Shown here: positions 1 to 64,000 of the stretch, in pieces
Layout of the letters: the number at the start of each line of letters is the position of its first letter
Numbering within the stretch: position 1 is the first letter of the stretch
Source of the DNA: Verrucomicrobiales bacterium
GTDB taxonomy: Bacteria; Verrucomicrobiota; Verrucomicrobiia; Verrucomicrobiales; DEV007
NCBI GenBank assembly: GCA_002698785.1
Contig: PAAG01000020.1
Coordinates: 1 to 64,000 of the forward strand
DNA length: 64,000 bases
Reading direction: 5' to 3'
The notes under the pieces: model-generated
What the model was told of the DNA's origin: nothing
Database searches by the model: none
The model's input: only the letters and a program-made list of their open reading frames with translations
Made by a program: the position numbers and the translations under genes

Positions 1-368
<368 letters not shown>

Positions 369-457
369 TTCTCAGTAAGACATCCTTATTTTACTTCCAC
401 AGCAGCAAGGAATGCTTTCATAGTCATTTCATGCTCGGGACTCTAGTGGAAGCGCGG

Positions 458-1132
458 ATGTCACTTTATGACTTCAACACACTCTATTCTTGTTTCGGGC
501 GTCTTGTAGTATGGGCTGCCTTGGTTCCGGTCGCCATTATCTCGATACGGTTTCTGCTGAGGAAACAATGGAAGCGCGCCGTGAAACTATGTGCCGTGTT
601 TGGTGCGGCTGCTCTAACGCTATGGGGTGGAGAGTATTTGCTCTATCGAATTGATCATGCCCTCTATCTCTCCAAAATATTCGACACGAATGTAGGTTTC
701 GGTCGGCCAATTTACGAATACGACTCGCCGCGATCGTTCCATGGTGATGGATATTCCATCACCGTATATCAGTTGCCAGATTCCATTCGGAGTCGCTTTG
801 CCTCCTTTGACGAAACACTCGAATCAGACTTCCCGAAGAAGCAAGGGTATCGGAAAGACTGGCATACGCAGCACTGGAAAGTAGGGCCCATTCCGAAAGA
901 AGACCTAAAATACATGAGGTTCGCTTGCGGTTTCTACAGCGGAGGGAAGCCTCCCGCTAAACTGAAAAACAGTGTGCGAGAGTTTCGTGAGGCCCTCAAA
1001 TCTGATCCGGTTTATTATTCTTTCTTCTACAGCCGTCTGTCAGATGATAAGCATGATTACTGGGGCGATATTGACTTCTTTATGATCGATCCGAAAACGA
1101 GCCGCGTATACATCATCAACCACAACACCTGA
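458..1132 (+). CDS. Hypothetical membrane protein
   Basis: I do not recognise this family. The product of about 224 residues has two hydrophobic segments near the N-terminus (VVWAALVPVAIISIRFLL and the stretch around AVFGAAALTLWGG), then a soluble domain of about 150 residues rich in aromatic and charged residues. This suggests a protein anchored in the inner membrane. I chose the ATG at 458 because GGAAG lies five bases upstream. An in-frame ATG at 431 would add nine residues. It follows thiC by 89 bp on the same strand, but nothing in the sequence ties it to thiamine. Confidence 0.7.
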   Translation: MSLYDFNTLYSCFGRLVVWAALVPVAIISIRFLLRKQWKRAVKLCAVFGAAALTLWGGEYLLYRIDHALYLSKIFDTNVGFGRPIYEYDSPRSFHGDGYSITVYQLPDSIRSRFASFDETLESDFPKKQGYRKDWHTQHWKVGPIPKEDLKYMRFACGFYSGGKPPAKLKNSVREFREALKSDPVYYSFFYSRLSDDKHDYWGDIDFFMIDPKTSRVYIINHNT

Positions 1133-1156
1133 TCGAACCTTTGGTTCCCCACCCCC

Positions 1157-1372
1157 ATGAAAATCCTCCGTTCATTCTCGAAATCCGAAAACGCTCACCT
1201 CGCAGCCACTCTTTTGCGAAGCGAAGGTATCGAAGCGGTTGTCATCGACGACTCCGCGTTTGGAGGAAATATTCTGGGGGCTACCAAGAATGCGATTCGG
1301 ATCGAAGTAGCAGAGGCCGACGAAGACCGTGCCAAGGAGATTCTCGAGGCTTCTCGGGAATCCGATTCCTGA
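1157..1372 (+). CDS. DUF2007-family small signal-transducing protein
   Basis: This 71-residue protein matches the DUF2007 family ('putative signal transducing protein') in length and pattern. It opens with a beta strand MKILRSF, then a helix with ENAHLAATLLRSEGIEA, a second strand VVIDD, a glycine-rich turn and a C-terminal helix DRAKEILEA. The fold is ferredoxin-like. Members are cytoplasmic and often sit beside nitrogen or stress genes, but their ligand is not established. It lies 24 bp after the membrane protein and 21 bp before the DUF1697 gene, so the three may be cotranscribed. Confidence 0.8.
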   Translation: MKILRSFSKSENAHLAATLLRSEGIEAVVIDDSAFGGNILGATKNAIRIEVAEADEDRAKEILEASRESDS

Positions 1373-1393
1373 TTTAGAATCGCAGGTGGGGTG

Positions 1394-1936
1394 ATGAATT
1401 CTTACGTCGCTCTTCTTCGAGGCATCAATGTCGGTGGGAGAAATTCCCTCCCGATGAAAGTCCTCGTATCGATTCTCGAGGAGATGGACGCGCAGAACGT
1501 CCAGACGTATATCCAGAGCGGAAACATCGTTTTTCAATCGTCGAAAACTGGTATTCAGAGAATCGCGGAAGACCTCGGTAATGCAATCGAATCTACTCGT
1601 GGCTTCCGACCGGGTATTCAAATTTGGTCCAGAGAAGACTTCCTCCACGTCAAAAAGGGTAACCCATATCCGCAGACAGAAGAAGATCGCAAATCTGTTC
1701 ACCTATTTTATCTCGAGTCCGAGCCTGTGAATCCAGATTTCGAAAAACTGGAGAAGCTTTGCGCTGAGACGGAGAAGTTCGAACTGAAAGGAAAAGCACT
1801 CTACCTTTTTGCTCCCGAAGGGATAGGAAAGTCAAAGTTTGCGGCACGAGTCGAAGCTGCACTTGGTGTGTCAGCTACCGCCAGAAATTGGCGCACTGTG
1901 ACCAAACTGGCTGATATGATCAGTGAACAACGGTGA
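1394..1936 (+). CDS. DUF1697-family protein
   Basis: The 180-residue product begins with the diagnostic DUF1697 pattern YVALLRGINVGGRN, followed by a helix and the conserved QTYIQSGNIVF strand, then the central region up to LFYLESEP. Length and order fit the whole family. The function is unknown. The proteins are cytoplasmic, with a duplicated alpha-beta fold. The ATG at 1394 was preferred over an in-frame GTG at 1391, as an AGG-rich stretch at 1384-1390 serves it with better spacing. The gene converges with the sensor kinase gene, with 57 bp between the stops and no clear terminator there. Confidence 0.88.
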   Translation: MNSYVALLRGINVGGRNSLPMKVLVSILEEMDAQNVQTYIQSGNIVFQSSKTGIQRIAEDLGNAIESTRGFRPGIQIWSREDFLHVKKGNPYPQTEEDRKSVHLFYLESEPVNPDFEKLEKLCAETEKFELKGKALYLFAPEGIGKSKFAARVEAALGVSATARNWRTVTKLADMISEQR

Positions 1937-1993
1937 ATACACAGCAAACCGTCCCTTTGGGCAAAGGCGGAGAAATAGAATGATTTGTTAGTC

Positions 1994-4900
1994 CTACGAA
2001 GGAAGGGCAATCTCATCACCTAAGGATGTCCTGACTGTCTTGAGCAGGTCCTCGAGCTCGTATGGCTTGCCGAGGAACACGGCATTCTGTGGAAAGACTG
2101 CATCACCACGGAAAATCTCCGCGGTGTATCCACTCGAATAAATAATCTTCAATTCAGGCCGATCCTTCTTGAGGCTTTCCGCCAGATCATGCCCCGATAT
2201 GCCGTGGGGCATCACGATATCAGTGAGCAAAAGATCGATCTCGTCACCTCTCATTTCCCAGATCTCCAAGGCCTCTTTTCCTGAGGCTGCCTCAATGACA
2301 TTGTATCCGTGTTTTGTCAGTATTTTCAAGGCGACCAGGCGTACCATCGTTTCGTCTTCGACGAGCAAAATCGTTTCGTTTCCGCTGGGAACGACTCGGC
2401 CTTTTCTGCCGTCCCTGGCGTTCGACACGAGTTTATCCCCTGTTGCTGAGGGCAACCAGACACTAAACGTTGTTCCGCTATCCAGACGACTGTCCACTGT
2501 TACCCACCCACCGTGTTGCTCCACAACACCGAACACTGTCGAGAGCCCCAGTCCGGTCCCCTTTCCTACATCCTTGGTGCTGAAAAACGGTTCGAAAATG
2601 TGAGGTAGGTTTTCTTCAGCAATACCGGTCCCTGTGTCACGAATATCGATCCTGACATAGCTACCGCCTTGGTGGTGATCCGGGAGTTCCGACTCACCAG
2701 CTTCAAACTCCTCTTTGCTGGTTCTCACCGATAGAGTGCCTCCTTGGGGCATCGCATCTCTTCCGTTCACTGCCAGATTCAAGAGTATTTGCTCAAGCAT
2801 TACCGGATCGGCGTGAACCCGCATAGGTTCCTCGCCAAAGTTGAGATCCAACAAGATATCCTCACCAATCAACCTCTTCAGCATAGCAAAGACAGAAGAA
2901 ATGATCTCATGCAGGTCGAGCTCTTTGGGGCTCAATGGTTGCTGCCGGCTGAAAGCGAGAAGCTGTTTCGTAAGTCCTGATGCCCTTTCACTGGCGGAAA
3001 GGATTTCCATCACCTGCTGCCTGTTGGGCGAATCGCCGTCGGCTTCCATTTCGATCAGGCTGGCATTCCCTTGAATTACGGTCAGGAGGTTGTTGAAATC
3101 GTGGGCAACTCCACCTGCCAGCTGACCGATTGCCTGCATCTTTTGACTTTGGCGAAGGGTCTCTTCGAGCCGTTTCGTTTCCTCGATGTTTCGCAGGAAG
3201 ATATTCAAATAGATGTGGGAATCGTCAGGGATAACTGACACCGCCAGTTCGGTCGGGAAAGTGGTTCCATCCTCACGGACGGCCTCCATTTCAAACCGAC
3301 TTCCCAAGGCGGAATCGCCGCACTCAGCAAGTCTGTGTAGAAGCTCAGGTAAAAAACGGGAGACCTCGCTCCCTTCTGCTTCACTTTCGGAAACGCCAAA
3401 GGTCTCTGCCGCTTTGGCATTCCATTCGACAATTCGATTCTCGCGATCGACTCCAATGACAGAATCGAGGGCGCTATCTAGAATGAGTCTGCGTAGCTCA
3501 GCGGCCTGTCGTAGTGCCTCAGCATTCTTTTTCTGCAGTGTGATATCAATTCCTTCTGCAACGATGAATTCAATGTTCCCGGTTACATCAAAGACGGGAC
3601 GCATTGAAAATTCAAGATCATGCGATTCCCCCTTTGCGTCAGCGAGTGTGAACTCAAAACGCAAATCTTCTTCGCCGGAAACAATATTTTCGATCCCAGA
3701 TTCGATCAACTGAACCACCTCTGGAGCCGACTGCCACCAGGGAGTTTTCAGGAAAGGCATCCCCAGGATTTCTTTTCGCGCACATTGGCCGAATTCGAGG
3801 GCTGTCCGGTTAACCTCTATGAGTTTACCGTCGCCGGAGAGTAGAAATTGAATACTAAGGGAGTGGTCGAGAATGGAATTTAGCTTCAATCGTTCCAGAT
3901 GGACCTCACGGGTTTTGTCTTCGACCCGCTTCTTTAAAATTACATTCCAGGCGATTACCAACAGAGACACGAAAGTGATCGCAAAAACGACTAAAGCGAC
4001 TTGGCGAAGGTATTGAGCGGGGACAACGTTTTGCTCCGAATATACGAAACCGTCAAACCAATCAGCATTGAGCGGTTCATAAGCAACTCCGGTCTCGACA
4101 AAAGTGTCTGCAATCTTTCTCCACCGACCTTCGTTCATATGACCGACCTCGACTACGTCTGGGAGAATTAGCTCTCGCATCTCAGCAGCTTCAAATTCCA
4201 GGTTCTCCCTTTGAATTCCCCTTTCCTCGACACCAGGGAGAGTAAGAATGTAATCTATGATCTCGTCCGGATGCTGCATCGCGTAGTTCCAACCGCGTGT
4301 CGAGGCTTTGATCATTGCATTGACAGTCTCCTTCTTTTGTTTCGAGACCTCTTCGGTCGTGAAAAGCGTGTCACCGTAGAAGTCCACTCCATAGTCAGAC
4401 GCGCGAATTACGAAGGGCTCTGCTCCGAGCGCTTTAACCTGACTCGGCTCAGCTGTCGCATAGGCTGATACCACGTCCACCTTTCCAGAGATCAGGTCTC
4501 TCACATCCCACGTATGAGTGTGCATTCTGAGATCATCTATCGGCAGTCCCTCCCGCCTCATCATCGCGAGGAGCTGAGCCGAACCTTGGTCTCCGGAAAC
4601 CATAATGTTCTTTCCAACGAAGTCGGAAGGAGTCCGAATTCCAGAGTTGGCGAGAGTCAGGAAAATGTAGGGCGAATGCTGGAATACAGTGGCACAGGCC
4701 ACGACTGGATTTCCCCGCATCCGCGAAAGTAGGACGTCGCAATCTGTTACCCCGAAATCCGCTTTTCCTTCAAGGACAGTTCGCAGAGGTGGGCGTTCGG
4801 GATTTCCCTCTTGTATTTCGACACGCAGCCCTTCCTCCTGGAAGAAACCCTTGATGTCGGCCGCGTAATACCCTGCGAACTGAAACTGATGATACCACTT

Positions 4901-5029
4901 CAATTGAAGGACCAATTCATCTTCAGCTTTTGCTTTTCCTGTGGAGAAACAGAATACAGCGCAACAAGCGACCAGAGCACTGGCGACTCGAAACCAATTT
5001 TGATTGAGGATTGAGGCGGTAGAGTTCAA
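1994..5029 (-). CDS. Hybrid histidine kinase with periplasmic NMT1/THI5-type binding domain
   Basis: This 1011-residue sensor has, in order: a signal segment (about 12-35); an NMT1/THI5-like substrate-binding domain (about 38-290, starting VLQLKWYHQFQFAGYYAA); a membrane helix (about 340-362); two PAS domains (about 385-500 and 512-625); a HisKA domain with H643 in GGVAHDFNN; a HATPase domain ending GTGLGLS; and a receiver domain with D937 in TDIVMP. Substrate binding outside should control autophosphorylation inside and transfer to the fused receiver. Such binding domains are known to bind pyrimidine precursors of thiamine, among other ligands. The nearby thiC makes a thiamine-precursor signal a reasonable guess, but the ligand is inferred. 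No separate DNA-binding regulator is adjacent. Confidence 0.93.
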   Translation of the reverse strand: MNSTASILNQNWFRVASALVACCAVFCFSTGKAKAEDELVLQLKWYHQFQFAGYYAADIKGFFQEEGLRVEIQEGNPERPPLRTVLEGKADFGVTDCDVLLSRMRGNPVVACATVFQHSPYIFLTLANSGIRTPSDFVGKNIMVSGDQGSAQLLAMMRREGLPIDDLRMHTHTWDVRDLISGKVDVVSAYATAEPSQVKALGAEPFVIRASDYGVDFYGDTLFTTEEVSKQKKETVNAMIKASTRGWNYAMQHPDEIIDYILTLPGVEERGIQRENLEFEAAEMRELILPDVVEVGHMNEGRWRKIADTFVETGVAYEPLNADWFDGFVYSEQNVVPAQYLRQVALVVFAITFVSLLVIAWNVILKKRVEDKTREVHLERLKLNSILDHSLSIQFLLSGDGKLIEVNRTALEFGQCARKEILGMPFLKTPWWQSAPEVVQLIESGIENIVSGEEDLRFEFTLADAKGESHDLEFSMRPVFDVTGNIEFIVAEGIDITLQKKNAEALRQAAELRRLILDSALDSVIGVDRENRIVEWNAKAAETFGVSESEAEGSEVSRFLPELLHRLAECGDSALGSRFEMEAVREDGTTFPTELAVSVIPDDSHIYLNIFLRNIEETKRLEETLRQSQKMQAIGQLAGGVAHDFNNLLTVIQGNASLIEMEADGDSPNRQQVMEILSASERASGLTKQLLAFSRQQPLSPKELDLHEIISSVFAMLKRLIGEDILLDLNFGEEPMRVHADPVMLEQILLNLAVNGRDAMPQGGTLSVRTSKEEFEAGESELPDHHQGGSYVRIDIRDTGTGIAEENLPHIFEPFFSTKDVGKGTGLGLSTVFGVVEQHGGWVTVDSRLDSGTTFSVWLPSATGDKLVSNARDGRKGRVVPSGNETILLVEDETMVRLVALKILTKHGYNVIEAASGKEALEIWEMRGDEIDLLLTDIVMPHGISGHDLAESLKKDRPELKIIYSSGYTAEIFRGDAVFPQNAVFLGKPYELEDLLKTVRTSLGDEIALPS

Positions 5030-5065
5030 AATCCGCTTGGAGCGAGTTATTATCCGAATAGTTTA

Positions 5066-5093
5066 AATATAAATACCATAAATAATATTACAA
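5066..5093 (-). promoter_or_regulatory. Putative sigma-70 promoter for the hybrid kinase
   Basis: On the minus strand TTGTAA (5093-5088) is followed after 16 bp by TATATT (5071-5066). This would start transcription about 30 bp before the kinase start codon. The whole divergent intergenic region 5030-5147 is strongly AT-rich. A weaker TATGAT at 5095-5100 could serve the divergent ADP-ribosylglycohydrolase gene. Motif match only. Confidence 0.4.
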
Positions 5094-5147
5094 CTATGAT
5101 AATCGGTTATTTCTGCATTCCTCCGCGATCATGAGACGATCAATTGT

Positions 5148-6071
5148 ATGACGCGAACGCACGAACAAAGGCTCGGTCTTTCCTTCGAAGTCTTGGAAGG
5201 CCTGTCTGTGGGCGACGCACTCGGCGAGGCGTTGAGCTACAATCATTACCGGGTGCGTGATCTGGACGATTTCTCTGCCTTCAAACCAGGTACAGTTCGT
5301 TACACAGACGATACGGCTATGGCGTTGGTTATTTGGCGTGCACTCGCTATGCATGGAAGCATAGATTCCGATCAACTGGCCAACTCTTTCGCCATGGAAT
5401 ACTTGGTTTCTCCTGATCGAGGATATGGGAGAATGGCTCGACGGATACTTGAAGAAATTGGTGCTGGAGGAAACTGGGAGCAGCTCTCCCCTTCCGCATT
5501 CGGAAGCGGATCTTTCGGAAACGGTGCTGCGATGCGAGTAGGCCCTCTGGGAGCATACTTCGCCTCGGACATCGAATCCATTCCGGAGCAGGCTGCTGCA
5601 TCGGCGCGGGTGACCCACTTCCATCCTGAAGGTATAGCAGGTGCGATCGCAGTTGCATTAGCTGTAGCTACCGCGGTGGAGAGCCGGGGCATGGACCCGA
5701 CTACTTGCATCGAGCGGATTTGGGATAGCGTGCTAGCACTTACACCAGAGAGTGAAGTTCGGAAAAGACTAACTGAATGCAGGGGTGAGCTAGACCACTT
5801 TTCCGTTGCTCGCATGGTGGGTAATGGAGCGGAAATATCGGCCCAGGACACGGTCCCCTTTTGTATCTGGAATGCATGCCGCTGTATTGATGACTATCGA
5901 GAGGCGTTTTTTAGTACGGTTGAGGTCGGTGGAGATTGCGACACTAACGCTGCGATTGTCGGGAGCATCGTTACGGCATTCTCAGGAGTTTCGGGCATTC
6001 CGGAGGATTGGCATAGAGTGAGAGAATCACTCCCCATTTCTCCACCGACGAAATCGGACAAGCCGTGCTGA
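5148..6071 (+). CDS. ADP-ribosylglycohydrolase family protein
   Basis: The 307-residue product has the DraG/ARH fold signature. It begins with GLSVGDALGEAL and carries the first metal-binding motif RYTDDTAMAL (T53, D54, D55) and the second near the end, GGDCDTNAAIVGSI (D263, D265). Both aspartate clusters needed for the two-magnesium centre are intact. Enzymes of this family remove ADP-ribose from modified protein arginine, nucleic acid or small molecules in the cytoplasm. The substrate here cannot be told. No DraT-like ADP-ribosyltransferase partner is visible in the window. It is divergent from the hybrid kinase and is followed by an AT-rich hairpin. Confidence 0.94.
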   Translation: MTRTHEQRLGLSFEVLEGLSVGDALGEALSYNHYRVRDLDDFSAFKPGTVRYTDDTAMALVIWRALAMHGSIDSDQLANSFAMEYLVSPDRGYGRMARRILEEIGAGGNWEQLSPSAFGSGSFGNGAAMRVGPLGAYFASDIESIPEQAAASARVTHFHPEGIAGAIAVALAVATAVESRGMDPTTCIERIWDSVLALTPESEVRKRLTECRGELDHFSVARMVGNGAEISAQDTVPFCIWNACRCIDDYREAFFSTVEVGGDCDTNAAIVGSIVTAFSGVSGIPEDWHRVRESLPISPPTKSDKPC

Positions 6072-6078
6072 CGCAAAG

Positions 6079-6108
6079 AAAAAAATCATCGGTGAAGATC
6101 ATTTTTTT
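6079..6108 (+). terminator. Likely terminator after the ADP-ribosylglycohydrolase
   Basis: An A-tract and T-tract (6079-6086 and 6101-6108) enclose ATC/GAT and a GGTGAA loop, with one C-C mismatch. The stem is weak but ends in seven T residues just after the stop at 6071. Confidence 0.4.
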
Positions 6109-6145
6109 CTCCATTTTGGAATCCCTTATGCTCTCTCACTATGTT

Positions 6146-6212
6146 GAGCCGAGCATCTTGCGAGCGCCTTTTCGCTGGTACTGCAGAGGGCGCTTGCTGA
6201 GGTGCCCGGCTC
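6146..6212 (+). repeat. Large imperfect hairpin in the intergenic region
   Basis: Arms 6146-6168 and 6189-6212 pair over about 22 positions, beginning GAGCCG/CGGCTC and ending GCGCC/GGCGC. There is one A-C mismatch, one bulged C and several G-T pairs that would be wobble pairs only in plus-strand RNA. The loop is 20 nt. It lies between the ADP-ribosylglycohydrolase gene and the frameshifted peptidase gene. I do not recognise the element. It could be a structured leader, a small RNA or a REP-like repeat copy. Confidence 0.6.
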
Positions 6213-6296
6213 CACAATTTTCATTTCACTGAACTGAATACGACTGCCGATTCCGCAACCAGCTCCCAAGAGATTGGACCAGATGAGAGGCCCGAC

Positions 6297-7342
6297 TTGG
6301 AGGAATTTTTTTCTATTCTTCAATTACTCGTCCGCGAACCTTCTGTGGTAGGAACCGAGGATTCATTCTTTCGCGTGTTGCGACGCGAGCTCGAAGAGTT
6401 CGACGAATTTGAGATTAAGGTCGAATACTATCAGGGGGTCCTCGTTGCCAGAGGTAAAGATCCTGAGAGCCTTATCCTCTCGGCCCACATTGATCGACAT
6501 GGGTTGCTCTGCACTGGATTGAATGAGTTTCAGTATGCCGCCTTCATCGCCACGAACCGTAGTGAATTGACGGGAGACTCGATTTCTGAGCAACTGCTGG
6601 AGAACATTCAGGACCGATTCGATGGACAACGGGTCCAGGCTCACCTTCCGTATGCGGGAACGTATCTCGGCCAGGGAGTGATCCAGCACTCCTACTTATG
6701 CCCTCACCGGAGAAACCTCATCTTCGAAGTCAGCGGACTCGATTTTGTTCCCCCGGGAACTCCGGTTTCTTTTTTGGATCGGCTTACGTTGGGGAGTGAC
6801 ACGATTTCAGCTCAACTCGATAACGTTCTTTCTGCCGCAATCCTGATCTATCTGTTTCGAAAAGGCTTTCAGGGGACCGTCCTCTTCACAGCTCAGGAAG
6901 AAGCGGGTAGAAGCTGGCGCTATGCTCTTGAGTGGTTTCTTCGGAATCAGATTCAAACCCAGAGACTGATCGTCCTCGACACGAGCCCCTACCCGAATGA
7001 AGAAACAGTCCGCCAACAGCAGATCGTTCTGCGAAGGCGAGATGCGAATGGATACTTTGCCGCAGAGATGACGAGGGAGGTCCAGGAGAGATGCGACCAT
7101 CTTGGCATTCTTTACAGCTTCAAGGACGACTATGTTGCTGCTCAAAAGCAAAACTGAGTCCAGATGATAAGCCAATTTCTCTCGGTCGTACAGAGTTAGG
7201 TCGACTTGTTGCTGCCTCCGAAGGAACAATTTCAGGGACAACGTTGCAGATTCCAACTACGGGATATCATACGGCAAACGAAACTGCCACCATTGCGTCA
7301 GTACACGGTGCTCTTCGGTTTCTGGAGAGCTACTTGCAATAG
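6297..7342 (+). pseudogene. M42-like aminopeptidase, interrupted by a frameshift
   Basis: Two overlapping frames together encode an M42/M20-like metallopeptidase of about 348 residues. The first frame (6297-7157) holds the metal ligands in LSAHIDRHG, QLDN, the catalytic glutamates in FTAQEEAG, and the aspartate in VLDTSPYP. The frame shifts by -1 near 7142-7154. The second frame, open to 7342, supplies the rest: GRTELGRL, the TLQIPTTGYH histidine and a final helix. All expected catalytic residues are therefore present across the two frames. No canonical slippery heptamer is seen at the junction, only short A runs. The start is uncertain: TTG at 6297 is used and no ATG is available in frame. 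A recent mutation or a sequencing error is most likely. Confidence 0.75.
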
Positions 7343-7424
7343 GATTTTACGAGTTTTGTAGGGCGAAGGGTTGGTGCAGTTACAGCTTTATCTGCGCGAT
7401 TCCAGTGGCAATATATTCCCTTTG

Positions 7425-8150
7425 ATGAGTGAACGCCTCGATTCAAACGCCCCTCTGCCAACAGGTGAGACACTTCCTAACTGGGAAATCCCACCCGTTC
7501 CAGAGCGGGCTGTATTAAATGGGAAGTATTGCCGACTGGAACCACTTCAGGCAATCCGGCACGCGGCTGATCTCCATCGAGAGTTTTCGCCCGATGCAGC
7601 GGCAAAGAACTGGACCTACTTACCTTATGGGCCTTTCTCAACGGAGCAGAGTTACCGTGAGTGGGTTGAGGAAAAGGAATCTCTGGCAGATCCCCTTTTA
7701 TTTGCCGTAGTTCCTCTGGAGACAGAAACACCAGCGGGTGTCACAGGCTTTTTGAGGTTCTCACCAGAGAACGGTTGTATCGAGATCGGTCACATCCACT
7801 TCGCTGAATGTTTGAAATGCACACCAACAGCAACGGAAGCCATAGCTTTGATGCTCAGACACGCATTCGCCCTTGGATACCGCCGATGTGAGTGGAAATG
7901 CGATTCGTTGAATGCAGCCTCACGAAGAGCGGCATTACGCTACGGATTCACCTTTGAGGGTGTATTTCGAAAACACGTCATCTACAAAGGGAGAAATCGC
8001 GACACGGCGTGGTATTCTATCGTCGATACCGATTGGGAGAAACTCGTGCCCGCATTCGATCGATGGTTGGCTCCATCAAACTTCGATGGTAACGGTATTC
8101 AACGCGAGCGATTGAGTGAGCTGACTTCTTCAGCACTCTCGTGCGAATAA
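7425..8150 (+). CDS. GNAT-family N-acetyltransferase, RimJ/RimL-like
   Basis: The product of about 241 residues resembles the RimJ/RimL-type GNAT acetyltransferases that modify protein N-termini or small amines using acetyl-CoA. It has an N-terminal extension ending RAVLNGKYCRLEPL, the strand VTGFLRFSPENGCIEIGHIHF, then TEAIALMLRHAFALGYRRCEWKC and NAASRRAALRYGFTFEGVFRKH. These are the typical motif A, B and C-terminal regions of this subgroup. I chose the ATG at 7425. A TTG at 7371 would add 18 residues that look less conserved. The acetyl acceptor is unknown. Confidence 0.88.
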   Translation: MSERLDSNAPLPTGETLPNWEIPPVPERAVLNGKYCRLEPLQAIRHAADLHREFSPDAAAKNWTYLPYGPFSTEQSYREWVEEKESLADPLLFAVVPLETETPAGVTGFLRFSPENGCIEIGHIHFAECLKCTPTATEAIALMLRHAFALGYRRCEWKCDSLNAASRRAALRYGFTFEGVFRKHVIYKGRNRDTAWYSIVDTDWEKLVPAFDRWLAPSNFDGNGIQRERLSELTSSALSCE

Positions 8151-8156
8151 TCCGTT

Positions 8157-8717
8157 ATGGAAGAATCGTTTTCATTCGAGGGTGCCTTCCCCAAAATTCC
8201 CGAAGAGTTTCACTGCTTTGAAACAGGAAAACCTTTCGACCACTGCATAGAATGCAGTCTCCCTCTGATTGATGCTACGGAGTCGCCTTACATCATTACG
8301 AGAGCGTTGCAGAATAGTGAACCCATACTGGAATGGGCGATTTGCGGAGATTGTTCGGAACGTTTTCGAGAAGAGATCTCGGAGGAGTCTCAGGAGGCGA
8401 TCGCGTCTTTCATGGCGACCGCGAAAACTGGTCCGGACCATATTCTTCGCTCTCCGACTGAGAAAACCTCATATTGCTACATCTGTGCTACTCCACGTGA
8501 ACAGCTAGTGGGCTACAACATCCAGGCGATTTGTTCCGGAGAAGAGCTCATTAGCATGCAGGCCCCTCTCTTGGTCTGTCATTCTTGTGAGGAGCAAGCG
8601 GCAGAGTTACTTTCAAAGGCGACCAAAGATCACTACGATCGATTCTTCGAGCAACACTTCGGGGGACCTCCTGGTTCAGCCGTGGATCCGGAGATATGGA
8701 AGCTACTTTCGATCTAA
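8157..8717 (+). CDS. Hypothetical CxxC-rich protein
   Basis: This 186-residue acidic protein has no family that I recognise. It carries four CxxC pairs, CIEC, CGDC, CYIC and CHSC, spaced along the chain like two successive zinc-binding knuckles. It has no signal peptide or membrane segment and should be cytoplasmic. It starts 6 bp after the acetyltransferase stop and precedes another protein with a C-terminal zinc ribbon, so a cotranscribed group is likely. A structural zinc role is inferred from the cysteine spacing only. Confidence 0.7.
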   Translation: MEESFSFEGAFPKIPEEFHCFETGKPFDHCIECSLPLIDATESPYIITRALQNSEPILEWAICGDCSERFREEISEESQEAIASFMATAKTGPDHILRSPTEKTSYCYICATPREQLVGYNIQAICSGEELISMQAPLLVCHSCEEQAAELLSKATKDHYDRFFEQHFGGPPGSAVDPEIWKLLSI

Positions 8718-8756
8718 TCGATATGAGTTTGGTTCTGCTGTTGAGACTTTGTGACA

Positions 8757-9269
8757 ATGGATCACTACAAATATATCGGAAGTCCTGAGTTCCTTCCCCA
8801 AGGAGAATTTCCGCCTCGATGGAAGGTTGATTCACTCGATTCGGTTGCCGACTGGATGAATGATCATGTTGGGGAGATGGATCTTGAAGAATGTATCGCG
8901 GCTACTTTTGTGGTGAGCACGATTGAAGAATTATGGATAGCCGAACGTGCGACTGAACATGTTGCCTGTGCACGCCAGAAGCCCGTTCTCTGTGCAGGAG
9001 AAATCTTCTTCAGCGGTGTCGGCGACGTCCCTTTCGTCGAACGCGTCACGAATCAATCGACAGGCTACTGCCCGAGACCGGAATCTTTCACCGCACTAGC
9101 GATCGCATTCGAAACCATTGGCATCTCACACCCCGACTGTTTTGAGCCTGAGTTCGAATTTCGAAGATGTCGCGATTGCGGAACGCTTGCGATAGTGAAG
9201 GAACAAGAATTTACCTGCCTCGTCTGCGATTCCGAGCTTCCGGAAGAATGGAACCTGTCGGAAGAATGA
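8757..9269 (+). CDS. Hypothetical protein with C-terminal zinc ribbon
   Basis: The product of 170 residues has an N-terminal alpha-beta region I do not recognise and a C-terminal zinc-ribbon-like stretch with CRDCG and CLVCD about 18 residues apart. It is probably cytoplasmic. I chose the ATG at 8757, with a GTG two codons upstream as the alternative. Its stop overlaps the next start as ATGA (9266-9269), which indicates translational coupling with the following acetyltransferase. It resembles its upstream neighbour in charge and cysteine pairs, but I see no clear homology between them. Confidence 0.65.
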   Translation: MDHYKYIGSPEFLPQGEFPPRWKVDSLDSVADWMNDHVGEMDLEECIAATFVVSTIEELWIAERATEHVACARQKPVLCAGEIFFSGVGDVPFVERVTNQSTGYCPRPESFTALAIAFETIGISHPDCFEPEFEFRRCRDCGTLAIVKEQEFTCLVCDSELPEEWNLSEE

Positions 9270-9775
9270 GTGACAGGAAGAAATCGCCCATTCGCCCCTC
9301 TCGCCTTACCGATGCTGCATCGATTGCTAAAATACAGATAGATGCGTGGAGACAAGCCTATGCGGATATCATTTCTAAAGAGTTCCTCTCGCAAATGGAT
9401 TACGATGAGAAAACCCGCCGGTGGGAACGCAACCTCTCAGGGAACCAAGCCTCAACCATCGTCTACGATGGCGAAGAATCGATTCTTGGCTGGGCGTCAT
9501 ATGGCGAATCCCGAGACCAGGATTTTCAGGGCACGGAAATCTGGGCCATTTACGTCACGCCGCAGGCATGGGGGCAAGGGATTGGCCGACGCTTGGTCGA
9601 CTTCATTCACTCCGAACCAGCTACCGCGACCAGTTCAATCGTATGGGTACTGAAAGAGAACAAAAATGCCCGGAGGTTCTACAACTCTCTGGGTTTCATC
9701 CCAGATGGGAAAGAAAAGTTGATCGAAATCGGGGGTGACTCGCTGCCCGAAGTACGGTATCAGCGTTCGTGCTGA
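9266..9775 (+). CDS. GNAT-family N-acetyltransferase
   Basis: The 169-residue product has the classical GNAT order: an N-terminal strand and helix ASIAKIQIDAWRQAYADIIS, a central strand IWAIYVTPQAWGQGIGRRLV with the Q/RxxGxG/A acetyl-CoA pyrophosphate loop, and the C-terminal NARRFYNSLGFIPDG. The start at 9266 overlaps the upstream stop. The frame stays open further upstream, but that part reads against the preceding gene. Its own end overlaps modA by seven bases. The substrate is unknown; it is probably a small cytoplasmic amine or protein. Its place just ahead of modABC is likely chance organisation within one transcript. Confidence 0.9.
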   Translation: MSDRKKSPIRPSRLTDAASIAKIQIDAWRQAYADIISKEFLSQMDYDEKTRRWERNLSGNQASTIVYDGEESILGWASYGESRDQDFQGTEIWAIYVTPQAWGQGIGRRLVDFIHSEPATATSSIVWVLKENKNARRFYNSLGFIPDGKEKLIEIGGDSLPEVRYQRSC

Positions 9776-10551
9776 AGTCTATAAGATTGGTCTCCATTTG
9801 TTTGACGATTGCCACCAGCTTTGCAGCGGGCGCGCTTTTGCCCTCATGTAAAAACGGAGAGAGAAAAGAGTCTGTCCGAATCGCGCTGGCATCCAATTTC
9901 TTGCCGGTAGCTGAAGATCTTGCCGTCTTATTCGAACGCGATACCGGAGTTCACGTTGAGCTCGTTTCAGGATCCACAGGGAAATTATATGCACAGATTG
10001 TAAACGGAGCCCCTTACGATCTTTTTCTTGCCGCTGATCGAGAGCGTCCTGAGAAACTCAGAAAAGGAGGCAAAACTATTGGGAATGTCACTCCCTATGC
10101 GATTGGTTCACTTGTCGTCATTGGACCGTCGTTTCCAAATGACGCAGTTTCAGATTGGAAGAACTTGAAAATCTTGGAATTCAAACACCTTGCGATCGCG
10201 AATCCTGACATAGCGCCCTATGGGAGAGCGTCTGTGGAGGCCTTGAGATACTCAGGGCAGTTCGTCGACTTGAATGGTCGAATAGTTCAAGGCGAAAACA
10301 TTTCCCAGGCATACCACTTTGTTTCCAGTGGAAACGCCGAGATCGGAATAATCTCTCGTTCTCAATGGATGAAAGATCGCGCGAAGTGGAGTGGTTCGCT
10401 TGTTATCGCGGTGCCAACAGATGCACACGAACCTATCGAGCAGTGTGCCGTGCTGTTGACCGAGAACCAGTTCGCGTCTCAATTTCTCAAGTTTCTGGGA
10501 AGCGACAAGGCGACGGAAACCATCAGAGCAACTGGTTACAACATACCATGA
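9769..10551 (+). CDS. modA: Molybdate ABC transporter substrate-binding protein
   Basis: ModA captures molybdate or tungstate outside the cytoplasmic membrane and delivers it to ModBC. The 260-residue product has an N-terminal hydrophobic signal with a lipobox-like LPSC, suggesting a lipoprotein. It continues with the family pattern VRIALASNFLPVAEDL, GSTGKLYAQIVNGAPYDLF, an oxyanion-binding region and IANPDIAPYGRASVEAL. The GTG start at 9769 overlaps the previous gene's stop, and its own stop overlaps modB as ATGA. The order modA-modB-modC is standard. No ModE gene or molybdenum-cofactor riboswitch is evident. Confidence 0.95.
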   Translation: MLKSIRLVSICLTIATSFAAGALLPSCKNGERKESVRIALASNFLPVAEDLAVLFERDTGVHVELVSGSTGKLYAQIVNGAPYDLFLAADRERPEKLRKGGKTIGNVTPYAIGSLVVIGPSFPNDAVSDWKNLKILEFKHLAIANPDIAPYGRASVEALRYSGQFVDLNGRIVQGENISQAYHFVSSGNAEIGIISRSQWMKDRAKWSGSLVIAVPTDAHEPIEQCAVLLTENQFASQFLKFLGSDKATETIRATGYNIP

Positions 10552-11216
10552 CACTCTCACACGACGACATCAGTGCTCTCTTCGTGACAGCAAAGCTCGC
10601 GTGCATTACTACGGTCGTTCTGCTCCTGGTCGGGACTCCCTTGGCGTGGTGGGTGGCGACAACGCGCTGGCGTCTCCGTTTCCTGGTGGAAGCCGTGGTT
10701 GCCCTCCCCCTCATCCTTCCACCCACGGTGCTTGGATTCTACCTTCTCATTGCTCTCGGTCCGAAAGGCCCTGTTGGCTGGTTTGGAAACGGGACGCTCG
10801 CCTTTTCATTCACCGGTTTAGTAGTGGGCTCCGTCATCTATTCTCTGCCATTTGTCGTTCAACCACTTCAAAATGCGTTTCAGAGTATTGGTGCCGCCCC
10901 TCTTGAGAATGCTGCTATCTTGGGAGCCAGTCCTTGGGATCGATTTCGGTCTGTGGTTATGCCTCTCTCTCGTCCGGCATTTATCACCGCTTCAGTGCTC
11001 GGGTTTGCCCACACAGTTGGCGAGTTTGGTGTGGTACTCATGATAGGCGGAAATATCCCAGGAGAAACACGAGTACTGTCCATTGCTATCTACGATCATG
11101 TCGACAGCTTGGAATACGGGGCCGCCAATAGTGTTGCACTACTATTACTTATTGGCTCACTTTTACTTTTGATTCCCTTATACGCCTTTACTCGCCGCGC
11201 TCGCTTCCTGACATGA
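10548..11216 (+). CDS. modB: Molybdate ABC transporter permease
   Basis: ModB is the membrane channel of the molybdate importer. The 222-residue protein has five or six hydrophobic segments, from VTAKLACITTVVLLLVG to VALLLLIGSLLLLIPLY. It carries the permease EAA-type loop that contacts the ATPase, LENAAILGASPWDRFRSVVM followed by PLSRPAFITA. The length is normal for the family. The ATG at 10548 lies in an ATGA overlap with modA. A longer reading from 10365 would run against modA and is rejected. The 3' end overlaps the modC start by four bases. Confidence 0.96.
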   Translation: MTLSHDDISALFVTAKLACITTVVLLLVGTPLAWWVATTRWRLRFLVEAVVALPLILPPTVLGFYLLIALGPKGPVGWFGNGTLAFSFTGLVVGSVIYSLPFVVQPLQNAFQSIGAAPLENAAILGASPWDRFRSVVMPLSRPAFITASVLGFAHTVGEFGVVLMIGGNIPGETRVLSIAIYDHVDSLEYGAANSVALLLLIGSLLLLIPLYAFTRRARFLT

Positions 11217-12280
11217 GCCTGATTCTCGATATCTTGGTTAGGCGCGGAAGTTTCGATCTCTCCGTCGATACGGAATTTGCCTCGAAAGGAGTAACCGCTG
11301 TCTTTGGTCCTTCTGGATGTGGAAAGACCACCCTTTTGCGGAGCATTGCCGGCCTTGAGAATTCCATCCAGGGAAAGATTCATTTTCGGGGTCGGGCCTT
11401 CCACGAAGGTCTTGCCGGTATCCCCCCTCACACTAGGGACCTAGCATTCGTATTTCAGGAGCCCGCGTTATTTCCTCACTTATCTGTTGAGGGAAACATT
11501 ACATTTGGATTCGAGAGGGTTCGTGAGAAAACTCCACTGATTGGTGTTTCAGAGGCAGCAGAATTGACTGGAGTTACTTCCTATCTAAAGAGATCCACGA
11601 ATCAACTCTCGGGAGGTGAAAAGCAACGCGTGGCCATAGCACAGGCACTCGCTTCGAATCCAGCGCTGCTTCTGATGGATGAGCCTTTATCTGGCCTGGA
11701 TGCCTCATCCCGATCCAGCCTTCTGACGATGCTGGAATCGGTCTTTCAGAAAGTCGATATACCAGTGGTCTACGTGACCCATGATTGGAAAGAAGTTCTC
11801 CGACTGGCAGACCATGTAGTTTTCTTGCAGTCCGGCAGGATTGCTAGCCGGGGTGATATTCCAAATATTCTGCAGCAGGTCGATCTCCCAATACCAGAAG
11901 AACAATCCGGAGTCACTTTAATTGAGGCGAAAGTATCTTCAGTCGACGAGGAATTCGCGCTTTCTCAATTCTCCTTTCCTGGCGGTCAGCTGACTGTTCC
12001 TGGAGTAGATCGATCAACTGGAGATACTGCTCGAATTCTAATCGAATCTCAAGATGTGAGTATTGCGCTTACCGCTTCCGAAGACTCCAGTATTTTGAAC
12101 ATTCTTCCGGCAACAGTAAAGTCGGTCGCGATCACCGAATCCAACAAAGCAAGAGTTACGCTCGACATCGGTTCAACGATTTTGCGGGCACAGGTGACGA
12201 GAAAATCAGTCAAAAAACTCGGTTTGTCACCTGGTCTGTCCGTCTTTGCACAGATAAAGAGTGTCGCACTGTTTCCCTGA
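11213..12280 (+). CDS. modC: Molybdate ABC transporter ATP-binding protein
   Basis: ModC hydrolyses ATP to drive molybdate import through ModB. The 355-residue protein has Walker A GPSGCGKT (32-39), the Q-loop in FVFQEPALFPHL, the signature LSGGE (132-136), Walker B LLLMDEP followed by the D-loop SGLD, and the switch histidine in YVTHD. A C-terminal Mop/TOBE domain follows (about 290-355, ending VFAQIKSVALF), which is known to bind molybdate in this family. The operon ends here, 58 bp before a secreted isomerase-like gene. Confidence 0.96.
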   Translation: MSLILDILVRRGSFDLSVDTEFASKGVTAVFGPSGCGKTTLLRSIAGLENSIQGKIHFRGRAFHEGLAGIPPHTRDLAFVFQEPALFPHLSVEGNITFGFERVREKTPLIGVSEAAELTGVTSYLKRSTNQLSGGEKQRVAIAQALASNPALLLMDEPLSGLDASSRSSLLTMLESVFQKVDIPVVYVTHDWKEVLRLADHVVFLQSGRIASRGDIPNILQQVDLPIPEEQSGVTLIEAKVSSVDEEFALSQFSFPGGQLTVPGVDRSTGDTARILIESQDVSIALTASEDSSILNILPATVKSVAITESNKARVTLDIGSTILRAQVTRKSVKKLGLSPGLSVFAQIKSVALFP

Positions 12281-12337
12281 AGGCGTCCCTTCTCGGGACT
12301 TGTCAGATCTGTGCACTTCCGGGTAGCGTTCTTGCCT

Positions 12338-13240
12338 ATGCCTTCTCGTCGTAATTTTCTATCTACCGCTGCATTGCTCGGCACTGGAATGACATGTGCC
12401 CCTGGAACTGTTCTGGCTCAATTGAAGCGTTCTGCCACTGATCCTGAATTTGTTGTGAAAAATGGTCGGATTCACCAGTCTATCATGGGCTGGTGCTTCA
12501 AGGATCATTTCGATGCTGTCGAACTGGCGCATCATTGCAAAGAGATTGGCTTGGTTGCCATGGAAGGAATCCCGCGCGAAGCGTATCCTGAAGTTCGAAA
12601 GCTCGGCTTGGAAATCTCGCTGATTGGTAGCCACGGTTTCGCCAAAGGTCCCTGCAACCCTGCCAACCATGATGAGGTCGTTGCGAAACTGAATGAGGCG
12701 ATTGATGTAGCCGTCGACGTCGATTGCAAAAGCGTGATTACCTTCACCGGAATGCGCTTCGATGGGATGGATGAAGAGGAAGCTGCTCAGCGTTGCATCG
12801 ATACCTGGAAGGAAGTTCTTCCAAAAGCCGAAAAAGCAGGGGTTACTCTTGTCCTGGAGCACTTGAATTCGCGAGATGACACCCATCCAATGAAGGGGCA
12901 TCCGGGGTATTTCGGAGATGATGTCGACTTTTGCGCGGACCTGATTCGAAAGGTCGATTCACCCAACTTCAAGCTCCTGTTCGACATCTACCATGTTTCG
13001 GTGATGAACGGAGATATCATCCGCCGCATCCATCAATACAAGGATCTCATTGGACATTATCATACGGCCGGAAACCCGGGACGCGGAGAACTAGACGATA
13101 CGCAGGAGATAAACTACCCGCCCATTCTGGAGGCAATTCTGGAAACAGGGTATGAGGGCTACGTTGCCCAGGAGTTCATTCCTAACTGGGATGACCCGAT
13201 CCTTGCCCTTCGAAATGCCGCGCAGCTATGTGATATCTGA
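12338..13240 (+). CDS. Tat-exported sugar isomerase/hydroxypyruvate isomerase-like TIM barrel
   Basis: The product of 300 residues starts with a twin-arginine signal SRRNFLSTAALLG and a probable cleavage site after VLA. The mature part is an AP-endonuclease-2/xylose-isomerase-like TIM barrel of the hydroxypyruvate-isomerase type. Landmarks are VITFTGMRFDGMD, TLVLEHLNSRDD, KLLFDIYHVSVMNGD, IGHYHTAGNPGRGELDD and GYVAQEFIPNW, which give the glutamate, aspartate and histidine metal ligands. It probably isomerises or epimerises a small sugar acid or sugar in the periplasm; the exact substrate is unknown. The ATG at 12338 gives the cleanest signal. The next oxidoreductase gene follows by 27 bp, and such pairs are common in polysaccharide-degrading Verrucomicrobiota and Planctomycetota. 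Confidence 0.9.
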   Translation: MPSRRNFLSTAALLGTGMTCAPGTVLAQLKRSATDPEFVVKNGRIHQSIMGWCFKDHFDAVELAHHCKEIGLVAMEGIPREAYPEVRKLGLEISLIGSHGFAKGPCNPANHDEVVAKLNEAIDVAVDVDCKSVITFTGMRFDGMDEEEAAQRCIDTWKEVLPKAEKAGVTLVLEHLNSRDDTHPMKGHPGYFGDDVDFCADLIRKVDSPNFKLLFDIYHVSVMNGDIIRRIHQYKDLIGHYHTAGNPGRGELDDTQEINYPPILEAILETGYEGYVAQEFIPNWDDPILALRNAAQLCDI

Positions 13241-13267
13241 TCACTCACTAAAAACACCCCTACCCCC

Positions 13268-14608
13268 ATGAACGAAAACACCTCTCGCCGAAAGTTCCTT
13301 TCTACCGCAGCCGCGGCAGTTGGCGCCCCCACTATCATCCCTGCAAGTGTGCTTGGCAAAAACGCGCCCAGCAACCGGGTAGTCATGGGATTCATAGGAA
13401 TGGGAAATCGAGGGATAGGTGTGATGGAAGCTTTCCTGAATCATGACGATGTTCAGGGAGTCGCCGTATGTGACGTCGAAGAACGTCATCAGCAGATACG
13501 CCATGGAAAGATGTCACGGGAATATGGCTGGGCAGCAGGAAGAGAATCGGTGGAGAAGGCGTATTCAAAAAAGCAGACTACCAACTGGAAAGGCTGCGAT
13601 ACCTATCAAGATTTCCGAGAGGTGCTCGATCGCGATGATATCGATGCTGTTTTAGTAGGAACGCCCGACCACTGGCACGGGATTATCACGATGGCCGCTA
13701 TCCAGAGCGGTAAGGACGTCTATTGTGAGAAACCGATGACCCACCTTTTTGCGGAAGGACACGCGATCCACCGCGAAGTAGCTAAACGAAACGCAGTCTT
13801 CCAGGTTGGATCGCAGCAACGCTCTGATAAACTCTTTCAGCAAGCTGTCGAAATCGTGAGGAATGGACTTCTCGGTAAAGTGTCCCGTGTCGAGGTGGGG
13901 CTCCCTCCGGGCCACAACGAACCAGTCGGAGATACAACAATCAAAACTCCCCCATCGGATTTGGACTACGACATGTGGTGCGGACCTTCCGTGAAGCTTC
14001 CTTACATGGAAGCGAGACATCACTGGACTTGGCGGTGGAATACCGCCTATGGCGGCGGACAGCTTATGGATTGGATCGGGCACCACAATGACATCGCTCA
14101 CTGGGGGCTCGACATGGACAAGAGCGGTCCCATATCTGTCGAAGCTAGAAACTGGACGCCTTCGGAGACCGATGTCTACGATACGCCAGTCGACTACGAG
14201 GTATTGTCTAAATATGACAACGGAGTCGAAGTTCTCATGGCCTCACATTTCCCTAACGGCACCAAATGGATCGGTGAGAATGGCTGGGTCCATGTCACTC
14301 GTGGCAAGCTAACCTCTTCGAATGAGGCGTGGGCGGCACCTGGTTTTGAAGCTGGCGAGTGGAAAACATACAAAACTCCTGGCCATCAGCGAAACTTCGT
14401 CGATTGCGTAAAATCTCGCGAGGACACGATTGCGAACGCAGAGACAGCGCATCGCTCGATCACACCCGGACACCTCGGATACCTTTCGTATTTGATCGGC
14501 TCCTTAATCGAGTGGGATCCGAAAGCGGAGAAAATTATTGGGGATGAATCAGCGCAAAAATCTCTGATGGATCTACCCTACCGTGGAAATTGGAAACTCG
14601 GTGCCTGA
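13268..14608 (+). CDS. Tat-exported Gfo/Idh/MocA-family oxidoreductase
   Basis: This 446-residue protein has a twin-arginine signal (SRRKFLSTAAAAVG), the Rossmann motif GFIGMGNRGIG (residues 41-51), GTPDHWH and the catalytic lysine motif YCEKPMTH with K155. The C-terminal alpha/beta substrate domain includes WRWNTAYGGGQLMDWIGHH, typical of the planctomycete-type branch. These enzymes use bound NAD(P) to oxidise or reduce sugars, or to cleave glycosidic bonds through a redox step. Export with bound cofactor explains the Tat signal. It is probably cotranscribed with the isomerase-like gene 27 bp upstream. The substrate is unknown. Confidence 0.95.
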   Translation: MNENTSRRKFLSTAAAAVGAPTIIPASVLGKNAPSNRVVMGFIGMGNRGIGVMEAFLNHDDVQGVAVCDVEERHQQIRHGKMSREYGWAAGRESVEKAYSKKQTTNWKGCDTYQDFREVLDRDDIDAVLVGTPDHWHGIITMAAIQSGKDVYCEKPMTHLFAEGHAIHREVAKRNAVFQVGSQQRSDKLFQQAVEIVRNGLLGKVSRVEVGLPPGHNEPVGDTTIKTPPSDLDYDMWCGPSVKLPYMEARHHWTWRWNTAYGGGQLMDWIGHHNDIAHWGLDMDKSGPISVEARNWTPSETDVYDTPVDYEVLSKYDNGVEVLMASHFPNGTKWIGENGWVHVTRGKLTSSNEAWAAPGFEAGEWKTYKTPGHQRNFVDCVKSREDTIANAETAHRSITPGHLGYLSYLIGSLIEWDPKAEKIIGDESAQKSLMDLPYRGNWKLGA

Positions 14609-14618
14609 TAGGTTACCA

Positions 14619-14942
14619 TCACTCTTTCGGACCGTCTTTTTCGCCGAAATTCGACAGCAAACCTTCCACCGGATCCTCTTTGCTGGCAGGGTCGAGAATC
14701 TCCTGTTCCTCAAGGCTCATATCATGCCTGAGTGACTTCAGTTCGTCCTCGGTTCGCTTTACTTCCATCTCTGCCTCGAGCATCTGCATGTGCCCTTTTC
14801 GCCACACGAAGTAGCCACAGCAGAGACCGCACAGCGTGAAGAAAAGCGCACACAGCCCGTAATAGATCCATCCTCCCGGTTCCTCGGGAAGGATAGAAAG
14901 GGCTTGAACCGGCAAGGGAAAAGTGGAGTCAGGGGCGAACAT
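14619..14942 (-). CDS. Small single-pass membrane protein of the OmpA/coiled-coil operon
   Basis: I do not recognise this 107-residue family. It has one hydrophobic segment (about residues 26-48, around YGLCALFFTLCGLCCGYFVW) followed by a charged helical region MLEAEMEVKRTEDELKSLRH and an acidic tail. Its start overlaps the stop of the long coiled-coil gene as TGATG, so the two are translationally coupled. It resembles the other small membrane protein of the operon (18378-18617) in layout, with a membrane helix then a short coil, but not clearly in sequence. A role as a membrane partner of the coiled-coil protein is inferred. Confidence 0.75.
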   Translation of the reverse strand: MFAPDSTFPLPVQALSILPEEPGGWIYYGLCALFFTLCGLCCGYFVWRKGHMQMLEAEMEVKRTEDELKSLRHDMSLEEQEILDPASKEDPVEGLLSNFGEKDGPKE

Positions 14943-17900
14943 CAGTTCACAGTCTCGGCGACAGCTTCCGGAGCGAGAATAAGCTCAACCCTTCGGGCTT
15001 TCCAGTCGGAAAAGCGCCTGTCCTGCCCAGCACTTTGAACGTTGATCGCCGACTGCGAAACCCCACGCTCAAGAAGCCTTTCACGAACCGCGTCTGCACG
15101 GCGAGCACTCAGGGATTCGGTGTAATCTGCAGTACCTTCGGAACCCGCAAAGCCTATAACCGTGATCGTCATCTTCCGTCCGGATTTCCGAAGTGCTGTG
15201 GCGCATCGGTGGATTTTTGCCACCTCTTCTCGGGACAATCCAGCGCTCGATTCCTCAAAGTAAACAACAAGGTCTTCAGCGCTGCCACCGTTCGATGCTG
15301 ATGGCGGACTGGGATCAGCGGAAGCCTCAGGTGCCTTTCCCGATTGAACTGCGTGATGACTCTCCTTCTCGGCCAATTCATCGAGTGAAGTCCCTGTGTC
15401 ATCGTCAGCCTCGCTCTCAAGCGACTGCTCCAGGACTTTCTCAAATGCCTGATCTGCTTCAGCAGAAGCCAGCTCTGCAGAATTGTTTCCAAGCCCAGTT
15501 CCCTTTCTCAGCTGTTCCTCCAAGGCGCGAAGCTTGTCTTTCAGAAGTGAAATCTCATTGTCACGAGAAGCTCGCTGCATCATGATTGTGCTGATCTGGC
15601 TTTGTAACTCACGAATCGAATCACTGCGCTTTCCAAGCTTTTGACGGAGCTGCTCGATTTCTTCGATGCTCTCTTGCCGCTGTTGAACATACTGCTGCAG
15701 TTTGGACTCCTGATCGTCAAACTCTTGCTGCAAGGCTTCCAGTTCGCTCCGGTCAACTTTCGTTCCCGAGTCTGCGAGTTGATTCACTTCTTCAGCCTTA
15801 CTGGAAAGCTCTGCCTGGAGCTCAGAAACGCGCATCGATGATTCCTCAATCGACGCATTTCTCGAATCCAACTCATTGCGAACATCAGCCAACTGTGCCT
15901 CAAGATCACCTAACTCCGACTCTCTCTGTTCGAGACGATTGGAAAGCTCCAGTGTCTTATCATCGCTTTGTTTGAGTGCCTCTTCCAGGTTTGCGATAGT
16001 AGCTTGGTAGGAGTCCCTGTGCTCGCGAGCTTCGGCGAGTTCGGACTGCAACACTTCGAGCTTGCGATCAAGTTCTTCGGTAGTGGACTCGCTCGATAGA
16101 AGCTTTGTCTCAACACCGGAAAGGTAAGCCTCGCGTTCTTTCGCCTCTTCCAATTCGGACGTAAGGTTTTCGAGGCGTCGAGTCAGTTCTTTGATAGTGG
16201 AATCACTATCGTACAACTTGTGTTCCGCCTCTCGAAGTGATTCGCCGACCTTGCTGGCTTCTTCCAGCTGCGTTCCGAGACGTTCGATTTTTCTCTCAAG
16301 ATCACCGACATTGGTCTGGCTGTGACGCAGCTCATGCTCAAGGTCCGCAATCTGGCTCTCCCGGGAGCGCGCTGCGGTTTCCAGTTCGGAAATCCTCTTG
16401 GATGCCAGGTCCAATTCATGAATTCGTTCCTCTTTCTCCTTCGAAACAACCCGGAGCTCCTCCTGTATTTCGGAGAGCGATTTGTCAGACTGCTCGACTT
16501 TCTCCGTTAGTTCGGCGATACGCTGGTTGGCTTGCTCAAGCTCTTCCTCTGCGGAAGCAACGCGACGGTCAGAAGCTTCGAACTCTGCGCCTCGACGTTC
16601 GAGCTCCGCTTCCAACTGCTCCGACTTGGAAGCATGATATTTCGCGGACTTGGCCTGCATGTCCAACTCCGCTCTCGTGGAGTTCAATTCGCGATATCTG
16701 TCCGAAAGTGCCTTTTCAAGATCGGCGATTCGGATCTGCTGTTCTTCTGAGAAAGCCACTTTGGCACTCAAAACCGCATTTAGTTGCCCGGATTCATCAG
16801 ACAGGGCCTCGAGCTCACCTTCGTGAGTTGCCATCGTATTCTTCAACTGCCTGATTGTGTCTCGTTGCTGGCGAACCTCTGCAGAAAGATCGTTCACTTC
16901 GCTGCTGCGATCTTCGATGATGGCTTCGAGCTCTTCCATTTCCGCCCTGGCAGTTTCGAATTCCTTCACCTTCTCATTGTAGGCAATACGGACATCACTC
17001 AATTCATGGCGAACGTCGTTCAATTCACCGTTCAGCGCGGTAAGATCACCAGACAATCGCTCCTTCTCTTCTTCAACCGCCTCAAGCTCTTCGATTCGGG
17101 CCTCGAGCAAATCAATCTCATCGAGACGATAATGAAGCGCAGCGCGCACGTCGTACATCTCATGGCAGGCGTCGTTCAGCTCAGTTTGTAGTGCAGCTTT
17201 CTTCCGCTCTACCTTGATCGCCTCTTCGGCACCAGCTTCGACCTTGGCCTGCATTTCGCGAAGTTCGTTCGCTTTAATTTCCAGAGCCGACTGAAGGTCT
17301 TCGATCTTCTGATGGAGAACCTGTTTTTCCTCTTCTGTTTTCAGCCTCAGTTGCTCGGCTTCTTTCTCAAACTGCGAGCGTACCACTTTCTTCTCGCTCT
17401 CCATTTCGCCAAGCAGGCGTTCTCTCTCGATCTCAGCATCCTTCGCGAATTGCTCCCTTTCCGAAAGAAGCTCTGCTTCTTTGGCGGAAAGTGCAGCTTC
17501 GCCCGCTTTCAGCTCGAAAAGACTCGCACGAAATGTAGAAATCTCACGACCGCGCTGCGAAGCAATCGCTGCTGCCTGGATGAGTCGTCGTTGATCGCTT
17601 CCCTGAGCAGTTTCTGCCTTTGCCAGCGCTGTTTCCAACTCCAGAATACGGCTTTCTGCCTCATCAAGCTTGCTCGTCGCTTCAGGGGCATCGATCAGTT
17701 TCGCTTCCAGACTTTCCACGAGTTCGACCTGCTTCAAGTACCCGCTTCTTACGTCGTGAAGTTCGTCATGGGTATCGATCAAATCCTGCTCCAGGTCTTT
17801 GATCCGCTGCTGCAAATCGTTGACTTCGTCCGCTGTGCCCTCGATCTCACTCTCTTCTTCGTCCTTGCTGGTTACAGCTGCCATAAATGGAATGGCGTCC

Positions 17901-18346
17901 ATTTTGGGTGCTTCACGAAGTTCCTCGACTTCCCGCCCCAGCAGGTCAATTTCTTCGTCGCGCGCTTTCAGAGTCTTTTCCAACTCGGCAATTTTCTTTC
18001 GGTCAGCTTCACGTTCGGCTGTATTTTCCGGAACGACTTTCCCTGAAGAAGTGAGCGTCTCATTCAATTGATCAATGCGCGCATCCTTCTCGGAAATTAC
18101 GGTCTCCCACGCATCACGGTCTTCCTGCCAACGAGAGCGTAGTTTTTTGAAAAGATCCTGCTGGGAGGCACCGAGAGCGCTCCACTGATTTGCGAGGTTC
18201 ATGTTTTCCTCAACGGCAGTGGCGAGACGCTGTGCATAGCGACCCCAGATGACTTTCGCCAGCAGCATCCCGATACCGAAAAATACGATAGCGGCCACTC
18301 CGACGGTGAGCCAGTTTTTGAGTAAGAAGAAGGAGATGTCGTGCAT
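14942..18346 (-). CDS. Long coiled-coil protein with C-terminal OmpA-like domain
   Basis: The 1134-residue product has one N-terminal membrane helix (residues about 11-35), a nearly continuous heptad-rich coiled coil (about 40-945), an acidic low-complexity linker with proline and serine (950-1020) and an OmpA-like domain (1022-1128). The coil contains internal repeats around 189-217, 390-418 and 442-470, and a tandem pair at 708-745 and 746-784. In the OmpA domain the arginine equivalent to peptidoglycan-binding R286 of E. coli OmpA is kept (R1083), but the aspartate equivalent to D271 is glycine (G1068, in IGFAGSEG). The protein probably projects from the inner membrane into the periplasm. 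It is the third gene of a four-gene operon with another OmpA protein. A structural envelope role is inferred. Confidence 0.9.
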   Translation of the reverse strand: MHDISFFLLKNWLTVGVAAIVFFGIGMLLAKVIWGRYAQRLATAVEENMNLANQWSALGASQQDLFKKLRSRWQEDRDAWETVISEKDARIDQLNETLTSSGKVVPENTAEREADRKKIAELEKTLKARDEEIDLLGREVEELREAPKMDAIPFMAAVTSKDEEESEIEGTADEVNDLQQRIKDLEQDLIDTHDELHDVRSGYLKQVELVESLEAKLIDAPEATSKLDEAESRILELETALAKAETAQGSDQRRLIQAAAIASQRGREISTFRASLFELKAGEAALSAKEAELLSEREQFAKDAEIERERLLGEMESEKKVVRSQFEKEAEQLRLKTEEEKQVLHQKIEDLQSALEIKANELREMQAKVEAGAEEAIKVERKKAALQTELNDACHEMYDVRAALHYRLDEIDLLEARIEELEAVEEEKERLSGDLTALNGELNDVRHELSDVRIAYNEKVKEFETARAEMEELEAIIEDRSSEVNDLSAEVRQQRDTIRQLKNTMATHEGELEALSDESGQLNAVLSAKVAFSEEQQIRIADLEKALSDRYRELNSTRAELDMQAKSAKYHASKSEQLEAELERRGAEFEASDRRVASAEEELEQANQRIAELTEKVEQSDKSLSEIQEELRVVSKEKEERIHELDLASKRISELETAARSRESQIADLEHELRHSQTNVGDLERKIERLGTQLEEASKVGESLREAEHKLYDSDSTIKELTRRLENLTSELEEAKEREAYLSGVETKLLSSESTTEELDRKLEVLQSELAEAREHRDSYQATIANLEEALKQSDDKTLELSNRLEQRESELGDLEAQLADVRNELDSRNASIEESSMRVSELQAELSSKAEEVNQLADSGTKVDRSELEALQQEFDDQESKLQQYVQQRQESIEEIEQLRQKLGKRSDSIRELQSQISTIMMQRASRDNEISLLKDKLRALEEQLRKGTGLGNNSAELASAEADQAFEKVLEQSLESEADDDTGTSLDELAEKESHHAVQSGKAPEASADPSPPSASNGGSAEDLVVYFEESSAGLSREEVAKIHRCATALRKSGRKMTITVIGFAGSEGTADYTESLSARRADAVRERLLERGVSQSAINVQSAGQDRRFSDWKARRVELILAPEAVAETVN

Positions 18347-18377
18347 GTGAAATGTGTTGTGCGCTCTGTTTTCGGGA

Positions 18378-18617
18378 CTATTGCTCGCCGGCGGAAAGCT
18401 CGGCTTTGATTCGGGAAATTTCTACACTCGTGCGTTCATACTCGCTCAGTGCTTCGCGGTTGTCGGTTTCTACCCTCTCGGTAAACTTACGGGTATTCCG
18501 CCAAATAATCCAGCCGATCACGAAACCTATCAGCAGACAAATGCCACCACCTATGGCCAGGGTTATGCCCCAGTCGATCAGGTAGGTTTCAAGGGATGGC
18601 GAAATATTCGGTGACAT
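18378..18617 (-). CDS. Small single-pass membrane protein
   Basis: This 79-residue protein has one membrane helix (about 16-38, ITLAIGGGICLLIGFVIGW) followed by a charged helix that looks like a short coiled coil (NREALSEYERTSVEISRIKAE). I know no named family. It sits between the two OmpA-domain genes with gaps of 12 and 31 bp, all on one strand, so it belongs to the same transcript. It may pair with the N-terminal helix and coil of the next protein. Confidence 0.75.
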   Translation of the reverse strand: MSPNISPSLETYLIDWGITLAIGGGICLLIGFVIGWIIWRNTRKFTERVETDNREALSEYERTSVEISRIKAELSAGEQ

Positions 18618-18629
18618 ATAACTCGGTTG

Positions 18630-20513
18630 TTACTCTTCTGAATCAGCGTCTTCGGATTCTGTATTCTCAAGCGGGGCAAGTGATACTTCTACCCTCCGCG
18701 ACTTCCAAAGCTGATTTTGAGAGACTCCGGAGACATCCTCTCCCTTGCTCTTGATCTCGATCTTCTCGCGATCAAGCCCAAGCGAGACCAGGGCTTCAAC
18801 AACAGAATTCGCCCGTCGCATACTCAACTGCTTGTTGTATTCAGCGTTTCCCACGTTGTCGGCAAAGCCGGTCACTACCAAATCAGTAGATGCCCCTGTC
18901 TCCTCGATCGCCTTCGCGATAGCTTCAACTTTTTTTCGGTCGTCTGAGCGAACGATTTCGCTGTTCTTGTCAAAGTAGACGGGATTCTGTTTCAGCGTCT
19001 CGGCGAGTTTTACTCTAACCTCCGGTAAAAGGGACGGCTGAGGAAACGGTTGATCGATATGAGCGAGCGTGCTTTCTACCGAATAGGTTTGTGGCACTGT
19101 GTTGATAGCGACATTTCTCAGGATCAATCCATCGGACGCGGCTACAGTTTCTCCTTCAAGTTTTAAAACGTTCTCATTCAGGGAGAACGTCCCCTTTTTC
19201 ACGCGAACGACCATTTCAGAGAAAAATTCCGGTAGCTTTGCCAACCAGTCCGCCGGAGCCACTTCTGAATTTGCCGTTAACTCATTCTTAACGCTTAGTT
19301 CCGGTCTCGCTTCGACGGATGCAGCTTCCAGCGCCTGGAAAAAACCTGTTCTTGCCACCTCCCCTGCAACAATCAGGAGATCCTCTTCAAGAGTCGCCTC
19401 GATTTTCGGGGGGGATAATGACGCGGCTCCCTCGTTCTCAATAGTGACATCCGCTATGATCTCAAGTGACGGCTGCTTCTTCTTCAGCGGAGCAAATCCC
19501 GAGAGAACCGCTTGTTCCTTCAGCTCATTCTCGACTGCCCCTGACAACCGAATTGAGTCATGAGAAAATTCAGCCGTCATTTCTCCGGCAAAGCTCTCAA
19601 GAAGCGCTGGGATAATCGTCTCGGAATGGTCCTCCCAAACTGCTGGCGATACCAGATCGCTAACCTCAATTCGATCCGTTACACGAACTGGCGGAGCCAT
19701 TTGTTTAAAAATGCCAAGGAATTTGGATTTCGATGCCTGAGAACCAAGTTTGCCCGTCGCAAGAACGCCAAAACGGTTCCTTGTGAGCTTCATTTCGGAA
19801 GGCGAGCGAAGTGAGACTGGTTCGGCCACTGTTATCTGATCATCAATAGAGGTTGGCTCCATCTGGGCAGCCAACTCAAGAAGGGATTCTTTCAGGCCAT
19901 CGTTGGAGACCTCTCCCACGAGGGTTAGCTCGCCCTTGTCATAAACGATTCGTGCTTTCTCAGAATTCGACACCAGGCTGGCAGCAAGGGAGGCAAGTTC
20001 TGCCGTTTTCGGAAGGCTGAGCCGATGTGGGTCGAGTTCGATGACATTCTCGACAGACTGAATGGAGTCTAAAGCGTGCAGCCGCGCGCCTAGAAGCATT
20101 CGGTTTGCATCCTCATCATTCGCAAGAAAGCCGTCGATCCGAACTGTGTCGGAGCCGTTCTTTCTCGTGATGACGACTTTCGGTGGGATCGTCGGACGAA
20201 CCTGTATCTGTTCCACCATGTCATCCGGCCAATATGCAGTGGGAATCTCAGATTGGAGCAAAGCGACCACTCGTTCTTTGTCTTCCCGCTTGTCGACGTA
20301 ACCGCCAACAACACCGTCCAAATGGTCGAACTCGACATTGATTCCATCAAAACCCGCCTTCGTAAGAGTCTCCTGGGACAACCTCACCAGTTCTTCCTCC
20401 ACGCTGTCTTGATGGCTATACTTCGCGAGCACAGAAAAGCCCGCTACAGCCAGAACAAAAAGTATCAAGACAGCCACAATCCTCATCGGCAAGGAAAAAT
20501 CAATGAGTGACAA
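18630..20513 (-). CDS. Periplasmic OmpA-family protein with BON-like repeats
   Basis: The 627-residue protein has an N-terminal membrane helix (about 10-30), then several alpha-beta repeats that resemble BON domains (for example ARIVYDKGELTLVGEVSND and GEMTAEFSHDSIRLSGAVEN), and a C-terminal OmpA-like domain (about 515-612). The peptidoglycan-binding pair is intact, with D552 in TGFADNVG and R567 in SMRRANS. The combination of a membrane anchor, BON-like modules and an OmpA domain recalls mycobacterial ArfA/OmpATb in layout. It is the first gene of the envelope operon, behind a 199-bp AT-rich region that may hold the promoter. It probably links the inner membrane to peptidoglycan. Confidence 0.85.
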   Translation of the reverse strand: MSLIDFSLPMRIVAVLILFVLAVAGFSVLAKYSHQDSVEEELVRLSQETLTKAGFDGINVEFDHLDGVVGGYVDKREDKERVVALLQSEIPTAYWPDDMVEQIQVRPTIPPKVVITRKNGSDTVRIDGFLANDEDANRMLLGARLHALDSIQSVENVIELDPHRLSLPKTAELASLAASLVSNSEKARIVYDKGELTLVGEVSNDGLKESLLELAAQMEPTSIDDQITVAEPVSLRSPSEMKLTRNRFGVLATGKLGSQASKSKFLGIFKQMAPPVRVTDRIEVSDLVSPAVWEDHSETIIPALLESFAGEMTAEFSHDSIRLSGAVENELKEQAVLSGFAPLKKKQPSLEIIADVTIENEGAASLSPPKIEATLEEDLLIVAGEVARTGFFQALEAASVEARPELSVKNELTANSEVAPADWLAKLPEFFSEMVVRVKKGTFSLNENVLKLEGETVAASDGLILRNVAINTVPQTYSVESTLAHIDQPFPQPSLLPEVRVKLAETLKQNPVYFDKNSEIVRSDDRKKVEAIAKAIEETGASTDLVVTGFADNVGNAEYNKQLSMRRANSVVEALVSLGLDREKIEIKSKGEDVSGVSQNQLWKSRRVEVSLAPLENTESEDADSEE

Positions 20514-20592
20514 TAATCAATTTTTACAAAATTCTCAACCTACTACTCGCAGGATTGCAAAAAATTTAACCATTGAACACCCCTTTCACATC

Positions 20593-20625
20593 ATTTTATT
20601 AAAATAACTATATTTTTAATAAAAT
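20593..20625. repeat. AT-rich inverted repeat upstream of the envelope operon
   Basis: Arms ATTTTATTAAAATA (20593-20606) and its near-complement (20611-20625, one extra T) flank ACTA. The site is 80 bp before the first gene of the OmpA operon and 88 bp after the end of the preceding gene on the same strand. It may be a regulator site or promoter-associated element. No T-tract terminator layout is seen. Confidence 0.6.
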
Positions 20626-20712
20626 ACATCCGTTGAGCGCCGAGCGCGAACAAAACATAGCAAATTGAGCAGGATTCTGGCCCCAATCCGCAAATGATGT
20701 GTGTCCTGGCTC

Positions 20713-21312
20713 TTACTCTGAAAACACGAGGGCCTCAATCTCTTCGGTGGTGCTGATAAAGGGAAGCTTTATTCCCCGAAGGAACAATCGGTTGGCAGTC
20801 TCGCTATCCTGATATGGCTGATTGTCTGCCTTTGTGACGAGGCTCTTCAAAGCCTCTGGATTCGTCGAACTGACCTCTTTCCGAAGATGGCGGATCAACT
20901 GATTGTTCGAGAAATAGAGTCGTTGCTCAATCAGGGTATCCTTCGTTTCACTTTCTCCAGTTGGGAGAGTGTTTCCCGTGAACGACCAATAGGAATCAGC
21001 GGCGTAGATGAAAAACAGTTGGCCGTTGTCATAGTAGTAGGATTCGTCTGATCCACCGTGATCCCCTGCTGTGTAGGAAAAGTCGATCTTCACAATGCTT
21101 TCGCCCGAGTAATAACGCGTCAACGTTCCGAAAAACGGCTCTCCGTCGGCTTCAAACTCAATCTTCTGCGCTCTCTTCTTCCAACCCTCAATCTGATTGT
21201 ATTTGGCGCGAATATCCTTAATTGCCTCCTCTACCCCATCAGCCTGGGTATTTAAAGGTCCTGAAAGAACAAGCGCAATGGCGGCAAGGAAAAGGAAATG
21301 TCTGCGGTTCAT
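20713..21312 (-). CDS. Hypothetical secreted protein
   Basis: The 199-residue product has a signal peptide ending near LNTQADG. The mature part holds beta-rich stretches such as GEPFFGTLTRYYSGESIVKI and DESYYYDNGQLFFIYAADSYW, followed by a helical C-terminus. The beta strands slightly recall LolA-like carriers, but I cannot support that call. It lies alone between pnp and the OmpA operon on the same strand, 199 bp from the latter, so it is probably transcribed separately. It should be periplasmic or outer-membrane associated. Confidence 0.75.
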   Translation of the reverse strand: MNRRHFLFLAAIALVLSGPLNTQADGVEEAIKDIRAKYNQIEGWKKRAQKIEFEADGEPFFGTLTRYYSGESIVKIDFSYTAGDHGGSDESYYYDNGQLFFIYAADSYWSFTGNTLPTGESETKDTLIEQRLYFSNNQLIRHLRKEVSSTNPEALKSLVTKADNQPYQDSETANRLFLRGIKLPFISTTEEIEALVFSE

Positions 21313-21412
21313 ATGCTTGGGAATTTAAGTCGCTTCCTTGGTATGACGAGCAAATCCTTTGCGAGATGCAAAAAAGAGTCCGCTGAGAAAGGTGGTGCCG
21401 TTCCTCAGAACG

Positions 21413-21447
21413 AAAAAAAGCCTGCCCTCCAGAGGAAGGCAGGCTTT
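21413..21447 (-). terminator. Terminator of pnp
   Basis: On the minus strand AAAGCCTGCC pairs perfectly with GGCAGGCTTT, plus a short inner TCC/GGA pairing, and is followed by a run of seven T residues. It begins about 30 bp after the pnp stop at 21479. This is a classic intrinsic terminator. Confidence 0.9.
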
Positions 21448-21478
21448 CTGAATTCTTTCAGATCGAAAGGAGCGCAGG

Positions 21479-23614
21479 TCAGTCTTTGGCGAGTTCGGCT
21501 TCTGCCTCTTCGCCACGTTCGGCCATAGCGGCCTTACGGCTGAGTTTTACTCGACCCTTCTCGTCGATACCGATGCACTTGGCGTGAACCATGTCACCCA
21601 CTTTGACGACATCTTCGACCTTGTTCACACGGAAATCCGCAAGTTCGGAGATGTGGATCATTCCATCCTTACCAGGAAGGACTTCCACAAAGGCACCGAA
21701 GTTAGTCGTGCTCACGACCTTACCGTGGTAAGTGACGCCAACTTCGATTTCAGCAGTGACTCGCTTCACGAGCTCGATCGCGCGGTTCAACCCTTCTGCG
21801 TGTGCAGCGTAGATGTTCACCGTTCCATCGTCTTCGATATTGATCTCTGCGCCGGTTTCGGCCTGGATGCCCTTGATGTTCTTACCGCCAGGTCCAATGA
21901 GTTCACCAATCTTCTGAGGATCGATCTTGAGAGTTTCGATTCTCGGTGCGTGTTCACTCAGTGCAGAAGGTGCGCTGATGACTTCATTCATCACGTCGAG
22001 AACCTTGTATCTGCCGTTCATGGCCTTGTCGATACCTTCGAAAAGGATGTCGAGCGGAATACCGGGAAGCTTGAGGTCAAGCTGGTAGCCTGTTACACCT
22101 TCGGTTGTTCCGCACAGTTTGAAATCCATGTCACCGAAGAAGTCTTCACTACCGATAATGTCGAGAATCGTGACGTAACGCTTCATCTCTTCACCCTCGA
22201 ACTCAGTCACCAGACCACAGGAGATACCTGCGACCGGACGGAGAATTGGGACACCAGCGTCGTAAAGCGCCATAGATCCGGAGCAAACCGATGCCATTGA
22301 GGTTGACCCATTGGATTCCATAACTTCCGAAGTCACACGGATTGCGTATGGGAAGTCAGCTTCCGCTGGAACAACCGGAAGGAGTGAACGCTCGGCGAGG
22401 TCACCATGACCGATTTCACGGCGGTTCAAGCCACCCATTCTACCAGTTTCACCTACGCTGAACGGAGGAAAGTGGTAGTGAAGGATGAACCGCTTCGTGT
22501 CTTCTCCGCCTGCATAGTTATCAAGATACTGGCGCTCGTCCGAAGGGGCCAAAGTAGCAATGGCCAGCGCTTGTGTCTCACCGCGTGCGAACAATGCCGT
22601 GCCGTGCGTCCGGGGCATAATGTTCGTCTCGGCAGACAATGGGCGGATCGTGTCTTTGTCGCGTCCATCACAACGCTGCCCTTTGTCGAGTATGCTGATA
22701 CGGAAAGCTTTCTTCTGAACGTAATCGAAAGCTTGTCCGATTTCGAATTCTCCTGCATCTGGATAGGTTTCCAGAATCTTCTCTTCTACTTCCTTACGGA
22801 GCGCAGCAACAGCGTTGGCACGCTCGATCTTGCTCGGCTTGTAGATGGCATCTTCAATTTTGTCACCAATCACTTGGTAAGCAATTTCTAGGAGCTTGTC
22901 CTTAACTTCCATCAGCTCAGGCACGCGCTTCTCTTTTCCTGCGAGACGAGCAAGCTCTTCCTGTGCATCGAGAATGGGCTGGATTGCCTGCTGAGCAAAC
23001 TCAAGAGCTTCCTTGAGCTTCGCATCAGGAACCTCATTGGCTCCCCCCTCGATCATGATCACTTTGTCCCGAAGACCTGCGTAAACGAGGTCGAGATCGC
23101 TTTCCTCGCGCTGCTCGAAAGTAGGGTTCGCAATAAACTCACCATCTACGAGTCCTACACGTACAGCTCCAATTGGACCTGCAAATGGAATGTCGGAAAT
23201 AACGAGAGCAGCAGAGGCACCATTCATGCTCAGGATGTCCGAATCATTGACTCCGTCAGCGCTCAGCAAGAGCGAGACAACCTGTGTGTCGTAAAAATAT
23301 CCCTTCGGGAACAGAGGTCTCAGGGGGCGGTCTGTCATACGACAGGTCAGGATCTCCTTTTCGGTCGGGCGTCCTTCGCGCTTGAAGTATCCGCCAGGGA
23401 AGCGTCCTGCAGCTGCAGCCTTTTCTTTGTATTCTACTGAGAGAGGAAACCAGTCCTGCCCCTCACGAACCTTTGTCTGGGAAACGGCCGTAACCATGAC
23501 CACGGTTTCGCCCACCTGCACGGTGACAGCGCCGTCGGCAAGCTTACCCATCTTGCCAGTTTCGATTTTCATTTCTTGCGTGCCGACCTGACACGTTACG
23601 TTTTCTATACTCAT
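21479..23614 (-). CDS. pnp: Polyribonucleotide nucleotidyltransferase (PNPase)
   Basis: PNPase degrades RNA from the 3' end with phosphate and is part of the RNA decay machinery in the cytoplasm. The 711-residue protein is of normal length: first RNase PH domain (about 10-145), an alpha-helical domain (about 240-315), second RNase PH domain (about 320-460) with [14 protein letters not shown] and the catalytic region [13 protein letters not shown] domain with [15 protein letters not shown] (about 560-600), and S1 domain (about 620-690). It lies downstream of rpsO, as in many bacteria. The 204 bp between them may hold an autoregulatory leader, since PNPase often controls its own mRNA; that is inference. 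Confidence 0.98.
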
Positions 23615-23782
23615 TCTATTTCTTTCTTTTGGTTCTAAATTTTACAACAGTGTCCCCCATGCACGACCGAGTGCTTGTGCGGGATATTGGTCAACGGGCG
23701 TTCGTTGCGACCATTCCTTGGCAGGATTGGGGGTTGCTCTGAAAAGACGATATCCCGGATTGGGACAATCTCCAGAAATACA

Positions 23783-23808
23783 AAAGCGCCGGGGCTAACC
23801 GACGCTTT
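23783..23808 (-). terminator. Hairpin after rpsO, partial terminator
   Basis: Arms AAAGCG/CGCTTT with an inner CGG/CCG pairing, one mismatch and a six-base loop are followed on the minus strand by TTTT. The hairpin starts 11 bp after the rpsO stop. It may let part of the transcription pass into pnp, like the attenuator between rpsO and pnp in E. coli. Confidence 0.6.
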
Positions 23809-23818
23809 CAAAATATCT

Positions 23819-24076
23819 TTATCGACGAAGACCGAGGGTCGAAATGACCTTCTGGTAACGGTCGTTTTGCGTCCGCGCCAGATAGTCGAGAAGCTTACGG
23901 CGACGGGCAACGAGACGAAGTAGGCCTCGGCGTGAGGACAAATCCTTTTTGTTGGCTGACATGTGGTCAGTCAACTGGTTGATACGCTCCGTGAGGCGTG
24001 CGACTTGGACGTCAGCGCTTCCGGTGTCGTTATCGTGGAGCTGAAGCTCCGCAGTATTGTTACTGGTTTCACTCAT
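23819..24076 (-). CDS. rpsO: 30S ribosomal protein S15
   Basis: S15 binds 16S rRNA early in assembly of the small ribosomal subunit platform. The 85-residue reading shows the family hallmarks: [20 protein letters not shown], then [17 protein letters not shown] and [20 protein letters not shown] chose the ATG at 24076, which gives MSETSNN and a length close to the usual 89 residues. Starts at 24094 or 24097 would add an atypical MPPTKK stretch. The gene precedes pnp, the usual bacterial arrangement. Confidence 0.97.
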
Positions 24077-24259
24077 TTTCTTGGTTGGGGGCATCACCCT
24101 GATGCCAGAGGGGGTGTTCCGAGCTTGTTGCTTAGGGGCGCAATTGAATCACAGAAATCCGTCTATGCAATGGAAAAGATTCCAGAAATTTCAGTTTTCC
24201 AGTAGATTTCTCGGAACAGATCCTGCCTTCATGTCGTATCGAATTAGGAGAGACTTAGA

Positions 24260-24889
24260 ATGTTAGAAGAAGCGAAAATCCCAGATCAACTGCCGGTTAT
24301 GGTTCTGAGTGGCGCAACACTGTTCCCTCATGGGTACATGCCCCTCTTTATTTTCGAGCAGAGATACAGGGAGATGCTTCAGTTCTCTTTGGAAAGAGAG
24401 CGAATGTTCTGTATCGGACATACCCTACCCGATGTTGACCCTGAAACTGACCCCGATCCCGTTTTCACCGTCACTTCTGCTGGATTGGTAAGAGCCTGTG
24501 TTACTCACGGTGATGGAACTTCGCATCTCATGCTTTCTGGGATTCAGCGCGTGCAAATCGTGGGCTGGGAGCAAGTCAAGCCGTTCCGAATCGCATCCGT
24601 CTACCTACAGCCCTCTTTCTACGAGAGCGAGGAAAGTGCTTCTGAGACCGCTCTTGAGGTTGTTGATTTGTGCGGTCGCCTTTGCGGCGAAGGCCAGCCC
24701 ATGTCTGATCGTCTGCGTGAGCATCTTAAGTGTGTGAAGGACCCCTCTGCGATCTCAGACGTTGTCGCACAGACATTTCTCACCGACCCCAGTGAACGCC
24801 AGAATGTTCTTGAGATGCTTAATGTGAACGAGCGCCTTGAGTATTTGAGCGAGCGTCTCAGCCTTTTTCTGGCTGGTGGGCAGAAATAA
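24260..24889 (+). CDS. LON substrate-binding (N-terminal) domain protein
   Basis: The 209-residue protein corresponds to the N-terminal substrate-binding domain of Lon protease alone, without ATPase or peptidase parts. It shows the typical LPVMVLSGATLFPHGYMPLFIFEQRYREML followed by a beta barrel with GLVRACVTHGDGTSHLMLSGIQRVQI, then a helical C-terminus ending NVNERLEYLSERL. Such stand-alone proteins are cytoplasmic and of unknown function; some bind protein substrates. It is divergent from rpsO and upstream of the ammonium transporter gene on the same strand, 147 bp apart. Confidence 0.9.
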   Translation: MLEEAKIPDQLPVMVLSGATLFPHGYMPLFIFEQRYREMLQFSLERERMFCIGHTLPDVDPETDPDPVFTVTSAGLVRACVTHGDGTSHLMLSGIQRVQIVGWEQVKPFRIASVYLQPSFYESEESASETALEVVDLCGRLCGEGQPMSDRLREHLKCVKDPSAISDVVAQTFLTDPSERQNVLEMLNVNERLEYLSERLSLFLAGGQK

Positions 24890-25036
24890 CCTTCCGTTTT
24901 CTGCAGCCCCCTCCTTTACCGCAGTGATGGAGTGGTGTCGTTTTCCATTGAACTCATTTCCTGTGAATGGTAAACCGCTGGCTTCCTACCAGTGTTAACC
25001 CCTGAAATTCAACCCTTAACAATTCACAGGAACCGA

Positions 25037-26308
25037 ATGACTAATAGAATCCCACCCATTGGGACAGCGATTGCTGTTCTGTCTTTTCTTACTCTATCTA
25101 CCCCATCCCTTTTCGCACAGGAAGCGACTATCGACACAGGTGATACCGCCTGGATGATGACCTCCACGGCATTAGTATTGCTGATGACCTTGCCGGGGCT
25201 TGCGCTATTTTACGGCGGTCTAGTGCGTGCCAAAAATGTGCTTTCTATCCTCATGCAGTGTTTCGTGATTGCTGCGGTTATGTCCCTCCTCTGGGTCATT
25301 TGCGGCTACAGCTTCTCCGCGGGTACGAGCTGTCCGTTCTTCGGTGACGCGAAAAATCTCATGCTCAATCAGCTTACTGAGGATTCCGTCAACGGCACCA
25401 TACCGGAGTCTGTCTGGATCATGTTTCAGATGACATTTGTCGTCATCACTCCCGCGCTCATGGTGGGAGCGTTTGCAGAGCGGATGAAATTTGCCGCCGT
25501 TTTGATCTTCACTTTGATTTGGACAATCCTTTCCTACTTCCCAGTCTGGCACATGGCTTGGGGTGGCGGACTCTTCCACGAGTGGGGCGTTCTTGATTTC
25601 GCCGGAGGCACGGTTGTGCACATCAACGCAGGGATTGCGGGTCTTATAGCCTGTATCTTCGTTGGAAAAAGGACGGGATATGGGTCTTCAGAACTCCATC
25701 CCCATAATGTTCCTTTTGTTCTTATAGGTGCTGCCCTGCTCTGGGTCGGGTGGTTTGGCTTCAATGCGGGTTCCGCAGCAGGAGCAAATGCTTCCGCAGG
25801 CTACGCTATGCTGGTCACGCAGGTTGCTACAGCCGCCGCTGTTCTCGTGTGGATCGCACTGGAGTGGATATTGCTCGGAAAGCCCACCGCTGTCGGAGCT
25901 GCCACAGGTGCTGTCGCGGGACTTGTCGCCGTTACTCCCGCTTCAGGGACAACCGATGTGACCGGCGCGCTCATCATCGGAGCAGTATCCAGCCTTCTTT
26001 GTTACTTCTGCGCAACTCGCCTCAAGAGCGCCTTGAAGTACGATGATAGCCTCGATGTCTTTGGTGTTCACGGTGTAGGAGGAATTGTCGGAGCGATACT
26101 GACAGGGGCCTTGGTCCGTGAAGGAGTAGAAGGTGCTAGCGTATGGGCGCAGACAAAGAGTGTTTTTGTTACCATCGGATGGAGCGCTGTTGCGGCATTC
26201 ATCGCGCTGTTTATCGCTAAGATCACCGTCGGGCTGAGAGTGAAGGAATCTTCAGAAGAAGTAGGGCTGGACAGTTCCGCTCACGGCGAGTCGGGCTACA
26301 CACTGTAG
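25037..26308 (+). CDS. amt: Ammonium transporter
   Basis: The 423-residue Amt/MEP/Rh protein has a signal peptide (to about residue 30) and 11 expected membrane helices. Landmarks are TLPGLALFYGGLVRAKN, the pore region with WHMAWGGG, DFAGGTVVHINAGIAGL with the first pore histidine, and the second histidine in DVFGVHGVGGIVGAILTG. It conducts ammonium across the inner membrane. The ATG at 25037 has an AGGA motif just upstream; a GTG at 24992 is unlikely. No GlnK/GlnB gene is adjacent, unlike many amt loci. Regulation by nitrogen is expected but I see no clear sigma-54 site. Confidence 0.96.
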   Translation: MTNRIPPIGTAIAVLSFLTLSTPSLFAQEATIDTGDTAWMMTSTALVLLMTLPGLALFYGGLVRAKNVLSILMQCFVIAAVMSLLWVICGYSFSAGTSCPFFGDAKNLMLNQLTEDSVNGTIPESVWIMFQMTFVVITPALMVGAFAERMKFAAVLIFTLIWTILSYFPVWHMAWGGGLFHEWGVLDFAGGTVVHINAGIAGLIACIFVGKRTGYGSSELHPHNVPFVLIGAALLWVGWFGFNAGSAAGANASAGYAMLVTQVATAAAVLVWIALEWILLGKPTAVGAATGAVAGLVAVTPASGTTDVTGALIIGAVSSLLCYFCATRLKSALKYDDSLDVFGVHGVGGIVGAILTGALVREGVEGASVWAQTKSVFVTIGWSAVAAFIALFIAKITVGLRVKESSEEVGLDSSAHGESGYTL

Positions 26309-26344
26309 GTTTCTCCCTTACTCTCCAACCATTCAGACACTAAA

Positions 26345-26376
26345 AAACCCCGGCGGGATTACTCCCACCGGGGTTT
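26345..26376. terminator. Bidirectional terminator between amt and the propeller gene
   Basis: AAACCCCGG and CCGGGGTTT form a GC-rich stem, with inner GGGA/TCCC and one C-A mismatch, flanked by an A-run on one side and T residues on the other. It sits in the gap between two convergent genes, 37 bp after the amt stop. Confidence 0.85.
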
Positions 26377-26455
26377 AATAATTCAATGACACTACTCTAA
26401 AGACGGGCGGAATCGTTTTTTATGAGAGTTTTTTGAAACTTTTTTCGAAATTTCT

Positions 26456-27835
26456 TCAATTTTCCCCCTGTGCGGGTGCCAAGCGTGGGTCATCAAGGTC
26501 CAAACGATACAGAATCTGGTTGTAATTACTCCGTGGTGTCGGAGTCGGCGCATTGGAAAACATTTGTGAGTAAGTCCCTTCAAATAAGAGAATAGGAGCC
26601 GCATTTTCCACAAACTCAGGATGAATTCTCGGGTTATAGAACGTGTAGTTCTGATGGCTCAGGACTTTTACGGCCGTTCCCCACGGACCAAACGGTGAAT
26701 CTGCCTCCGCATACCAGATTTCACCTAGTGGTGAGGGATCCCCTTCCATCTCGCAGAAGATCGCTACCCAGCAGTTTCGAAACTCGTTCCACGCAATGGA
26801 ACCTCGATGTGATTTAACTGGCTCTCCCTCAGGACTTTTAGGTGGCTCAGGAGCAGGGATGGGACTCCAGGTCTCTGGATTCTTCCAGTCTTCAAAGGAA
26901 GCCGGCATCCGGATAGCAGGAAACGGATCGCCAAACAACAGCCACTCGACTCCCTCTTTGTCGGTCCAGAATACGGGATGTCCGACAGGAAGTGGCTTCG
27001 GCACTTCCTCACCCCTACTCTCCTCCCAGAGTATCTGGATCGATTCAAAATTCTCAGTTGTATCGTTCCAGACGCACAGTCCCGTCCGATACGAAGACAG
27101 CGGCGGCTTGATTTTGGAATAGCATCCGACGAGGCGTTCTTCTCCAGAGTGATCTTGAAGGCTCACATACCCGCTCACCCATGTAGGGCCGGGATCGTCC
27201 GGTGCCACGTTCGCTACATTTCGAACTTCCCCCTCCTCGTTCCGAAAATAGTTCAGTTGGAGCTGAAGGGGCGGCTTGAAGGTATCCAACGGCTGGACGG
27301 GTGTAGTGGCGCTCGTCATGTGGAATAACCCAAGTGGATACTTCGCGAGATTGGTGTCACCCCACGCCCAGAACATTCTACCCCGGTAGACGGCATTTTG
27401 AACGCTGTCGCTGCCGAAGATTCCGCTCTCTTTCCACTCCAGATGCTCGCCTACCTGCTGACTTTCTCCAAAGATGCCGGCCCCCGTAATTCTTCCGAGT
27501 CGTTTCGCAATAATAGTCCGCTCCAGTTCCACGTCAAACGTCCCACTCTCCTCAATCAAAACACGGAATCCACGCATTCCGAAGCCATCAGCCTTTCTCT
27601 CGTATCCATCTGCGATCACATTGAACCAGGTCTCCACGCCCATTAATTCGGGAATGTCTACCGCTACAACTCCTGCATTGTCGCTGTAGAAGCTCACGTT
27701 GTGGGTCGTGCGGAGCTCGACCATAGGCACCGGCCAGCCATTTTCACTGTCTCGGACCGTGATTTTGAAAGGCTCGGCAGCACTCGCCGAAACGAGAAAA
27801 TAGACGCCAAAAGATACCAAAAGCGGGACTCTCAT
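26456..27835 (-). CDS. Secreted beta-propeller protein, glycosidase-like
   Basis: The product of about 459 residues has a signal peptide (MRVPLLVSFGVYFLVSASA), then a short beta-sandwich-like region (DSENGWPVPMVELRTT, carboxypeptidase-regulatory-like), followed by a repeated-blade region with motifs such as GRMFWAWGDTN, FWTDKEGVEWLLFGDP and GEIWYAEADSPFGPWG. These are typical of five-bladed beta-propellers related to GH43/GH32 folds. No catalytic triad is certain, so the function stays open: glycoside binding or hydrolysis outside the cell. I chose the ATG at 27835, since a start at 27904 would run into the DUF1501 gene and hide the signal. It is the last gene of the ECF operon, 4 bp after DUF1501. 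Confidence 0.75.
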   Translation of the reverse strand: MRVPLLVSFGVYFLVSASAAEPFKITVRDSENGWPVPMVELRTTHNVSFYSDNAGVVAVDIPELMGVETWFNVIADGYERKADGFGMRGFRVLIEESGTFDVELERTIIAKRLGRITGAGIFGESQQVGEHLEWKESGIFGSDSVQNAVYRGRMFWAWGDTNLAKYPLGLFHMTSATTPVQPLDTFKPPLQLQLNYFRNEEGEVRNVANVAPDDPGPTWVSGYVSLQDHSGEERLVGCYSKIKPPLSSYRTGLCVWNDTTENFESIQILWEESRGEEVPKPLPVGHPVFWTDKEGVEWLLFGDPFPAIRMPASFEDWKNPETWSPIPAPEPPKSPEGEPVKSHRGSIAWNEFRNCWVAIFCEMEGDPSPLGEIWYAEADSPFGPWGTAVKVLSHQNYTFYNPRIHPEFVENAAPILLFEGTYSQMFSNAPTPTPRSNYNQILYRLDLDDPRLAPAQGEN

Positions 27836-27839
27836 TTGA

Positions 27840-29228
27840 TCAGGCAAGAATCTCGCGAGCCACTTCTCCTGAGGTCTCCGTAAGTCGAAAATCCCTTCCT
27901 CCATAGTTGTACGTCAGTTGCTTATGATTGATCCCAAGGAGGTGCAGCATAGTGGCATGCCAGTCGTGGATGTGCATCGGATTTTCCACCGCTTTGTAAC
28001 CAATCTCGTCGGTGGCTCCGTAGTTCATCCCTCCCTTCACACCGCCCCCCGCCATCCAGAGGGAGAAACCTTTGTGGTTGTGGTCACGCCCGTTGATGCC
28101 CTGCATGTAAGGAGTTCGCCCAAATTCTCCTGCCCACACAACCAGCGTGTCGTCGAGCATTCCTCGAAGCTTCAGGTCCGTCAGAAGTGCAGCGATCGGG
28201 CGGTCCGTCTCCCCACAGTTTTTTGAAAGCCCCTCTTTGATCAGTGAGTGATGATCCCACCCCATCGGAGAAGAAATCTCAATAAAGCGGACTCCTGCCT
28301 CTGCCATACGGCGAGCCAATAGGCATTGACGGGCAAAGGCGTCTTTTCCTTCACCTATTCCGTACAGTTTGCGTGTGGATTCCGGTTCTTTCGATATATC
28401 CAGAGTATCAGGAACCTCTGACTGCATCCGAAAAGCCAGCTCAAAAGACTCGATCATCCCCTCGATCTGCGGTTGAACCTTGTGTTTTCTTAACATTTCT
28501 CGGTTCAGCCCCTGAATCAGATCCAATTGCCGTCGTTGCTCCGCTTTCGTCATCGAAGGATTCGAAATGTTCTTCATAGGAGGCCCCGGAGTTTGCTCTT
28601 TCTTCAAGAAGGCCGCGTATAGCGCCGGAAGTTGGCTCCCGCCTACCCGGGTTCCCTGAGTGATTGAAGGAAGAAAAGCACTGCCATAGTTTCGCGCCCC
28701 ACCATTGTCTGCCGGAGGATTGAGCGTCACAAACCCCGGCAGATTCTCATTCTCCGTTCCCAGCCCATAAACGGTCCAGGCTCCAAGAGAAGGCCTCACA
28801 AACTGAAAACTACCCGTGTGCATCTGCACAAAGGCAGGAGAATGATTCGGCACATCGGTGTGCATCGAATTGATAATGCAGAGGTCGTCTGCATGTTTCG
28901 CAAGATGAGGCATTAGATCGCTCATCCACAGGCCAGATTTGCCTCGCTGGGAAAACGGGTGAACGGGACCGACCAGAGCGGCGCCACCGAATTTCTCAGC
29001 ACTTTTCCCGTTCGCTTTGATGAGGTCGGGCTTGTAGTCAAGGAGGTCGACATGAGAAGGCCCGCCCTTCATGGAAAGAAAGATGACACGCTTGGCCCTG
29101 GCGGGAAAATGTCGGCCTGACGCCACAGCCCTTGAAGGACCATTCGCCATTGCTGAGAATGCCAACCAACCAAGTCCCAGCGTACTGGACTGGAGAAAAT
29201 CGCGGCGTGGAAATAGACTAGGATTCAT
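27840..29228 (-). CDS. DUF1501 Tat-exported protein
   Basis: The 462-residue protein belongs to the DUF1501 family that is abundant in Planctomycetota and Verrucomicrobiota. It has a twin-arginine signal (PRRDFLQSSTLGLGW), then FLSMKGGPSHVDLLDYKPD and, near the end, VVWAGEFGRTPYMQG, GRDHNHKGFSLWMAGGG and NPMHIHDWHATMLHLLGI. The pattern resembles a sulfatase/alkaline-phosphatase superfamily fold with metal-binding histidines and aspartates. The biochemical role is unknown. It follows the PSD1 cytochrome gene by 12 bp, and this pair is a well-known conserved neighbour set in these phyla. It is probably periplasmic. Confidence 0.95.
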   Translation of the reverse strand: MNPSLFPRRDFLQSSTLGLGWLAFSAMANGPSRAVASGRHFPARAKRVIFLSMKGGPSHVDLLDYKPDLIKANGKSAEKFGGAALVGPVHPFSQRGKSGLWMSDLMPHLAKHADDLCIINSMHTDVPNHSPAFVQMHTGSFQFVRPSLGAWTVYGLGTENENLPGFVTLNPPADNGGARNYGSAFLPSITQGTRVGGSQLPALYAAFLKKEQTPGPPMKNISNPSMTKAEQRRQLDLIQGLNREMLRKHKVQPQIEGMIESFELAFRMQSEVPDTLDISKEPESTRKLYGIGEGKDAFARQCLLARRMAEAGVRFIEISSPMGWDHHSLIKEGLSKNCGETDRPIAALLTDLKLRGMLDDTLVVWAGEFGRTPYMQGINGRDHNHKGFSLWMAGGGVKGGMNYGATDEIGYKAVENPMHIHDWHATMLHLLGINHKQLTYNYGGRDFRLTETSGEVAREILA

Positions 29229-29240
29229 CGTTTTATTTGG

Positions 29241-31688
29241 TTAGTCAGCAATTCGAAATTCAGCGCTGCTTAGAAGAGCCTGGCAGAATCGGGCGGTGAT
29301 TGTGGATTCATCCGCTCCCGACGAGTCGGAGAAATACTCCTCAACCATTCTCACCTCTTTCTTGCAAGGATCTCGATTGAAGCAGATCTGAAAGGCGAGT
29401 CGAATTCGGTCTTTGCGCTCGAAAGTTTCCTCAATGAGGCGATCTGCAAAGGCCTTTGACCTTTTCGTCACGAATTCGCTATTCATCAAATAGAGCGCTT
29501 GAAGGGGCACATTCGTCTCGTCTCGCGAGCCGACGACAAGACTTGGCTCCGCAAAATCGAAGAGATTCAGCACATCGGGAAGATTCTCGCGAAAAACAGG
29601 CAAGTATACCGAACGGTAGGTAGATCCATCGAGATCTGTGGGAACAGACTTGTCGAATCCTATGATAGATACAGAATGGCTCTTCACATCCGCTGCGAGC
29701 GAACCGGGTCGAGGCGAAAGATCGATCTCTCCTGAAACAGACAACATCGCATCGCGAATTACCTCTGCATCGAGGCGACGTTTGTTTACTCGCCAAATGA
29801 GTCGGTTGTCAGGATCCTTAAGGAATGCTTCTTCGCGATACGCTGAGCTCTGTCGATAGGCGCGCGACATCACAATCTCTTTGATCAATTGCTTCACCGA
29901 CCAACCCTTTTCCTGAAATTGGGCAGCAAGGTAGTCGAGCAGTTCAGGGTGACTGGGTTCCTCGCCAGTAAGTCCAAAGTTATCCGTCGTTCGAACAAGT
30001 CCCGTTCCGAAAAGGTGACTCCAGATCCGGTTTGCCATGACACGAGCGGTGAGTGGGTTATCAGAATCCGTAACCCAAAGGGCCAGCTCCAGGCGACCAC
30101 TGCTGTTCTCATTTGCCGGTGGAACAGGATCCATCCCGAACAGACCCGGAACTCCCCTTGTCACTTCGTCTCCCGGATTTTTGAGGTCGCCACGATAATA
30201 GACAGGTGAATTCACCATCTCGTCGCGCTCTTTCGCCCCCATGCAGAGCGGGATGGGATTTCCATCGTCGTCGACGGCCTCTAGTTTCCCAGTCAGTCCA
30301 CCACGTGTCCAATAGATGCGAAGGGCCTCCCGGAGAGCCTCATTGAAATTCTCCCGCTTCGCCTTTTGGCTCATTTCAGAGCTTTTCCCGCTCTCCATCA
30401 TTTGAGCCGCCTTCTCTTTTCCTTTTCGCTCCAGTTCATTGAGCTCAGCGAGTTGAGCCTTCATTTCCTCCACTTTCTTTTTGGGAATCGATTTTCCTGG
30501 AGTCAGCTGACCGGGCAAATCAGGGAGTTTGATCAGCTCACCTCCGTTGTTGTTCTCCGAATCGATCCAAGTCCCGTAGTATGCCTTGGTGCTTCGAAAA
30601 ATCCCTATGAGGGAATAGTAGTCCTCCATCGAGACCGGATCCGCTTTGTGGTCATGACACCGGGCGCACGCCAATGAACTCGCCAAAAAGGCTCTTCCGA
30701 AAGCATCGAGTTGTTCGTCCACGAGATCCGCGGCAAACTGGTGCTTATCCTGATTGTTTAGCCCTTTCGCGCCGATGGCGAGAAACCCTGTCGCAATCAG
30801 AAGGCGCGCTCGCTCTTCTTCTTTTTCATACGGCAAAAGATCGCCTGCAATCTGCTCCACCAAGAACCGATCAAAAGGAACGTCTGCGTTTACCGCATTG
30901 ATTACGTAGTCGCGATACCGCCAGGCGTGCGGATACACGATGTTGGCTTCGCGCCCGTTGGATTCACCAAATCGAACCACATCGAGCCAGTGACGCCCCC
31001 ACCGAACACCAAACCCCTCGGACGCAAGTAGGTCGTCGACAGTCTTTTCCAATTGGTCAAAGGTGAAGCTCTCAGCCTGCTCGACTGAGGGAGGCAGCCC
31101 AATAAGATCAAAGTAGAGCCGACGGATAAATGTTCTCTCTTCAGCATCTCCTGAGGGTTTCAGCCCATGGTTTTTGAGACGGGAGGATATGAACTGATCA
31201 ACACTGGTTTCTGGCCAATCGGATGTGGAGGCGGGAACATTTGGCCTGGTGAGGGGCTGATAGCTCCAGTGGTCGAGGCGGGATGACAACGACTCTCCAT
31301 TTGTAGCCGGGTTAGCCTCCCTAGGGTCGAACGCACCTGCCTCGATCCATCTCGTGAAATCATGAATGACCTCATCCGCGAGTTTCGGTTCCTTGGGCGG
31401 CATTTCGAGATCGGGATCGACATGCTGAATCGCGGAAAGCAACAGGCTATCTTCGGCATCGTTCGGGATCACTGCTGCGCCAGTGTCCCCTCCCGTTCTT
31501 GTGCTCTGCCGGGTATCGAGACGCAATCCACCTTTCGATTTCCCTGCCTCCACCGAGTGACACTCGTAGCAATGTTTCACCAACACAGGTCGAATGCGAC
31601 TTTCGAAAAACGCCTCACTGGCCGGGTCCTCGTTAGCGAATCCAGCGCCAACAGTGAAACTGGCAACGAACAGGCAAATGCGTTTCAT
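29241..31688 (-). CDS. Planctomycete-type cytochrome c / DUF1549 / DUF1553 protein (PSD1 type)
   Basis: The 815-residue protein has a signal peptide. The PSCyt1 domain carries the heme motif CYECH near residue 40 and ends EMPPKEPKLADEVIHDF. DUF1549 (PSCyt2) follows, with RRLYFDLIGLPPS, WGRHWLDVVRFGESNG and a second CxxCH motif in CARCHDHKADP, and then DUF1553 (PSD1) with RVMANRIWSHLFGTGLVRT and NRRRLDAEVIRDAML-like segments. Its substrate is unknown; an electron-transfer step during polysaccharide use has been proposed for the family. The start codon directly abuts the stop of the lipoprotein gene upstream, without spacer. DUF1501 follows. Confidence 0.95.
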   Translation of the reverse strand: MKRICLFVASFTVGAGFANEDPASEAFFESRIRPVLVKHCYECHSVEAGKSKGGLRLDTRQSTRTGGDTGAAVIPNDAEDSLLLSAIQHVDPDLEMPPKEPKLADEVIHDFTRWIEAGAFDPREANPATNGESLSSRLDHWSYQPLTRPNVPASTSDWPETSVDQFISSRLKNHGLKPSGDAEERTFIRRLYFDLIGLPPSVEQAESFTFDQLEKTVDDLLASEGFGVRWGRHWLDVVRFGESNGREANIVYPHAWRYRDYVINAVNADVPFDRFLVEQIAGDLLPYEKEEERARLLIATGFLAIGAKGLNNQDKHQFAADLVDEQLDAFGRAFLASSLACARCHDHKADPVSMEDYYSLIGIFRSTKAYYGTWIDSENNNGGELIKLPDLPGQLTPGKSIPKKKVEEMKAQLAELNELERKGKEKAAQMMESGKSSEMSQKAKRENFNEALREALRIYWTRGGLTGKLEAVDDDGNPIPLCMGAKERDEMVNSPVYYRGDLKNPGDEVTRGVPGLFGMDPVPPANENSSGRLELALWVTDSDNPLTARVMANRIWSHLFGTGLVRTTDNFGLTGEEPSHPELLDYLAAQFQEKGWSVKQLIKEIVMSRAYRQSSAYREEAFLKDPDNRLIWRVNKRRLDAEVIRDAMLSVSGEIDLSPRPGSLAADVKSHSVSIIGFDKSVPTDLDGSTYRSVYLPVFRENLPDVLNLFDFAEPSLVVGSRDETNVPLQALYLMNSEFVTKRSKAFADRLIEETFERKDRIRLAFQICFNRDPCKKEVRMVEEYFSDSSGADESTITARFCQALLSSAEFRIAD

Positions 31689-33086
31689 CTATTTCCCACC
31701 TTTCTTGATTTCAATCCAATCAGCCGTCCATTCGTGTGGCCAATCCTGATTCAGAATCCGAGTTTCCCCTTTTGTATTCCACAAAACCCACTCCACCTTC
31801 CCGGACTTCTCATCGAGCCGGGCAAAGGTGAGTTCGTTATCATTCCGCCAAGCGGGAAGCGTTCTGCATTTTGCGTGGGGATGCGGCTCCGAAATGATCA
31901 CTACGTTTCCGGTTTCTATCTCCACAACAGCCATCGCATCGGTATCGCTCTCGACGACGGCGACACGTTTTCCATCTGGTGAAGCGGAAAAATATCCCAG
32001 GTTCGCAGGCAACTCTCCCTGGCCAGTGGGAACTCGCAACACAGTCGAGTCCTCTGTGAGCCGATTGTCAGGCATGTACCGGTAGAGGTAGGAATCGGGA
32101 ATGGTCGAGAGTTGTTGTGCTGGAAACGAAGCCTCCTGGCTCGCAAAAAGAACACTTCCGTCTGGCAGGGCATTTACCCGAGGCAAAAATGGAATGAGGA
32201 CATTCGCTAAAACTGCTCCCGAATTGAGCCGAGCTTCTTTCGCAGTTTCATCAACGTGATATTCTCTCACCTGCTTTAACAGGCCGTCGTTTTTGTGGAC
32301 TGGAGCAATGGCTATGAGCGAGCGATTCGATGTCCATGTGTAAGCGGAATAAATGTGCTTCGCTGCAGTGATTTCCTGACCGTCGCTGTTGATGATCAGA
32401 TCAACGAAAGCATCATCTCCCGTGCGTCGGCCATAGGCGAGAGACTGGCCGTTGGGAGAGGAAACTGGGGTGGTCAGTAACGAAACACTTTCAACAATGG
32501 TTTCCCTCTGTCCGGAGAGTTCAATTCGTTCGATTCGATTGAGAAAGTAAAGGTTCTCTTCAGAGACAGTCGCTACCAGCTTTTCACGCAGTTCAGGGGC
32601 ACCTTCGAGGTGTTTCTCTATGGATTTTGGATCTCGCTCCCACCGCAAGAAGAGAGCACAGCGCAGAAGGTCGGGTTCTCTCGAGTCGAGCCGATCCAGC
32701 ATCCCATCGAGGTTGTCGGTGTCGCCGTAGAGCGAAACTGCCGTTTCGACTATCGCGGGAATGGTGGAGGATAGTTCTTCGATTCTCCGTGACTCGCCCT
32801 CAGGAAAGATCGCTTTCGCATCCTCCCATGATGCAAAACCAACCAGACTATGAACTACCAGGCTATCAGCATCAGGTGTCCAGTTGACCGATTCCGTGGT
32901 GGTATCCCCCCCTTTCCCTAACTCGACTATCGTTCTCCCCGCCACATCGACGATGCGCAAATCGCCATCGATTACCACAGCCGCCTTCGATCCATCAGGC
33001 GACCACCAGAATCGCTCGCTTGGGACACATCCTGTAACCAGAAATGCGCCGATCAGAATCAGAAGAATGTGATAGGTTAGTTTCAC
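31689..33086 (-). CDS. Lipoprotein with TolB/PD40-like beta-propeller
   Basis: The 465-residue product has a lipoprotein signal with lipobox VTGC at about residue 20, then blades with PD40/WD-like motifs such as WSPDGSKAAVVIDGD, WTPDADSLVVH, FSASPDGKRVAVVESD and WRNDNELTFARLDEKSGK. I expect a TolB-like propeller tethered to a membrane and facing the periplasm, perhaps for binding proteins or glycans. It is the third gene of the operon, 1 bp after the anti-sigma gene, and touches the PSD1 gene. That position suggests a signal-sensing or assembly partner, but this is inference. Confidence 0.8.
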   Translation of the reverse strand: MKLTYHILLILIGAFLVTGCVPSERFWWSPDGSKAAVVIDGDLRIVDVAGRTIVELGKGGDTTTESVNWTPDADSLVVHSLVGFASWEDAKAIFPEGESRRIEELSSTIPAIVETAVSLYGDTDNLDGMLDRLDSREPDLLRCALFLRWERDPKSIEKHLEGAPELREKLVATVSEENLYFLNRIERIELSGQRETIVESVSLLTTPVSSPNGQSLAYGRRTGDDAFVDLIINSDGQEITAAKHIYSAYTWTSNRSLIAIAPVHKNDGLLKQVREYHVDETAKEARLNSGAVLANVLIPFLPRVNALPDGSVLFASQEASFPAQQLSTIPDSYLYRYMPDNRLTEDSTVLRVPTGQGELPANLGYFSASPDGKRVAVVESDTDAMAVVEIETGNVVIISEPHPHAKCRTLPAWRNDNELTFARLDEKSGKVEWVLWNTKGETRILNQDWPHEWTADWIEIKKGGK

Positions 33087-33087
33087 G

Positions 33088-33540
33088 TCAGGGTTCTGGG
33101 GTGGGAGTTGGAATAGAAGCTTCGATTCCGGAATCTGTGATTCGATACTGTGCCCAAGGGCTCTGGGTAGTGGTAGATGCCAAAGGAGTAGACGACTTCA
33201 TTTCTCCCGACGGGGCACTCTGGCTACCAGCAATGTAACCGAAGGCTCCGACAAGCGAGAGGATGGCGACGGCCGCTGCTGCGCGCATCCATACCGGAAA
33301 CGAGAAAGGGACGATCTTTTCTGAGTCGTCGAGCCCCTTGCTCAGTTGTGCTTCACTGAAAAGCTCGGGGCGAATGGTGACCGCGGCTTCGGTAATCGCA
33401 ATTGTCTCTTCAATTTTTGCCGCGTCTGTCTGTGCTTCGGGATGAAGGGCAAGATAGGCATCCAGCAACTCGGATGCCTCGGGTGACAATTCGCCGAAGC
33501 TGCGATCGAGCAGTAGGGCTTCAAGTGATCTTGGATTCAT
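33088..33540 (-). CDS. Putative anti-sigma factor
   Basis: This 150-residue protein has an N-terminal cytoplasmic region of about 75 residues (with GELSPEASELLDAYLALHPE), one membrane helix (about 84-104, RAAAAVAILSLVGAFGYIAG) and a short periplasmic tail. The size, topology and position 2 bp after an ECF sigma gene support an anti-sigma factor. The classic HxxxCxxC zinc motif is not present, so it would be of the zinc-free type. It should hold the sigma factor at the membrane until an envelope signal releases it. Function is inferred from context. Confidence 0.75.
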   Translation of the reverse strand: MNPRSLEALLLDRSFGELSPEASELLDAYLALHPEAQTDAAKIEETIAITEAAVTIRPELFSEAQLSKGLDDSEKIVPFSFPVWMRAAAAVAILSLVGAFGYIAGSQSAPSGEMKSSTPLASTTTQSPWAQYRITDSGIEASIPTPTPEP

Positions 33541-33542
33541 AC

Positions 33543-34052
33543 TCAGGAGGGAGTGTCAGGGTTATCTTGATCGAGGCGTTCTCGAATGAGGGAAATCGCG
33601 TTGTGCAGTCGGGAGCGAACCGTTCCGATGGGAATCTCGAGAACCTCGGAGATTTCGGCGTAGGAAAGGGATTGGTTGAAACGAAGGTCTAGTATCTCCC
33701 TCTGCAGAGCAGGGAGTTGTTCAATCATCTCACATGCAGCGTCGACTCGGTCATCCTGAGCGTTCGCATGTGCCACTGTTTCCACCGCGACTTCTTCCAG
33801 CACGACTGCATCTTTGGATTTTCGTCGCCAGGCGGCATGACTCACATGTCTGGCCACTCCGAAAAGATACGCTCGTAGATGTTTCGGCTTCTTCCCTTTT
33901 TCCAATCCCTCGGCCATGCGTAGGAATGTCTCCTGCACAAGATCGTCTGCACTGTCTCGTCCTTCATGGCGGCGCGAGAAAAACCTCGCGAGATCCTTTG
34001 CGGAATCCCGGAAGAGTTGCTCGAGATCAGGCGATGGTTTGATAGCTTCCAA
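33543..34052 (-). CDS. ECF-family RNA polymerase sigma factor
   Basis: The 169-residue protein has the sigma-70 region 2 (about 10-75, including DSADDLVQETFLRMAE and RAYLFGVARHVSHAAWRR) and region 4 (about 110-160, with LPALQREILDLRFNQSLSYA and VLEIPIGTVRSRLHNAISLI). The length and lack of region 3 fit extracytoplasmic-function sigma factors. The TTG at 34050-34052 is the only plausible start, since no ATG or GTG lies upstream in frame. It heads an operon of six genes ending at 26456, with gaps of 2, 1, 0, 12 and 4 bp. A stable hairpin and a possible ECF-type promoter lie just upstream. Confidence 0.92.
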   Translation of the reverse strand: MEAIKPSPDLEQLFRDSAKDLARFFSRRHEGRDSADDLVQETFLRMAEGLEKGKKPKHLRAYLFGVARHVSHAAWRRKSKDAVVLEEVAVETVAHANAQDDRVDAACEMIEQLPALQREILDLRFNQSLSYAEISEVLEIPIGTVRSRLHNAISLIRERLDQDNPDTPS

Positions 34053-34053
34053 G

Positions 34054-34097
34054 GGGTGATTACTGTTCCCGGTTTCCGAAGAAACCGGTGTTCACCC
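34054..34097 (-). promoter_or_regulatory. Structured leader with UUCG-capped hairpin before the sigma gene
   Basis: On the minus strand CCGGTTTC and GAAACCGG form a perfect 8-bp stem closed over TTCG (34088-34069), giving a cUUCGg tetraloop in RNA. Outer arms GGGTGA (34097-34092) and TCACCC (34059-34054) can also pair and end one base before the TTG start. No U-tract follows, so it is not an ordinary terminator. It may control translation of the sigma factor. Confidence 0.6.
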
Positions 34098-34099
34098 TC

Positions 34100-34129
34100 T
34101 ATCGTGCCGAAAATTGCTGAAAAAGTTCA
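34100..34129 (-). promoter_or_regulatory. Possible ECF-type promoter of the sigma operon
   Basis: On the minus strand TGAACTT (34129-34123) is followed after 16 bp by CACGATA (34106-34100). This resembles ECF promoters with a GAAC core and a CG-containing -10, and would allow self-activation. If it is used, the 5' edge of the outer leader stem may not be transcribed. Motif match only. Confidence 0.3.
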
Positions 34130-34146
34130 GTCGAAACCCAACTATT

Positions 34147-35466
34147 TTAATACACCAGGTTACGGAAGTTTTTCACCCGATGGAAAGTGATGAGATTTGT
34201 GTTGTGCGCACTGTGCGCCGTTTCATCTCCGGAGCGACTCACCACACAAATGTCATCTCCGTCAAAACACATTCCCGCATAGTGGCGAGCTTCCTTTGGT
34301 GAGTTTCCCGTGCACACGAGACCGGCGAAGCACCAGTCGACCATATTCTTGGAAAAGTGAAGCTGGAGACGATGTCGTTCATTGTTCGGTAACCCCCAAC
34401 GTTCTTTGGGCATGGCGTCTGGGCGGATCATTGAATCGGTGGCCTGAGAACTGAGAAGCCAATAGAGCGAGGTTTCCTCATCATAGAGAACGTGAAATCG
34501 AAGCTGTCCACCGGGGCACGGGATGAACAGCATCTTCTTTCCCGACGGCGCTTCCTGCAGCGAAGTCGTCATCGATCCATCTTTGTTCTCCGTAACCTTC
34601 GCAATAGCTGCGTATCCCGTCCCGCCCGTATGGGCTCGCATCCATAGATGAAAGGTATTCCCACTGGGATCATGCCAGAGATGGTTCGGGTCGTTGAATT
34701 CGACGACATTCGTTTCCAGCCAGCCCAGCGGAGCGACGCCCCTTCCCTTTGGCGGAACGAGATAAGTAACCTGTTTTCGATCCACCGGGAAAAACGGGAC
34801 TCCAAAGAAATCCGTCTCTTCAGGCTTCCACACATCCTCGAACACAAGTTTTGAGGCAAAGGTCCAACTCTCTGGTTTTGTCAGGTCGTCGGTCTCTTTT
34901 GCACGCATCATCACAGGGGCGAGATCACCTATCTGCCAACCGTCGATTCCACTGTGGGGACGATGCCATTCCATGACCAAATAGACATTTCCCTTCGCAT
35001 AGTGAACGTTACAGGAGGACTGGTGGTAGATGCCGTCGTCAGTTATCGGGACGGATTTCGTCCAGGTCTCTCCGTGATCGTCCGATCGGGAAATGCGGAC
35101 ATCGCGACTTTTCCCGATCGCATAGAGAGCATCTCCGGCGATAAAAGTGCGGGAGTGAACCATCTCCACCCTTCCCGTCTCCTTCCAGGACTTTCCCTTG
35201 TCGTCACTGATCAGAATCCGAGTAGTCGATTTCCAATCTTCTTTGTCATGGGACTCTTTATATCTCGAACTATAGAAAAGATCGTGTGAGGCCACCAGTC
35301 TCCCATCTTCTAATCTTGTAATCCCGGGGCTACCCGCATACTGGTTCTTCGGATCGGGAGAGCGATACAGTTCAACAAACTCCTGAGCTAGGGGTCGAAC
35401 CTCTTGGCTGATTGACATTGCAGCCGAGAAAGTGAGAAAGAGAAAGCAAGAGAAGGTCGACTTCAT
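34147..35466 (-). CDS. Secreted sialidase-like (BNR repeat) protein
   Basis: The product of about 439 residues has a signal peptide (MKSTFSCFLFLTFSAAMSISQ) and a six-bladed propeller with Asp-box motifs, ISDDKGKSWKETG and SRSDDHGETWT. The Asp boxes place it in the sialidase superfamily. The arginine triad of true sialidases is not certain, so it may act on another glycan. It would be exported to the periplasm or outside. The ATG at 35466 was chosen for the signal; a longer reading to 35610 has no signal. It is upstream of the ECF operon on the same strand, with 94 bp between, and divergent from the M28 peptidase gene. Confidence 0.8.
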   Translation of the reverse strand: MKSTFSCFLFLTFSAAMSISQEVRPLAQEFVELYRSPDPKNQYAGSPGITRLEDGRLVASHDLFYSSRYKESHDKEDWKSTTRILISDDKGKSWKETGRVEMVHSRTFIAGDALYAIGKSRDVRISRSDDHGETWTKSVPITDDGIYHQSSCNVHYAKGNVYLVMEWHRPHSGIDGWQIGDLAPVMMRAKETDDLTKPESWTFASKLVFEDVWKPEETDFFGVPFFPVDRKQVTYLVPPKGRGVAPLGWLETNVVEFNDPNHLWHDPSGNTFHLWMRAHTGGTGYAAIAKVTENKDGSMTTSLQEAPSGKKMLFIPCPGGQLRFHVLYDEETSLYWLLSSQATDSMIRPDAMPKERWGLPNNERHRLQLHFSKNMVDWCFAGLVCTGNSPKEARHYAGMCFDGDDICVVSRSGDETAHSAHNTNLITFHRVKNFRNLVY

Positions 35467-35514
35467 AAAGAGTGAAGAACAACGCGAAGCAGCCCAGAAC
35501 GTCAAGGTCCCCGT

Positions 35515-36561
35515 ATGAAGCTTTCCCGCAAAAAACTTATCCAACAGTTGACCGCAGATACCCAGGCCCTTGCGATGCCAGAAGGTCGCCGAGTCGGACA
35601 ACCCGGACATGAATTAGCGCTGAACTACTTGCGGCAGAGAATGGCTGCGCTCGAACTTGTCCCCTTCAAAGGTGATAATTACGAACTGTGCTACGAGCGA
35701 CCTCATCCCAATACCCGAACGGATCAACTCTACACGAACCTTGTCGGTGTCATCCCGGGAAAGGACCGAACACTCGATCCCCTTTTAATCGGCGCTCATT
35801 ACGACAGCGTAATCGATGCTCCCTGTGCGGACGACAATGCGACATCAGTAGCGATGAATCTCGCAATCGCAGAGGAGTTCATTGGCGCAGGTTTGGAGCG
35901 TGACCTCATCATTGCGCTCTTCGATGCCGAAGAGCCACCCCATTTCTTAAGTAAGTCGATGGGATCGACCCGATTCTATCACGACCACTGCTCTGATATC
36001 AATTTTGCCGGTGTTATCGTGACAGACTTGATAGGCCACGATCTCAGTTTGTCAGATTTGGGAGTCGATATCCCCAAGGCGGATCTACTCCTTCCCAATG
36101 CAAAGAAAACCGTCTTTGTTCTGGGGTCGGAAAGCGATCCTGTGTTCCCGGAGATTGTCGAAGAGTGTGCGGAGGCTACGAGCGGTATCAAGGTCTTCCC
36201 CACTCTCAACAGCTACATTGGAAATATGTCCGACCATCATTCCTTCGAAGTGAACGGTCAGCCGTTTTTATTTCTCAGCTGCGGTCAGGGGCGCTACTAC
36301 CACCATGAGCTCGACAACCTGGATTGGATCAACTTTAAAAAGCTGGCTGCTATCACCGAGTTCGTCGCTCGAGTGATACATCGCCTAGACAAGACACCTG
36401 CGAATGCCGCGTCCGAACTCCATGACCCGATTGAGTTTGAACTCCGAATGATCAAAAAGCTTGGCGGCCCTACACTGCCGCTCCTCCTCAAGTCTTTCGG
36501 AATAGAAATGCCGAAGGACCGGGAAGAGCTCAATGCGCTCTTGGGAAATCTGTTGCCCTAG
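35515..36561 (+). CDS. M28-family metallopeptidase
   Basis: The 348-residue protein has the M28 zinc-aminopeptidase pattern: [10 protein letters not shown] (first zinc histidine and aspartate), [14 protein letters not shown] (bridging aspartate), LFDAEEPP (catalytic glutamates), MSDHHSFE and GRYYHHELD (last histidine). It should cleave N-terminal residues or a peptide-like substrate. No signal peptide is evident, so it is probably cytoplasmic. The C-terminal part after residue 300 is helical and extra to the core. Its stop overlaps that of the convergent helicase gene by four bases. Confidence 0.93.
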
Positions 36562-37868
36562 CCACGACTAGCAGTCGCTTGGCGACGTCGATTTGGCCTG
36601 CGGCGCTTGTTCGGTGCTCCAGACCTGTCGTTGCGACGATTTTGACCGCCGCCGCCGCCTCTTTGCCTCTGACCGCGGTTACCCCGACGTCCTCCGCCCT
36701 GATTTTTGTCGGGGACATCCTGGAAATTCATCTCGAATCCCTCAATTTTCTCCGTTGGAATCTCCTTCTTCAGAAGGCGTTCGATGTCGCGAAGCAGGCC
36801 CCTTTCGTCGGAGCTGACAAGTGAGTGTGCAGAACCTTCTTCTCCCGCGCGACCTGTCCGACCAATACGGTGAACGTAGTCTTCCGGAACATTGGGAAGC
36901 TCGAAGTTCACCACGTAAGGGAGGCAACTAATATCGATACCGCGTGAAGCAACATCGGTTGCAACCAGCACTCGGACTTTTCCCGTCTTAAATCCGGCAA
37001 GCGCATTCGTCCGCGCACTCTGACTCTTGTTTCCGTGAATGGCCATCGAAGTGATGCCATCTGTTTCCAACTGCTTGGAAAGCCGATTGGCACCGTGCTT
37101 GGTTCGCGTGAAGACAAGAACCTGATTCCACTCGCGCTCATGAATGAGCCTTGAGAGCATCTTTCGTTTATCTGATTTTGCGACAGGATGAACGACCTGC
37201 GTCACCTTCTCAGCAGCAGTATTGCGACGAGCCACTTCGATGAGCTCAGGTTTGTGCAGAATGCCGTCTGCCAAATCTTTGATCTCATTCGAATACGTTG
37301 CCGAGAAAAGAAGATTCTGGCGCTTTGAGGGAAGTAGCTTCAGCACCCGGCGAATGTCGTGGATGAATCCCATGTCCAGCATGCGGTCGGCCTCATCGAG
37401 AATCAGGATATCAATGCCTGACAAATCTACCGTTCCTTGATTTGCGTGGTCAAGAAGTCGTCCGGGCGTTGCTACGAGGATATCAACTCCCTTGCGCAAT
37501 TGGTCGATCTGAGGATTGATCCCGACACCGCCGAAAATCACTGTTGAGTAGAGCTTTAGTCCCTTGCCATAGTTCCTGACGCTGTCGCCCACTTGGGCCG
37601 CCAATTCGCGGGTTGGAGTGAGAATGAGAGCGCGTGGAATGCGTCGAGTCTTCCGTCCTGGAACGGGCTGTCCCTTGGAAAGCCTCTGCAACATAGGAAG
37701 AGTAAACGCGGCGGTCTTTCCTGTCCCTGTCTGGGAACCTCCCATGAGGTCTCGTCCGGAAAGAATCACGGGAATGGCCTTGGCCTGAATTTGAGTAGGC
37801 TGCGTGTAACCTTTTGCTGTTACGGCGCGAGTAAGTTCGGCACAGAGGCCGAGATCATTAAATGACAT
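36558..37868 (-). CDS. rhlE: DEAD-box RNA helicase, RhlE type
   Basis: The product of about 436 residues has all DEAD-box motifs: the Q motif near GYTQPTQIQ, motif [10 protein letters not shown], Ia [43 protein letters not shown] and [14 protein letters not shown]-terminal basic and glycine/arginine-rich tail ([14 protein letters not shown]) is typical of the RhlE group and binds RNA. It remodels structured RNA in ribosome assembly or decay. The ATG at 37868 gives the usual MSFNDLGL start, and a start at 37910 adds an unlikely extension. A 330-bp leader with two hairpins separates it from the divergent sulfatase gene. Confidence 0.95.
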
Positions 37869-38198
37869 ATAAGGTATTTTCTTTGGTGGATAGGAGGAGA
37901 ACACGTGCAAATCCGAAGCGGCCGAACAAAGCAGCAGAAATCGACAAGCAAATAGCGCTCGATGAATTCACGGGATGACACTGAAGAGTCGTCTTTTCCC
38001 TTCCCCCGATCTTGGGTTGGCGCTCATGATGTGCGCCACGAATCGAATGCGTGATTCGATTTAGACGTCGCTACAGGACATCACTTGTTCGATTCTGTCA
38101 AACGGTATCCCTATCGCACTCGATTGTGCCGTGTCGAACGATGGCATTGTTCTTGACCTCAATAGCGACTCGAAACACCGTGGAGCCTCCCCCGGGTA
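37869..38198. other. Intergenic region between rhlE and the first sulfatase
   Basis: This 330-bp stretch has no convincing gene. It contains two neighbouring perfect or near-perfect inverted repeats (38019-38037 and 38041-38061) and must hold the divergent promoters of the helicase and sulfatase genes. No clear -10/-35 pairs could be fixed. Long leaders are common for cold-regulated helicases, but nothing here proves this. Confidence 0.5.
38019..38061. repeat. Two adjacent inverted repeats
   Basis: GGCGC/GCGCC arms with inner CA/TG (38019-38037, one T-T mismatch) are followed three bases later by AATCGAAT/ATTCGATT around GCGTG (38041-38061, perfect). They lie about 150 bp from both flanking genes. 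They could be operators or RNA hairpins. No T-tract follows either one. Confidence 0.65.
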
Positions 38199-39599
38199 AT
38201 GAATTTTCAAATCCTCTTCTGTCTCCTCGCATTCTTTGGTCTTTGCGCCACCGCGCTGTCGGATGATCGTCCGAATATCGTTTATATCCTCTGCGATGAT
38301 CTTGGATATGGAGATCTGGGATGCTTTGGTCAGGACAAGATTCTTACTCCTGAGCTGGATCAGATGGCCGCCGAAGGGATGATCTTCACCCAGCATTATT
38401 CCGGCTCAACGGTTTGCGCCCCTTCCCGCTCCTGCCTGATGACAGGGCAACACACCGGGCATACTTACATGAGAGGAAATGGGAACTACTGGCTGCGACC
38501 GGACCCTCAGGACAAGACTGTGGCTTCTTATTTACAGGAGTCCGGATACCGCACCGCAATGATCGGTAAGTCCTGCACCAGCGGTGTTCCACCAGAAGAG
38601 TTTTCACAGCCGAACAAGAAAGGATTCGACCACTTCTTTGGAGTGTTGGGCCATAAGGAAGCACATCACTACCATCCTCCTCGCGTCTATAGAAATGGGG
38701 AAGCGATCGATCTTCCCGGGAATCACGAGCATGAAGGCGACAACTTCGCGCCCGATCTCTTCCTGAAAGAAGCAAAAGAGTGGATTGAAATGGAATCCGA
38801 AACCGAAGAGCCATTCTTTCTCCTCTACTCGGCTCCTGCGCCACATGCTTCGTTAAGCGCACCCGAGGAATGGATCGCCAAGTATCGCGGAGAGTTTCCC
38901 GAACGCGAGGTAGTCCAGAAACATTACCGAAGCACCAATGAGCCGAACGCCACTTTCGCCGCGATGGTTAGCCGGCTCGACTGGGAGGTAGGTCAGTTGA
39001 TTGATACATTGAGAGCCTGCAACCTGGATGAAAACACGGTCGTCATCTTCACCTCCGACAATGGAGCTCAGTCTGCTGGTGGACACAGCGAGAATGACTT
39101 CAATTCCTCAGGCCCACTTCGAGGCGAAAAACGTGACATGTATGAAGGCGGTATCCGCACGCCATTCATCGTTCGCTGGCCGAGTGTGATTCCGGGAGGC
39201 ACGAAGAGCGATCACATTTCCGCCTTCTGGGATTTTCTTCCTACCGCCTGCGAACTGGCAGGAGTCGCCCCCCCAAAAGGGATAGATGGCATCAGCTATG
39301 CCCCGACTCTCCTCCAGAACCCCGATGAACAAAAGCAACACGACTACCTCTATTGGGAATTCTTCGAGAAAGGTGGAAAACGCGCTGTTCGGATGGGCGA
39401 CTGGAAAGCTGTTCAGAATGATGTCATCAAAACCGAGGGAAAGAGCCCCATCGAACTCTATGATATCAAAAACGATCTCGACGAGTCGGAGAACATTGCG
39501 GATCAACACCCAAAGATTGTAGAAAAAGCCCGCAACCTCTTTCAAACGGCACGCACAAGAAGTCCAATCGAGAAGTTCAACTTTCCCGACAACCCGTAA
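38199..39599 (+). CDS. Secreted sulfatase (first of three)
   Basis: The 466-residue S1-type sulfatase has a signal peptide (MNFQILFCLLAFFGLCATALS) followed by NIVYILCDDLGYGDLGCFGQ with metal-binding aspartates, the formylglycine motif VCAPSRSCLMTGQ (C73-R77), and VIFTSDNGAQSAGGH with the second aspartate-asparagine pair. It hydrolyses sulfate esters, here probably of an algal or host polysaccharide in the periplasm. C73 must be turned into formylglycine by a maturase, which is not in this window. It starts a three-sulfatase run, with 15 bp to the next gene. The exact subfamily is not determined. Confidence 0.95.
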   Translation: MNFQILFCLLAFFGLCATALSDDRPNIVYILCDDLGYGDLGCFGQDKILTPELDQMAAEGMIFTQHYSGSTVCAPSRSCLMTGQHTGHTYMRGNGNYWLRPDPQDKTVASYLQESGYRTAMIGKSCTSGVPPEEFSQPNKKGFDHFFGVLGHKEAHHYHPPRVYRNGEAIDLPGNHEHEGDNFAPDLFLKEAKEWIEMESETEEPFFLLYSAPAPHASLSAPEEWIAKYRGEFPEREVVQKHYRSTNEPNATFAAMVSRLDWEVGQLIDTLRACNLDENTVVIFTSDNGAQSAGGHSENDFNSSGPLRGEKRDMYEGGIRTPFIVRWPSVIPGGTKSDHISAFWDFLPTACELAGVAPPKGIDGISYAPTLLQNPDEQKQHDYLYWEFFEKGGKRAVRMGDWKAVQNDVIKTEGKSPIELYDIKNDLDESENIADQHPKIVEKARNLFQTARTRSPIEKFNFPDNP

Positions 39600-39614
39600 G
39601 TCCCCTGCCCTGAG

Positions 39615-41045
39615 ATGCTTCGATCATTTTTTACTCTCTTCATTCTCTGCTCGATCTCCGTCTATTCCGGGGCGGAAGAAAAGCTCAACGTCCTGTTCAT
39701 CGCTGCCGATGACATGAACTGCGATCTGGGTGTCTACGGAGATCCTCTGGTCAAAACGCCAAACCTCGATCGGCTCGCGAAAATGGGAGTGCGTTTCGAC
39801 AATGCCTATTGCCAGCAGCCTCTCTGCGGCCCGAGCCGTGCCAGCATCATGACTGGGCTACGGCCCGACACGCTCGATATGCACACGCTGGCGCATGAGT
39901 TGCGAAAGAAGAATCCCGATGTCGTCACGCTCGGCCAGCTTTTCCGGAACAACGGCTATTTCTCCGCTCGCGCAGGAAAGATCTATCACTACGGCAACCC
40001 TTCTCAAATCGGCACCGATGCGAACGACGATCCGGAAACATGGGACGAGCGCTACAACCCTGCCGGAATCGACAAGACACAGGAAGACAAGATCAACCGC
40101 TGCAATGACGGGAAAGGTCTCGGCATTTCCATGGCTTGGTGGGGCCCTGATTCTGCTGACGAAGAACACACCGATGGCATGGTCGCTTCCAGGATTGTCG
40201 ATCTGATCAAAGCAAAGAAGGACGAGCCTTTCTTTCTGGCTGCTGGATTCTTCAATCCCCATTGTCCCTACGTCGCGCCGAAGAAGTATTTCGACATGTA
40301 TCCATTGGAACAGATCACCATGCCCGATCTGGACGAAGCGAAGAAAGACCTGGAAGACGTTCCGCCCATGGCGATCCAGCGCGATACGAAGAACTGGCCC
40401 TATTACTTCAAGAATGTCACCGTTGAGGAGGCTCGAAAATGCAAGCAGGCCTACTATGCTTGCAACACCTTCGTCGATGCTCAGGTCGGGCGCCTCCTTG
40501 ATGCGCTTGAGGAGAATGGACTGATGGAAAAGACGATAATCGTTTTCTGGTCTGACCACGGATACTTTCTTGGTGAAAAGGGACTCTGGTATAAGCGAAA
40601 GGCATTCGAAAGGTCCGCCCGGATGCCAATTATTGTCGCTGCGCCAGGATTCTCTGGTGGCCTATCCTCCTCCAAGCCAGTCGAGCTTCTCGATCTATAT
40701 CCGACTCTTGCAGATCTGGCTGGACTGAGCGCTCCCGGCAATCTCGAAGGACTATCGCTCCGGCCACTACTTACCGATCCACAATCCTCAGACTGGACCA
40801 AACCCGCGATCACTCAGATCTGGCACACCCCGAAAGCATGGGGCTATTCGATACGGACAGAGCGATGGCGTTACACCGAATGGCTCGAAGGAAAAGCGGG
40901 GCGGGAACTCTACGATCATGAGGGTGATCCTGAAGAGATCACAAATCTCGCAAACGATCCTGAATACTCGAACACCGTCACTGAACTCTCAGCAAAGCTT
41001 AAACCCTACATTAAACTAAAACCTCACAAGCGTGAGGATTCCTAA
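39615..41045 (+). CDS. Secreted sulfatase, iduronate-2-sulfatase-like (second of three)
   Basis: The 476-residue protein has a signal peptide, the metal-binding NVLFIAADDMNCDLGVYGD, the active-site motif LCGPSRASIMTGLRPDT (C71-R75), and the late region VFWSDHGYFLGEKGLWYKR. The DDMNCDLG and DHGYFLGEKGLW patterns are shared with iduronate-2-sulfatases. It should remove sulfate from a uronic-acid-containing or related glycan. The neighbouring sulfatases differ widely in sequence, so this is not a recent duplication but a set for different sulfate positions. The 3' end reaches 20 bp before the next gene. Confidence 0.94.
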   Translation: MLRSFFTLFILCSISVYSGAEEKLNVLFIAADDMNCDLGVYGDPLVKTPNLDRLAKMGVRFDNAYCQQPLCGPSRASIMTGLRPDTLDMHTLAHELRKKNPDVVTLGQLFRNNGYFSARAGKIYHYGNPSQIGTDANDDPETWDERYNPAGIDKTQEDKINRCNDGKGLGISMAWWGPDSADEEHTDGMVASRIVDLIKAKKDEPFFLAAGFFNPHCPYVAPKKYFDMYPLEQITMPDLDEAKKDLEDVPPMAIQRDTKNWPYYFKNVTVEEARKCKQAYYACNTFVDAQVGRLLDALEENGLMEKTIIVFWSDHGYFLGEKGLWYKRKAFERSARMPIIVAAPGFSGGLSSSKPVELLDLYPTLADLAGLSAPGNLEGLSLRPLLTDPQSSDWTKPAITQIWHTPKAWGYSIRTERWRYTEWLEGKAGRELYDHEGDPEEITNLANDPEYSNTVTELSAKLKPYIKLKPHKREDS

Positions 41046-41064
41046 GCCCCTCCTTTTCAATCTC

Positions 41065-42465
41065 ATGAGACTGGTTTCTACATTTCTATTTCTACTCTGC
41101 TTTATCTCCAGCGCTTATGCGGAGCGCCCTGTTGGGGAGAAGCCTAATGTCATACTCATCATGGCGGACGACGTCAGCTGGGAGGCTTTCAGTTGCTATG
41201 GAGCGGAAGACTACAAAACCCCGCACATCGATAAGCTGGCAGCCAATGGCATCCAGTTCATGCATTGCTACTCGACGCCGATCTGCACAACCTCGCGGGT
41301 TCAGCTGATGACGGGAAAATACAACTTCCGGAACTACACGCATTTCGGATACCTCAGCCCGAAGGAGAAGACCTTTGGGAATCTGATGAAGGAAGCGGGA
41401 TATAAAACCGCCATCGCCGGGAAATGGCAGCTCAACGGGCTCTACAATGAGCTTCCTGGTCACAAGAACCGATCCCGCCCTATCATGGCGGGCTTCGATG
41501 AGTATTGCCTCTGGCAGCTTACCAAGGAGAAGACAAAAAACGATGGTGAGAGATTCTGGAGCCCACCTCTCGAAATGAACGGCAAGATGTATACGAAGAA
41601 GGACAACGCCGACAAGTACGGCCCTGATATTCTCACCGACTTTGTGTGCGATTACATGGATCGGAACCAGGAAGACCCTTTCTTCGTCTACTACCCGATG
41701 GTTCTCGTCCACAATCCCTTTGTCCCAACTCCGGACACCATCGGTGACGCTCCGAGAGACCACTCGGCCAACAAGCAGCCGAAGGGCAAGGGAGCGGCTA
41801 AAGAGAACTTCGTCGCCATGGTTCAATACATGGACAAGTTGATCGGCAAAATCGTAACCAAAGTCGACGACCTCGGCCTATCAGAAAACACGATCATCAT
41901 GTTCACTGCCGATAACGGAACAAACCGTTCCATCACCTCCCGGTGGAATGGAATGGATATCCAAGGCGGAAAAGGCGGTATGACTAATATGGGCACTCAT
42001 GTTCCCTTCGTTGCTTCATGGAAGGGACAAACTCCTTCTGGAACCAAGACCGAGGATCTCGTCGACTTTAGTGACTTTTACCCAACCTTGGCTGCTGCTG
42101 CGGGAATCTCGATTAAGGACGAAAAGAATCTTGATGGTGTGAGTTTTCTGCCGCAATTGCAAGGCAAGCCCGGCACCCCTCGGGACTGGGTCTTTTGTCA
42201 CTACCAGCCGTATTGGAACGCAGAACCAGGCCAGTTCGTCCGAAACCGGGAATACAAGCTCTATCGGACAGGTGACTTCTACAATGTTCCCAATGATTTG
42301 AGAGAAGAGAATACCCTTGAGCCCTCGGCCTCAGAGAAGGTCTACGCAGAATTGAACAGTTTCCTTGAAGCTGCCCCTCCCGCTCCGACCGAAAAGGCTG
42401 ACAAGAATACAAAAGAACGCCCACTGTATCCTGCGTGGGAGCTGTTCGAAGAACCAGGTGACTGA
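41065..42465 (+). CDS. Secreted sulfatase with CTTSR active site (third of three)
   Basis: The product of about 466 residues has a signal peptide (MRLVSTFLFLLCFISSAYA), then NVILIMADDVSWEAFSCYGA and the active-site motif ICTTSRVQLMTGKYN with C74. Here the usual proline of CxPSR is threonine, a variant also seen in other planctomycete-type sulfatases. The late metal site is MFTADNGTNRS. I chose the ATG at 41065 because it gives a clean signal; a GTG at 41032 would overlap the preceding stop. It ends the sulfatase run and converges with a universal-stress gene whose stop is adjacent. Confidence 0.92.
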   Translation: MRLVSTFLFLLCFISSAYAERPVGEKPNVILIMADDVSWEAFSCYGAEDYKTPHIDKLAANGIQFMHCYSTPICTTSRVQLMTGKYNFRNYTHFGYLSPKEKTFGNLMKEAGYKTAIAGKWQLNGLYNELPGHKNRSRPIMAGFDEYCLWQLTKEKTKNDGERFWSPPLEMNGKMYTKKDNADKYGPDILTDFVCDYMDRNQEDPFFVYYPMVLVHNPFVPTPDTIGDAPRDHSANKQPKGKGAAKENFVAMVQYMDKLIGKIVTKVDDLGLSENTIIMFTADNGTNRSITSRWNGMDIQGGKGGMTNMGTHVPFVASWKGQTPSGTKTEDLVDFSDFYPTLAAAAGISIKDEKNLDGVSFLPQLQGKPGTPRDWVFCHYQPYWNAEPGQFVRNREYKLYRTGDFYNVPNDLREENTLEPSASEKVYAELNSFLEAAPPAPTEKADKNTKERPLYPAWELFEEPGD

Positions 42466-43308
42466 TCAGTGGGAGATCAATAGTGGCTTTGTGCCTCGCG
42501 AGAGTAGCTCTTTTGTAAAGCTGCCGACGAAGAAATCCTTTATGGGTTTCCGGGAATGAATTCCCGCAACGATAAGATCGACATCCGCGACTATCCCTTC
42601 ATCCACTGCAGCATCGACCGGCAAATCGCTGGCGATGGTCTCTACGTTTTCAATTCCGTGGGATTGCAGCAATTCCGTCGCGCTACGTAGTAAAAACTCG
42701 GCCTTTTCCTTCTCAGTATCGGCGACGAGCACCTTCACTTTCAAATCGAAGGGAGCCGCGAACAGAATGAAATCGTGCAACGCTCTGGCGGAAGACAAGC
42801 TCCCGTCGAAACAGACTAACACACTCTCCAGTTTCTCCATTCCTTCAGCGGGAACCGCAAGAATGGGAGTCACTGCTTTGTCGAGAATCTCAGAAAGGCA
42901 CTCTCCCTGCTCTCCCCTTGTTTCGAAGTGAAACGCCGTTTCGTGGCCGGTGATGACCAAGTCGAAGAAGATCGAAGATTCGAGGAGCTTCTCGGCAGGA
43001 ACACCTTCGTATTCGGTTTCGGTGTGGGTTATACCGGCCGTCTCACAGGTATGTGCGAATCTGTTTTTGCACTCTTCGAGAATGTGGTCCGCGTGCTTCA
43101 CTTTGGCATGCACGGCATCAATCATCATTGGGTAATAGGGGCCCATTGCAGGAACGAGGCTGGAGCGGATCTCGTGAGAGTCGAGTACAGCAACGCCGGC
43201 GACAATAGATTCATGTTTCTTCGCAATAAGGCAGGCCGTCTCAGTTGCTGCCGCAGTGAACACCGATGGATCGAGTGGAACAAGAATTCGTTGAATGGGG
43301 GCCTTCAT
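42466..43308 (-). CDS. Universal stress protein with two UspA domains
   Basis: The 280-residue protein contains two tandem UspA domains. The first starts RILVPLDPSVFTAAATE and the second ESVLVCFDGSLSSARALHDF. The second ends with a G-rich nucleotide-loop region, VAGIHSRKPIKDFFVGSFTKELLSRG, resembling the ATP-binding G-x2-G-x9-G-S type in reduced form. It should be a cytoplasmic stress or energy-state protein. It is divergent from a single-domain UspA gene 138 bp away, which suggests joint regulation. Confidence 0.92.
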   Translation of the reverse strand: MKAPIQRILVPLDPSVFTAAATETACLIAKKHESIVAGVAVLDSHEIRSSLVPAMGPYYPMMIDAVHAKVKHADHILEECKNRFAHTCETAGITHTETEYEGVPAEKLLESSIFFDLVITGHETAFHFETRGEQGECLSEILDKAVTPILAVPAEGMEKLESVLVCFDGSLSSARALHDFILFAAPFDLKVKVLVADTEKEKAEFLLRSATELLQSHGIENVETIASDLPVDAAVDEGIVADVDLIVAGIHSRKPIKDFFVGSFTKELLSRGTKPLLISH

Positions 43309-43446
43309 ATCAGAACAATATCAGAAATCGATTTCCAGCACTCTCCAATTCTTGCGTTTTGATATGCGAAAATTGCGTCACATAGTAGCCGATTTGGGTA
43401 ACGGTTGTGTCTGGTTCGAAGCCGGAGAATCTGCTAACATAATCCA

Positions 43447-43911
43447 ATGAAAAATCTGGCACTTGCGATCGATTTTAACGAAGAAACCGATGATATCGTC
43501 AGTTTCGCTCAGGAACTTGCTCATTCGACTGGGGCAGCATTGCATCTAGTGCATATCTTCCCTCCGGAGCCAGAGACGATAGCCCTGACACCTTACGTCT
43601 ACCCGATGCCAATCGGCATAGAGGAAGTTCAGGCCCATGATGAACTCATCAAGGCAGAGCGGGAAGACCTCATTGCAATTGTGGACCGGCTGAAATCCAG
43701 TGGTCTAGAGGCTACTGGCCACATGAAGCCTTCTCAGCTTGATATTCCTGCGGCCATCCTTGATTTCGCATCAGAGGAAAAATGCGAACTCCTGCTTATC
43801 GGAACACATCGCCCCGGGAGGCTGGAGCGCCTCGTCTTAGGAAGCACTACGGAATCAATTATCCGAAAAGCAGATATCCCGGTTCTCGTGATTCCTCGCC
43901 ACAAGGAATGA
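43447..43911 (+). CDS. Universal stress protein, single UspA domain
   Basis: The 154-residue protein is a single UspA domain starting MKNLALAIDFNEETDDIVSF, with the nucleotide-binding loop GTHRPGRLERLVLGSTTESII followed by the final strand IPVLVIP. The G-x2-G and GS/T residues needed for ATP binding are in place. Such proteins help cells survive starvation, low oxygen or other stress. It lies just upstream of the PAS sensor kinase on the same strand (80 bp), so it may belong to that regulon, as is common for Usp genes near oxygen- or redox-sensing kinases. The latter is inference. Confidence 0.93.
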   Translation: MKNLALAIDFNEETDDIVSFAQELAHSTGAALHLVHIFPPEPETIALTPYVYPMPIGIEEVQAHDELIKAEREDLIAIVDRLKSSGLEATGHMKPSQLDIPAAILDFASEEKCELLLIGTHRPGRLERLVLGSTTESIIRKADIPVLVIPRHKE

Positions 43912-43991
43912 TTCAGGTGTAGTATACCCTAGTGAAGTGTGCGCCCTCTGGATGTCAAGGAGGGGGGGCGTTCTGACAGAATTCTCAGAAA

Positions 43992-45362
43992 ATGGAAACT
44001 CGATACAGGGACGTAATCGAATCTATCCCGAGCGCGATTCTTGTTTCCGACTCAAGAGGAAGAATCATTTTGGCGAACAAAAGAGCGGTCAGCCTTTTTG
44101 GTTATTCACGCGACGAATTCGAAGCGCTGAATATTGAAGATCTGATAAACCCTGCGAAGCGTGAATCGCATGTTGCCAAGCGAGCTGAATTCTCGAAATC
44201 GCCGAGCGTTCGCGTGATGGGAGAACGACAGGAGTTGAGCGCGATGAGGAAAGATGGAACAGAGTTTCCCGCCGAGATCGGCTTATCTCCACTTTCCGAA
44301 CCGGCAACCGGATTTGTAGTCAGTTCCGTCCATGACATTTCTTCAAGAAAGCGAACAGAGCGACAGCTTCGGAATAATGCAAGACTCTTGGAGTTTCACG
44401 CTGTTATTCTCGATAACGTCTATGATGCCGTCTTTTTCGTTGATGGCGATTCCCGAGTTGGGCAATGGAATCTGGGAGCGGAAAGGCTTTTCGGCATCAC
44501 CTCAGGAGAGGCTCTCGGTGTTTCATTGGACGAATTGGTGCCTTTGGCAGGCTCATCGCTGAGTTCGCTGCTCCCCGCACCGGGGAACAAAAACTTTGTG
44601 GAGTCTGAAATCCGTCTAAATCGCATTGATTCCGAGGAAATGTATTTGCGAATCCGCTCAAGCAGACTGGGAAAAGGAAAGGTCCTGGGCACAATCTATT
44701 GTGCGATCGATATTACTGAACAGAGAAAAATCGAGGCCGAGCTGACTCGAGTAGCGGAAGAAGAGCAACAGAGAATCGGTCGTGATATTCATGACGATCT
44801 CTGTTCCCAGCTCTCTGGAATCGGGTGCATGATCAAAGCCCTGGAAACACAGTTCAGGGAATCCCATGAGAAGGAGGCTACCCTCATGGAGAGCATATCA
44901 GAGATGGTTGCAGCAGCGGGAGTAAAAGCACGTGAGATCGCTCGCGGATTGAATCCTGAGGCTCTCTTGCGAGATGGCCTCGCAGAAGCGATACGCGAGT
45001 ATGCGGCTCAGCAGAGAGAGATTTACGACGTCGAAATATCGGTCAACGATAAGATCAACGAGCGAGAATTGGAGTCACTCAGTCGGGAAACTGCTACACA
45101 GCTGTTTCGCATAGCCCAGGAAGCCATTTCTAATGCAGTCCGTCACAGCGGTGCCGAATCGATCGAGTTAAGTCTAAGTGAGGCCGACGGTGCAATTGTT
45201 CTGTCGATCAGCGACAATGGTCGCGGCATCCAGGAAAGCAGAATTTCGGCGGGCATGGGATTGACGACAATGCAGCGAAGAGCGGATTTAATTGGAGCAT
45301 CGTTCGATATTCATACGACACCTGCTTCGGGCACCACTATCCAGTGCATTTTGCCTAGATGA
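43992..45362 (+). CDS. Cytosolic PAS-PAS sensor histidine kinase, NarX/HisKA_3 type
   Basis: The 456-residue kinase has no membrane segment. It contains a PAS domain (about 8-115, IPSAILVSDSRGRIILAN), a second PAS (about 130-245), a HisKA_3 dimerisation domain with the phosphoacceptor H267 in GRDIHDDLCSQLSG, and a C-terminal HATPase domain ending ISAGMGLTTMQRRADLIGA. This is the NarL-partner class. The signal is probably cytoplasmic, such as oxygen, redox or a small ligand in the PAS pocket. The stop overlaps the response-regulator start by four bases, so the two form one operon. The ATG at 43992 is the first good start. Confidence 0.94.
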   Translation: METRYRDVIESIPSAILVSDSRGRIILANKRAVSLFGYSRDEFEALNIEDLINPAKRESHVAKRAEFSKSPSVRVMGERQELSAMRKDGTEFPAEIGLSPLSEPATGFVVSSVHDISSRKRTERQLRNNARLLEFHAVILDNVYDAVFFVDGDSRVGQWNLGAERLFGITSGEALGVSLDELVPLAGSSLSSLLPAPGNKNFVESEIRLNRIDSEEMYLRIRSSRLGKGKVLGTIYCAIDITEQRKIEAELTRVAEEEQQRIGRDIHDDLCSQLSGIGCMIKALETQFRESHEKEATLMESISEMVAAAGVKAREIARGLNPEALLRDGLAEAIREYAAQQREIYDVEISVNDKINERELESLSRETATQLFRIAQEAISNAVRHSGAESIELSLSEADGAIVLSISDNGRGIQESRISAGMGLTTMQRRADLIGASFDIHTTPASGTTIQCILPR

Positions 45363-46012
45363 CTACTGAAGCACCCTCACGGATCTTGATTGTGGACGAC
45401 CATCCGGTAATGCGTCTCGGATTAAAATCTCTTGTCGAAGTGGAAAGCAATCTAGAGGTTGTGGCGGAGGCAGGAACCGCCACCAAGGGATTGGAATACG
45501 TGAAGAATTTGCCCGATTTGGACCTTGCTATCATTGATGTAGCTCTCCCTGATCGTAGTGGTCTGGAACTTCTCAAAGATATCAGAATTGAACGCCCTGA
45601 TCTGAAATGTCTCGTGATTTCTTCCCATGATGAGGATGTCTATGCCGAGCGAGTTCTGCGAGCAGGCGGACGTGGATATGTCATGAAAGACAAAGCTCCG
45701 GAGCAGTTGATCGAAGCAATAACGCAGGTGCTCGGCGGTGGTGTTTTTCTCAGCCCGGCGATGACAACGCAATTGATGGAACAATTCGCCGGAGGCAAGT
45801 ATGGTTCGGCAGTATCGACGCTCACTGACCGTGAATTGGAAGTGTTCCGAGCCATGGGCGAAGGAAAGTCATCGAGGGAAATTGCAGGTGCACTAAACAT
45901 CAGCATTCGAACAGTCGATGCACACCGGACCCACATCAAAGAAAAGCTCGGGGTCGGTGATGCCGCTGAATTGACTTACTTTGCAATTCGGTGGGTCGAA
46001 TCCCAAGTTTAA
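45359..46012 (+). CDS. Response regulator, NarL/LuxR family
   Basis: The 217-residue protein has a receiver domain with RILIVDDHPVMRLGL, phosphorylation site D60 in AIIDVALPDRSG and the conserved lysine in VMKDKAP. A LuxR-type helix-turn-helix follows (about 150-200) with LTDRELEVFRAMGEGKSSRE and VDAHRTHIKEKLG. It is phosphorylated by the kinase encoded just upstream and binds DNA as a dimer. Targets are not known, but a perfect 25-bp palindrome 17 bp after its stop is a candidate site, as are the nearby stress-protein genes. Confidence 0.96.
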   Translation: MTTEAPSRILIVDDHPVMRLGLKSLVEVESNLEVVAEAGTATKGLEYVKNLPDLDLAIIDVALPDRSGLELLKDIRIERPDLKCLVISSHDEDVYAERVLRAGGRGYVMKDKAPEQLIEAITQVLGGGVFLSPAMTTQLMEQFAGGKYGSAVSTLTDRELEVFRAMGEGKSSREIAGALNISIRTVDAHRTHIKEKLGVGDAAELTYFAIRWVESQV

Positions 46013-46028
46013 TTGCCGAAAGCCGATC

Positions 46029-46053
46029 GGTCGTACGAAAATTTCGTACGACC
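46029..46053. promoter_or_regulatory. Perfect 25-bp palindrome, possible operator
   Basis: Arms GGTCGTACGAAA and TTTCGTACGACC flank a single A. Within it the 8-bp palindrome TCGTACGA occurs twice (46031-46038 and 46044-46051), giving a 13-bp period. It lies between the response-regulator stop and the PocR-AraC gene start. The spacing suits a dimeric DNA-binding protein better than a terminator, since no T-tract follows. Confidence 0.65.
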
Positions 46054-46152
46054 ACCTGTGTCCGGGTACCAACGAAGAATCGTGCTCAAAGCGAATAGGC
46101 AGCATCGCGGTCAGAGCTAGCTTGTACGTGTGTTAGCCCCCGGACCTCTCAG

Positions 46153-47079
46153 ATGCTCCTCCCCTCCACAGAACCTGCCGAAAGCCACCCTCTCTTTCAG
46201 AAACTGACCGATTCTCCGCTATTCCAGACCTACAAAACTGCGTTTCGGACAACGACTGGACTCGACCTTCACCTCATCCCGGCCCATCACGCGGAGAAGA
46301 GAAAAGAAAGAGCGCAAAGTCAGTTTCGAAACGCCTTCTGCAATGAGTTGTCTTCCCTTCCCGGAGTGAATGACTCATTCTGCGCCTGCTGCCGATGGAA
46401 TAGCGAAGATACTCTGGAAGCGACACCTCATACTTACACTTGTCCTGCCGGTCTGAGCGAAACAGCCGTTCCTGTGAGAAATGGTGATGAGACTGTCGCT
46501 ATCTTAACGACCGGATATGTTTTTGTCGGTGACAAGTCTGAAAAAACTTCTTCTGCTGCCGTTGAAAAGCTGCACTCACTGAACGTTCCTGATTCGAAGA
46601 AAGAAGAATTGTTCGCACTTTGGCGTGAGACCGACTCAGTGGAATGGAAGAAATACGAAGGCATCGTGACCATCCTGACATCCTTCGCCGTCCAACTCTC
46701 TGTCCACGTAAACCGCATCGTGCTCGAAAATTCGAATTCGGAGCCGCGACTCGTACAGAAAGCAAAACAGTTCGTCACCGCCAATATTGATCGAAAGATT
46801 ACATTGGCTGAGGTTGCCGAGCACGTGGGAGTGAGCACCTTTTACTTCTGCAAGGTGTTTAAAAAGACCTCTGGCATGACTCTTACCGAATATGTGAATC
46901 GGAGAAGAATTGAAATTGCGAAGCTCAAGCTGATCAATCCGGAAGCCAGAGTGATTGAAATCGCCTACGAAACCGGGTTCCAGTCCTTGTCCCAGTTCAA
47001 TCGCAGTTTCCGAAGGTACGTTGGACAAGCTCCAACAGAGTATCGGAAGAGCCGATTACAGAGAGCGAGCACTGAATAA
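46153..47079 (+). CDS. AraC-family regulator with PocR sensory domain
   Basis: The 308-residue protein has an N-terminal PocR-type ligand-binding domain (about 15-185) with conserved cysteines in FCACCRWN and CPAGLSETAVPV. A two-helix AraC DNA-binding domain follows (about 205-305) with ITLAEVAEHVGVSTFYFCKVFKKT and IEIAYETGFQSLSQFNRSFRRYVG. PocR domains are known to sense small metabolites such as propanediol or hydrocarbon derivatives, sometimes through the cysteine pair. The gene lies downstream of the NarL-type regulator and upstream of the CbpA pair. Its targets are not evident. Confidence 0.92.
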   Translation: MLLPSTEPAESHPLFQKLTDSPLFQTYKTAFRTTTGLDLHLIPAHHAEKRKERAQSQFRNAFCNELSSLPGVNDSFCACCRWNSEDTLEATPHTYTCPAGLSETAVPVRNGDETVAILTTGYVFVGDKSEKTSSAAVEKLHSLNVPDSKKEELFALWRETDSVEWKKYEGIVTILTSFAVQLSVHVNRIVLENSNSEPRLVQKAKQFVTANIDRKITLAEVAEHVGVSTFYFCKVFKKTSGMTLTEYVNRRRIEIAKLKLINPEARVIEIAYETGFQSLSQFNRSFRRYVGQAPTEYRKSRLQRASTE

Positions 47080-47143
47080 ATACGACAAAATTTCCCACGC
47101 GAATTGCAATTACCTGCGTATTATTCGACCAATATAATTTGCG

Positions 47144-48106
47144 ATGGCAGTCAAATTCAGAGACTACTACGAAGTGTTAGGAGTGGATCGGTCGGCATCA
47201 GCCGACGAGATCAAGAAGGCGTTCAAAAAGCTCGCCAGAAAGTTTCATCCAGACGTCGCCAAAGACGAGCCGGAGGCTGAAGAAAAGTTCAAGGAGGTGA
47301 ACGAGGCCTACGAGGTACTTGGTGACCCGGAGAAGCGGAAGAAATATGACCAGCTAGGCCGCAACTGGCAGCATGGTTCCGATTTCACTCCCCCTCCGGG
47401 AAGTTACGGATATGGCTATTCAGGTGGGGGTGGTGCAGAAGAGTTTCACTTTGAAGGAAGCACAGGATTCAGTGACTTCTTTGAGAATATGTTCGGCGGT
47501 CGCGCTGCTGGCGATCCCTTCGGAGGCTTCGGATTCGGGAGTCGGGGTGGCGGATACCGCCAGGCGAATACCCCGGCTCAGGGGCAGGACGTAGAAGCCG
47601 ATTTACTCGTCACTCTGGACGAAGCAATAGAGGGTGGCGAACGACAGATCCGGTTGCAGGGAGAGTCGGGAGAAACAAAAACGATTCGTGTCAAAATTCC
47701 GAAAGGCGTCACTGCGGGGCAAATGATCCGGTGTGCGGGGCTCGGTGGTCCGGGGTACAACGGGGGGAAACCTGGCGATCTCTACTTTCGTGTTCGCCTG
47801 GAACGCCATCCTTACTTCACGATTGAAGAGCGCGATGTTTCCGCTCCGCTAGAACTGGAAGCTTGGGAATGTGTTCTCGGAACAGAGAAGACAGTTAGAA
47901 CACCCAAGGGTTCCGTAAAACTCAAGATTCCTCCGGGAACAACATCTGGGACGAAGTTTCGCGTGCCTGGAAAAGGAGTCCCCGGGTCAGGAGGAAAGAA
48001 TGGTGGCGATTTTTATGCGATTACGGAAATAATAATCCCGACCTCCCTCAGTGCCAAAGAAAGGGAGCTCTGGGAGAGTTTGTCAAAACAGTCCTCGAAC
48101 GGCTAG
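47144..48106 (+). CDS. cbpA: DnaJ-family co-chaperone, CbpA type
   Basis: The 320-residue protein has a J domain (residues 1-70) with H35-P36-D37 in [12 protein letters not shown], a glycine/phenylalanine-rich linker (about 80-145), and two C-terminal beta domains starting near [18 protein letters not shown]. The cysteine-rich zinc domain of classical DnaJ is missing, which defines the CbpA type. It stimulates DnaK ATPase and delivers unfolded proteins, and CbpA itself binds curved DNA in E. coli. A CbpM-like regulator follows after 23 bp, confirming the pair. DnaK is not in the window. Confidence 0.95.
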
Positions 48107-48129
48107 CGATCTACCCCTTTTGACGCAGT

Positions 48130-48432
48130 ATGGAAATCAGCATTCAAGAACACAGTCCACAGGTGATCTCCATCGAAACGCTTAGCGAGATCACAGGAGT
48201 CCACCCGGACTTTGTCAGCGAACTGGAGCATGCTCAATTGATTCAACGTATAGGGACCGACCCGAAAGGTAGCCCCGCTTTCGAGGATACCGTTGTCTGT
48301 GAGGTGCGAAGAATCGTCCACCTTCACGAACGGGAGAAGATGAGTTTTCGAATGATCCGGTATTTGTTCCGCCTCACAAGACGTTTGGAACGCGTCGAAT
48401 CCGAGCTGCGGAGCTATCGCGAGCGATACTGA
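48130..48432 (+). CDS. CbpM-like chaperone modulator (MerR-like)
   Basis: This 100-residue protein has a short N-terminal strand, then a MerR-type helix-turn-helix-like fold (ISIETLSEITGVHPDFVSEL), a wing-like region and a C-terminal coiled helix RLERVESELRSYRERY. It matches CbpM in size and position after a CbpA gene. CbpM binds the J domain of CbpA and blocks its action with DnaK. The sequence match is to the fold more than to a strict signature, so the call rests partly on the neighbour. Confidence 0.8.
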   Translation: MEISIQEHSPQVISIETLSEITGVHPDFVSELEHAQLIQRIGTDPKGSPAFEDTVVCEVRRIVHLHEREKMSFRMIRYLFRLTRRLERVESELRSYRERY

Positions 48433-48441
48433 GAATTCAGG

Positions 48442-49623
48442 TTATCGATTAGACCATGGCATCTCGAGGCTGGCCCGGCTTACCTCCTCAACGCTGGTAA
48501 TCCCGCTTTTGATCTTCTCAAGAGCATCATCAAAAATGCTGATGTAGTCCGACTCACTCAACCCCTCGCGGATTGATTCCTCGTCGCTTCCGTTGAGAAT
48601 CCGGTGGTAATCACACTCTTGCAGGTTCCACACTTCGAAAATCCCTGTTCGGTGAAGGTAACCGATTCCATTGCAGTGAGTGCATCCCTTCGCCTCCCAA
48701 ACCAAGTCCGGAAGTTTTCTCCCATGTCTGGCGAGCAGATCAATCTCGCGCTCAGTTGGTGGCCTTTGAGAAGAACAATCAGGACACAGCTTCCTGACGA
48801 GTCGCTGGTTCACTACCACCCCAATGGCTGCCCCGATCTGGTGATCGGCGACACCAAAGTTTCGTAGCCTCGTGATGGCGCTGACGGCATCACGACTATG
48901 CAGCGTTCCCAAAACGGTATGTCCTTGCACGGCAGCATTGACAGCCAGTTGGGCTGACTCCGGTTCCAGGATTTCTCCGATCATCAGGCAATCTGGATCA
49001 AGACGTAGCGACGCTCGAATCCCTTCAGCAAAACTCAGGTCGTGTTCCTCTGCGACTTGTATCTGGTTGATACCATCCAATTCATACTCAACGGGATCTT
49101 CGACCGTCACCACATGCCGGGCTTCCGAGGCCAGTTCCTGCAGGAGGGCGTAAAGAGTCGTAGTTTTCCCGCAACCGGTCGCGCCGGTTACGAGGATCAT
49201 ACCATTCATCTCTGTTGCCCAGCGATCGAGCCGTTCACGCTCTTCGTCGGTCAATCCCAGATCGGGGATTTTCTTTCCGAAACGATTCGGGTCGAGAATG
49301 CGTATTGCCAGTTTAGGGCCACTCACGCAAGGAACGAGGGTCACCCGCAAATCTACCTCGGTCTCCGGGACAACCCATTTCATTCGCTCTCCGACAGGAA
49401 AAAATACCGAACCCGGATCTATCCCCACGTCCGCCTTGATCTGATTGATCAGCTTTACTCCCGCATCTCGATCGAGGTCGAGATGCGGATACAAAACACC
49501 GTCGACTCGAACGCGGACGTGAAATCCCTTCAAAGTCGGATCGACGTGTATATCCGTAGCACGCATCTCCACCGCTGCTGCGATGATGCGGTTGCTGATA
49601 TCCTTGCGAGTGGAGTCGTTCAT
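48442..49623 (-). CDS. GspE/PilB-type secretion or pilus ATPase, orphan
   Basis: The product of about 393 residues lacks the long N-terminal domain of full GspE/PilB, but holds the N2-like region (RATDIHVDPTLKGFHVRVRVDGV), Walker A GATGCGKTTTLYALL (147-154 for the core), the Asp and His boxes VTVEDPVEYELDGINQ and GHTVLGTLHSRDAVS, and a C-terminal zinc motif CPDC...CTHC. It should hydrolyse ATP to drive type II secretion or type IV pilus assembly at the inner membrane. No other pilus or secretion gene is nearby, so its partner machine must be elsewhere. The ATG at 49623 was chosen. Confidence 0.93.
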   Translation of the reverse strand: MNDSTRKDISNRIIAAAVEMRATDIHVDPTLKGFHVRVRVDGVLYPHLDLDRDAGVKLINQIKADVGIDPGSVFFPVGERMKWVVPETEVDLRVTLVPCVSGPKLAIRILDPNRFGKKIPDLGLTDEERERLDRWATEMNGMILVTGATGCGKTTTLYALLQELASEARHVVTVEDPVEYELDGINQIQVAEEHDLSFAEGIRASLRLDPDCLMIGEILEPESAQLAVNAAVQGHTVLGTLHSRDAVSAITRLRNFGVADHQIGAAIGVVVNQRLVRKLCPDCSSQRPPTEREIDLLARHGRKLPDLVWEAKGCTHCNGIGYLHRTGIFEVWNLQECDYHRILNGSDEESIREGLSESDYISIFDDALEKIKSGITSVEEVSRASLEMPWSNR

Positions 49624-49661
49624 TGCATAGACACTATATCTATCTCTACGAACAGAACGTT

Positions 49662-50381
49662 CTACTTGGCCTTCCAAATCCGAATCTCGTCAACAACTGC
49701 GCTCTTGGGAGGGAGAAGCCGAAGTAATCTTTTACTCGGATGCGCGAATCCTGGAGATTGGAAATTGAGGACATCCATACCATCAATCTCCACCGAGATG
49801 GCGGCACCTTTCACATGAACAAGCACATTGTGCCACTCCCCTTTTGTCAGGGAGTGCGAAGTGCTGGCCTTTTTCATGCCGAGCTTTTTCTTCCCCTCAA
49901 TGCTAAGTGTCCCATTTTTACGCGCTTCGCGAATCTCGTGGTTCATCACGCCCGTCTTCAGATCCTCGATCGAGACTTTATCCAGACCGATGTCGACTCG
50001 AAACAGGTGGCCGGCGTGCACTGACTTACAGGCCAAATCTGCGAAGTTAAGGCTAATACTGTCGCCATCATTTTCCAGCTTCAGTTTCAGCCCCAGCGTG
50101 CCGTCCTCAAAGGCAAATTCGTGGCGAACAGAAGCTGCATGATTCGCCGTTTCGTGAGTACGGATGTACATCGCCCCATCCCGGAGATCGACCTGTTTGT
50201 GCCCACCGGCAGTTGTCTCGCTGCTAGTGGTCCAGTCATTCCCGGGCTCGTCCTTTAGCTCCTGCGACTCTTCCCTTTCGAAGTCGTCTGAGAAAACCAA
50301 CTCACCGTATCGTGCAGATGGTTCACTCCCGCTCGCGGCGATAGTTGAGGTAAGGAGAAAGAAAAGGCCGAGAACTCTCAT
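49662..50381 (-). CDS. Secreted beta-sandwich protein, paralogue of 63186-63899
   Basis: The 239-residue product has a signal peptide and a concanavalin/LamG-like region. It starts GELVFSDDFEREESQELKDEPGN and includes KQVDLRDGAMYI, SISLNFADL, VHAGHLFRVDI, LTKGEWHNVLVHVKG and AVVDEIRIWKAK near the end. It is clearly related to the protein at 63186-63899, with the same landmarks in the same order. It probably binds or modifies carbohydrate outside the cell, but no catalytic site is evident. Its start overlaps the esterase stop by four bases (ATGA), so they are coupled. Confidence 0.85.
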   Translation of the reverse strand: MRVLGLFFLLTSTIAASGSEPSARYGELVFSDDFEREESQELKDEPGNDWTTSSETTAGGHKQVDLRDGAMYIRTHETANHAASVRHEFAFEDGTLGLKLKLENDGDSISLNFADLACKSVHAGHLFRVDIGLDKVSIEDLKTGVMNHEIREARKNGTLSIEGKKKLGMKKASTSHSLTKGEWHNVLVHVKGAAISVEIDGMDVLNFQSPGFAHPSKRLLRLLPPKSAVVDEIRIWKAK

Positions 50382-51325
50382 GAATCCCCTTTCAATTTCG
50401 AAATCAGAAACTCAGTTGTCGAATTGTGAGTCACATCCGGTGCACCCGGATAATTCAGCTCACACTCTACACCATTCGCCTGACAGTGTTCTTGAAGCTT
50501 CACTCCAAAATTGGAGGTATGGGTAGGGTCTTTTTGTTCCTCTCCCAATGCCGGAGCTGCACCGTATTCGAGATAGATGGCGGGATCATCCTCTGTCACC
50601 AGAGCATAGGGAGAGTATTCCTGAATCCAGGGAAGGATCTCTTCCCGCTTTTCAAGAAAGGTGGCAAATCCACTAATTCCGAAAGCGTGTCCACCATAGC
50701 GGCTGTTCGGAGTCCATTCTTTCATTTGCTTAGGATCGAGTGAAGTCTGCGCACCTTTCACTGCAGCGCATGTAAGCCGTGTGGATTCTCGAGCAACGGG
50801 ATCGTCGCTGTCCGGGTCGGCAAGGTCACTGTGAAATGCCAGCCACAAACTAGAACACGCACCAGCCGAGCCGCCAGCGGCCCCGATCTTCGCTTTGTCG
50901 AGATTCCATTCCGTAGCTTTGCCTCTTACAAACTGGAGAGCACGAGCGGCGTCATGCAAAGGAACTCTCACAGGAGGCTCAATCCCCTCGTCGACAGCCT
51001 GGCTCACGTATCGATAATTGATCGCCGCAACAGAAATCCCCTCTTCCAACAGCTTGGCCACATCCGCAAACTTCTGCGCTCGCTCTTTAGATCCTCCCTG
51101 CCATCCACCACCATGGATGATAAAGACCAACGGAGTGGGTGTCTCTGAGTCCGCCCTCCAAAAATCAAGAATATGCCGATCATGGACTCCATAGCTGACC
51201 TCAGCCTGAGTGGGCTCAGGAACACTAGAATCGTATTGAGCCGGTTCTTTCGATTTCTTCTTCTGGGCGAAACCGGCAGAAACCGATGCAAGAAGCAGTG
51301 TAGAGAAAAGTGTGAGGAATTTCAT
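50378..51325 (-). CDS. Secreted alpha/beta-hydrolase, acetyl-esterase-like
   Basis: The product of about 315 residues has a signal peptide (MKFLTLFSTLLLASVSAGFA). It has the oxyanion motif IIHGGGWQGGS, the nucleophile GGSAGACSS (G-x-S-x-G) and a late histidine near PDVTHNSTTEF, which may complete the triad. It fits the BD-FAE/acetyl-esterase branch that removes acetyl or feruloyl groups from polysaccharides. I chose the ATG at 51325; upstream frame is open but has no signal. The stop overlaps the next gene by four bases. A second such hydrolase is at 53774. Confidence 0.88.
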   Translation of the reverse strand: MKFLTLFSTLLLASVSAGFAQKKKSKEPAQYDSSVPEPTQAEVSYGVHDRHILDFWRADSETPTPLVFIIHGGGWQGGSKERAQKFADVAKLLEEGISVAAINYRYVSQAVDEGIEPPVRVPLHDAARALQFVRGKATEWNLDKAKIGAAGGSAGACSSLWLAFHSDLADPDSDDPVARESTRLTCAAVKGAQTSLDPKQMKEWTPNSRYGGHAFGISGFATFLEKREEILPWIQEYSPYALVTEDDPAIYLEYGAAPALGEEQKDPTHTSNFGVKLQEHCQANGVECELNYPGAPDVTHNSTTEFLISKLKGDS

Positions 51326-51383
51326 TTTCTGAATCAGAACAAATCTTGAGAGCGTGGGCAACAAAGACCCTGGTAATAATCCA

Positions 51384-52124
51384 CTATTTCTTCTTTTGGG
51401 ATTCCAGCATCCGTTCCACTCTCTCGTGTTCTTTACGAAGGGCATCACCTGTCACTGGCATGGGAACAAAATCAGGATCGGCCTCGACCGCTTCCTCTTC
51501 TGGAATCTCTCGCATACGCAAATTCCGAAACCACACGTCCTGCCCGTGATCCTGCAGCCACAATCGTCCGCCCCGCGCATCGAGGTCCGCCCCTCGAATG
51601 CGGAGTAACTCCACCGGCTCCGCCCATTTCGGGTCTTTGTAGTCGAAAGAGAGCACACGCTCGCCATTCACCCAGTGTTCGATCACCGTGCCCTTACACT
51701 TGATTCTCCCGGTGTTCCATTCTCCGAAAGGCTTGGTAGCATCCTTAGACGGAGCCATGCAAAAGAAGAGAGATCCTGCGGCCTGCCGAGGGTTCTCACC
51801 GTATGGGCTGTAGACATTGTCCAGTATCTGATACTCGTATTGTTGAGGGCGATAATAGACGCCGGAATTACACCCCTTGGAGACTTTCCATTCGAACCTG
51901 ACCTCGAAGTCATCCGGTACCATCTCCCTCACGTAGGTCAGCGAACCGCCCTTTTCTTTCCGGTAGAATGCACCATCTTCAATTACCCAGTTTCCTTCGT
52001 GTTCCCAGCCATCGAATGATTCACCATCGAAGAGCACGACAAACCCCATATTCTCCTCCTTTGAATCAGCCAGACAAACGATGGGCAGTAGTAGTGAGAC
52101 GAGGAATACGGGGACGAACTTCAT
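51384..52124 (-). CDS. DUF1080 (3-keto-disaccharide hydrolase-type) secreted protein
   Basis: The product of about 246 residues has a signal peptide ending near VCLADS. The DUF1080 signature follows: VVLFDGESFDGWEHEG, NWVIEDGAFYRKEKGG, KGCNSGVYYRPQQYEYQILDN, EWNTGRIKCKGTVIEHWVNG and LRIRGADLDARGGRLWLQDHG. The family has a beta-jelly-roll fold, and some members hydrolyse 3-keto-glycosides made by Gfo/Idh/MocA enzymes, two of which occur in this window. It ends with a basic helix of unknown role. The start at 52124 is better spaced from an AGGG site than 52130. The tRNA gene lies 76 bp upstream. Confidence 0.93.
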   Translation of the reverse strand: MKFVPVFLVSLLLPIVCLADSKEENMGFVVLFDGESFDGWEHEGNWVIEDGAFYRKEKGGSLTYVREMVPDDFEVRFEWKVSKGCNSGVYYRPQQYEYQILDNVYSPYGENPRQAAGSLFFCMAPSKDATKPFGEWNTGRIKCKGTVIEHWVNGERVLSFDYKDPKWAEPVELLRIRGADLDARGGRLWLQDHGQDVWFRNLRMREIPEEEAVEADPDFVPMPVTGDALRKEHERVERMLESQKKK

Positions 52125-52199
52125 TGGCATGAACCCTGACACCTGACTGCGACCAAGGTCAAGTGGCGGCGTGAAGCATCGAAGGTGACGCGAAAAAAG

Positions 52200-52272
<73 letters not shown>

Positions 52273-52433
52273 TTCTTCCGTGTTGCGAGTGAGTGCGACG
52301 ACGGGAGAGGCGGACTTTACTTTGAACCCTGCACGAGTGCAAGAGGATCAAGCAACGAAATGGACGAGACTTTCTTCTTTCCAAAAGGACGGGATTTCAG
52401 TCACCTTTTGCGTTTGCACCGCCTACATTCCAT

Positions 52434-53741
52434 ATGAAAACCATTTCTTTTCTCACGCTCGTGCTGGGGCTCACCGCATTTCAAGCAATGGAAGCCGCTG
52501 ATGGAAAGAAGACCCGAGATGAGATGGTCATCGAGGATCGTGTTGATCTCAAAGGAAACTCAGATTGGATCTACAACGACATTGAAACAGCTAAGGATGC
52601 TGCGCGCCAGGCCAACAAGCCCCTGCTTATCGTTTTTCGATGTATTCCATGACACGCTTGTGCGTCGATCGATGAACAGGTTGTTCGTCGCGAAGGTCCG
52701 ATCGACAGGCTCATGGATGAGTTCGTGTGCCTGCGTATGATCCAGATGAACGGAGTCGACCTGGCTCAGTTCCAATTCGATTTCGATATGTCGTTTGCGG
52801 TGTTTTTTATGAACCCTGATGGAGCGATTTACGGCCGCTACGGAACGCGTGCTGATCGTCCTGATGAAGCAGACCGATTCGTTTCGCTGGAAGGATTGGC
52901 AGCGTCCATGGAAGCTGCCCTCGCACTGCATAGAAATTATCCTGGAAATGCCGACTTTTTGCAGGGCAAGAAGGGGCCAGAGCCCGAATACGCAAGAGCT
53001 GAACTCTATCCACAACTCACGAAATACACTCCGAAAATCAACTACGAGAACGAAGTTGCCAAGAGCTGTATCCATTGCCACCAAATCCACAACGCCGAGA
53101 GGCAAGAACTCCGTGATGCCGGCAAGTCGATCCCCGATGTTGTGCTCTATCCCTATCCGATTCCGGATGTCGTCGGCATACGATTCGATCCAGACACACG
53201 ATCCACAGTCGCTGAAGTCGCGCCAAACTCCCCTGCTGACCTTCTAAACCTGCAACCTGGCGACCAGATTCTCAATGCAAATGAGCAACCCTTGGTATCG
53301 ATGGCGGATTTCCAATGGGTTCTGCACCATGCCTCACCAGGCGGTGCTACGATTCCGATAAAAGTCTGGCGACAAGGGAAAGTGGCGACGCTCGACCTCG
53401 TTCTGGAAGATGGCTGGCGAAAGAAAACCGATTTCACATGGAGAGTTTCGACATGGGATCTCCGCCGGATGGTATTGGGTGGCATGGTTCTGGAGCCAGA
53501 CAAATCGGCGCCTACCGGCCTTGCCGTGAAAGGGGCAGGAAAATATGGCGAACATGGAGTGGCAAGACGAGCCGGTGTCCGCGAAGGTGATGTCATTATC
53601 GAAATTGCGGGAATCCATGAGCCTAGCACTGAAGCGCAGGTAATCGCGCATCTACTGAGCACCACGAAAAAGGGAGATCCGGTTGCGGTCAGCATCAGGA
53701 GAAATGGCAAAGAAATGAGTTTCACCTTCAACGCGCAGTAG
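52434..53741 (+). CDS. Thioredoxin-like/PDZ protein, probable selenoprotein (TGA at 52650)
   Basis: Two stretches in the same frame are split only by TGA at 52650-52652. Read through, they give 435 residues: signal peptide (to about 22), a thioredoxin-like domain with the motif C70-I-P-U73-H-A-C76, a CxxCH site (C212-H216), and two PDZ domains (about 245-320 and 345-430). The TGA lies where a redox cysteine is expected, and flanking sequence (KPLLIVFR and ASIDEQVV) continues the same domain on both sides. A SECIS-like hairpin starts 12 nt later. I recall the public family name 'Trx7/PDZ domain-containing (seleno)protein', which fits. It is probably a periplasmic redox protein. The alternative is a nonsense mutation. 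No SelA, SelB or tRNA-Sec gene is in the window. Confidence 0.82.
52665..52693 (+). promoter_or_regulatory. Putative bacterial SECIS hairpin
   Basis: Twelve nt after the TGA, CGATGAAC (52670-52677) pairs with GTTCGTCG (52683-52690) around the loop AGGTT. A further TCG/CGA pairing follows below a two-base bulge. In RNA the loop is AGGUU. The E. coli fdhF SECIS has the related AGGUCU loop with its essential G-U. The loop lies 25 nt after the TGA, within the usual bacterial range. Confidence 0.7.
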
Positions 53742-53773
53742 AAAACATCTGCCGTTGTTCCTACCGTATTCTC

Positions 53774-54685
53774 ATGTCTCGCAAAACCTCCCTCTTTGTC
53801 CTCCTTTTCTTATCCATTTCTCTTCTCGTTGCTTCGGCTCAGGACAAACCGAAACGAACTGCAATCCCTTCGGAAGTTGTCAATTCCCTCGAAACGCATT
53901 CAGACGTGACCTACGCGCAATATGGGGACCGTGAGATGCAGCTGGATTTGTTTCGACCGAAATCAGCAACAGGTGAACTGCCGGCAATCGTTTGCATCCA
54001 CGGCGGCGGATGGTTCAAAGGTGATAGATCAAAGATGACCAACCTCGCACAGGCTTTGGCTGCGAGAGGTTACGTGACGGTGACAATCAGCTATCGCCTC
54101 AGTGGCGAAGCTAAGTTCCCTGCAGCCATCGAGGATTGCAAAGCCGCTGTTCGTTGGTTGCGAGCAAACGCGACCGAGTATGGCGTCGACGAGGACCATA
54201 TCGGAGTCACTGGACTTTCCGCTGGCGGGCATCTCGCAGCATTGACTGCGACCAGCGGTGGAGTTGAAGAGCTGGAGGGCGATGGCGGAAACGCTGACTT
54301 CTCAAGCACTGTCCAGGCAGGAATCGCTATGGGTGCCCAGAGCGATCTTGAATCGGAAAGAATCCATCAACTGAGCAGCCGCAAAGACGATCCTTTCTAC
54401 CGGACCTTTCTGGGGGCGCCCCAATCAGAAATCCCCGAGACATACGCTCTTGCCTCCCCTCGGCATCATCTGGACGACTCAGATCCCCCACTGTTGTTCA
54501 TGTCAGGGGAGAACGATGACCCAAGCACTCATGCAGACGGAGCGAGAGAGGATTTGGAGAAACTCGGGATACCGACAGGATATATTCCGATTCCCAACGC
54601 CCCACATTCATTTCTTGGACTCCAGAAAAATTTCGACCTGTGCATCGAGGAGTGTGACAAGTTCTTCTCGAAGTATCTCAAATAG
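53774..54685 (+). CDS. Secreted alpha/beta-hydrolase (esterase)
   Basis: The 303-residue protein has a signal peptide (to about residue 22), the oxyanion motif CIHGGGWFKGD, the nucleophile elbow GLSAGGHLAAL (serine in G-x-S-x-G), an aspartate in SGENDDPSTHADGA and a late histidine in NAPHSFLG that completes the triad. It belongs to the same esterase branch as the protein at 50378, which acts on acylated sugars or xylan side chains. The gene follows the probable selenoprotein by 32 bp and may share its transcript. The exact substrate is not known. Confidence 0.92.
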   Translation: MSRKTSLFVLLFLSISLLVASAQDKPKRTAIPSEVVNSLETHSDVTYAQYGDREMQLDLFRPKSATGELPAIVCIHGGGWFKGDRSKMTNLAQALAARGYVTVTISYRLSGEAKFPAAIEDCKAAVRWLRANATEYGVDEDHIGVTGLSAGGHLAALTATSGGVEELEGDGGNADFSSTVQAGIAMGAQSDLESERIHQLSSRKDDPFYRTFLGAPQSEIPETYALASPRHHLDDSDPPLLFMSGENDDPSTHADGAREDLEKLGIPTGYIPIPNAPHSFLGLQKNFDLCIEECDKFFSKYLK

Positions 54686-54915
54686 ATTTTGCCCAACTGT
54701 TCGTTTGGGGAGGCAAGTTCGAAATATTTTTTTAAATCCTCCCGTCATCGCATATTTATAGCCCGCGTCTCATTCGTGAAAAGTAGTGAGTAATTATCGA
54801 TCGAAGCAAGCGACACTTTCCTGAGGACGGTTTTCTATAGACTTTCCTGAAGTATTTTTCTTCATCATCAGTTTTTTCCGATATAAAATTCCGGAAAGGC
54901 ACTCTCACGAACTAG

Positions 54916-55359
54916 ATGAAAAACCAACTTCTCTTTTTTATCACCGCAGTCTCAATCTACAGCTCCCCACTGCTTTTTGCTCAGTCAGACCTGCGTGTAA
55001 AATCCCCAGATCCAGAGATCATCCAGAAACTTGAGGAGATCGTGCGAATCTACGAATTACGGGTGGATACCGAACAGCTCAAGTGGGAAATGGGAACGGG
55101 AGAGCATCTTATCGAGGCGAAGATCGAACTTACTGAGGCAATAATCGAATTGGAACGCGAGAAAAGGCGTCCAGACGCTGTAATCGCTGAAATGAAGCGA
55201 CTGGTATCACTCTGTCAAAAGCGTTTGAATCGAGAGATGGCGCTTTATGAAAGAGAGCAACACTTATCGGAGGATGAACTTGCTGAAATGAAATTAGACC
55301 TGCTCCGGGCCGAGGTTCAGCTTCTTCGTGCCGAGAAAGATTCTCTGTCTATTCCATAA
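54916..55359 (+). CDS. Hypothetical secreted coiled-coil protein
   Basis: This 147-residue product has a signal peptide (to about FAQSD) and an almost wholly helical mature part with heptad-like patterns, including EAKIELTEAIIELEREKRR and LDLLRAEVQLLRAEKDSL. I know no family. It is preceded by a 230-bp AT-rich region and overlaps the 3' end of the convergent glycosidase gene by 11 bases. It may be a periplasmic or outer-membrane-linked structural helix bundle. The overlap and signal suggest it is a real gene, but evidence is limited. Confidence 0.65.
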   Translation: MKNQLLFFITAVSIYSSPLLFAQSDLRVKSPDPEIIQKLEEIVRIYELRVDTEQLKWEMGTGEHLIEAKIELTEAIIELEREKRRPDAVIAEMKRLVSLCQKRLNREMALYEREQHLSEDELAEMKLDLLRAEVQLLRAEKDSLSIP

Positions 55360-57073
55360 CACCGACCGATCGAGCGCCTTTGAAGATAATATATTTTGGA
55401 TAGGCATCGAGGTGCATCGATAACGAGCGCCCTGCTACAGGCCTATCCCGATTGCCCATCGAATCCACAATCACAGCATCAGTTGCATCACTTTGAATGG
55501 TGAACTCCTCTCCTTTTTCCTCCAGGGAAAAAGCCGCTACTATGATATCTTCATCATTCCGAAACTCGTAAACAAAGGAATTCTCTCCCTGAAGGTGGGT
55601 TTTCTCGAACTCGGCTCCAGCTAATACGGAAACTAGCCCTGACACAGCAGCATAGGAAAACCGAGGGCAGAACTCATAGTCCAATAGCCCCAGATCCCTG
55701 TCTTCTCGACCGGGGCCTTTTGCCATGCGTCCGCAGAAGAGAAGGATTCCCCTGTGGCCGTTTGCCCAGCAATACAGCACCTTTTGTGCGACAGCCTGGG
55801 CTTGCCGGCGTTCTTGATCGAGACGCCAGGCATCGAAACCGGTCTCCGAATTTACGAATTGAGGATCCGTATAGCCCGCCGCTGTATGGATTTCTTTCAT
55901 TTCATCAAACGTAGCCCGCATCGTTTCCAGGGTTCCGTGAGAATGATAGGACGGGAAATCGATAAACGGTCTCAGCTCCGTGGCGAAATACTCCACCTTT
56001 GTCTTGTCGACAAAGGCATACCCACCGTTTGCCACCGGCAAATCTTTTGAGAAATTCCGGATCTCGTCATGGGTAAACTGGAACTGATCGACGAATTCTT
56101 CTGGATCCCCTGCCCAGAATTCGATCTGATCCGGCTCATTGAAAATTTGAACAAATCGCGTGTGCTCAGCGTATCGCTCCAGCAAGGCTCTGACAAAAGC
56201 TCTCTGTTCCTTTTCCGAATGCGGGTAACGCCACCAATGCTCCTCTTCGTCTTCATATTTCGGTAGCACTGCCCAATCAGGGGCATTCATAAGTTGAAGA
56301 TCCAGCCTCATCCCTCGTGAAACGTATGCGTCTACAGCAGCATCCATCCGATCAAAGTTCCAGACATAGGCATCCTCGCCTCCAGTCTTTGATCTTCCCA
56401 TCTCCATACTCTCGTCAACCCGCACGACTTGGAACCCCAGTCGAGCCATGTAGTCGGCTTCCAGATCCCGTGCTTGCTGCTCAGTCAAACTCTCCGGCCG
56501 AACAGATTCTCCACCGACCGACCAGTGGTAGCGCCCGGGGAACGTGCAGATTCCCAGAAAGAAGTCTTTCGTCCACATCTTCCGCGCTGAAGTAAGATCC
56601 GCAGTTCTGGCGATATTGCGGATCAGTCGCTTTTGAACCATTCCTTCAACCATACCGTCGATCGTGATCAGGTAACTTCCCGCCCCCTCGATACGAAAGT
56701 TCACATCCTTGGCTTCACCGCTTTCAAGACGAAACTGCAAAACTGGCTCGTTTTTCCAATTCCACACGGTCAACCATCCGTGGGAAAAAGACTCTGGATC
56801 GACAGTCACCGAGAAACGCAACGGATCCTCCTGATTGAGATCACGATGCCAGTCCAGATTCTCTTTCGGGGTAAATAACAGACCGCTCTTCGACCCAATT
56901 GCTTCTGAAACTTCTTTGTGCAGCGGCGGTATCGCGGTTGTGCTCTTGATGGGAGTCGTCTGATTTGAAAGAGTAAAATCAAAATCCTGTCCACTGGAAC
57001 ACAGCAGGTTACCAAAGAAAAAGTTTACAATGCAGGACAGATGGATCAACCGAGCCATCGAGAAAGCTACCAT
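55349..57073 (-). CDS. Secreted glycoside hydrolase, clan GH-A-like
   Basis: The product of about 574 residues has a signal peptide, a beta-rich N-terminal region (about 40-150) and a TIM-barrel glycosidase domain. Catalytic landmarks are the acid/base region FVQIFNEPDQIEFWAGDPEE (NEP motif) and the nucleophile region FVNSETGFDAW. A C-terminal beta domain follows from about residue 490 with EFRNDEDIIVAAFSLEEKGEE. The two glutamates fit clan GH-A retaining enzymes, such as GH39- or GH5-like ones, but I cannot fix the family. The ATG at 57073 has GAGA just upstream; TTG at 57091 is the longer option. It is divergent from an oxidoreductase gene. Confidence 0.8.
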   Translation of the reverse strand: MVAFSMARLIHLSCIVNFFFGNLLCSSGQDFDFTLSNQTTPIKSTTAIPPLHKEVSEAIGSKSGLLFTPKENLDWHRDLNQEDPLRFSVTVDPESFSHGWLTVWNWKNEPVLQFRLESGEAKDVNFRIEGAGSYLITIDGMVEGMVQKRLIRNIARTADLTSARKMWTKDFFLGICTFPGRYHWSVGGESVRPESLTEQQARDLEADYMARLGFQVVRVDESMEMGRSKTGGEDAYVWNFDRMDAAVDAYVSRGMRLDLQLMNAPDWAVLPKYEDEEEHWWRYPHSEKEQRAFVRALLERYAEHTRFVQIFNEPDQIEFWAGDPEEFVDQFQFTHDEIRNFSKDLPVANGGYAFVDKTKVEYFATELRPFIDFPSYHSHGTLETMRATFDEMKEIHTAAGYTDPQFVNSETGFDAWRLDQERRQAQAVAQKVLYCWANGHRGILLFCGRMAKGPGREDRDLGLLDYEFCPRFSYAAVSGLVSVLAGAEFEKTHLQGENSFVYEFRNDEDIIVAAFSLEEKGEEFTIQSDATDAVIVDSMGNRDRPVAGRSLSMHLDAYPKYIIFKGARSVGVME

Positions 57074-57212
57074 GTGTGGGATCTCAAACAACTAGCGCCC
57101 ACTCGTCCCAAAAACGTCGAAAGTGGGGATAGGTAAGTGCGGCCATTATTCCCCAATCACGCCGCAGAAACTTACTGGCCAGAGGTTGATCTTTTCGCTA
57201 GGGTTTTCTGTT

Positions 57213-58592
57213 ATGAACTCGGAAAAACCCACGAAAAACTCCCCTGTCCAGCGCCGCCATTTCTTAAAGTCCTCCGCCATTTTCGGAGCAGGCTTTGTAG
57301 CATCAAATGCGGGCGCCGTCCGAGCGGCAACAAACAAGAACAGCAATCTGCAGATCATGCAGATCGGAACGGCCAATATTGGAGGCATGCAGCGGAAAGG
57401 GCTCAAGGGGCATCCGAAGGTGAAATTCGTTGGGTTCTGTGATGTGGACACCACAGCATTCCGCTTCGTGAAGGATGATTATCCTGACGCTTTTAACATC
57501 ACTGACTATCGCGAAGCCTTTGCTGACCGAGTAGATCAATTCGATGCGGTGATCGTTGATACGCCCGACTTCCATCACTGTCCGATGATGGTGACTGCCC
57601 TGAAGCACGGGAAGCACGTCTACGGTCAGAAGCCTCTGGTGCACCAGTTAGACGAGCTCCGCATCATTCGCGAGGCAGTCGCGGCACGCCCGGAACTCTA
57701 CACCCAGATGGGGAACCAGCGTGCCTGCACCACGGGCCGCATGCAGGCAACTGAGATCCTGAAAAGCAATCAGCTCGGTAGACCGGTCGAAGCCTACATC
57801 TGGACAAGCGGCATGAAGCACGGAACCTATTTCGTCGATCCTTGGAGTGAGGCGCCTCTCGGTATCAAGGCTCCGTTCACGATGAAATGGGATCTCTGGC
57901 ATGGACCTTTGCAGACCGAGTTCAACTACAGCGAAGACATTCATCCGCGACGCTGGCGCTCTTACTGGGAAACTGGTGGTGGCATGCTTGCCGACTGGGG
58001 TTGTCACGTGATCGACATCCTCTATTTTGCTTACGACCTGCCACATCCGGAAGCAGTGCAGACCAGCACACTGAAACCTTCCGGCGTGTGTCATTCCGGA
58101 CACAACCAGTCTACCATCACCTATCCAGGGGGAGACAATTTTGCCCGCGACAAGTTCGTTCTGCACTTCAGCGATTCGATGATTAAGCCTTCCTTTGCCT
58201 CACTTGGCATGGAGACTCCAAGTATTCAGGGTACCGCGACCATGGTCGTCTGCGAAGAAGGAACTATCGTCCTCGAGCCGAATGGTAAGTTCGAAATCTT
58301 CCGTAATGGCAAAAAAGTCGACAACGAGCCGTTGCCAGAAGTCGGTGAGCGCAACCACTGGAAAGACTGGGCAGATTGCGCACTCGGAGAAGAGAAACCA
58401 CTCTGGACACCTTTCGAAATCGGTTCACGAATCACCGAGCCAGCTCTCTTGGCAACAAAAGCGACTCGTTACCCCGATACCGAGCTTCTTTGGGATGGGA
58501 AGAACTACAAGTTCACCAACCACGACGAAGCCAACAGCACCATCCTGAAGCGCGAGTATCGCGAAGGGTTTGCCCCACCTTCTATGAGTTGA
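57213..58592 (+). CDS. Tat-exported Gfo/Idh/MocA-family oxidoreductase (variant lysine motif)
   Basis: The product of about 459 residues has a twin-arginine signal (QRRHFLKSSAIFGAGF), a Rossmann domain with IGTANIGGMQRKGLKGHP, VIVDTPDFHH, and the lysine motif VYGQKPLVH with K140. Here the usual E/C-K-P pattern reads Q-K-P, but the lysine is kept. The C-terminal substrate domain contains WRSYWETGGGMLADWGCHVIDI. Enzymes of this class act on sugars with bound NAD(P), and a 3-keto sugar hydrolase (DUF1080) is also in the window. I chose the ATG at 57213; upstream frame is open but not Tat-like. A strong terminator follows 29 bp downstream. Confidence 0.94.
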   Translation: MNSEKPTKNSPVQRRHFLKSSAIFGAGFVASNAGAVRAATNKNSNLQIMQIGTANIGGMQRKGLKGHPKVKFVGFCDVDTTAFRFVKDDYPDAFNITDYREAFADRVDQFDAVIVDTPDFHHCPMMVTALKHGKHVYGQKPLVHQLDELRIIREAVAARPELYTQMGNQRACTTGRMQATEILKSNQLGRPVEAYIWTSGMKHGTYFVDPWSEAPLGIKAPFTMKWDLWHGPLQTEFNYSEDIHPRRWRSYWETGGGMLADWGCHVIDILYFAYDLPHPEAVQTSTLKPSGVCHSGHNQSTITYPGGDNFARDKFVLHFSDSMIKPSFASLGMETPSIQGTATMVVCEEGTIVLEPNGKFEIFRNGKKVDNEPLPEVGERNHWKDWADCALGEEKPLWTPFEIGSRITEPALLATKATRYPDTELLWDGKNYKFTNHDEANSTILKREYREGFAPPSMS

Positions 58593-58620
58593 TAGCAACA
58601 ACCTGACGGTTTGGTTTCTG

Positions 58621-58654
58621 AAACGGCGATTGGATGGGAGTCCAATCGCCGTTT
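58621..58654. terminator. Bidirectional terminator
   Basis: A perfect 14-bp inverted repeat (arms 58621-58634 and 58641-58654, loop TGGGAG) with AAA and TTT ends lies between the stop of the oxidoreductase gene at 58592 and the stop of the convergent gene at 58684. It is GC-rich in its middle and should terminate both transcripts. Confidence 0.93.
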
Positions 58655-58683
58655 TCCATTTTCGACGCCAGCACAAAAAACGC

Positions 58684-60270
58684 TCACTTTGCCGTAGGTG
58701 TCGGGACGTTTTGGACGTCCCAATCCGTGGTTTCATTCTGGAGGTGGATCCACTGTGCACCAGCGATGATGAGGTAGGCGTAGGCGCCGCAGTGAGACAG
58801 GTCTTCCCAGTCAAAACCTGCGGGGTTCTTTCCTTCCGCATCAATTCCGGCCGGGATGTAACCGTATTCTTTGAAAACTGCCTCCCACGTGCGGAGTCCC
58901 CCACTTGCTTCCCGCTGCATCCATGCCCGTATTTCTTCGCCGGATTCGGGAGGAAAATAACTCGGATCGTCAATTTCCTCTCTACCCTCTTCCCAGAGCT
59001 TCGGGTATTCCCTGAATGCCTGGAGGGACAGGGCGCACATGATCATGTTCTGGGAACCGAATCGTGATCCGATGAGGCGCTTTGTTCTCTTTGTTTTCAA
59101 TTCTCCATTTACGTAGACAACTCGATTGAGATCGAATGCACTAACGCCTGGAGGCAGTGGTCCGTCGTTTCGATACATTTGATAGAGTTTGGGACGAGTA
59201 AACGCATCGTAGGCGAGAAGAAATGCGGCCGGTTTCGTCAGTCTGCCGGATGCCGCAAGAGTCTCGTGATAATGGAATGCCTGCTCATCAGCAAAGAACG
59301 GAGCAAAAATTGGCGGCTTAGGTGCGGGGTGTAGCACGACCCGGAAATACTCGTTCATTTCAATTCCCTTTTTCACATGCGCCCAATCGACAACATCCAG
59401 CTTCTGGTGAGCTTCTTGATCTTGATTGGAAATGGCAAGTGCCGCGAGAACTGGCTGAATGCGAGGAGCCCCATGCCGTGAACGGCAGTCTTGCAGGTTT
59501 CGAGCTGCCTCGGCGATTTCAGCAGCCAGTTTCTGATCCGCCGAGTCTTCAGACTCATTCAATAGCACCCATGAATCCTGCAACATGATCGCCAACTCTT
59601 GCGCGAGATGGTTTGAGGAACCCAGCGAATACCCGTGGAGGATGTGTTCGGGATTGGGTTTTCCATTCGCTGCGAATTCGTCACGTCCCGGGCGACTGAG
59701 TAGATTGTCCGCCTTTTCATACATATCCATACTGACACTGCCGCCATCGTCCCACCAGTAGGGCACAAATCCTTTTTCTCGTCCTCTGAGGGTGCGCTCT
59801 GCCACGGGCCAGATTGCTTCAGTCCCGGAGCGTGCGTCATTTCGCTCGCTCGTAAAAAGAGTATCTCCCTCATTGAGCATCTTGAGGTAAAACGGCAGTT
59901 GCCACTCTGTCAGGATCTCTTTGTAAAACGGATCACCCGTTGCTCGGTAAGCATTGACCATTGCCACTGCGAACCAGCATCCATCGTGCATGGTGTCGAG
60001 CGTTTCACCTTGAACATACTGCTCTATAGTGCCGGCTTTCTTGGTATTGAAATACTCGTAGATCATCCCCTTTTGCGGTGATGATTCATTTCGCTTGAGA
60101 TGATGCTCGGCCACGTATTCGACGAGTTCCTTCATGAAGATGGTCGTTTCTTCAATCGTCATCGCAGGCTTTTCGTGTGCAGATCTCCAGGCCGTTTCCG
60201 GAAGCGGAGGGAACTCAGCGTGAGCTACTGTGAGCGAAAGAAAGATGAAGCAGAGCAGATAGCGGAACAT
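58684..60270 (-). CDS. Hypothetical secreted protein of unknown fold
   Basis: The product of about 528 residues has a signal peptide (MFRYLLCFIFLSLTVAHA). The rest is mostly helical with many aromatic residues, including WFAVAMVNAYRATGDPFYKEIL, WPVAERTLRGREKGFVPYWWDDGG and AFLLAYDAFTRPKLYQMYRN. An alpha/alpha-toroid like that of some polysaccharide lyases or unsaturated glucuronyl hydrolases is possible, but no catalytic motif is clear. It may be a secreted carbohydrate enzyme. I chose the ATG at 60270; an ATG at 60294 would add eight residues. The gene is convergent with the preceding oxidoreductase. Confidence 0.75.
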   Translation of the reverse strand: MFRYLLCFIFLSLTVAHAEFPPLPETAWRSAHEKPAMTIEETTIFMKELVEYVAEHHLKRNESSPQKGMIYEYFNTKKAGTIEQYVQGETLDTMHDGCWFAVAMVNAYRATGDPFYKEILTEWQLPFYLKMLNEGDTLFTSERNDARSGTEAIWPVAERTLRGREKGFVPYWWDDGGSVSMDMYEKADNLLSRPGRDEFAANGKPNPEHILHGYSLGSSNHLAQELAIMLQDSWVLLNESEDSADQKLAAEIAEAARNLQDCRSRHGAPRIQPVLAALAISNQDQEAHQKLDVVDWAHVKKGIEMNEYFRVVLHPAPKPPIFAPFFADEQAFHYHETLAASGRLTKPAAFLLAYDAFTRPKLYQMYRNDGPLPPGVSAFDLNRVVYVNGELKTKRTKRLIGSRFGSQNMIMCALSLQAFREYPKLWEEGREEIDDPSYFPPESGEEIRAWMQREASGGLRTWEAVFKEYGYIPAGIDAEGKNPAGFDWEDLSHCGAYAYLIIAGAQWIHLQNETTDWDVQNVPTPTAK

Positions 60271-60423
60271 AAAAACTATTGGGTATTTCGCCATGTATGA
60301 AATGCGAACCGGGCAGATAGATCAATCCCCCAATTCCGTATATACCGCAGAGGGAAATTCTCGAATCAGATCCATTCACGCGATTGACACGAGTGCTGAC
60401 TTTTCGGCAATCTTGTGGGAACC

Positions 60424-60924
60424 ATGAGTAGCTTCCATATTCGCCCCCGATTCGATCAGGAAGTATCCGGAACCCCCGAAGACGTTCAGGATCGCATAAT
60501 CACATTCATCGAGCCCAATCAGGAACAGTTTGAGCTAAAACGGTTTCCTGACTTCCTTTGTATCCGAATTGCCGAGCAAGATCGCCACTTCTGGTCCCCT
60601 CGCCTCAACTTGAGCCTTGAATCAACAGAGGACGGAAAGACTCACATCCACGGTATCTATGGGCCCAACGCCAATGCCTGGTCTCTCTTTCTGTTCAGCT
60701 ACATTATTCTCGGATTCCTCGGGTTGATTGCAGCCATGGTAGCAGTAGCACAATGCATTATAGGACAGCCTGCCACGTGGTTCTGGGCTGTCGGTGCTGC
60801 TGTAGGAGGAATTGTAATCTTGTATGTCGTAGCTCAATTCGGCCAGAAGCTGGCAGCGCAACAGACTTTCCTGATTCACCAAACCTACGAATCAGCGATC
60901 GGCAATTCAGTCGTGCTCCACTGA
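60424..60924 (+). CDS. Hypothetical membrane protein
   Basis: The product of 166 residues has a soluble N-terminal region of about 80 residues (QDRIITFIEPNQEQFELKRF, then WSPRLNLSLE) and two membrane helices near residues 90-118 and 120-142. A short cytoplasmic or periplasmic tail ends the chain. I know no family. The ATG at 60424 has GGGA upstream, and the GTG at 60415 is an alternative. It converges with the sugar-dehydrogenase gene, with 10 bp between the stops. Confidence 0.7.
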   Translation: MSSFHIRPRFDQEVSGTPEDVQDRIITFIEPNQEQFELKRFPDFLCIRIAEQDRHFWSPRLNLSLESTEDGKTHIHGIYGPNANAWSLFLFSYIILGFLGLIAAMVAVAQCIIGQPATWFWAVGAAVGGIVILYVVAQFGQKLAAQQTFLIHQTYESAIGNSVVLH

Positions 60925-60934
60925 TCTGCCCACC

Positions 60935-62161
60935 TCAATCGGCTTGCGATACTACCTTCGTACTGCTTAGGCGCCAGATTGCGCCGTCCTGTGAAAGCAC
61001 GATAATTTCTCCCTCTGGATCGCTTCCTACGAAAGTGGGATTAAAGGGCCCAATGTCCTCCGGCTTCTTGTAAAGAATGTAACGCTCCGCAGCAGCAGTC
61101 TGGTCGGTATTGAACTTAACAGCTTCAACAAGACCGAAACCCCAGTCTCCGTAGACATAGCATCCCTTCAGTTCGGGAATTTCTTTACCGCGATAAATGA
61201 GCCCTCCGATGATGCAGATTCCATCCTGATTCACTCGGCTGTAGGCGAAAATAGGATCGATAGTTTTGGCATCCTTCAACAGAGCATGGGGATGGGCTGC
61301 CAGGCCATCAGGACCATCGCGGTCGCTCCAACCATAGTTTCCACCTTTCTCGATACAGTTGATTTCTTCCCACAAGTCTTGACCGACATCCGCGCACCAC
61401 AGTTTTCCGGTCTGCTTGTCAAAAGCGAGACCCCACGGATTTCGAATCCCTGACGCGTAGATTTCCTCCCGCATGAGTTGCTGTCCGACGAAAGGGTTTT
61501 CCGGGGGAATGCCATATTCACGAGCGCCGTCTTTCTTGTCGACATCGATGCGAAGGATTTTCCCGTGAAGAGACCACAGGTTTTGCGCCAAACGATAAGG
61601 GTCATCTCGAAGCCCCCCATCGCCGAGGCCCAGGTAAAGGTAACCTTCCGGTCCGAATAGAATCTGTCCACCCCAGTGATCGGAAAGAGGTTGTTCTAGT
61701 TCAAAAATGACACGCTCTGTACCCGGCAAAGGCTGATAGCCCTGAGCCAGATCAACCCTCAATTCACTGAGAACCGTTCTCTTTGGATTGTGCTGCGAAT
61801 AGGAAAGAAACATCCTCCCGTTTGTCTCGAACTCCGGGTGAAAAGCCAGGCCATGAACCCCTCCTTCGAATGACTCGATTCCTCTCATCGTCTCCCGGAA
61901 ATCAAGAAACTCCTTCACTGGCTTTGAGGGATCAGCAAGGTCGACCCGGTAAAACATTCCCCGTTGGCAGGGAATCACCGTTGTTCCATCCGGCAGATGA
62001 GTCATCCCAACCGGTAAGTCTATCTGTTTCGGATACGGCAAAGGAGAGAGGCTACACCAATGAACAGCCTCCTTCCGCACGTTCTGGTAAGCGTCCTCAC
62101 CGAAGGATTCCGATCCAAATACAAAGCAAGAAATCCCGATCAGGGAAACTACCGTTTTCAT
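60935..62161 (-). CDS. PQQ-dependent sugar dehydrogenase-like (soluble GDH/YliI type) protein
   Basis: The product of about 408 residues has a signal peptide (MKTVVSLIGISCFVFGSESFG). A six-bladed beta-propeller follows, with landmarks HGLAFHPEFETNGRMFLSYS, GGQILFGPEGYLYLGLGDGG, ASGIRNPWGLAFDKQTGKLW and DVGQDLWEEINCIEKGGNYG. These fit the soluble aldose dehydrogenase/HHIP-like family that binds PQQ and oxidises sugars in the periplasm. Whether all PQQ-binding residues are present cannot be proved by eye. GGAG lies 9 bases before the ATG at 62161. It is divergent from the methyltransferase gene, with 268 bp between. Confidence 0.88.
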   Translation of the reverse strand: MKTVVSLIGISCFVFGSESFGEDAYQNVRKEAVHWCSLSPLPYPKQIDLPVGMTHLPDGTTVIPCQRGMFYRVDLADPSKPVKEFLDFRETMRGIESFEGGVHGLAFHPEFETNGRMFLSYSQHNPKRTVLSELRVDLAQGYQPLPGTERVIFELEQPLSDHWGGQILFGPEGYLYLGLGDGGLRDDPYRLAQNLWSLHGKILRIDVDKKDGAREYGIPPENPFVGQQLMREEIYASGIRNPWGLAFDKQTGKLWCADVGQDLWEEINCIEKGGNYGWSDRDGPDGLAAHPHALLKDAKTIDPIFAYSRVNQDGICIIGGLIYRGKEIPELKGCYVYGDWGFGLVEAVKFNTDQTAAAERYILYKKPEDIGPFNPTFVGSDPEGEIIVLSQDGAIWRLSSTKVVSQAD

Positions 62162-62429
62162 TTCTGTCAGCTCCAGAAGATCATGCAATTTTCGAGCCAA
62201 CAGATCTCAGGGAATCATCACGGTTCTGAATCATCTATTGGGAGAGCGAGATTGATCAAAATGAAATGAGCAAACAATTTACCCGCAGTCTGAGCGTATA
62301 CTGCGCAGAAACTTGCGTTAGGATGATTCTCTGGTTTGCACAATCAGTGGCTTTGTCTCGCTTTTCATATCTCTCGCATTCACGCCGAACTACCGATAGG
62401 GTATTCGCTCAGCCCCGCACCGAATTGAG

Positions 62430-63104
62430 ATGAGTTTTCACGAGAGCGACATTGCCAATCTAGAGTCAGATTCCGATTCTCTGGAAGAGATCGAAATCGA
62501 TCTTTCAAAAGCAGTCATACCCAAGCGAGTAAAAGCGTGGCTCGACTTTTCAGACCAGAAGTCCACAGAATGGTATGCTGAAGGTCTTGGTGAGAAGTAT
62601 CCCCGACATACCATGAGCGATCCCGAGGTAGTCGCAGGAGCGATCGCTTTTCTTACGAGGGAAGGATACCTGTCAGGAAACCAATTCTGTGAATGGGGAT
62701 CCGGACTCGGCGTTGCTGCCGGGGTTGCTGCGATTCTCGGAATGGATGCCGTCGGTATCGAACGGGAAGAGGAACTGACTGAAAAGGCAGCGTCTCTCGC
62801 CAAGGAGTTCGGTCTTTCCATCACTTACCTTCCCACCAGTTTTCTTCCTGAAGGCTTTGAAGAGACCGAGGGCATTGGTGGAAAAGATCTGCTCATCTAC
62901 GACGATCATCTGTCACGAGAACGGTCTGCGCTTTCGACGACAATCGGGGACTTGGATTATGCCGACATAGATCTGGTTTTAATCTATCCGTGGCCAGATC
63001 AGGAAGAGATGATTTTGCAACTCTTCGAGTTCGTCGCTTCTCCAGATACGATCCTGCTCATGTATTTAGGCGACGGCGAGATCGCTGGATTTCTTAAATC
63101 CTGA
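62430..63104 (+). CDS. Class I SAM-dependent methyltransferase-like protein
   Basis: The 224-residue protein has an acidic N-terminus, then the AdoMet-binding motif I as FCEWGSGLGVAAGVAAILGM followed by the acidic loop GIEREEELTEKAAS, motif II-like DLLIYDDHLS and the strand IDLVLIYPWPDQEEM. The fold is a seven-strand Rossmann type. It lacks the NPPF/DPPY motif of nucleic-acid methylases. The substrate may be a small molecule or protein. It is probably cytoplasmic. A 268-bp region upstream, shared with the divergent dehydrogenase gene, shows no sure promoter. Confidence 0.82.
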   Translation: MSFHESDIANLESDSDSLEEIEIDLSKAVIPKRVKAWLDFSDQKSTEWYAEGLGEKYPRHTMSDPEVVAGAIAFLTREGYLSGNQFCEWGSGLGVAAGVAAILGMDAVGIEREEELTEKAASLAKEFGLSITYLPTSFLPEGFEETEGIGGKDLLIYDDHLSRERSALSTTIGDLDYADIDLVLIYPWPDQEEMILQLFEFVASPDTILLMYLGDGEIAGFLKS

Positions 63105-63185
63105 TAGAGCCGCCTCGGATTGCGCGGCGCACAGACGGATAATTCCGGACTTTTCCGGGGGCTGAAATTCTTCTACTACTAGAGC

Positions 63186-63899
63186 ATGAAGAAACTCCCC
63201 ATCCTTTGCTCCCTCCTCTTTGTCTCCACATCGTGCCTACTAGCCGAAGACCACGGAGAACTGATTTTTTCCGATGATTTCGAGCGATCGGAATCGCAGG
63301 AAGTGAAAGATGAACCCGGAAACGGCTGGGGAACGAACAGCAAGGGACGAGCAAAAGGGAACAAGCAGGTCGACCTTCGTGATGGAGCGATGCACATCTA
63401 CATCCACAAAGAAGCCAATCACGCTGTCTCAGTCACCCAACCGGCCGAGTTTACAGACGGTGCAGTGGGCATGCGATTCAAACTGGACGATCCCAAAGAC
63501 AGCATCGGGCTTAATTTTGCAGATCTTCAGTACAAGCCTGTTCACGCAGGCCATTTGTTCGTCGCGAAAATCAATCCAAAACAGGTGCAGATCCAGGACC
63601 TCAAGACGGGAAATATGGATCTGAAAATGAGGGAAGCACGGCAATCCAAATCACTCACAAAGGAACAAAAGAAACTACTCGAGACAAAAACCACAACGTT
63701 CCCCCACTCTACCGAAGTCGGCACTTGGCACGATTTGCTGGTCAAAGTTGAAGGCGACACCCTCACTGTATCAATCGACGGTAGCAAGGTTGGGAGTTTC
63801 TCATCCGAGGGCATTGCGCACCCTACCAAGCGCCTGCTGCGGCTCGCTGTGCCAAAAAACGTAGTTGTCGATGACGTTAAAATCTGGCGAAAGAAGTGA
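63186..63899 (+). CDS. Secreted beta-sandwich protein, paralogue of 49662-50381
   Basis: The 237-residue product has a signal peptide ending near LLAEDHG. The mature part follows the same plan as the protein at 49662: GELIFSDDFERSESQEVKDEPGN, KQVDLRDGAMHI, SIGLNFADL, VHAGHLFVAKINPK, VGTWHDLLVKVEGDTLTVSI and VVVDDVKIWRKK. Both are probably extracellular or periplasmic, with a LamG/concanavalin-like fold; no catalytic residues are evident. It begins 82 bp after the methyltransferase gene. The window ends 100 bp after its stop, without further features. Confidence 0.85.
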   Translation: MKKLPILCSLLFVSTSCLLAEDHGELIFSDDFERSESQEVKDEPGNGWGTNSKGRAKGNKQVDLRDGAMHIYIHKEANHAVSVTQPAEFTDGAVGMRFKLDDPKDSIGLNFADLQYKPVHAGHLFVAKINPKQVQIQDLKTGNMDLKMREARQSKSLTKEQKKLLETKTTTFPHSTEVGTWHDLLVKVEGDTLTVSIDGSKVGSFSSEGIAHPTKRLLRLAVPKNVVVDDVKIWRKK

Positions 63900-64000
63900 T
63901 TTTTTTGCAGTTATTTTCCGTTATTGAAAAACTTTTTCTGCTGATCATCACATTTTTCGCAATTCTTGAAAACGGTCAGTCCTTTGTGAACGATGGTGCA

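Follow-up and report, generated by a model that had tools for sequence, protein, structure and literature searches.

ArfA (OmpATb, Rv0899) is the closest solved structure to one of two large proteins encoded at the locus described here, and is the product of a three-gene operon that also encodes two other membrane proteins. We know of no relative of the coiled coil or of the OmpA-type end of the second large protein in the mycobacterial arf operon. Tol-Pal, MotB and further trans-envelope proteins with an OmpA domain at their end use this domain for wall contact, the Asp residue of the Pal/OmpA-type domain binding the diaminopimelate of peptidoglycan, and all OmpA domains known to us act outside the cytoplasm, in the periplasm. 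ZipA, EzrA and ZapG (YhcB) are N-out single-span proteins with a long cytoplasmic part, and to our knowledge no protein of this type carries an OmpA-fold end or shares its operon with a wall-anchoring protein. In published accounts, a membrane anchor, BON and OmpA are combined in ArfA, with a central domain at residues 73-200 (PMC6151718), a BON+BON+OmpA architecture makes up a cluster of 318 proteins in a survey of BON proteins (PMC7806268), and FtsZl1/vWA/OmpA gene sets are presented as a predicted membrane-remodelling system (PMC2875224). An account of the four-gene set described below was not found among the matches listed in open-access full text, which agrees with the view taken in a preliminary description of this DNA that no described machine has this composition.

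The locus lies in a window of 64,000 nucleotides (the whole stretch of Verrucomicrobiales DNA that was analysed), where four genes, A, B, C and D, are located on the minus strand and span positions 14619-20513. The open reading frames bear out the order A-B-C-D, the shared strand and the tight spacing given in the preliminary description, with gaps of 12 nucleotides between A and B and 31 nucleotides between B and C, while the start codon of D overlaps the stop codon of C (-1; ATGA). Gene A can be translated into 627 amino acids from a TTG at position 20513, or into 618 amino acids from an ATG at position 20486. The ATG, rather than the TTG, is probably the true start, since Met-Arg or Met-Lys occurs at this position in 18/18 relatives listed, as the first residues in 13 and slightly inside the protein in five.

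Gene A (18630..20486, minus strand) encodes a protein with an N-terminal membrane anchor, approximately seven BON-like repeats and a C-terminal OmpA domain. The latter (18678..19025) exceeds the Pfam cut-off (PF00691; Bitscore: 58.2; cut-off: 27.2; e-value: 1.1e-15) and contains both the ligand Asp (residue 552) and the ligand Arg (residue 567). The BON match is weak and below its cut-off (Bitscore: 23.3; cut-off: 27; e-value: 8.2e-5), while the AlphaFold model (mean pLDDT: 87; pTM: 0.37) begins with an extended N-terminal helix, continues with approximately seven BON-like units, as read from the strands and helices listed in the model, and ends in the OmpA domain. The repeat array is thereby placed at 19062..20342 (residues 58-484, numbered from the TTG), in line with the BON-like/OmpA designation initially given to this gene. 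Across 38 A proteins, the ligand Asp is present in 35 and the Arg in 37, the exceptions for Asp being Glu, Ser and one protein (L167_A) which seems to lack the domain in the stretch compared. The A orthologues are nearly constant in length (608-631 amino acids; CV: 0.9%) and share a mean column identity of 53% over 19 rows, with the A proteins of L055 and L166, which are truncated or shortened by the end of a contig, left out of the counts, while the sister A proteins discussed below vary between 474 and 1024 amino acids.

The third gene, C (14942..18346, minus strand), encodes a membrane-anchored coiled-coil protein of 1134 amino acids with a C-terminal OmpA-fold domain. Its transmembrane segment (residues 11-30; 18257..18316) precedes a basic stretch and a membrane-proximal region that is highly conserved, and the helical coiled-coil region extends, with breaks, over about residues 35-949 (15500..18244). 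In an AlphaFold model of low confidence (mean pLDDT: 64.5), the protein is helical at residues 3-100, 113-144 and 173-949 with short breaks, after which a linker and the OmpA fold follow. Furthermore, a 3.5-residue hydrophobic (heptad) periodicity above that of shuffled sequences (p<=0.01) was observed in 20/36 windows along the protein, all within residues 31-954. The coil of roughly 900 residues noted previously was thus recovered, the predicted helix continuing to residue 949; the stretch 173-949 alone would measure 115 nm if extended. The C orthologues range from 927 to 1484 amino acids (CV: 11%), and three further C proteins (L195-L197) of 497, 540 and 883 amino acids widen the range to 497-1484, which is threefold. 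The C proteins of L044, L050 and L164 are cut and were excluded from these counts, and L055 has no C; the gene earlier assigned as the C of L050 proved to be false, the true one running off the contig. The first 100 residues have a mean column identity of 69% over 18 rows, compared to 40% over 16 rows for the whole protein; L053 was omitted from the full alignment on account of an N-terminal extension, which is also counted within its 1484 amino acids.

The OmpA-fold domain of C (residues 1027-1124; 14975..15268) matches PF00691 at a level similar to that of A (Bitscore: 56.1; cut-off: 27.2; e-value: 4.9e-15), while a Gly (residue 1068) occupies the position of the ligand Asp and the Arg is retained. 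In the 25 window-type C proteins this column, placed by means of E. coli Pal and alignable only doubtfully in L195, holds Gly in 22, Glu, Cys and Asp in one each, so that the Asp is lost from 24/25. The Arg is kept in 25/25, as is an acidic residue two positions further on (Glu in 24). The domain is followed by a conserved C-terminal tail (14945..14965; AVAETVN in the window), the last residue being Asn in 25/25 proteins and the end Val-Asn in 23/25. In the preliminary description both large proteins were assigned an inner-membrane helix and a peptidoglycan-type C-terminal domain; the domain of A has both ligand residues, while that of C, although of the OmpA fold, lacks the Asp that binds diaminopimelate. 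The OmpA domains of C form one clade of 22 rows (support: 97/91) in a tree built on few columns and without L195-L197, within which L158C, the sequence that keeps both Asp and Arg, is sister to the 21 Gly rows (support: 90/95). This placement makes a single early loss of the Asp followed by strong conservation the simplest history, and the retention of both ligand residues in L158C suggests that the domain was canonical when it was joined to C.

Genes B (18378..18617, minus strand) and D (14619..14942, minus strand) encode single-span proteins of 79 and 107 amino acids, respectively, of which D is related to B; both are predicted by charge to be oriented N-out/C-in. The helix of B ends in the motif G-W-I-I-W-(R/K)-N and is followed by a short charged helix.

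Orthologous loci were identified in other members of the genus, and the A-B-C-D order on one strand is found in 21/26 genus loci (the window, L037-L055, L158 and L162-L166), showing that the arrangement is not confined to the window. Four of the five incomplete loci (L044, L050, L055 and L164) are truncated by the end of the contig, while L054 contains A-B-C without a match for D; the D gene of L158 is a reading frame open at the contig end. The possibility of a chance operon was rejected, as the order is kept in these 21 loci at protein identities of 29-65%. At an e-value of 1e-90 or below, A is present in 20/22 genus genomes and in 0/119 of the remaining genomes among 141 sampled from the order. 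A search of the family with an A profile recovered 27/33 genus genomes at 1e-100 or below, including the rows from which the profile was built; this profile omits L044, L045, L052 and L067 and takes in five sister A proteins, so that its matches in genomes G023, G071, G101 and G130 follow from the way in which it was built. The membrane-proximal region of C is present in 29/31 genus genomes, against 0/41 other family genomes and 0/386 other genomes of the phylum sample (427 non-genus genomes in all, with possible overlap between the two samples). It is missing from G075 and G135, and the contig of the latter stops inside A. No homologue was found to be annotated as part of a flagellar or division complex, most relatives being unannotated MAG sequence.

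The orientation of the membrane helices was assessed by subtracting the charge on the N side from that on the C side, each end of a helix being defined by the closest charged residue. The difference is positive in 22/22 C orthologues (+3 to +5) and also in the C proteins of L195-L197, in 23/25 B proteins (two zero) and in 16/19 D proteins (three zero), while none of 24 A orthologues is positive (21 negative, three zero). Among the paralogues, the values are positive for 10/11 B (one negative) and 13/16 C proteins (two negative, one zero), and negative for 9/14 A proteins (three positive, two zero). Eleven E. coli proteins whose topologies we take to be established served as controls: ZipA, YhcB and LapB, presumably N-out, are positive (3/3), and TolR, TolA, FtsI, FtsQ, MotB, FtsN and DegS are negative, as seven of eight proteins taken to be N-in, while the eighth, FtsL, was assigned wrongly. 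The nearest-charged-residue test was designed after the outcome of a cruder test with flanks of 15 residues was known, in which 14/22 C proteins are positive and eight zero, 20/24 A proteins negative and two positive, 24/25 B proteins positive, and 12/19 D proteins positive and two negative; the noise in this version arises because the fixed window cut off charged residues. When K and R alone are counted over the 15-residue flanks, A is also positive (20/24). Cysteine content, tried as a compartment marker, gave 20/22 cysteine-containing orthologues for C and 11/24 for A. The flanking charges thus suggest that the body of A is probably periplasmic, that B, C and D are probably N-out/C-in, and that the body of C probably lies in the cytoplasm.

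From the gene order, domain content, Asp loss, length behaviour and charge bias computed here we infer, with slightly better than even confidence, that the operon encodes a wall-tethered inner-membrane scaffold, in which a peptidoglycan-anchored, periplasmic A is coupled via the small membrane proteins to a cytoplasmic C. The N-terminal helix of A would be inserted into the inner membrane, its BON-like stack of fixed length would cross the periplasm as a ruler or spacer, and its canonical OmpA domain would grip the peptidoglycan. B, C and D would share one type of membrane helix, inserted N-out/C-in; B and D, each with a short cytoplasmic helix, would probably connect A with C within the membrane or at its surface, and the coil of C, variable in length, would run along or into the cytoplasm. 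The OmpA-fold end of C probably docks to another partner, since the peptidoglycan-binding Asp is lost yet the domain is strongly conserved and carries a fixed tail. The whole assembly would then constitute a transmembrane link from the cell wall to a cytoplasmic scaffold. A ruler over a fixed gap should be constant in length, which is the case for A and not for C. Several observations speak against the scaffold: all OmpA domains known to us act outside the cytoplasm, and that of L158C is canonical; the FtsL control, the three positive A paralogues and the three zero or negative C paralogues deviate from the charge pattern, as do the eight zero values for C in the 15-residue test and the count of K and R alone for A; the C model is of low confidence; and a search with the single sequence of whole A reaches ArfA only at an e-value of 0.0079.

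The preliminary description had instead placed the coil of C in the periplasm, anchored by a peptidoglycan-binding end, and had noted that a coil of this length, if fully extended, would exceed the width of a normal periplasm. If C is oriented N-in/C-out, its coil could fold back, follow the wall or extend across a widened periplasm, with the OmpA end in contact with peptidoglycan or A. Such an arrangement would accord with the conserved OmpA fold at the C-terminus, its invariant Arg, the Asp of L158C and the periplasmic location of OmpA domains in the cases known to us. We nevertheless regard it as unlikely, given that the charge bias is the opposite in 22/22 orthologues, that the ligand Asp is gone in 24/25 C proteins, that the length varies threefold, against 608-631 amino acids for A, and that several sister C proteins contain an HhH class of cytosolic type. 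With the body of C probably in the cytoplasm, as predicted from the charge bias of the sequence, the length of the coil would no longer conflict with the width of the periplasm.

A function centred on A was also considered. The locus could represent an ArfABC-like envelope stress operon, in which the wall-bound BON/OmpA protein A does the work alone, with B, C and D as accessory membrane proteins for its regulation or localisation. A resembles ArfA in joining a membrane anchor, a BON region and a C-terminal OmpA domain in one protein (PMC6151718), and among solved structures ArfA is the best match both to a profile of the A repeat part (2KSM; e-value: 4.2e-7) and, by Foldseek, to the whole A model (2L26; e-value: 2.8e-9). 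With the single sequence of whole A, general OmpA domains rank at the top (e-value: 1.9e-9). Unlike ArfA, whose central domain spans residues 73-200, A comprises approximately seven BON-like units, and it falls below the curated cut-off of the ArfA model (NF051434; Bitscore: 47.3; cut-off: 81), a cut-off exceeded in 0/72 family genomes, although 57/72 match at an e-value of 0.001 or below. Furthermore, the first 100 residues of C are better conserved than A (69% against 53% identity), which makes an accessory role of C hard to see, and we consider the stress operon quite improbable. Relative to Tol-Pal and MotB, which likewise possess an OmpA domain for wall contact, the four genes include no TolQ/MotA-type motor, and the charge pattern of the C helix is opposite to those of TolA, TolR and MotB. 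A role in cell division or shape comparable to that of ZipA, EzrA or ZapG, with the tail or OmpA fold of C binding a cytoskeletal polymer and A providing wall contact at the division site, would fit the membrane-helix position and charge pattern that B, C and D share with ZipA and YhcB/ZapG in the same, indirect test and a weak match of B to a ZapG-like family (e-value: 0.13; under the cut-off and ranked behind a meaningless match at 0.0058), but is very doubtful, as A-D show no division-family match above cut-off, no ZapG-like match for C or D is among those listed, and the neighbouring genes scanned (pnp and genes for a 199-aa protein, a MocA-type oxidoreductase and a TIM-barrel protein) include no division gene.

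Related modules with different contents occur elsewhere in the family. An A-like gene, a gene for a B-like small protein and one for another membrane-anchored protein are present (A-B-C) in 14/27 further family loci (L056, which has two sets, L064, L066-L068, L152-L154, L156, L157, L159, L160, L168 and L171), the C of L157 being seen only as a profile match and that of L160 only by its start. Among the 13 other loci, L155, L161 and L167 contain A and a C-like gene with no B found, in a different order in L167, while for the remaining ten neither a B- nor a C-like gene is among the matches listed. The sister C proteins possess similar membrane helices followed by different bodies, consisting of HhH repeats (L064, L066), a coil plus HhH (L056C2, L154, L156), a coil only (L056C1, L153), HhH plus vWA (L067, L068), vWA (L171), or HhH plus an OmpA-like domain (L168). 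The Pfam HhH matches are over the cut-off in L064C and L067C and below it in L066C, L068C and L056C2, and the vWA assignment is weak (L068C against VWA_3; e-value: 0.0017; under the cut-off). The end of L067C is similar to L068C (37% over 620 columns), and L171C also resembles L068C (53% over 221). The domains of L056C2, L154, L156 and L167 fall into the class with which the NuoE, ribosomal L21, S2 and phasin PhaH models end (NCBIfam; all below the whole-protein cut-offs), with L156C matching the tail of the NuoE model at 2.1e-50, under the whole-protein cut-off. L168C, which stands apart on a long branch, has one membrane helix, an HhH stretch (36% over 42 residues when compared with the one in L056C2) and an OmpA-like domain that lacks both Asp and Arg.

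In the PDB, the domain of L056C2 matches a complex I subunit (e-value: 8e-10) and protein-O, a component of the RC-LH1 complex in Dinoroseobacter shibae (8YY9; e-value: 8.9e-9, or 8.8e-8 in another search), which is likewise membrane-anchored and shares the C-terminal HhH class with some sister C proteins. The N-terminal helices of protein-O form a hairpin with a disulfide (10-59) on the cytoplasmic side and both ends in the cytoplasm (PMC12079452), suggesting that its C-terminal domain is cytoplasmic as well. Protein-O differs in its two-helix hairpin and in its partner, and the likeness concerns the HhH part of sister C proteins, not the C protein of the window. The sister modules with vWA also recall the FtsZl1/vWA/OmpA system, where OmpA-type, vWA and lineage-specific membrane proteins share one neighbourhood (PMC2875224). 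Membership of that system was rejected, as FtsZl1 (PF13809) is absent from the genome that carries the window (0/1), in a search whose control matches 3/14 known genomes. In addition, 19 proteins neighbouring the sister modules are housekeeping, metabolic or other proteins with no FtsZl1 among them, and the GTPases beside L067 and L152 are of the EngA/Der type.

If the proposed arrangement is right, the sister modules provide natural variants that retain the outer part and exchange the inner one. More tentatively, at somewhat less than even confidence, we suggest that these modules and the genus operon belong to a new class of tethers between the wall and the cytoplasm, with a BON array and an OmpA domain outside, one kind of membrane helix, and exchangeable cytoplasmic loads, namely a coil plus reworked OmpA fold, a coil plus HhH, HhH arrays, and HhH plus vWA. 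The load found in the genus would then be the first OmpA fold known to us to work in the cytoplasm, after the loss of its ligand site. If this is correct, a wall-binding domain can move inside the cell and gain another job, and a phylum with a little-studied envelope and cytoskeleton would possess an inherent connection from its peptidoglycan to a scaffold in the cytoplasm.

Outside the family, the A repeat profile gives partial matches in 10/287 other phylum genomes, and in eight of these ten that were examined no B- or C-like match lies beside the A-type genes. Matches to A were obtained in 86 of 72,556 plasmid records, the best 20 of the 86 covering only the OmpA end, and no plasmid match was found for the A protein of the sister locus L068. 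One of the best 20 A matches is a Gemmatimonadetes contig which matches the OmpA end only, while the MAGs with A matches bear titles of Verrucomicrobiales, Akkermansiaceae, Verrucomicrobiaceae, Verrucomicrobiia or Verrucomicrobia/Verrucomicrobiota. Promoter-like sites occur at chance level (5 against 3.9 expected; sd: 2.3), and 15 terminator-like sites were counted against 8.6 expected (sd: 3.4), none of them directly after D on the minus strand. The pnp gene adjoins the operon or is nearby in 14/19 of the loci L037-L055.

A 199-amino-acid, exported-looking protein is encoded on the minus strand between pnp and gene A (20713-21312), which codes for the BON-like/OmpA protein of the operon. No Pfam family was matched above cut-off in a Pfam scan of this protein. 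Homologues sharing 39-52% amino acid identity are located near A in nine of the nineteen loci with an A gene of the window's type (L037-L055), suggesting that the 199-amino-acid protein may belong to the same unit as the A-B-C-D operon. Judging from their translations, two plus-strand genes elsewhere in the window (10365-12280) resemble components of a molybdate-type ABC transporter, one its permease and the other its ATPase.

The C-terminal tail of the coiled-coil protein C (AVAETVN in the window; 14945-14965) is almost fixed among C proteins, with Asn as the final residue in 25/25, and in this respect resembles a docking peptide. Short C proteins of 497 and 540 amino acids are encoded in loci L195 (2860-6504) and L196 (3251-6899), respectively, flanked by small membrane proteins. 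The next gene in L196 is a weak match to both A and C, and the gene order in this locus thus differs.

Other membrane-anchored proteins take the place of C in the sister modules. Those of L064 (3319-6414) and L066 (3770-7825) are built of many helix-hairpin-helix (HhH)-type repeats, and each is encoded beside genes for a BON/OmpA protein and a B-like protein. In L067 (2350-7467) and L068 (3633-5423), a membrane helix similar to that of C precedes HhH repeats and a C-terminal vWA-like domain containing a DxSxS motif. The BON model of ArfA, a mycobacterial BON/OmpA protein resembling A, gave 18 matches within the single relative genome G150, which holds loci L152-L155, all below the model cut-off, which points to an expansion of ArfA-BON-type proteins in this genome.
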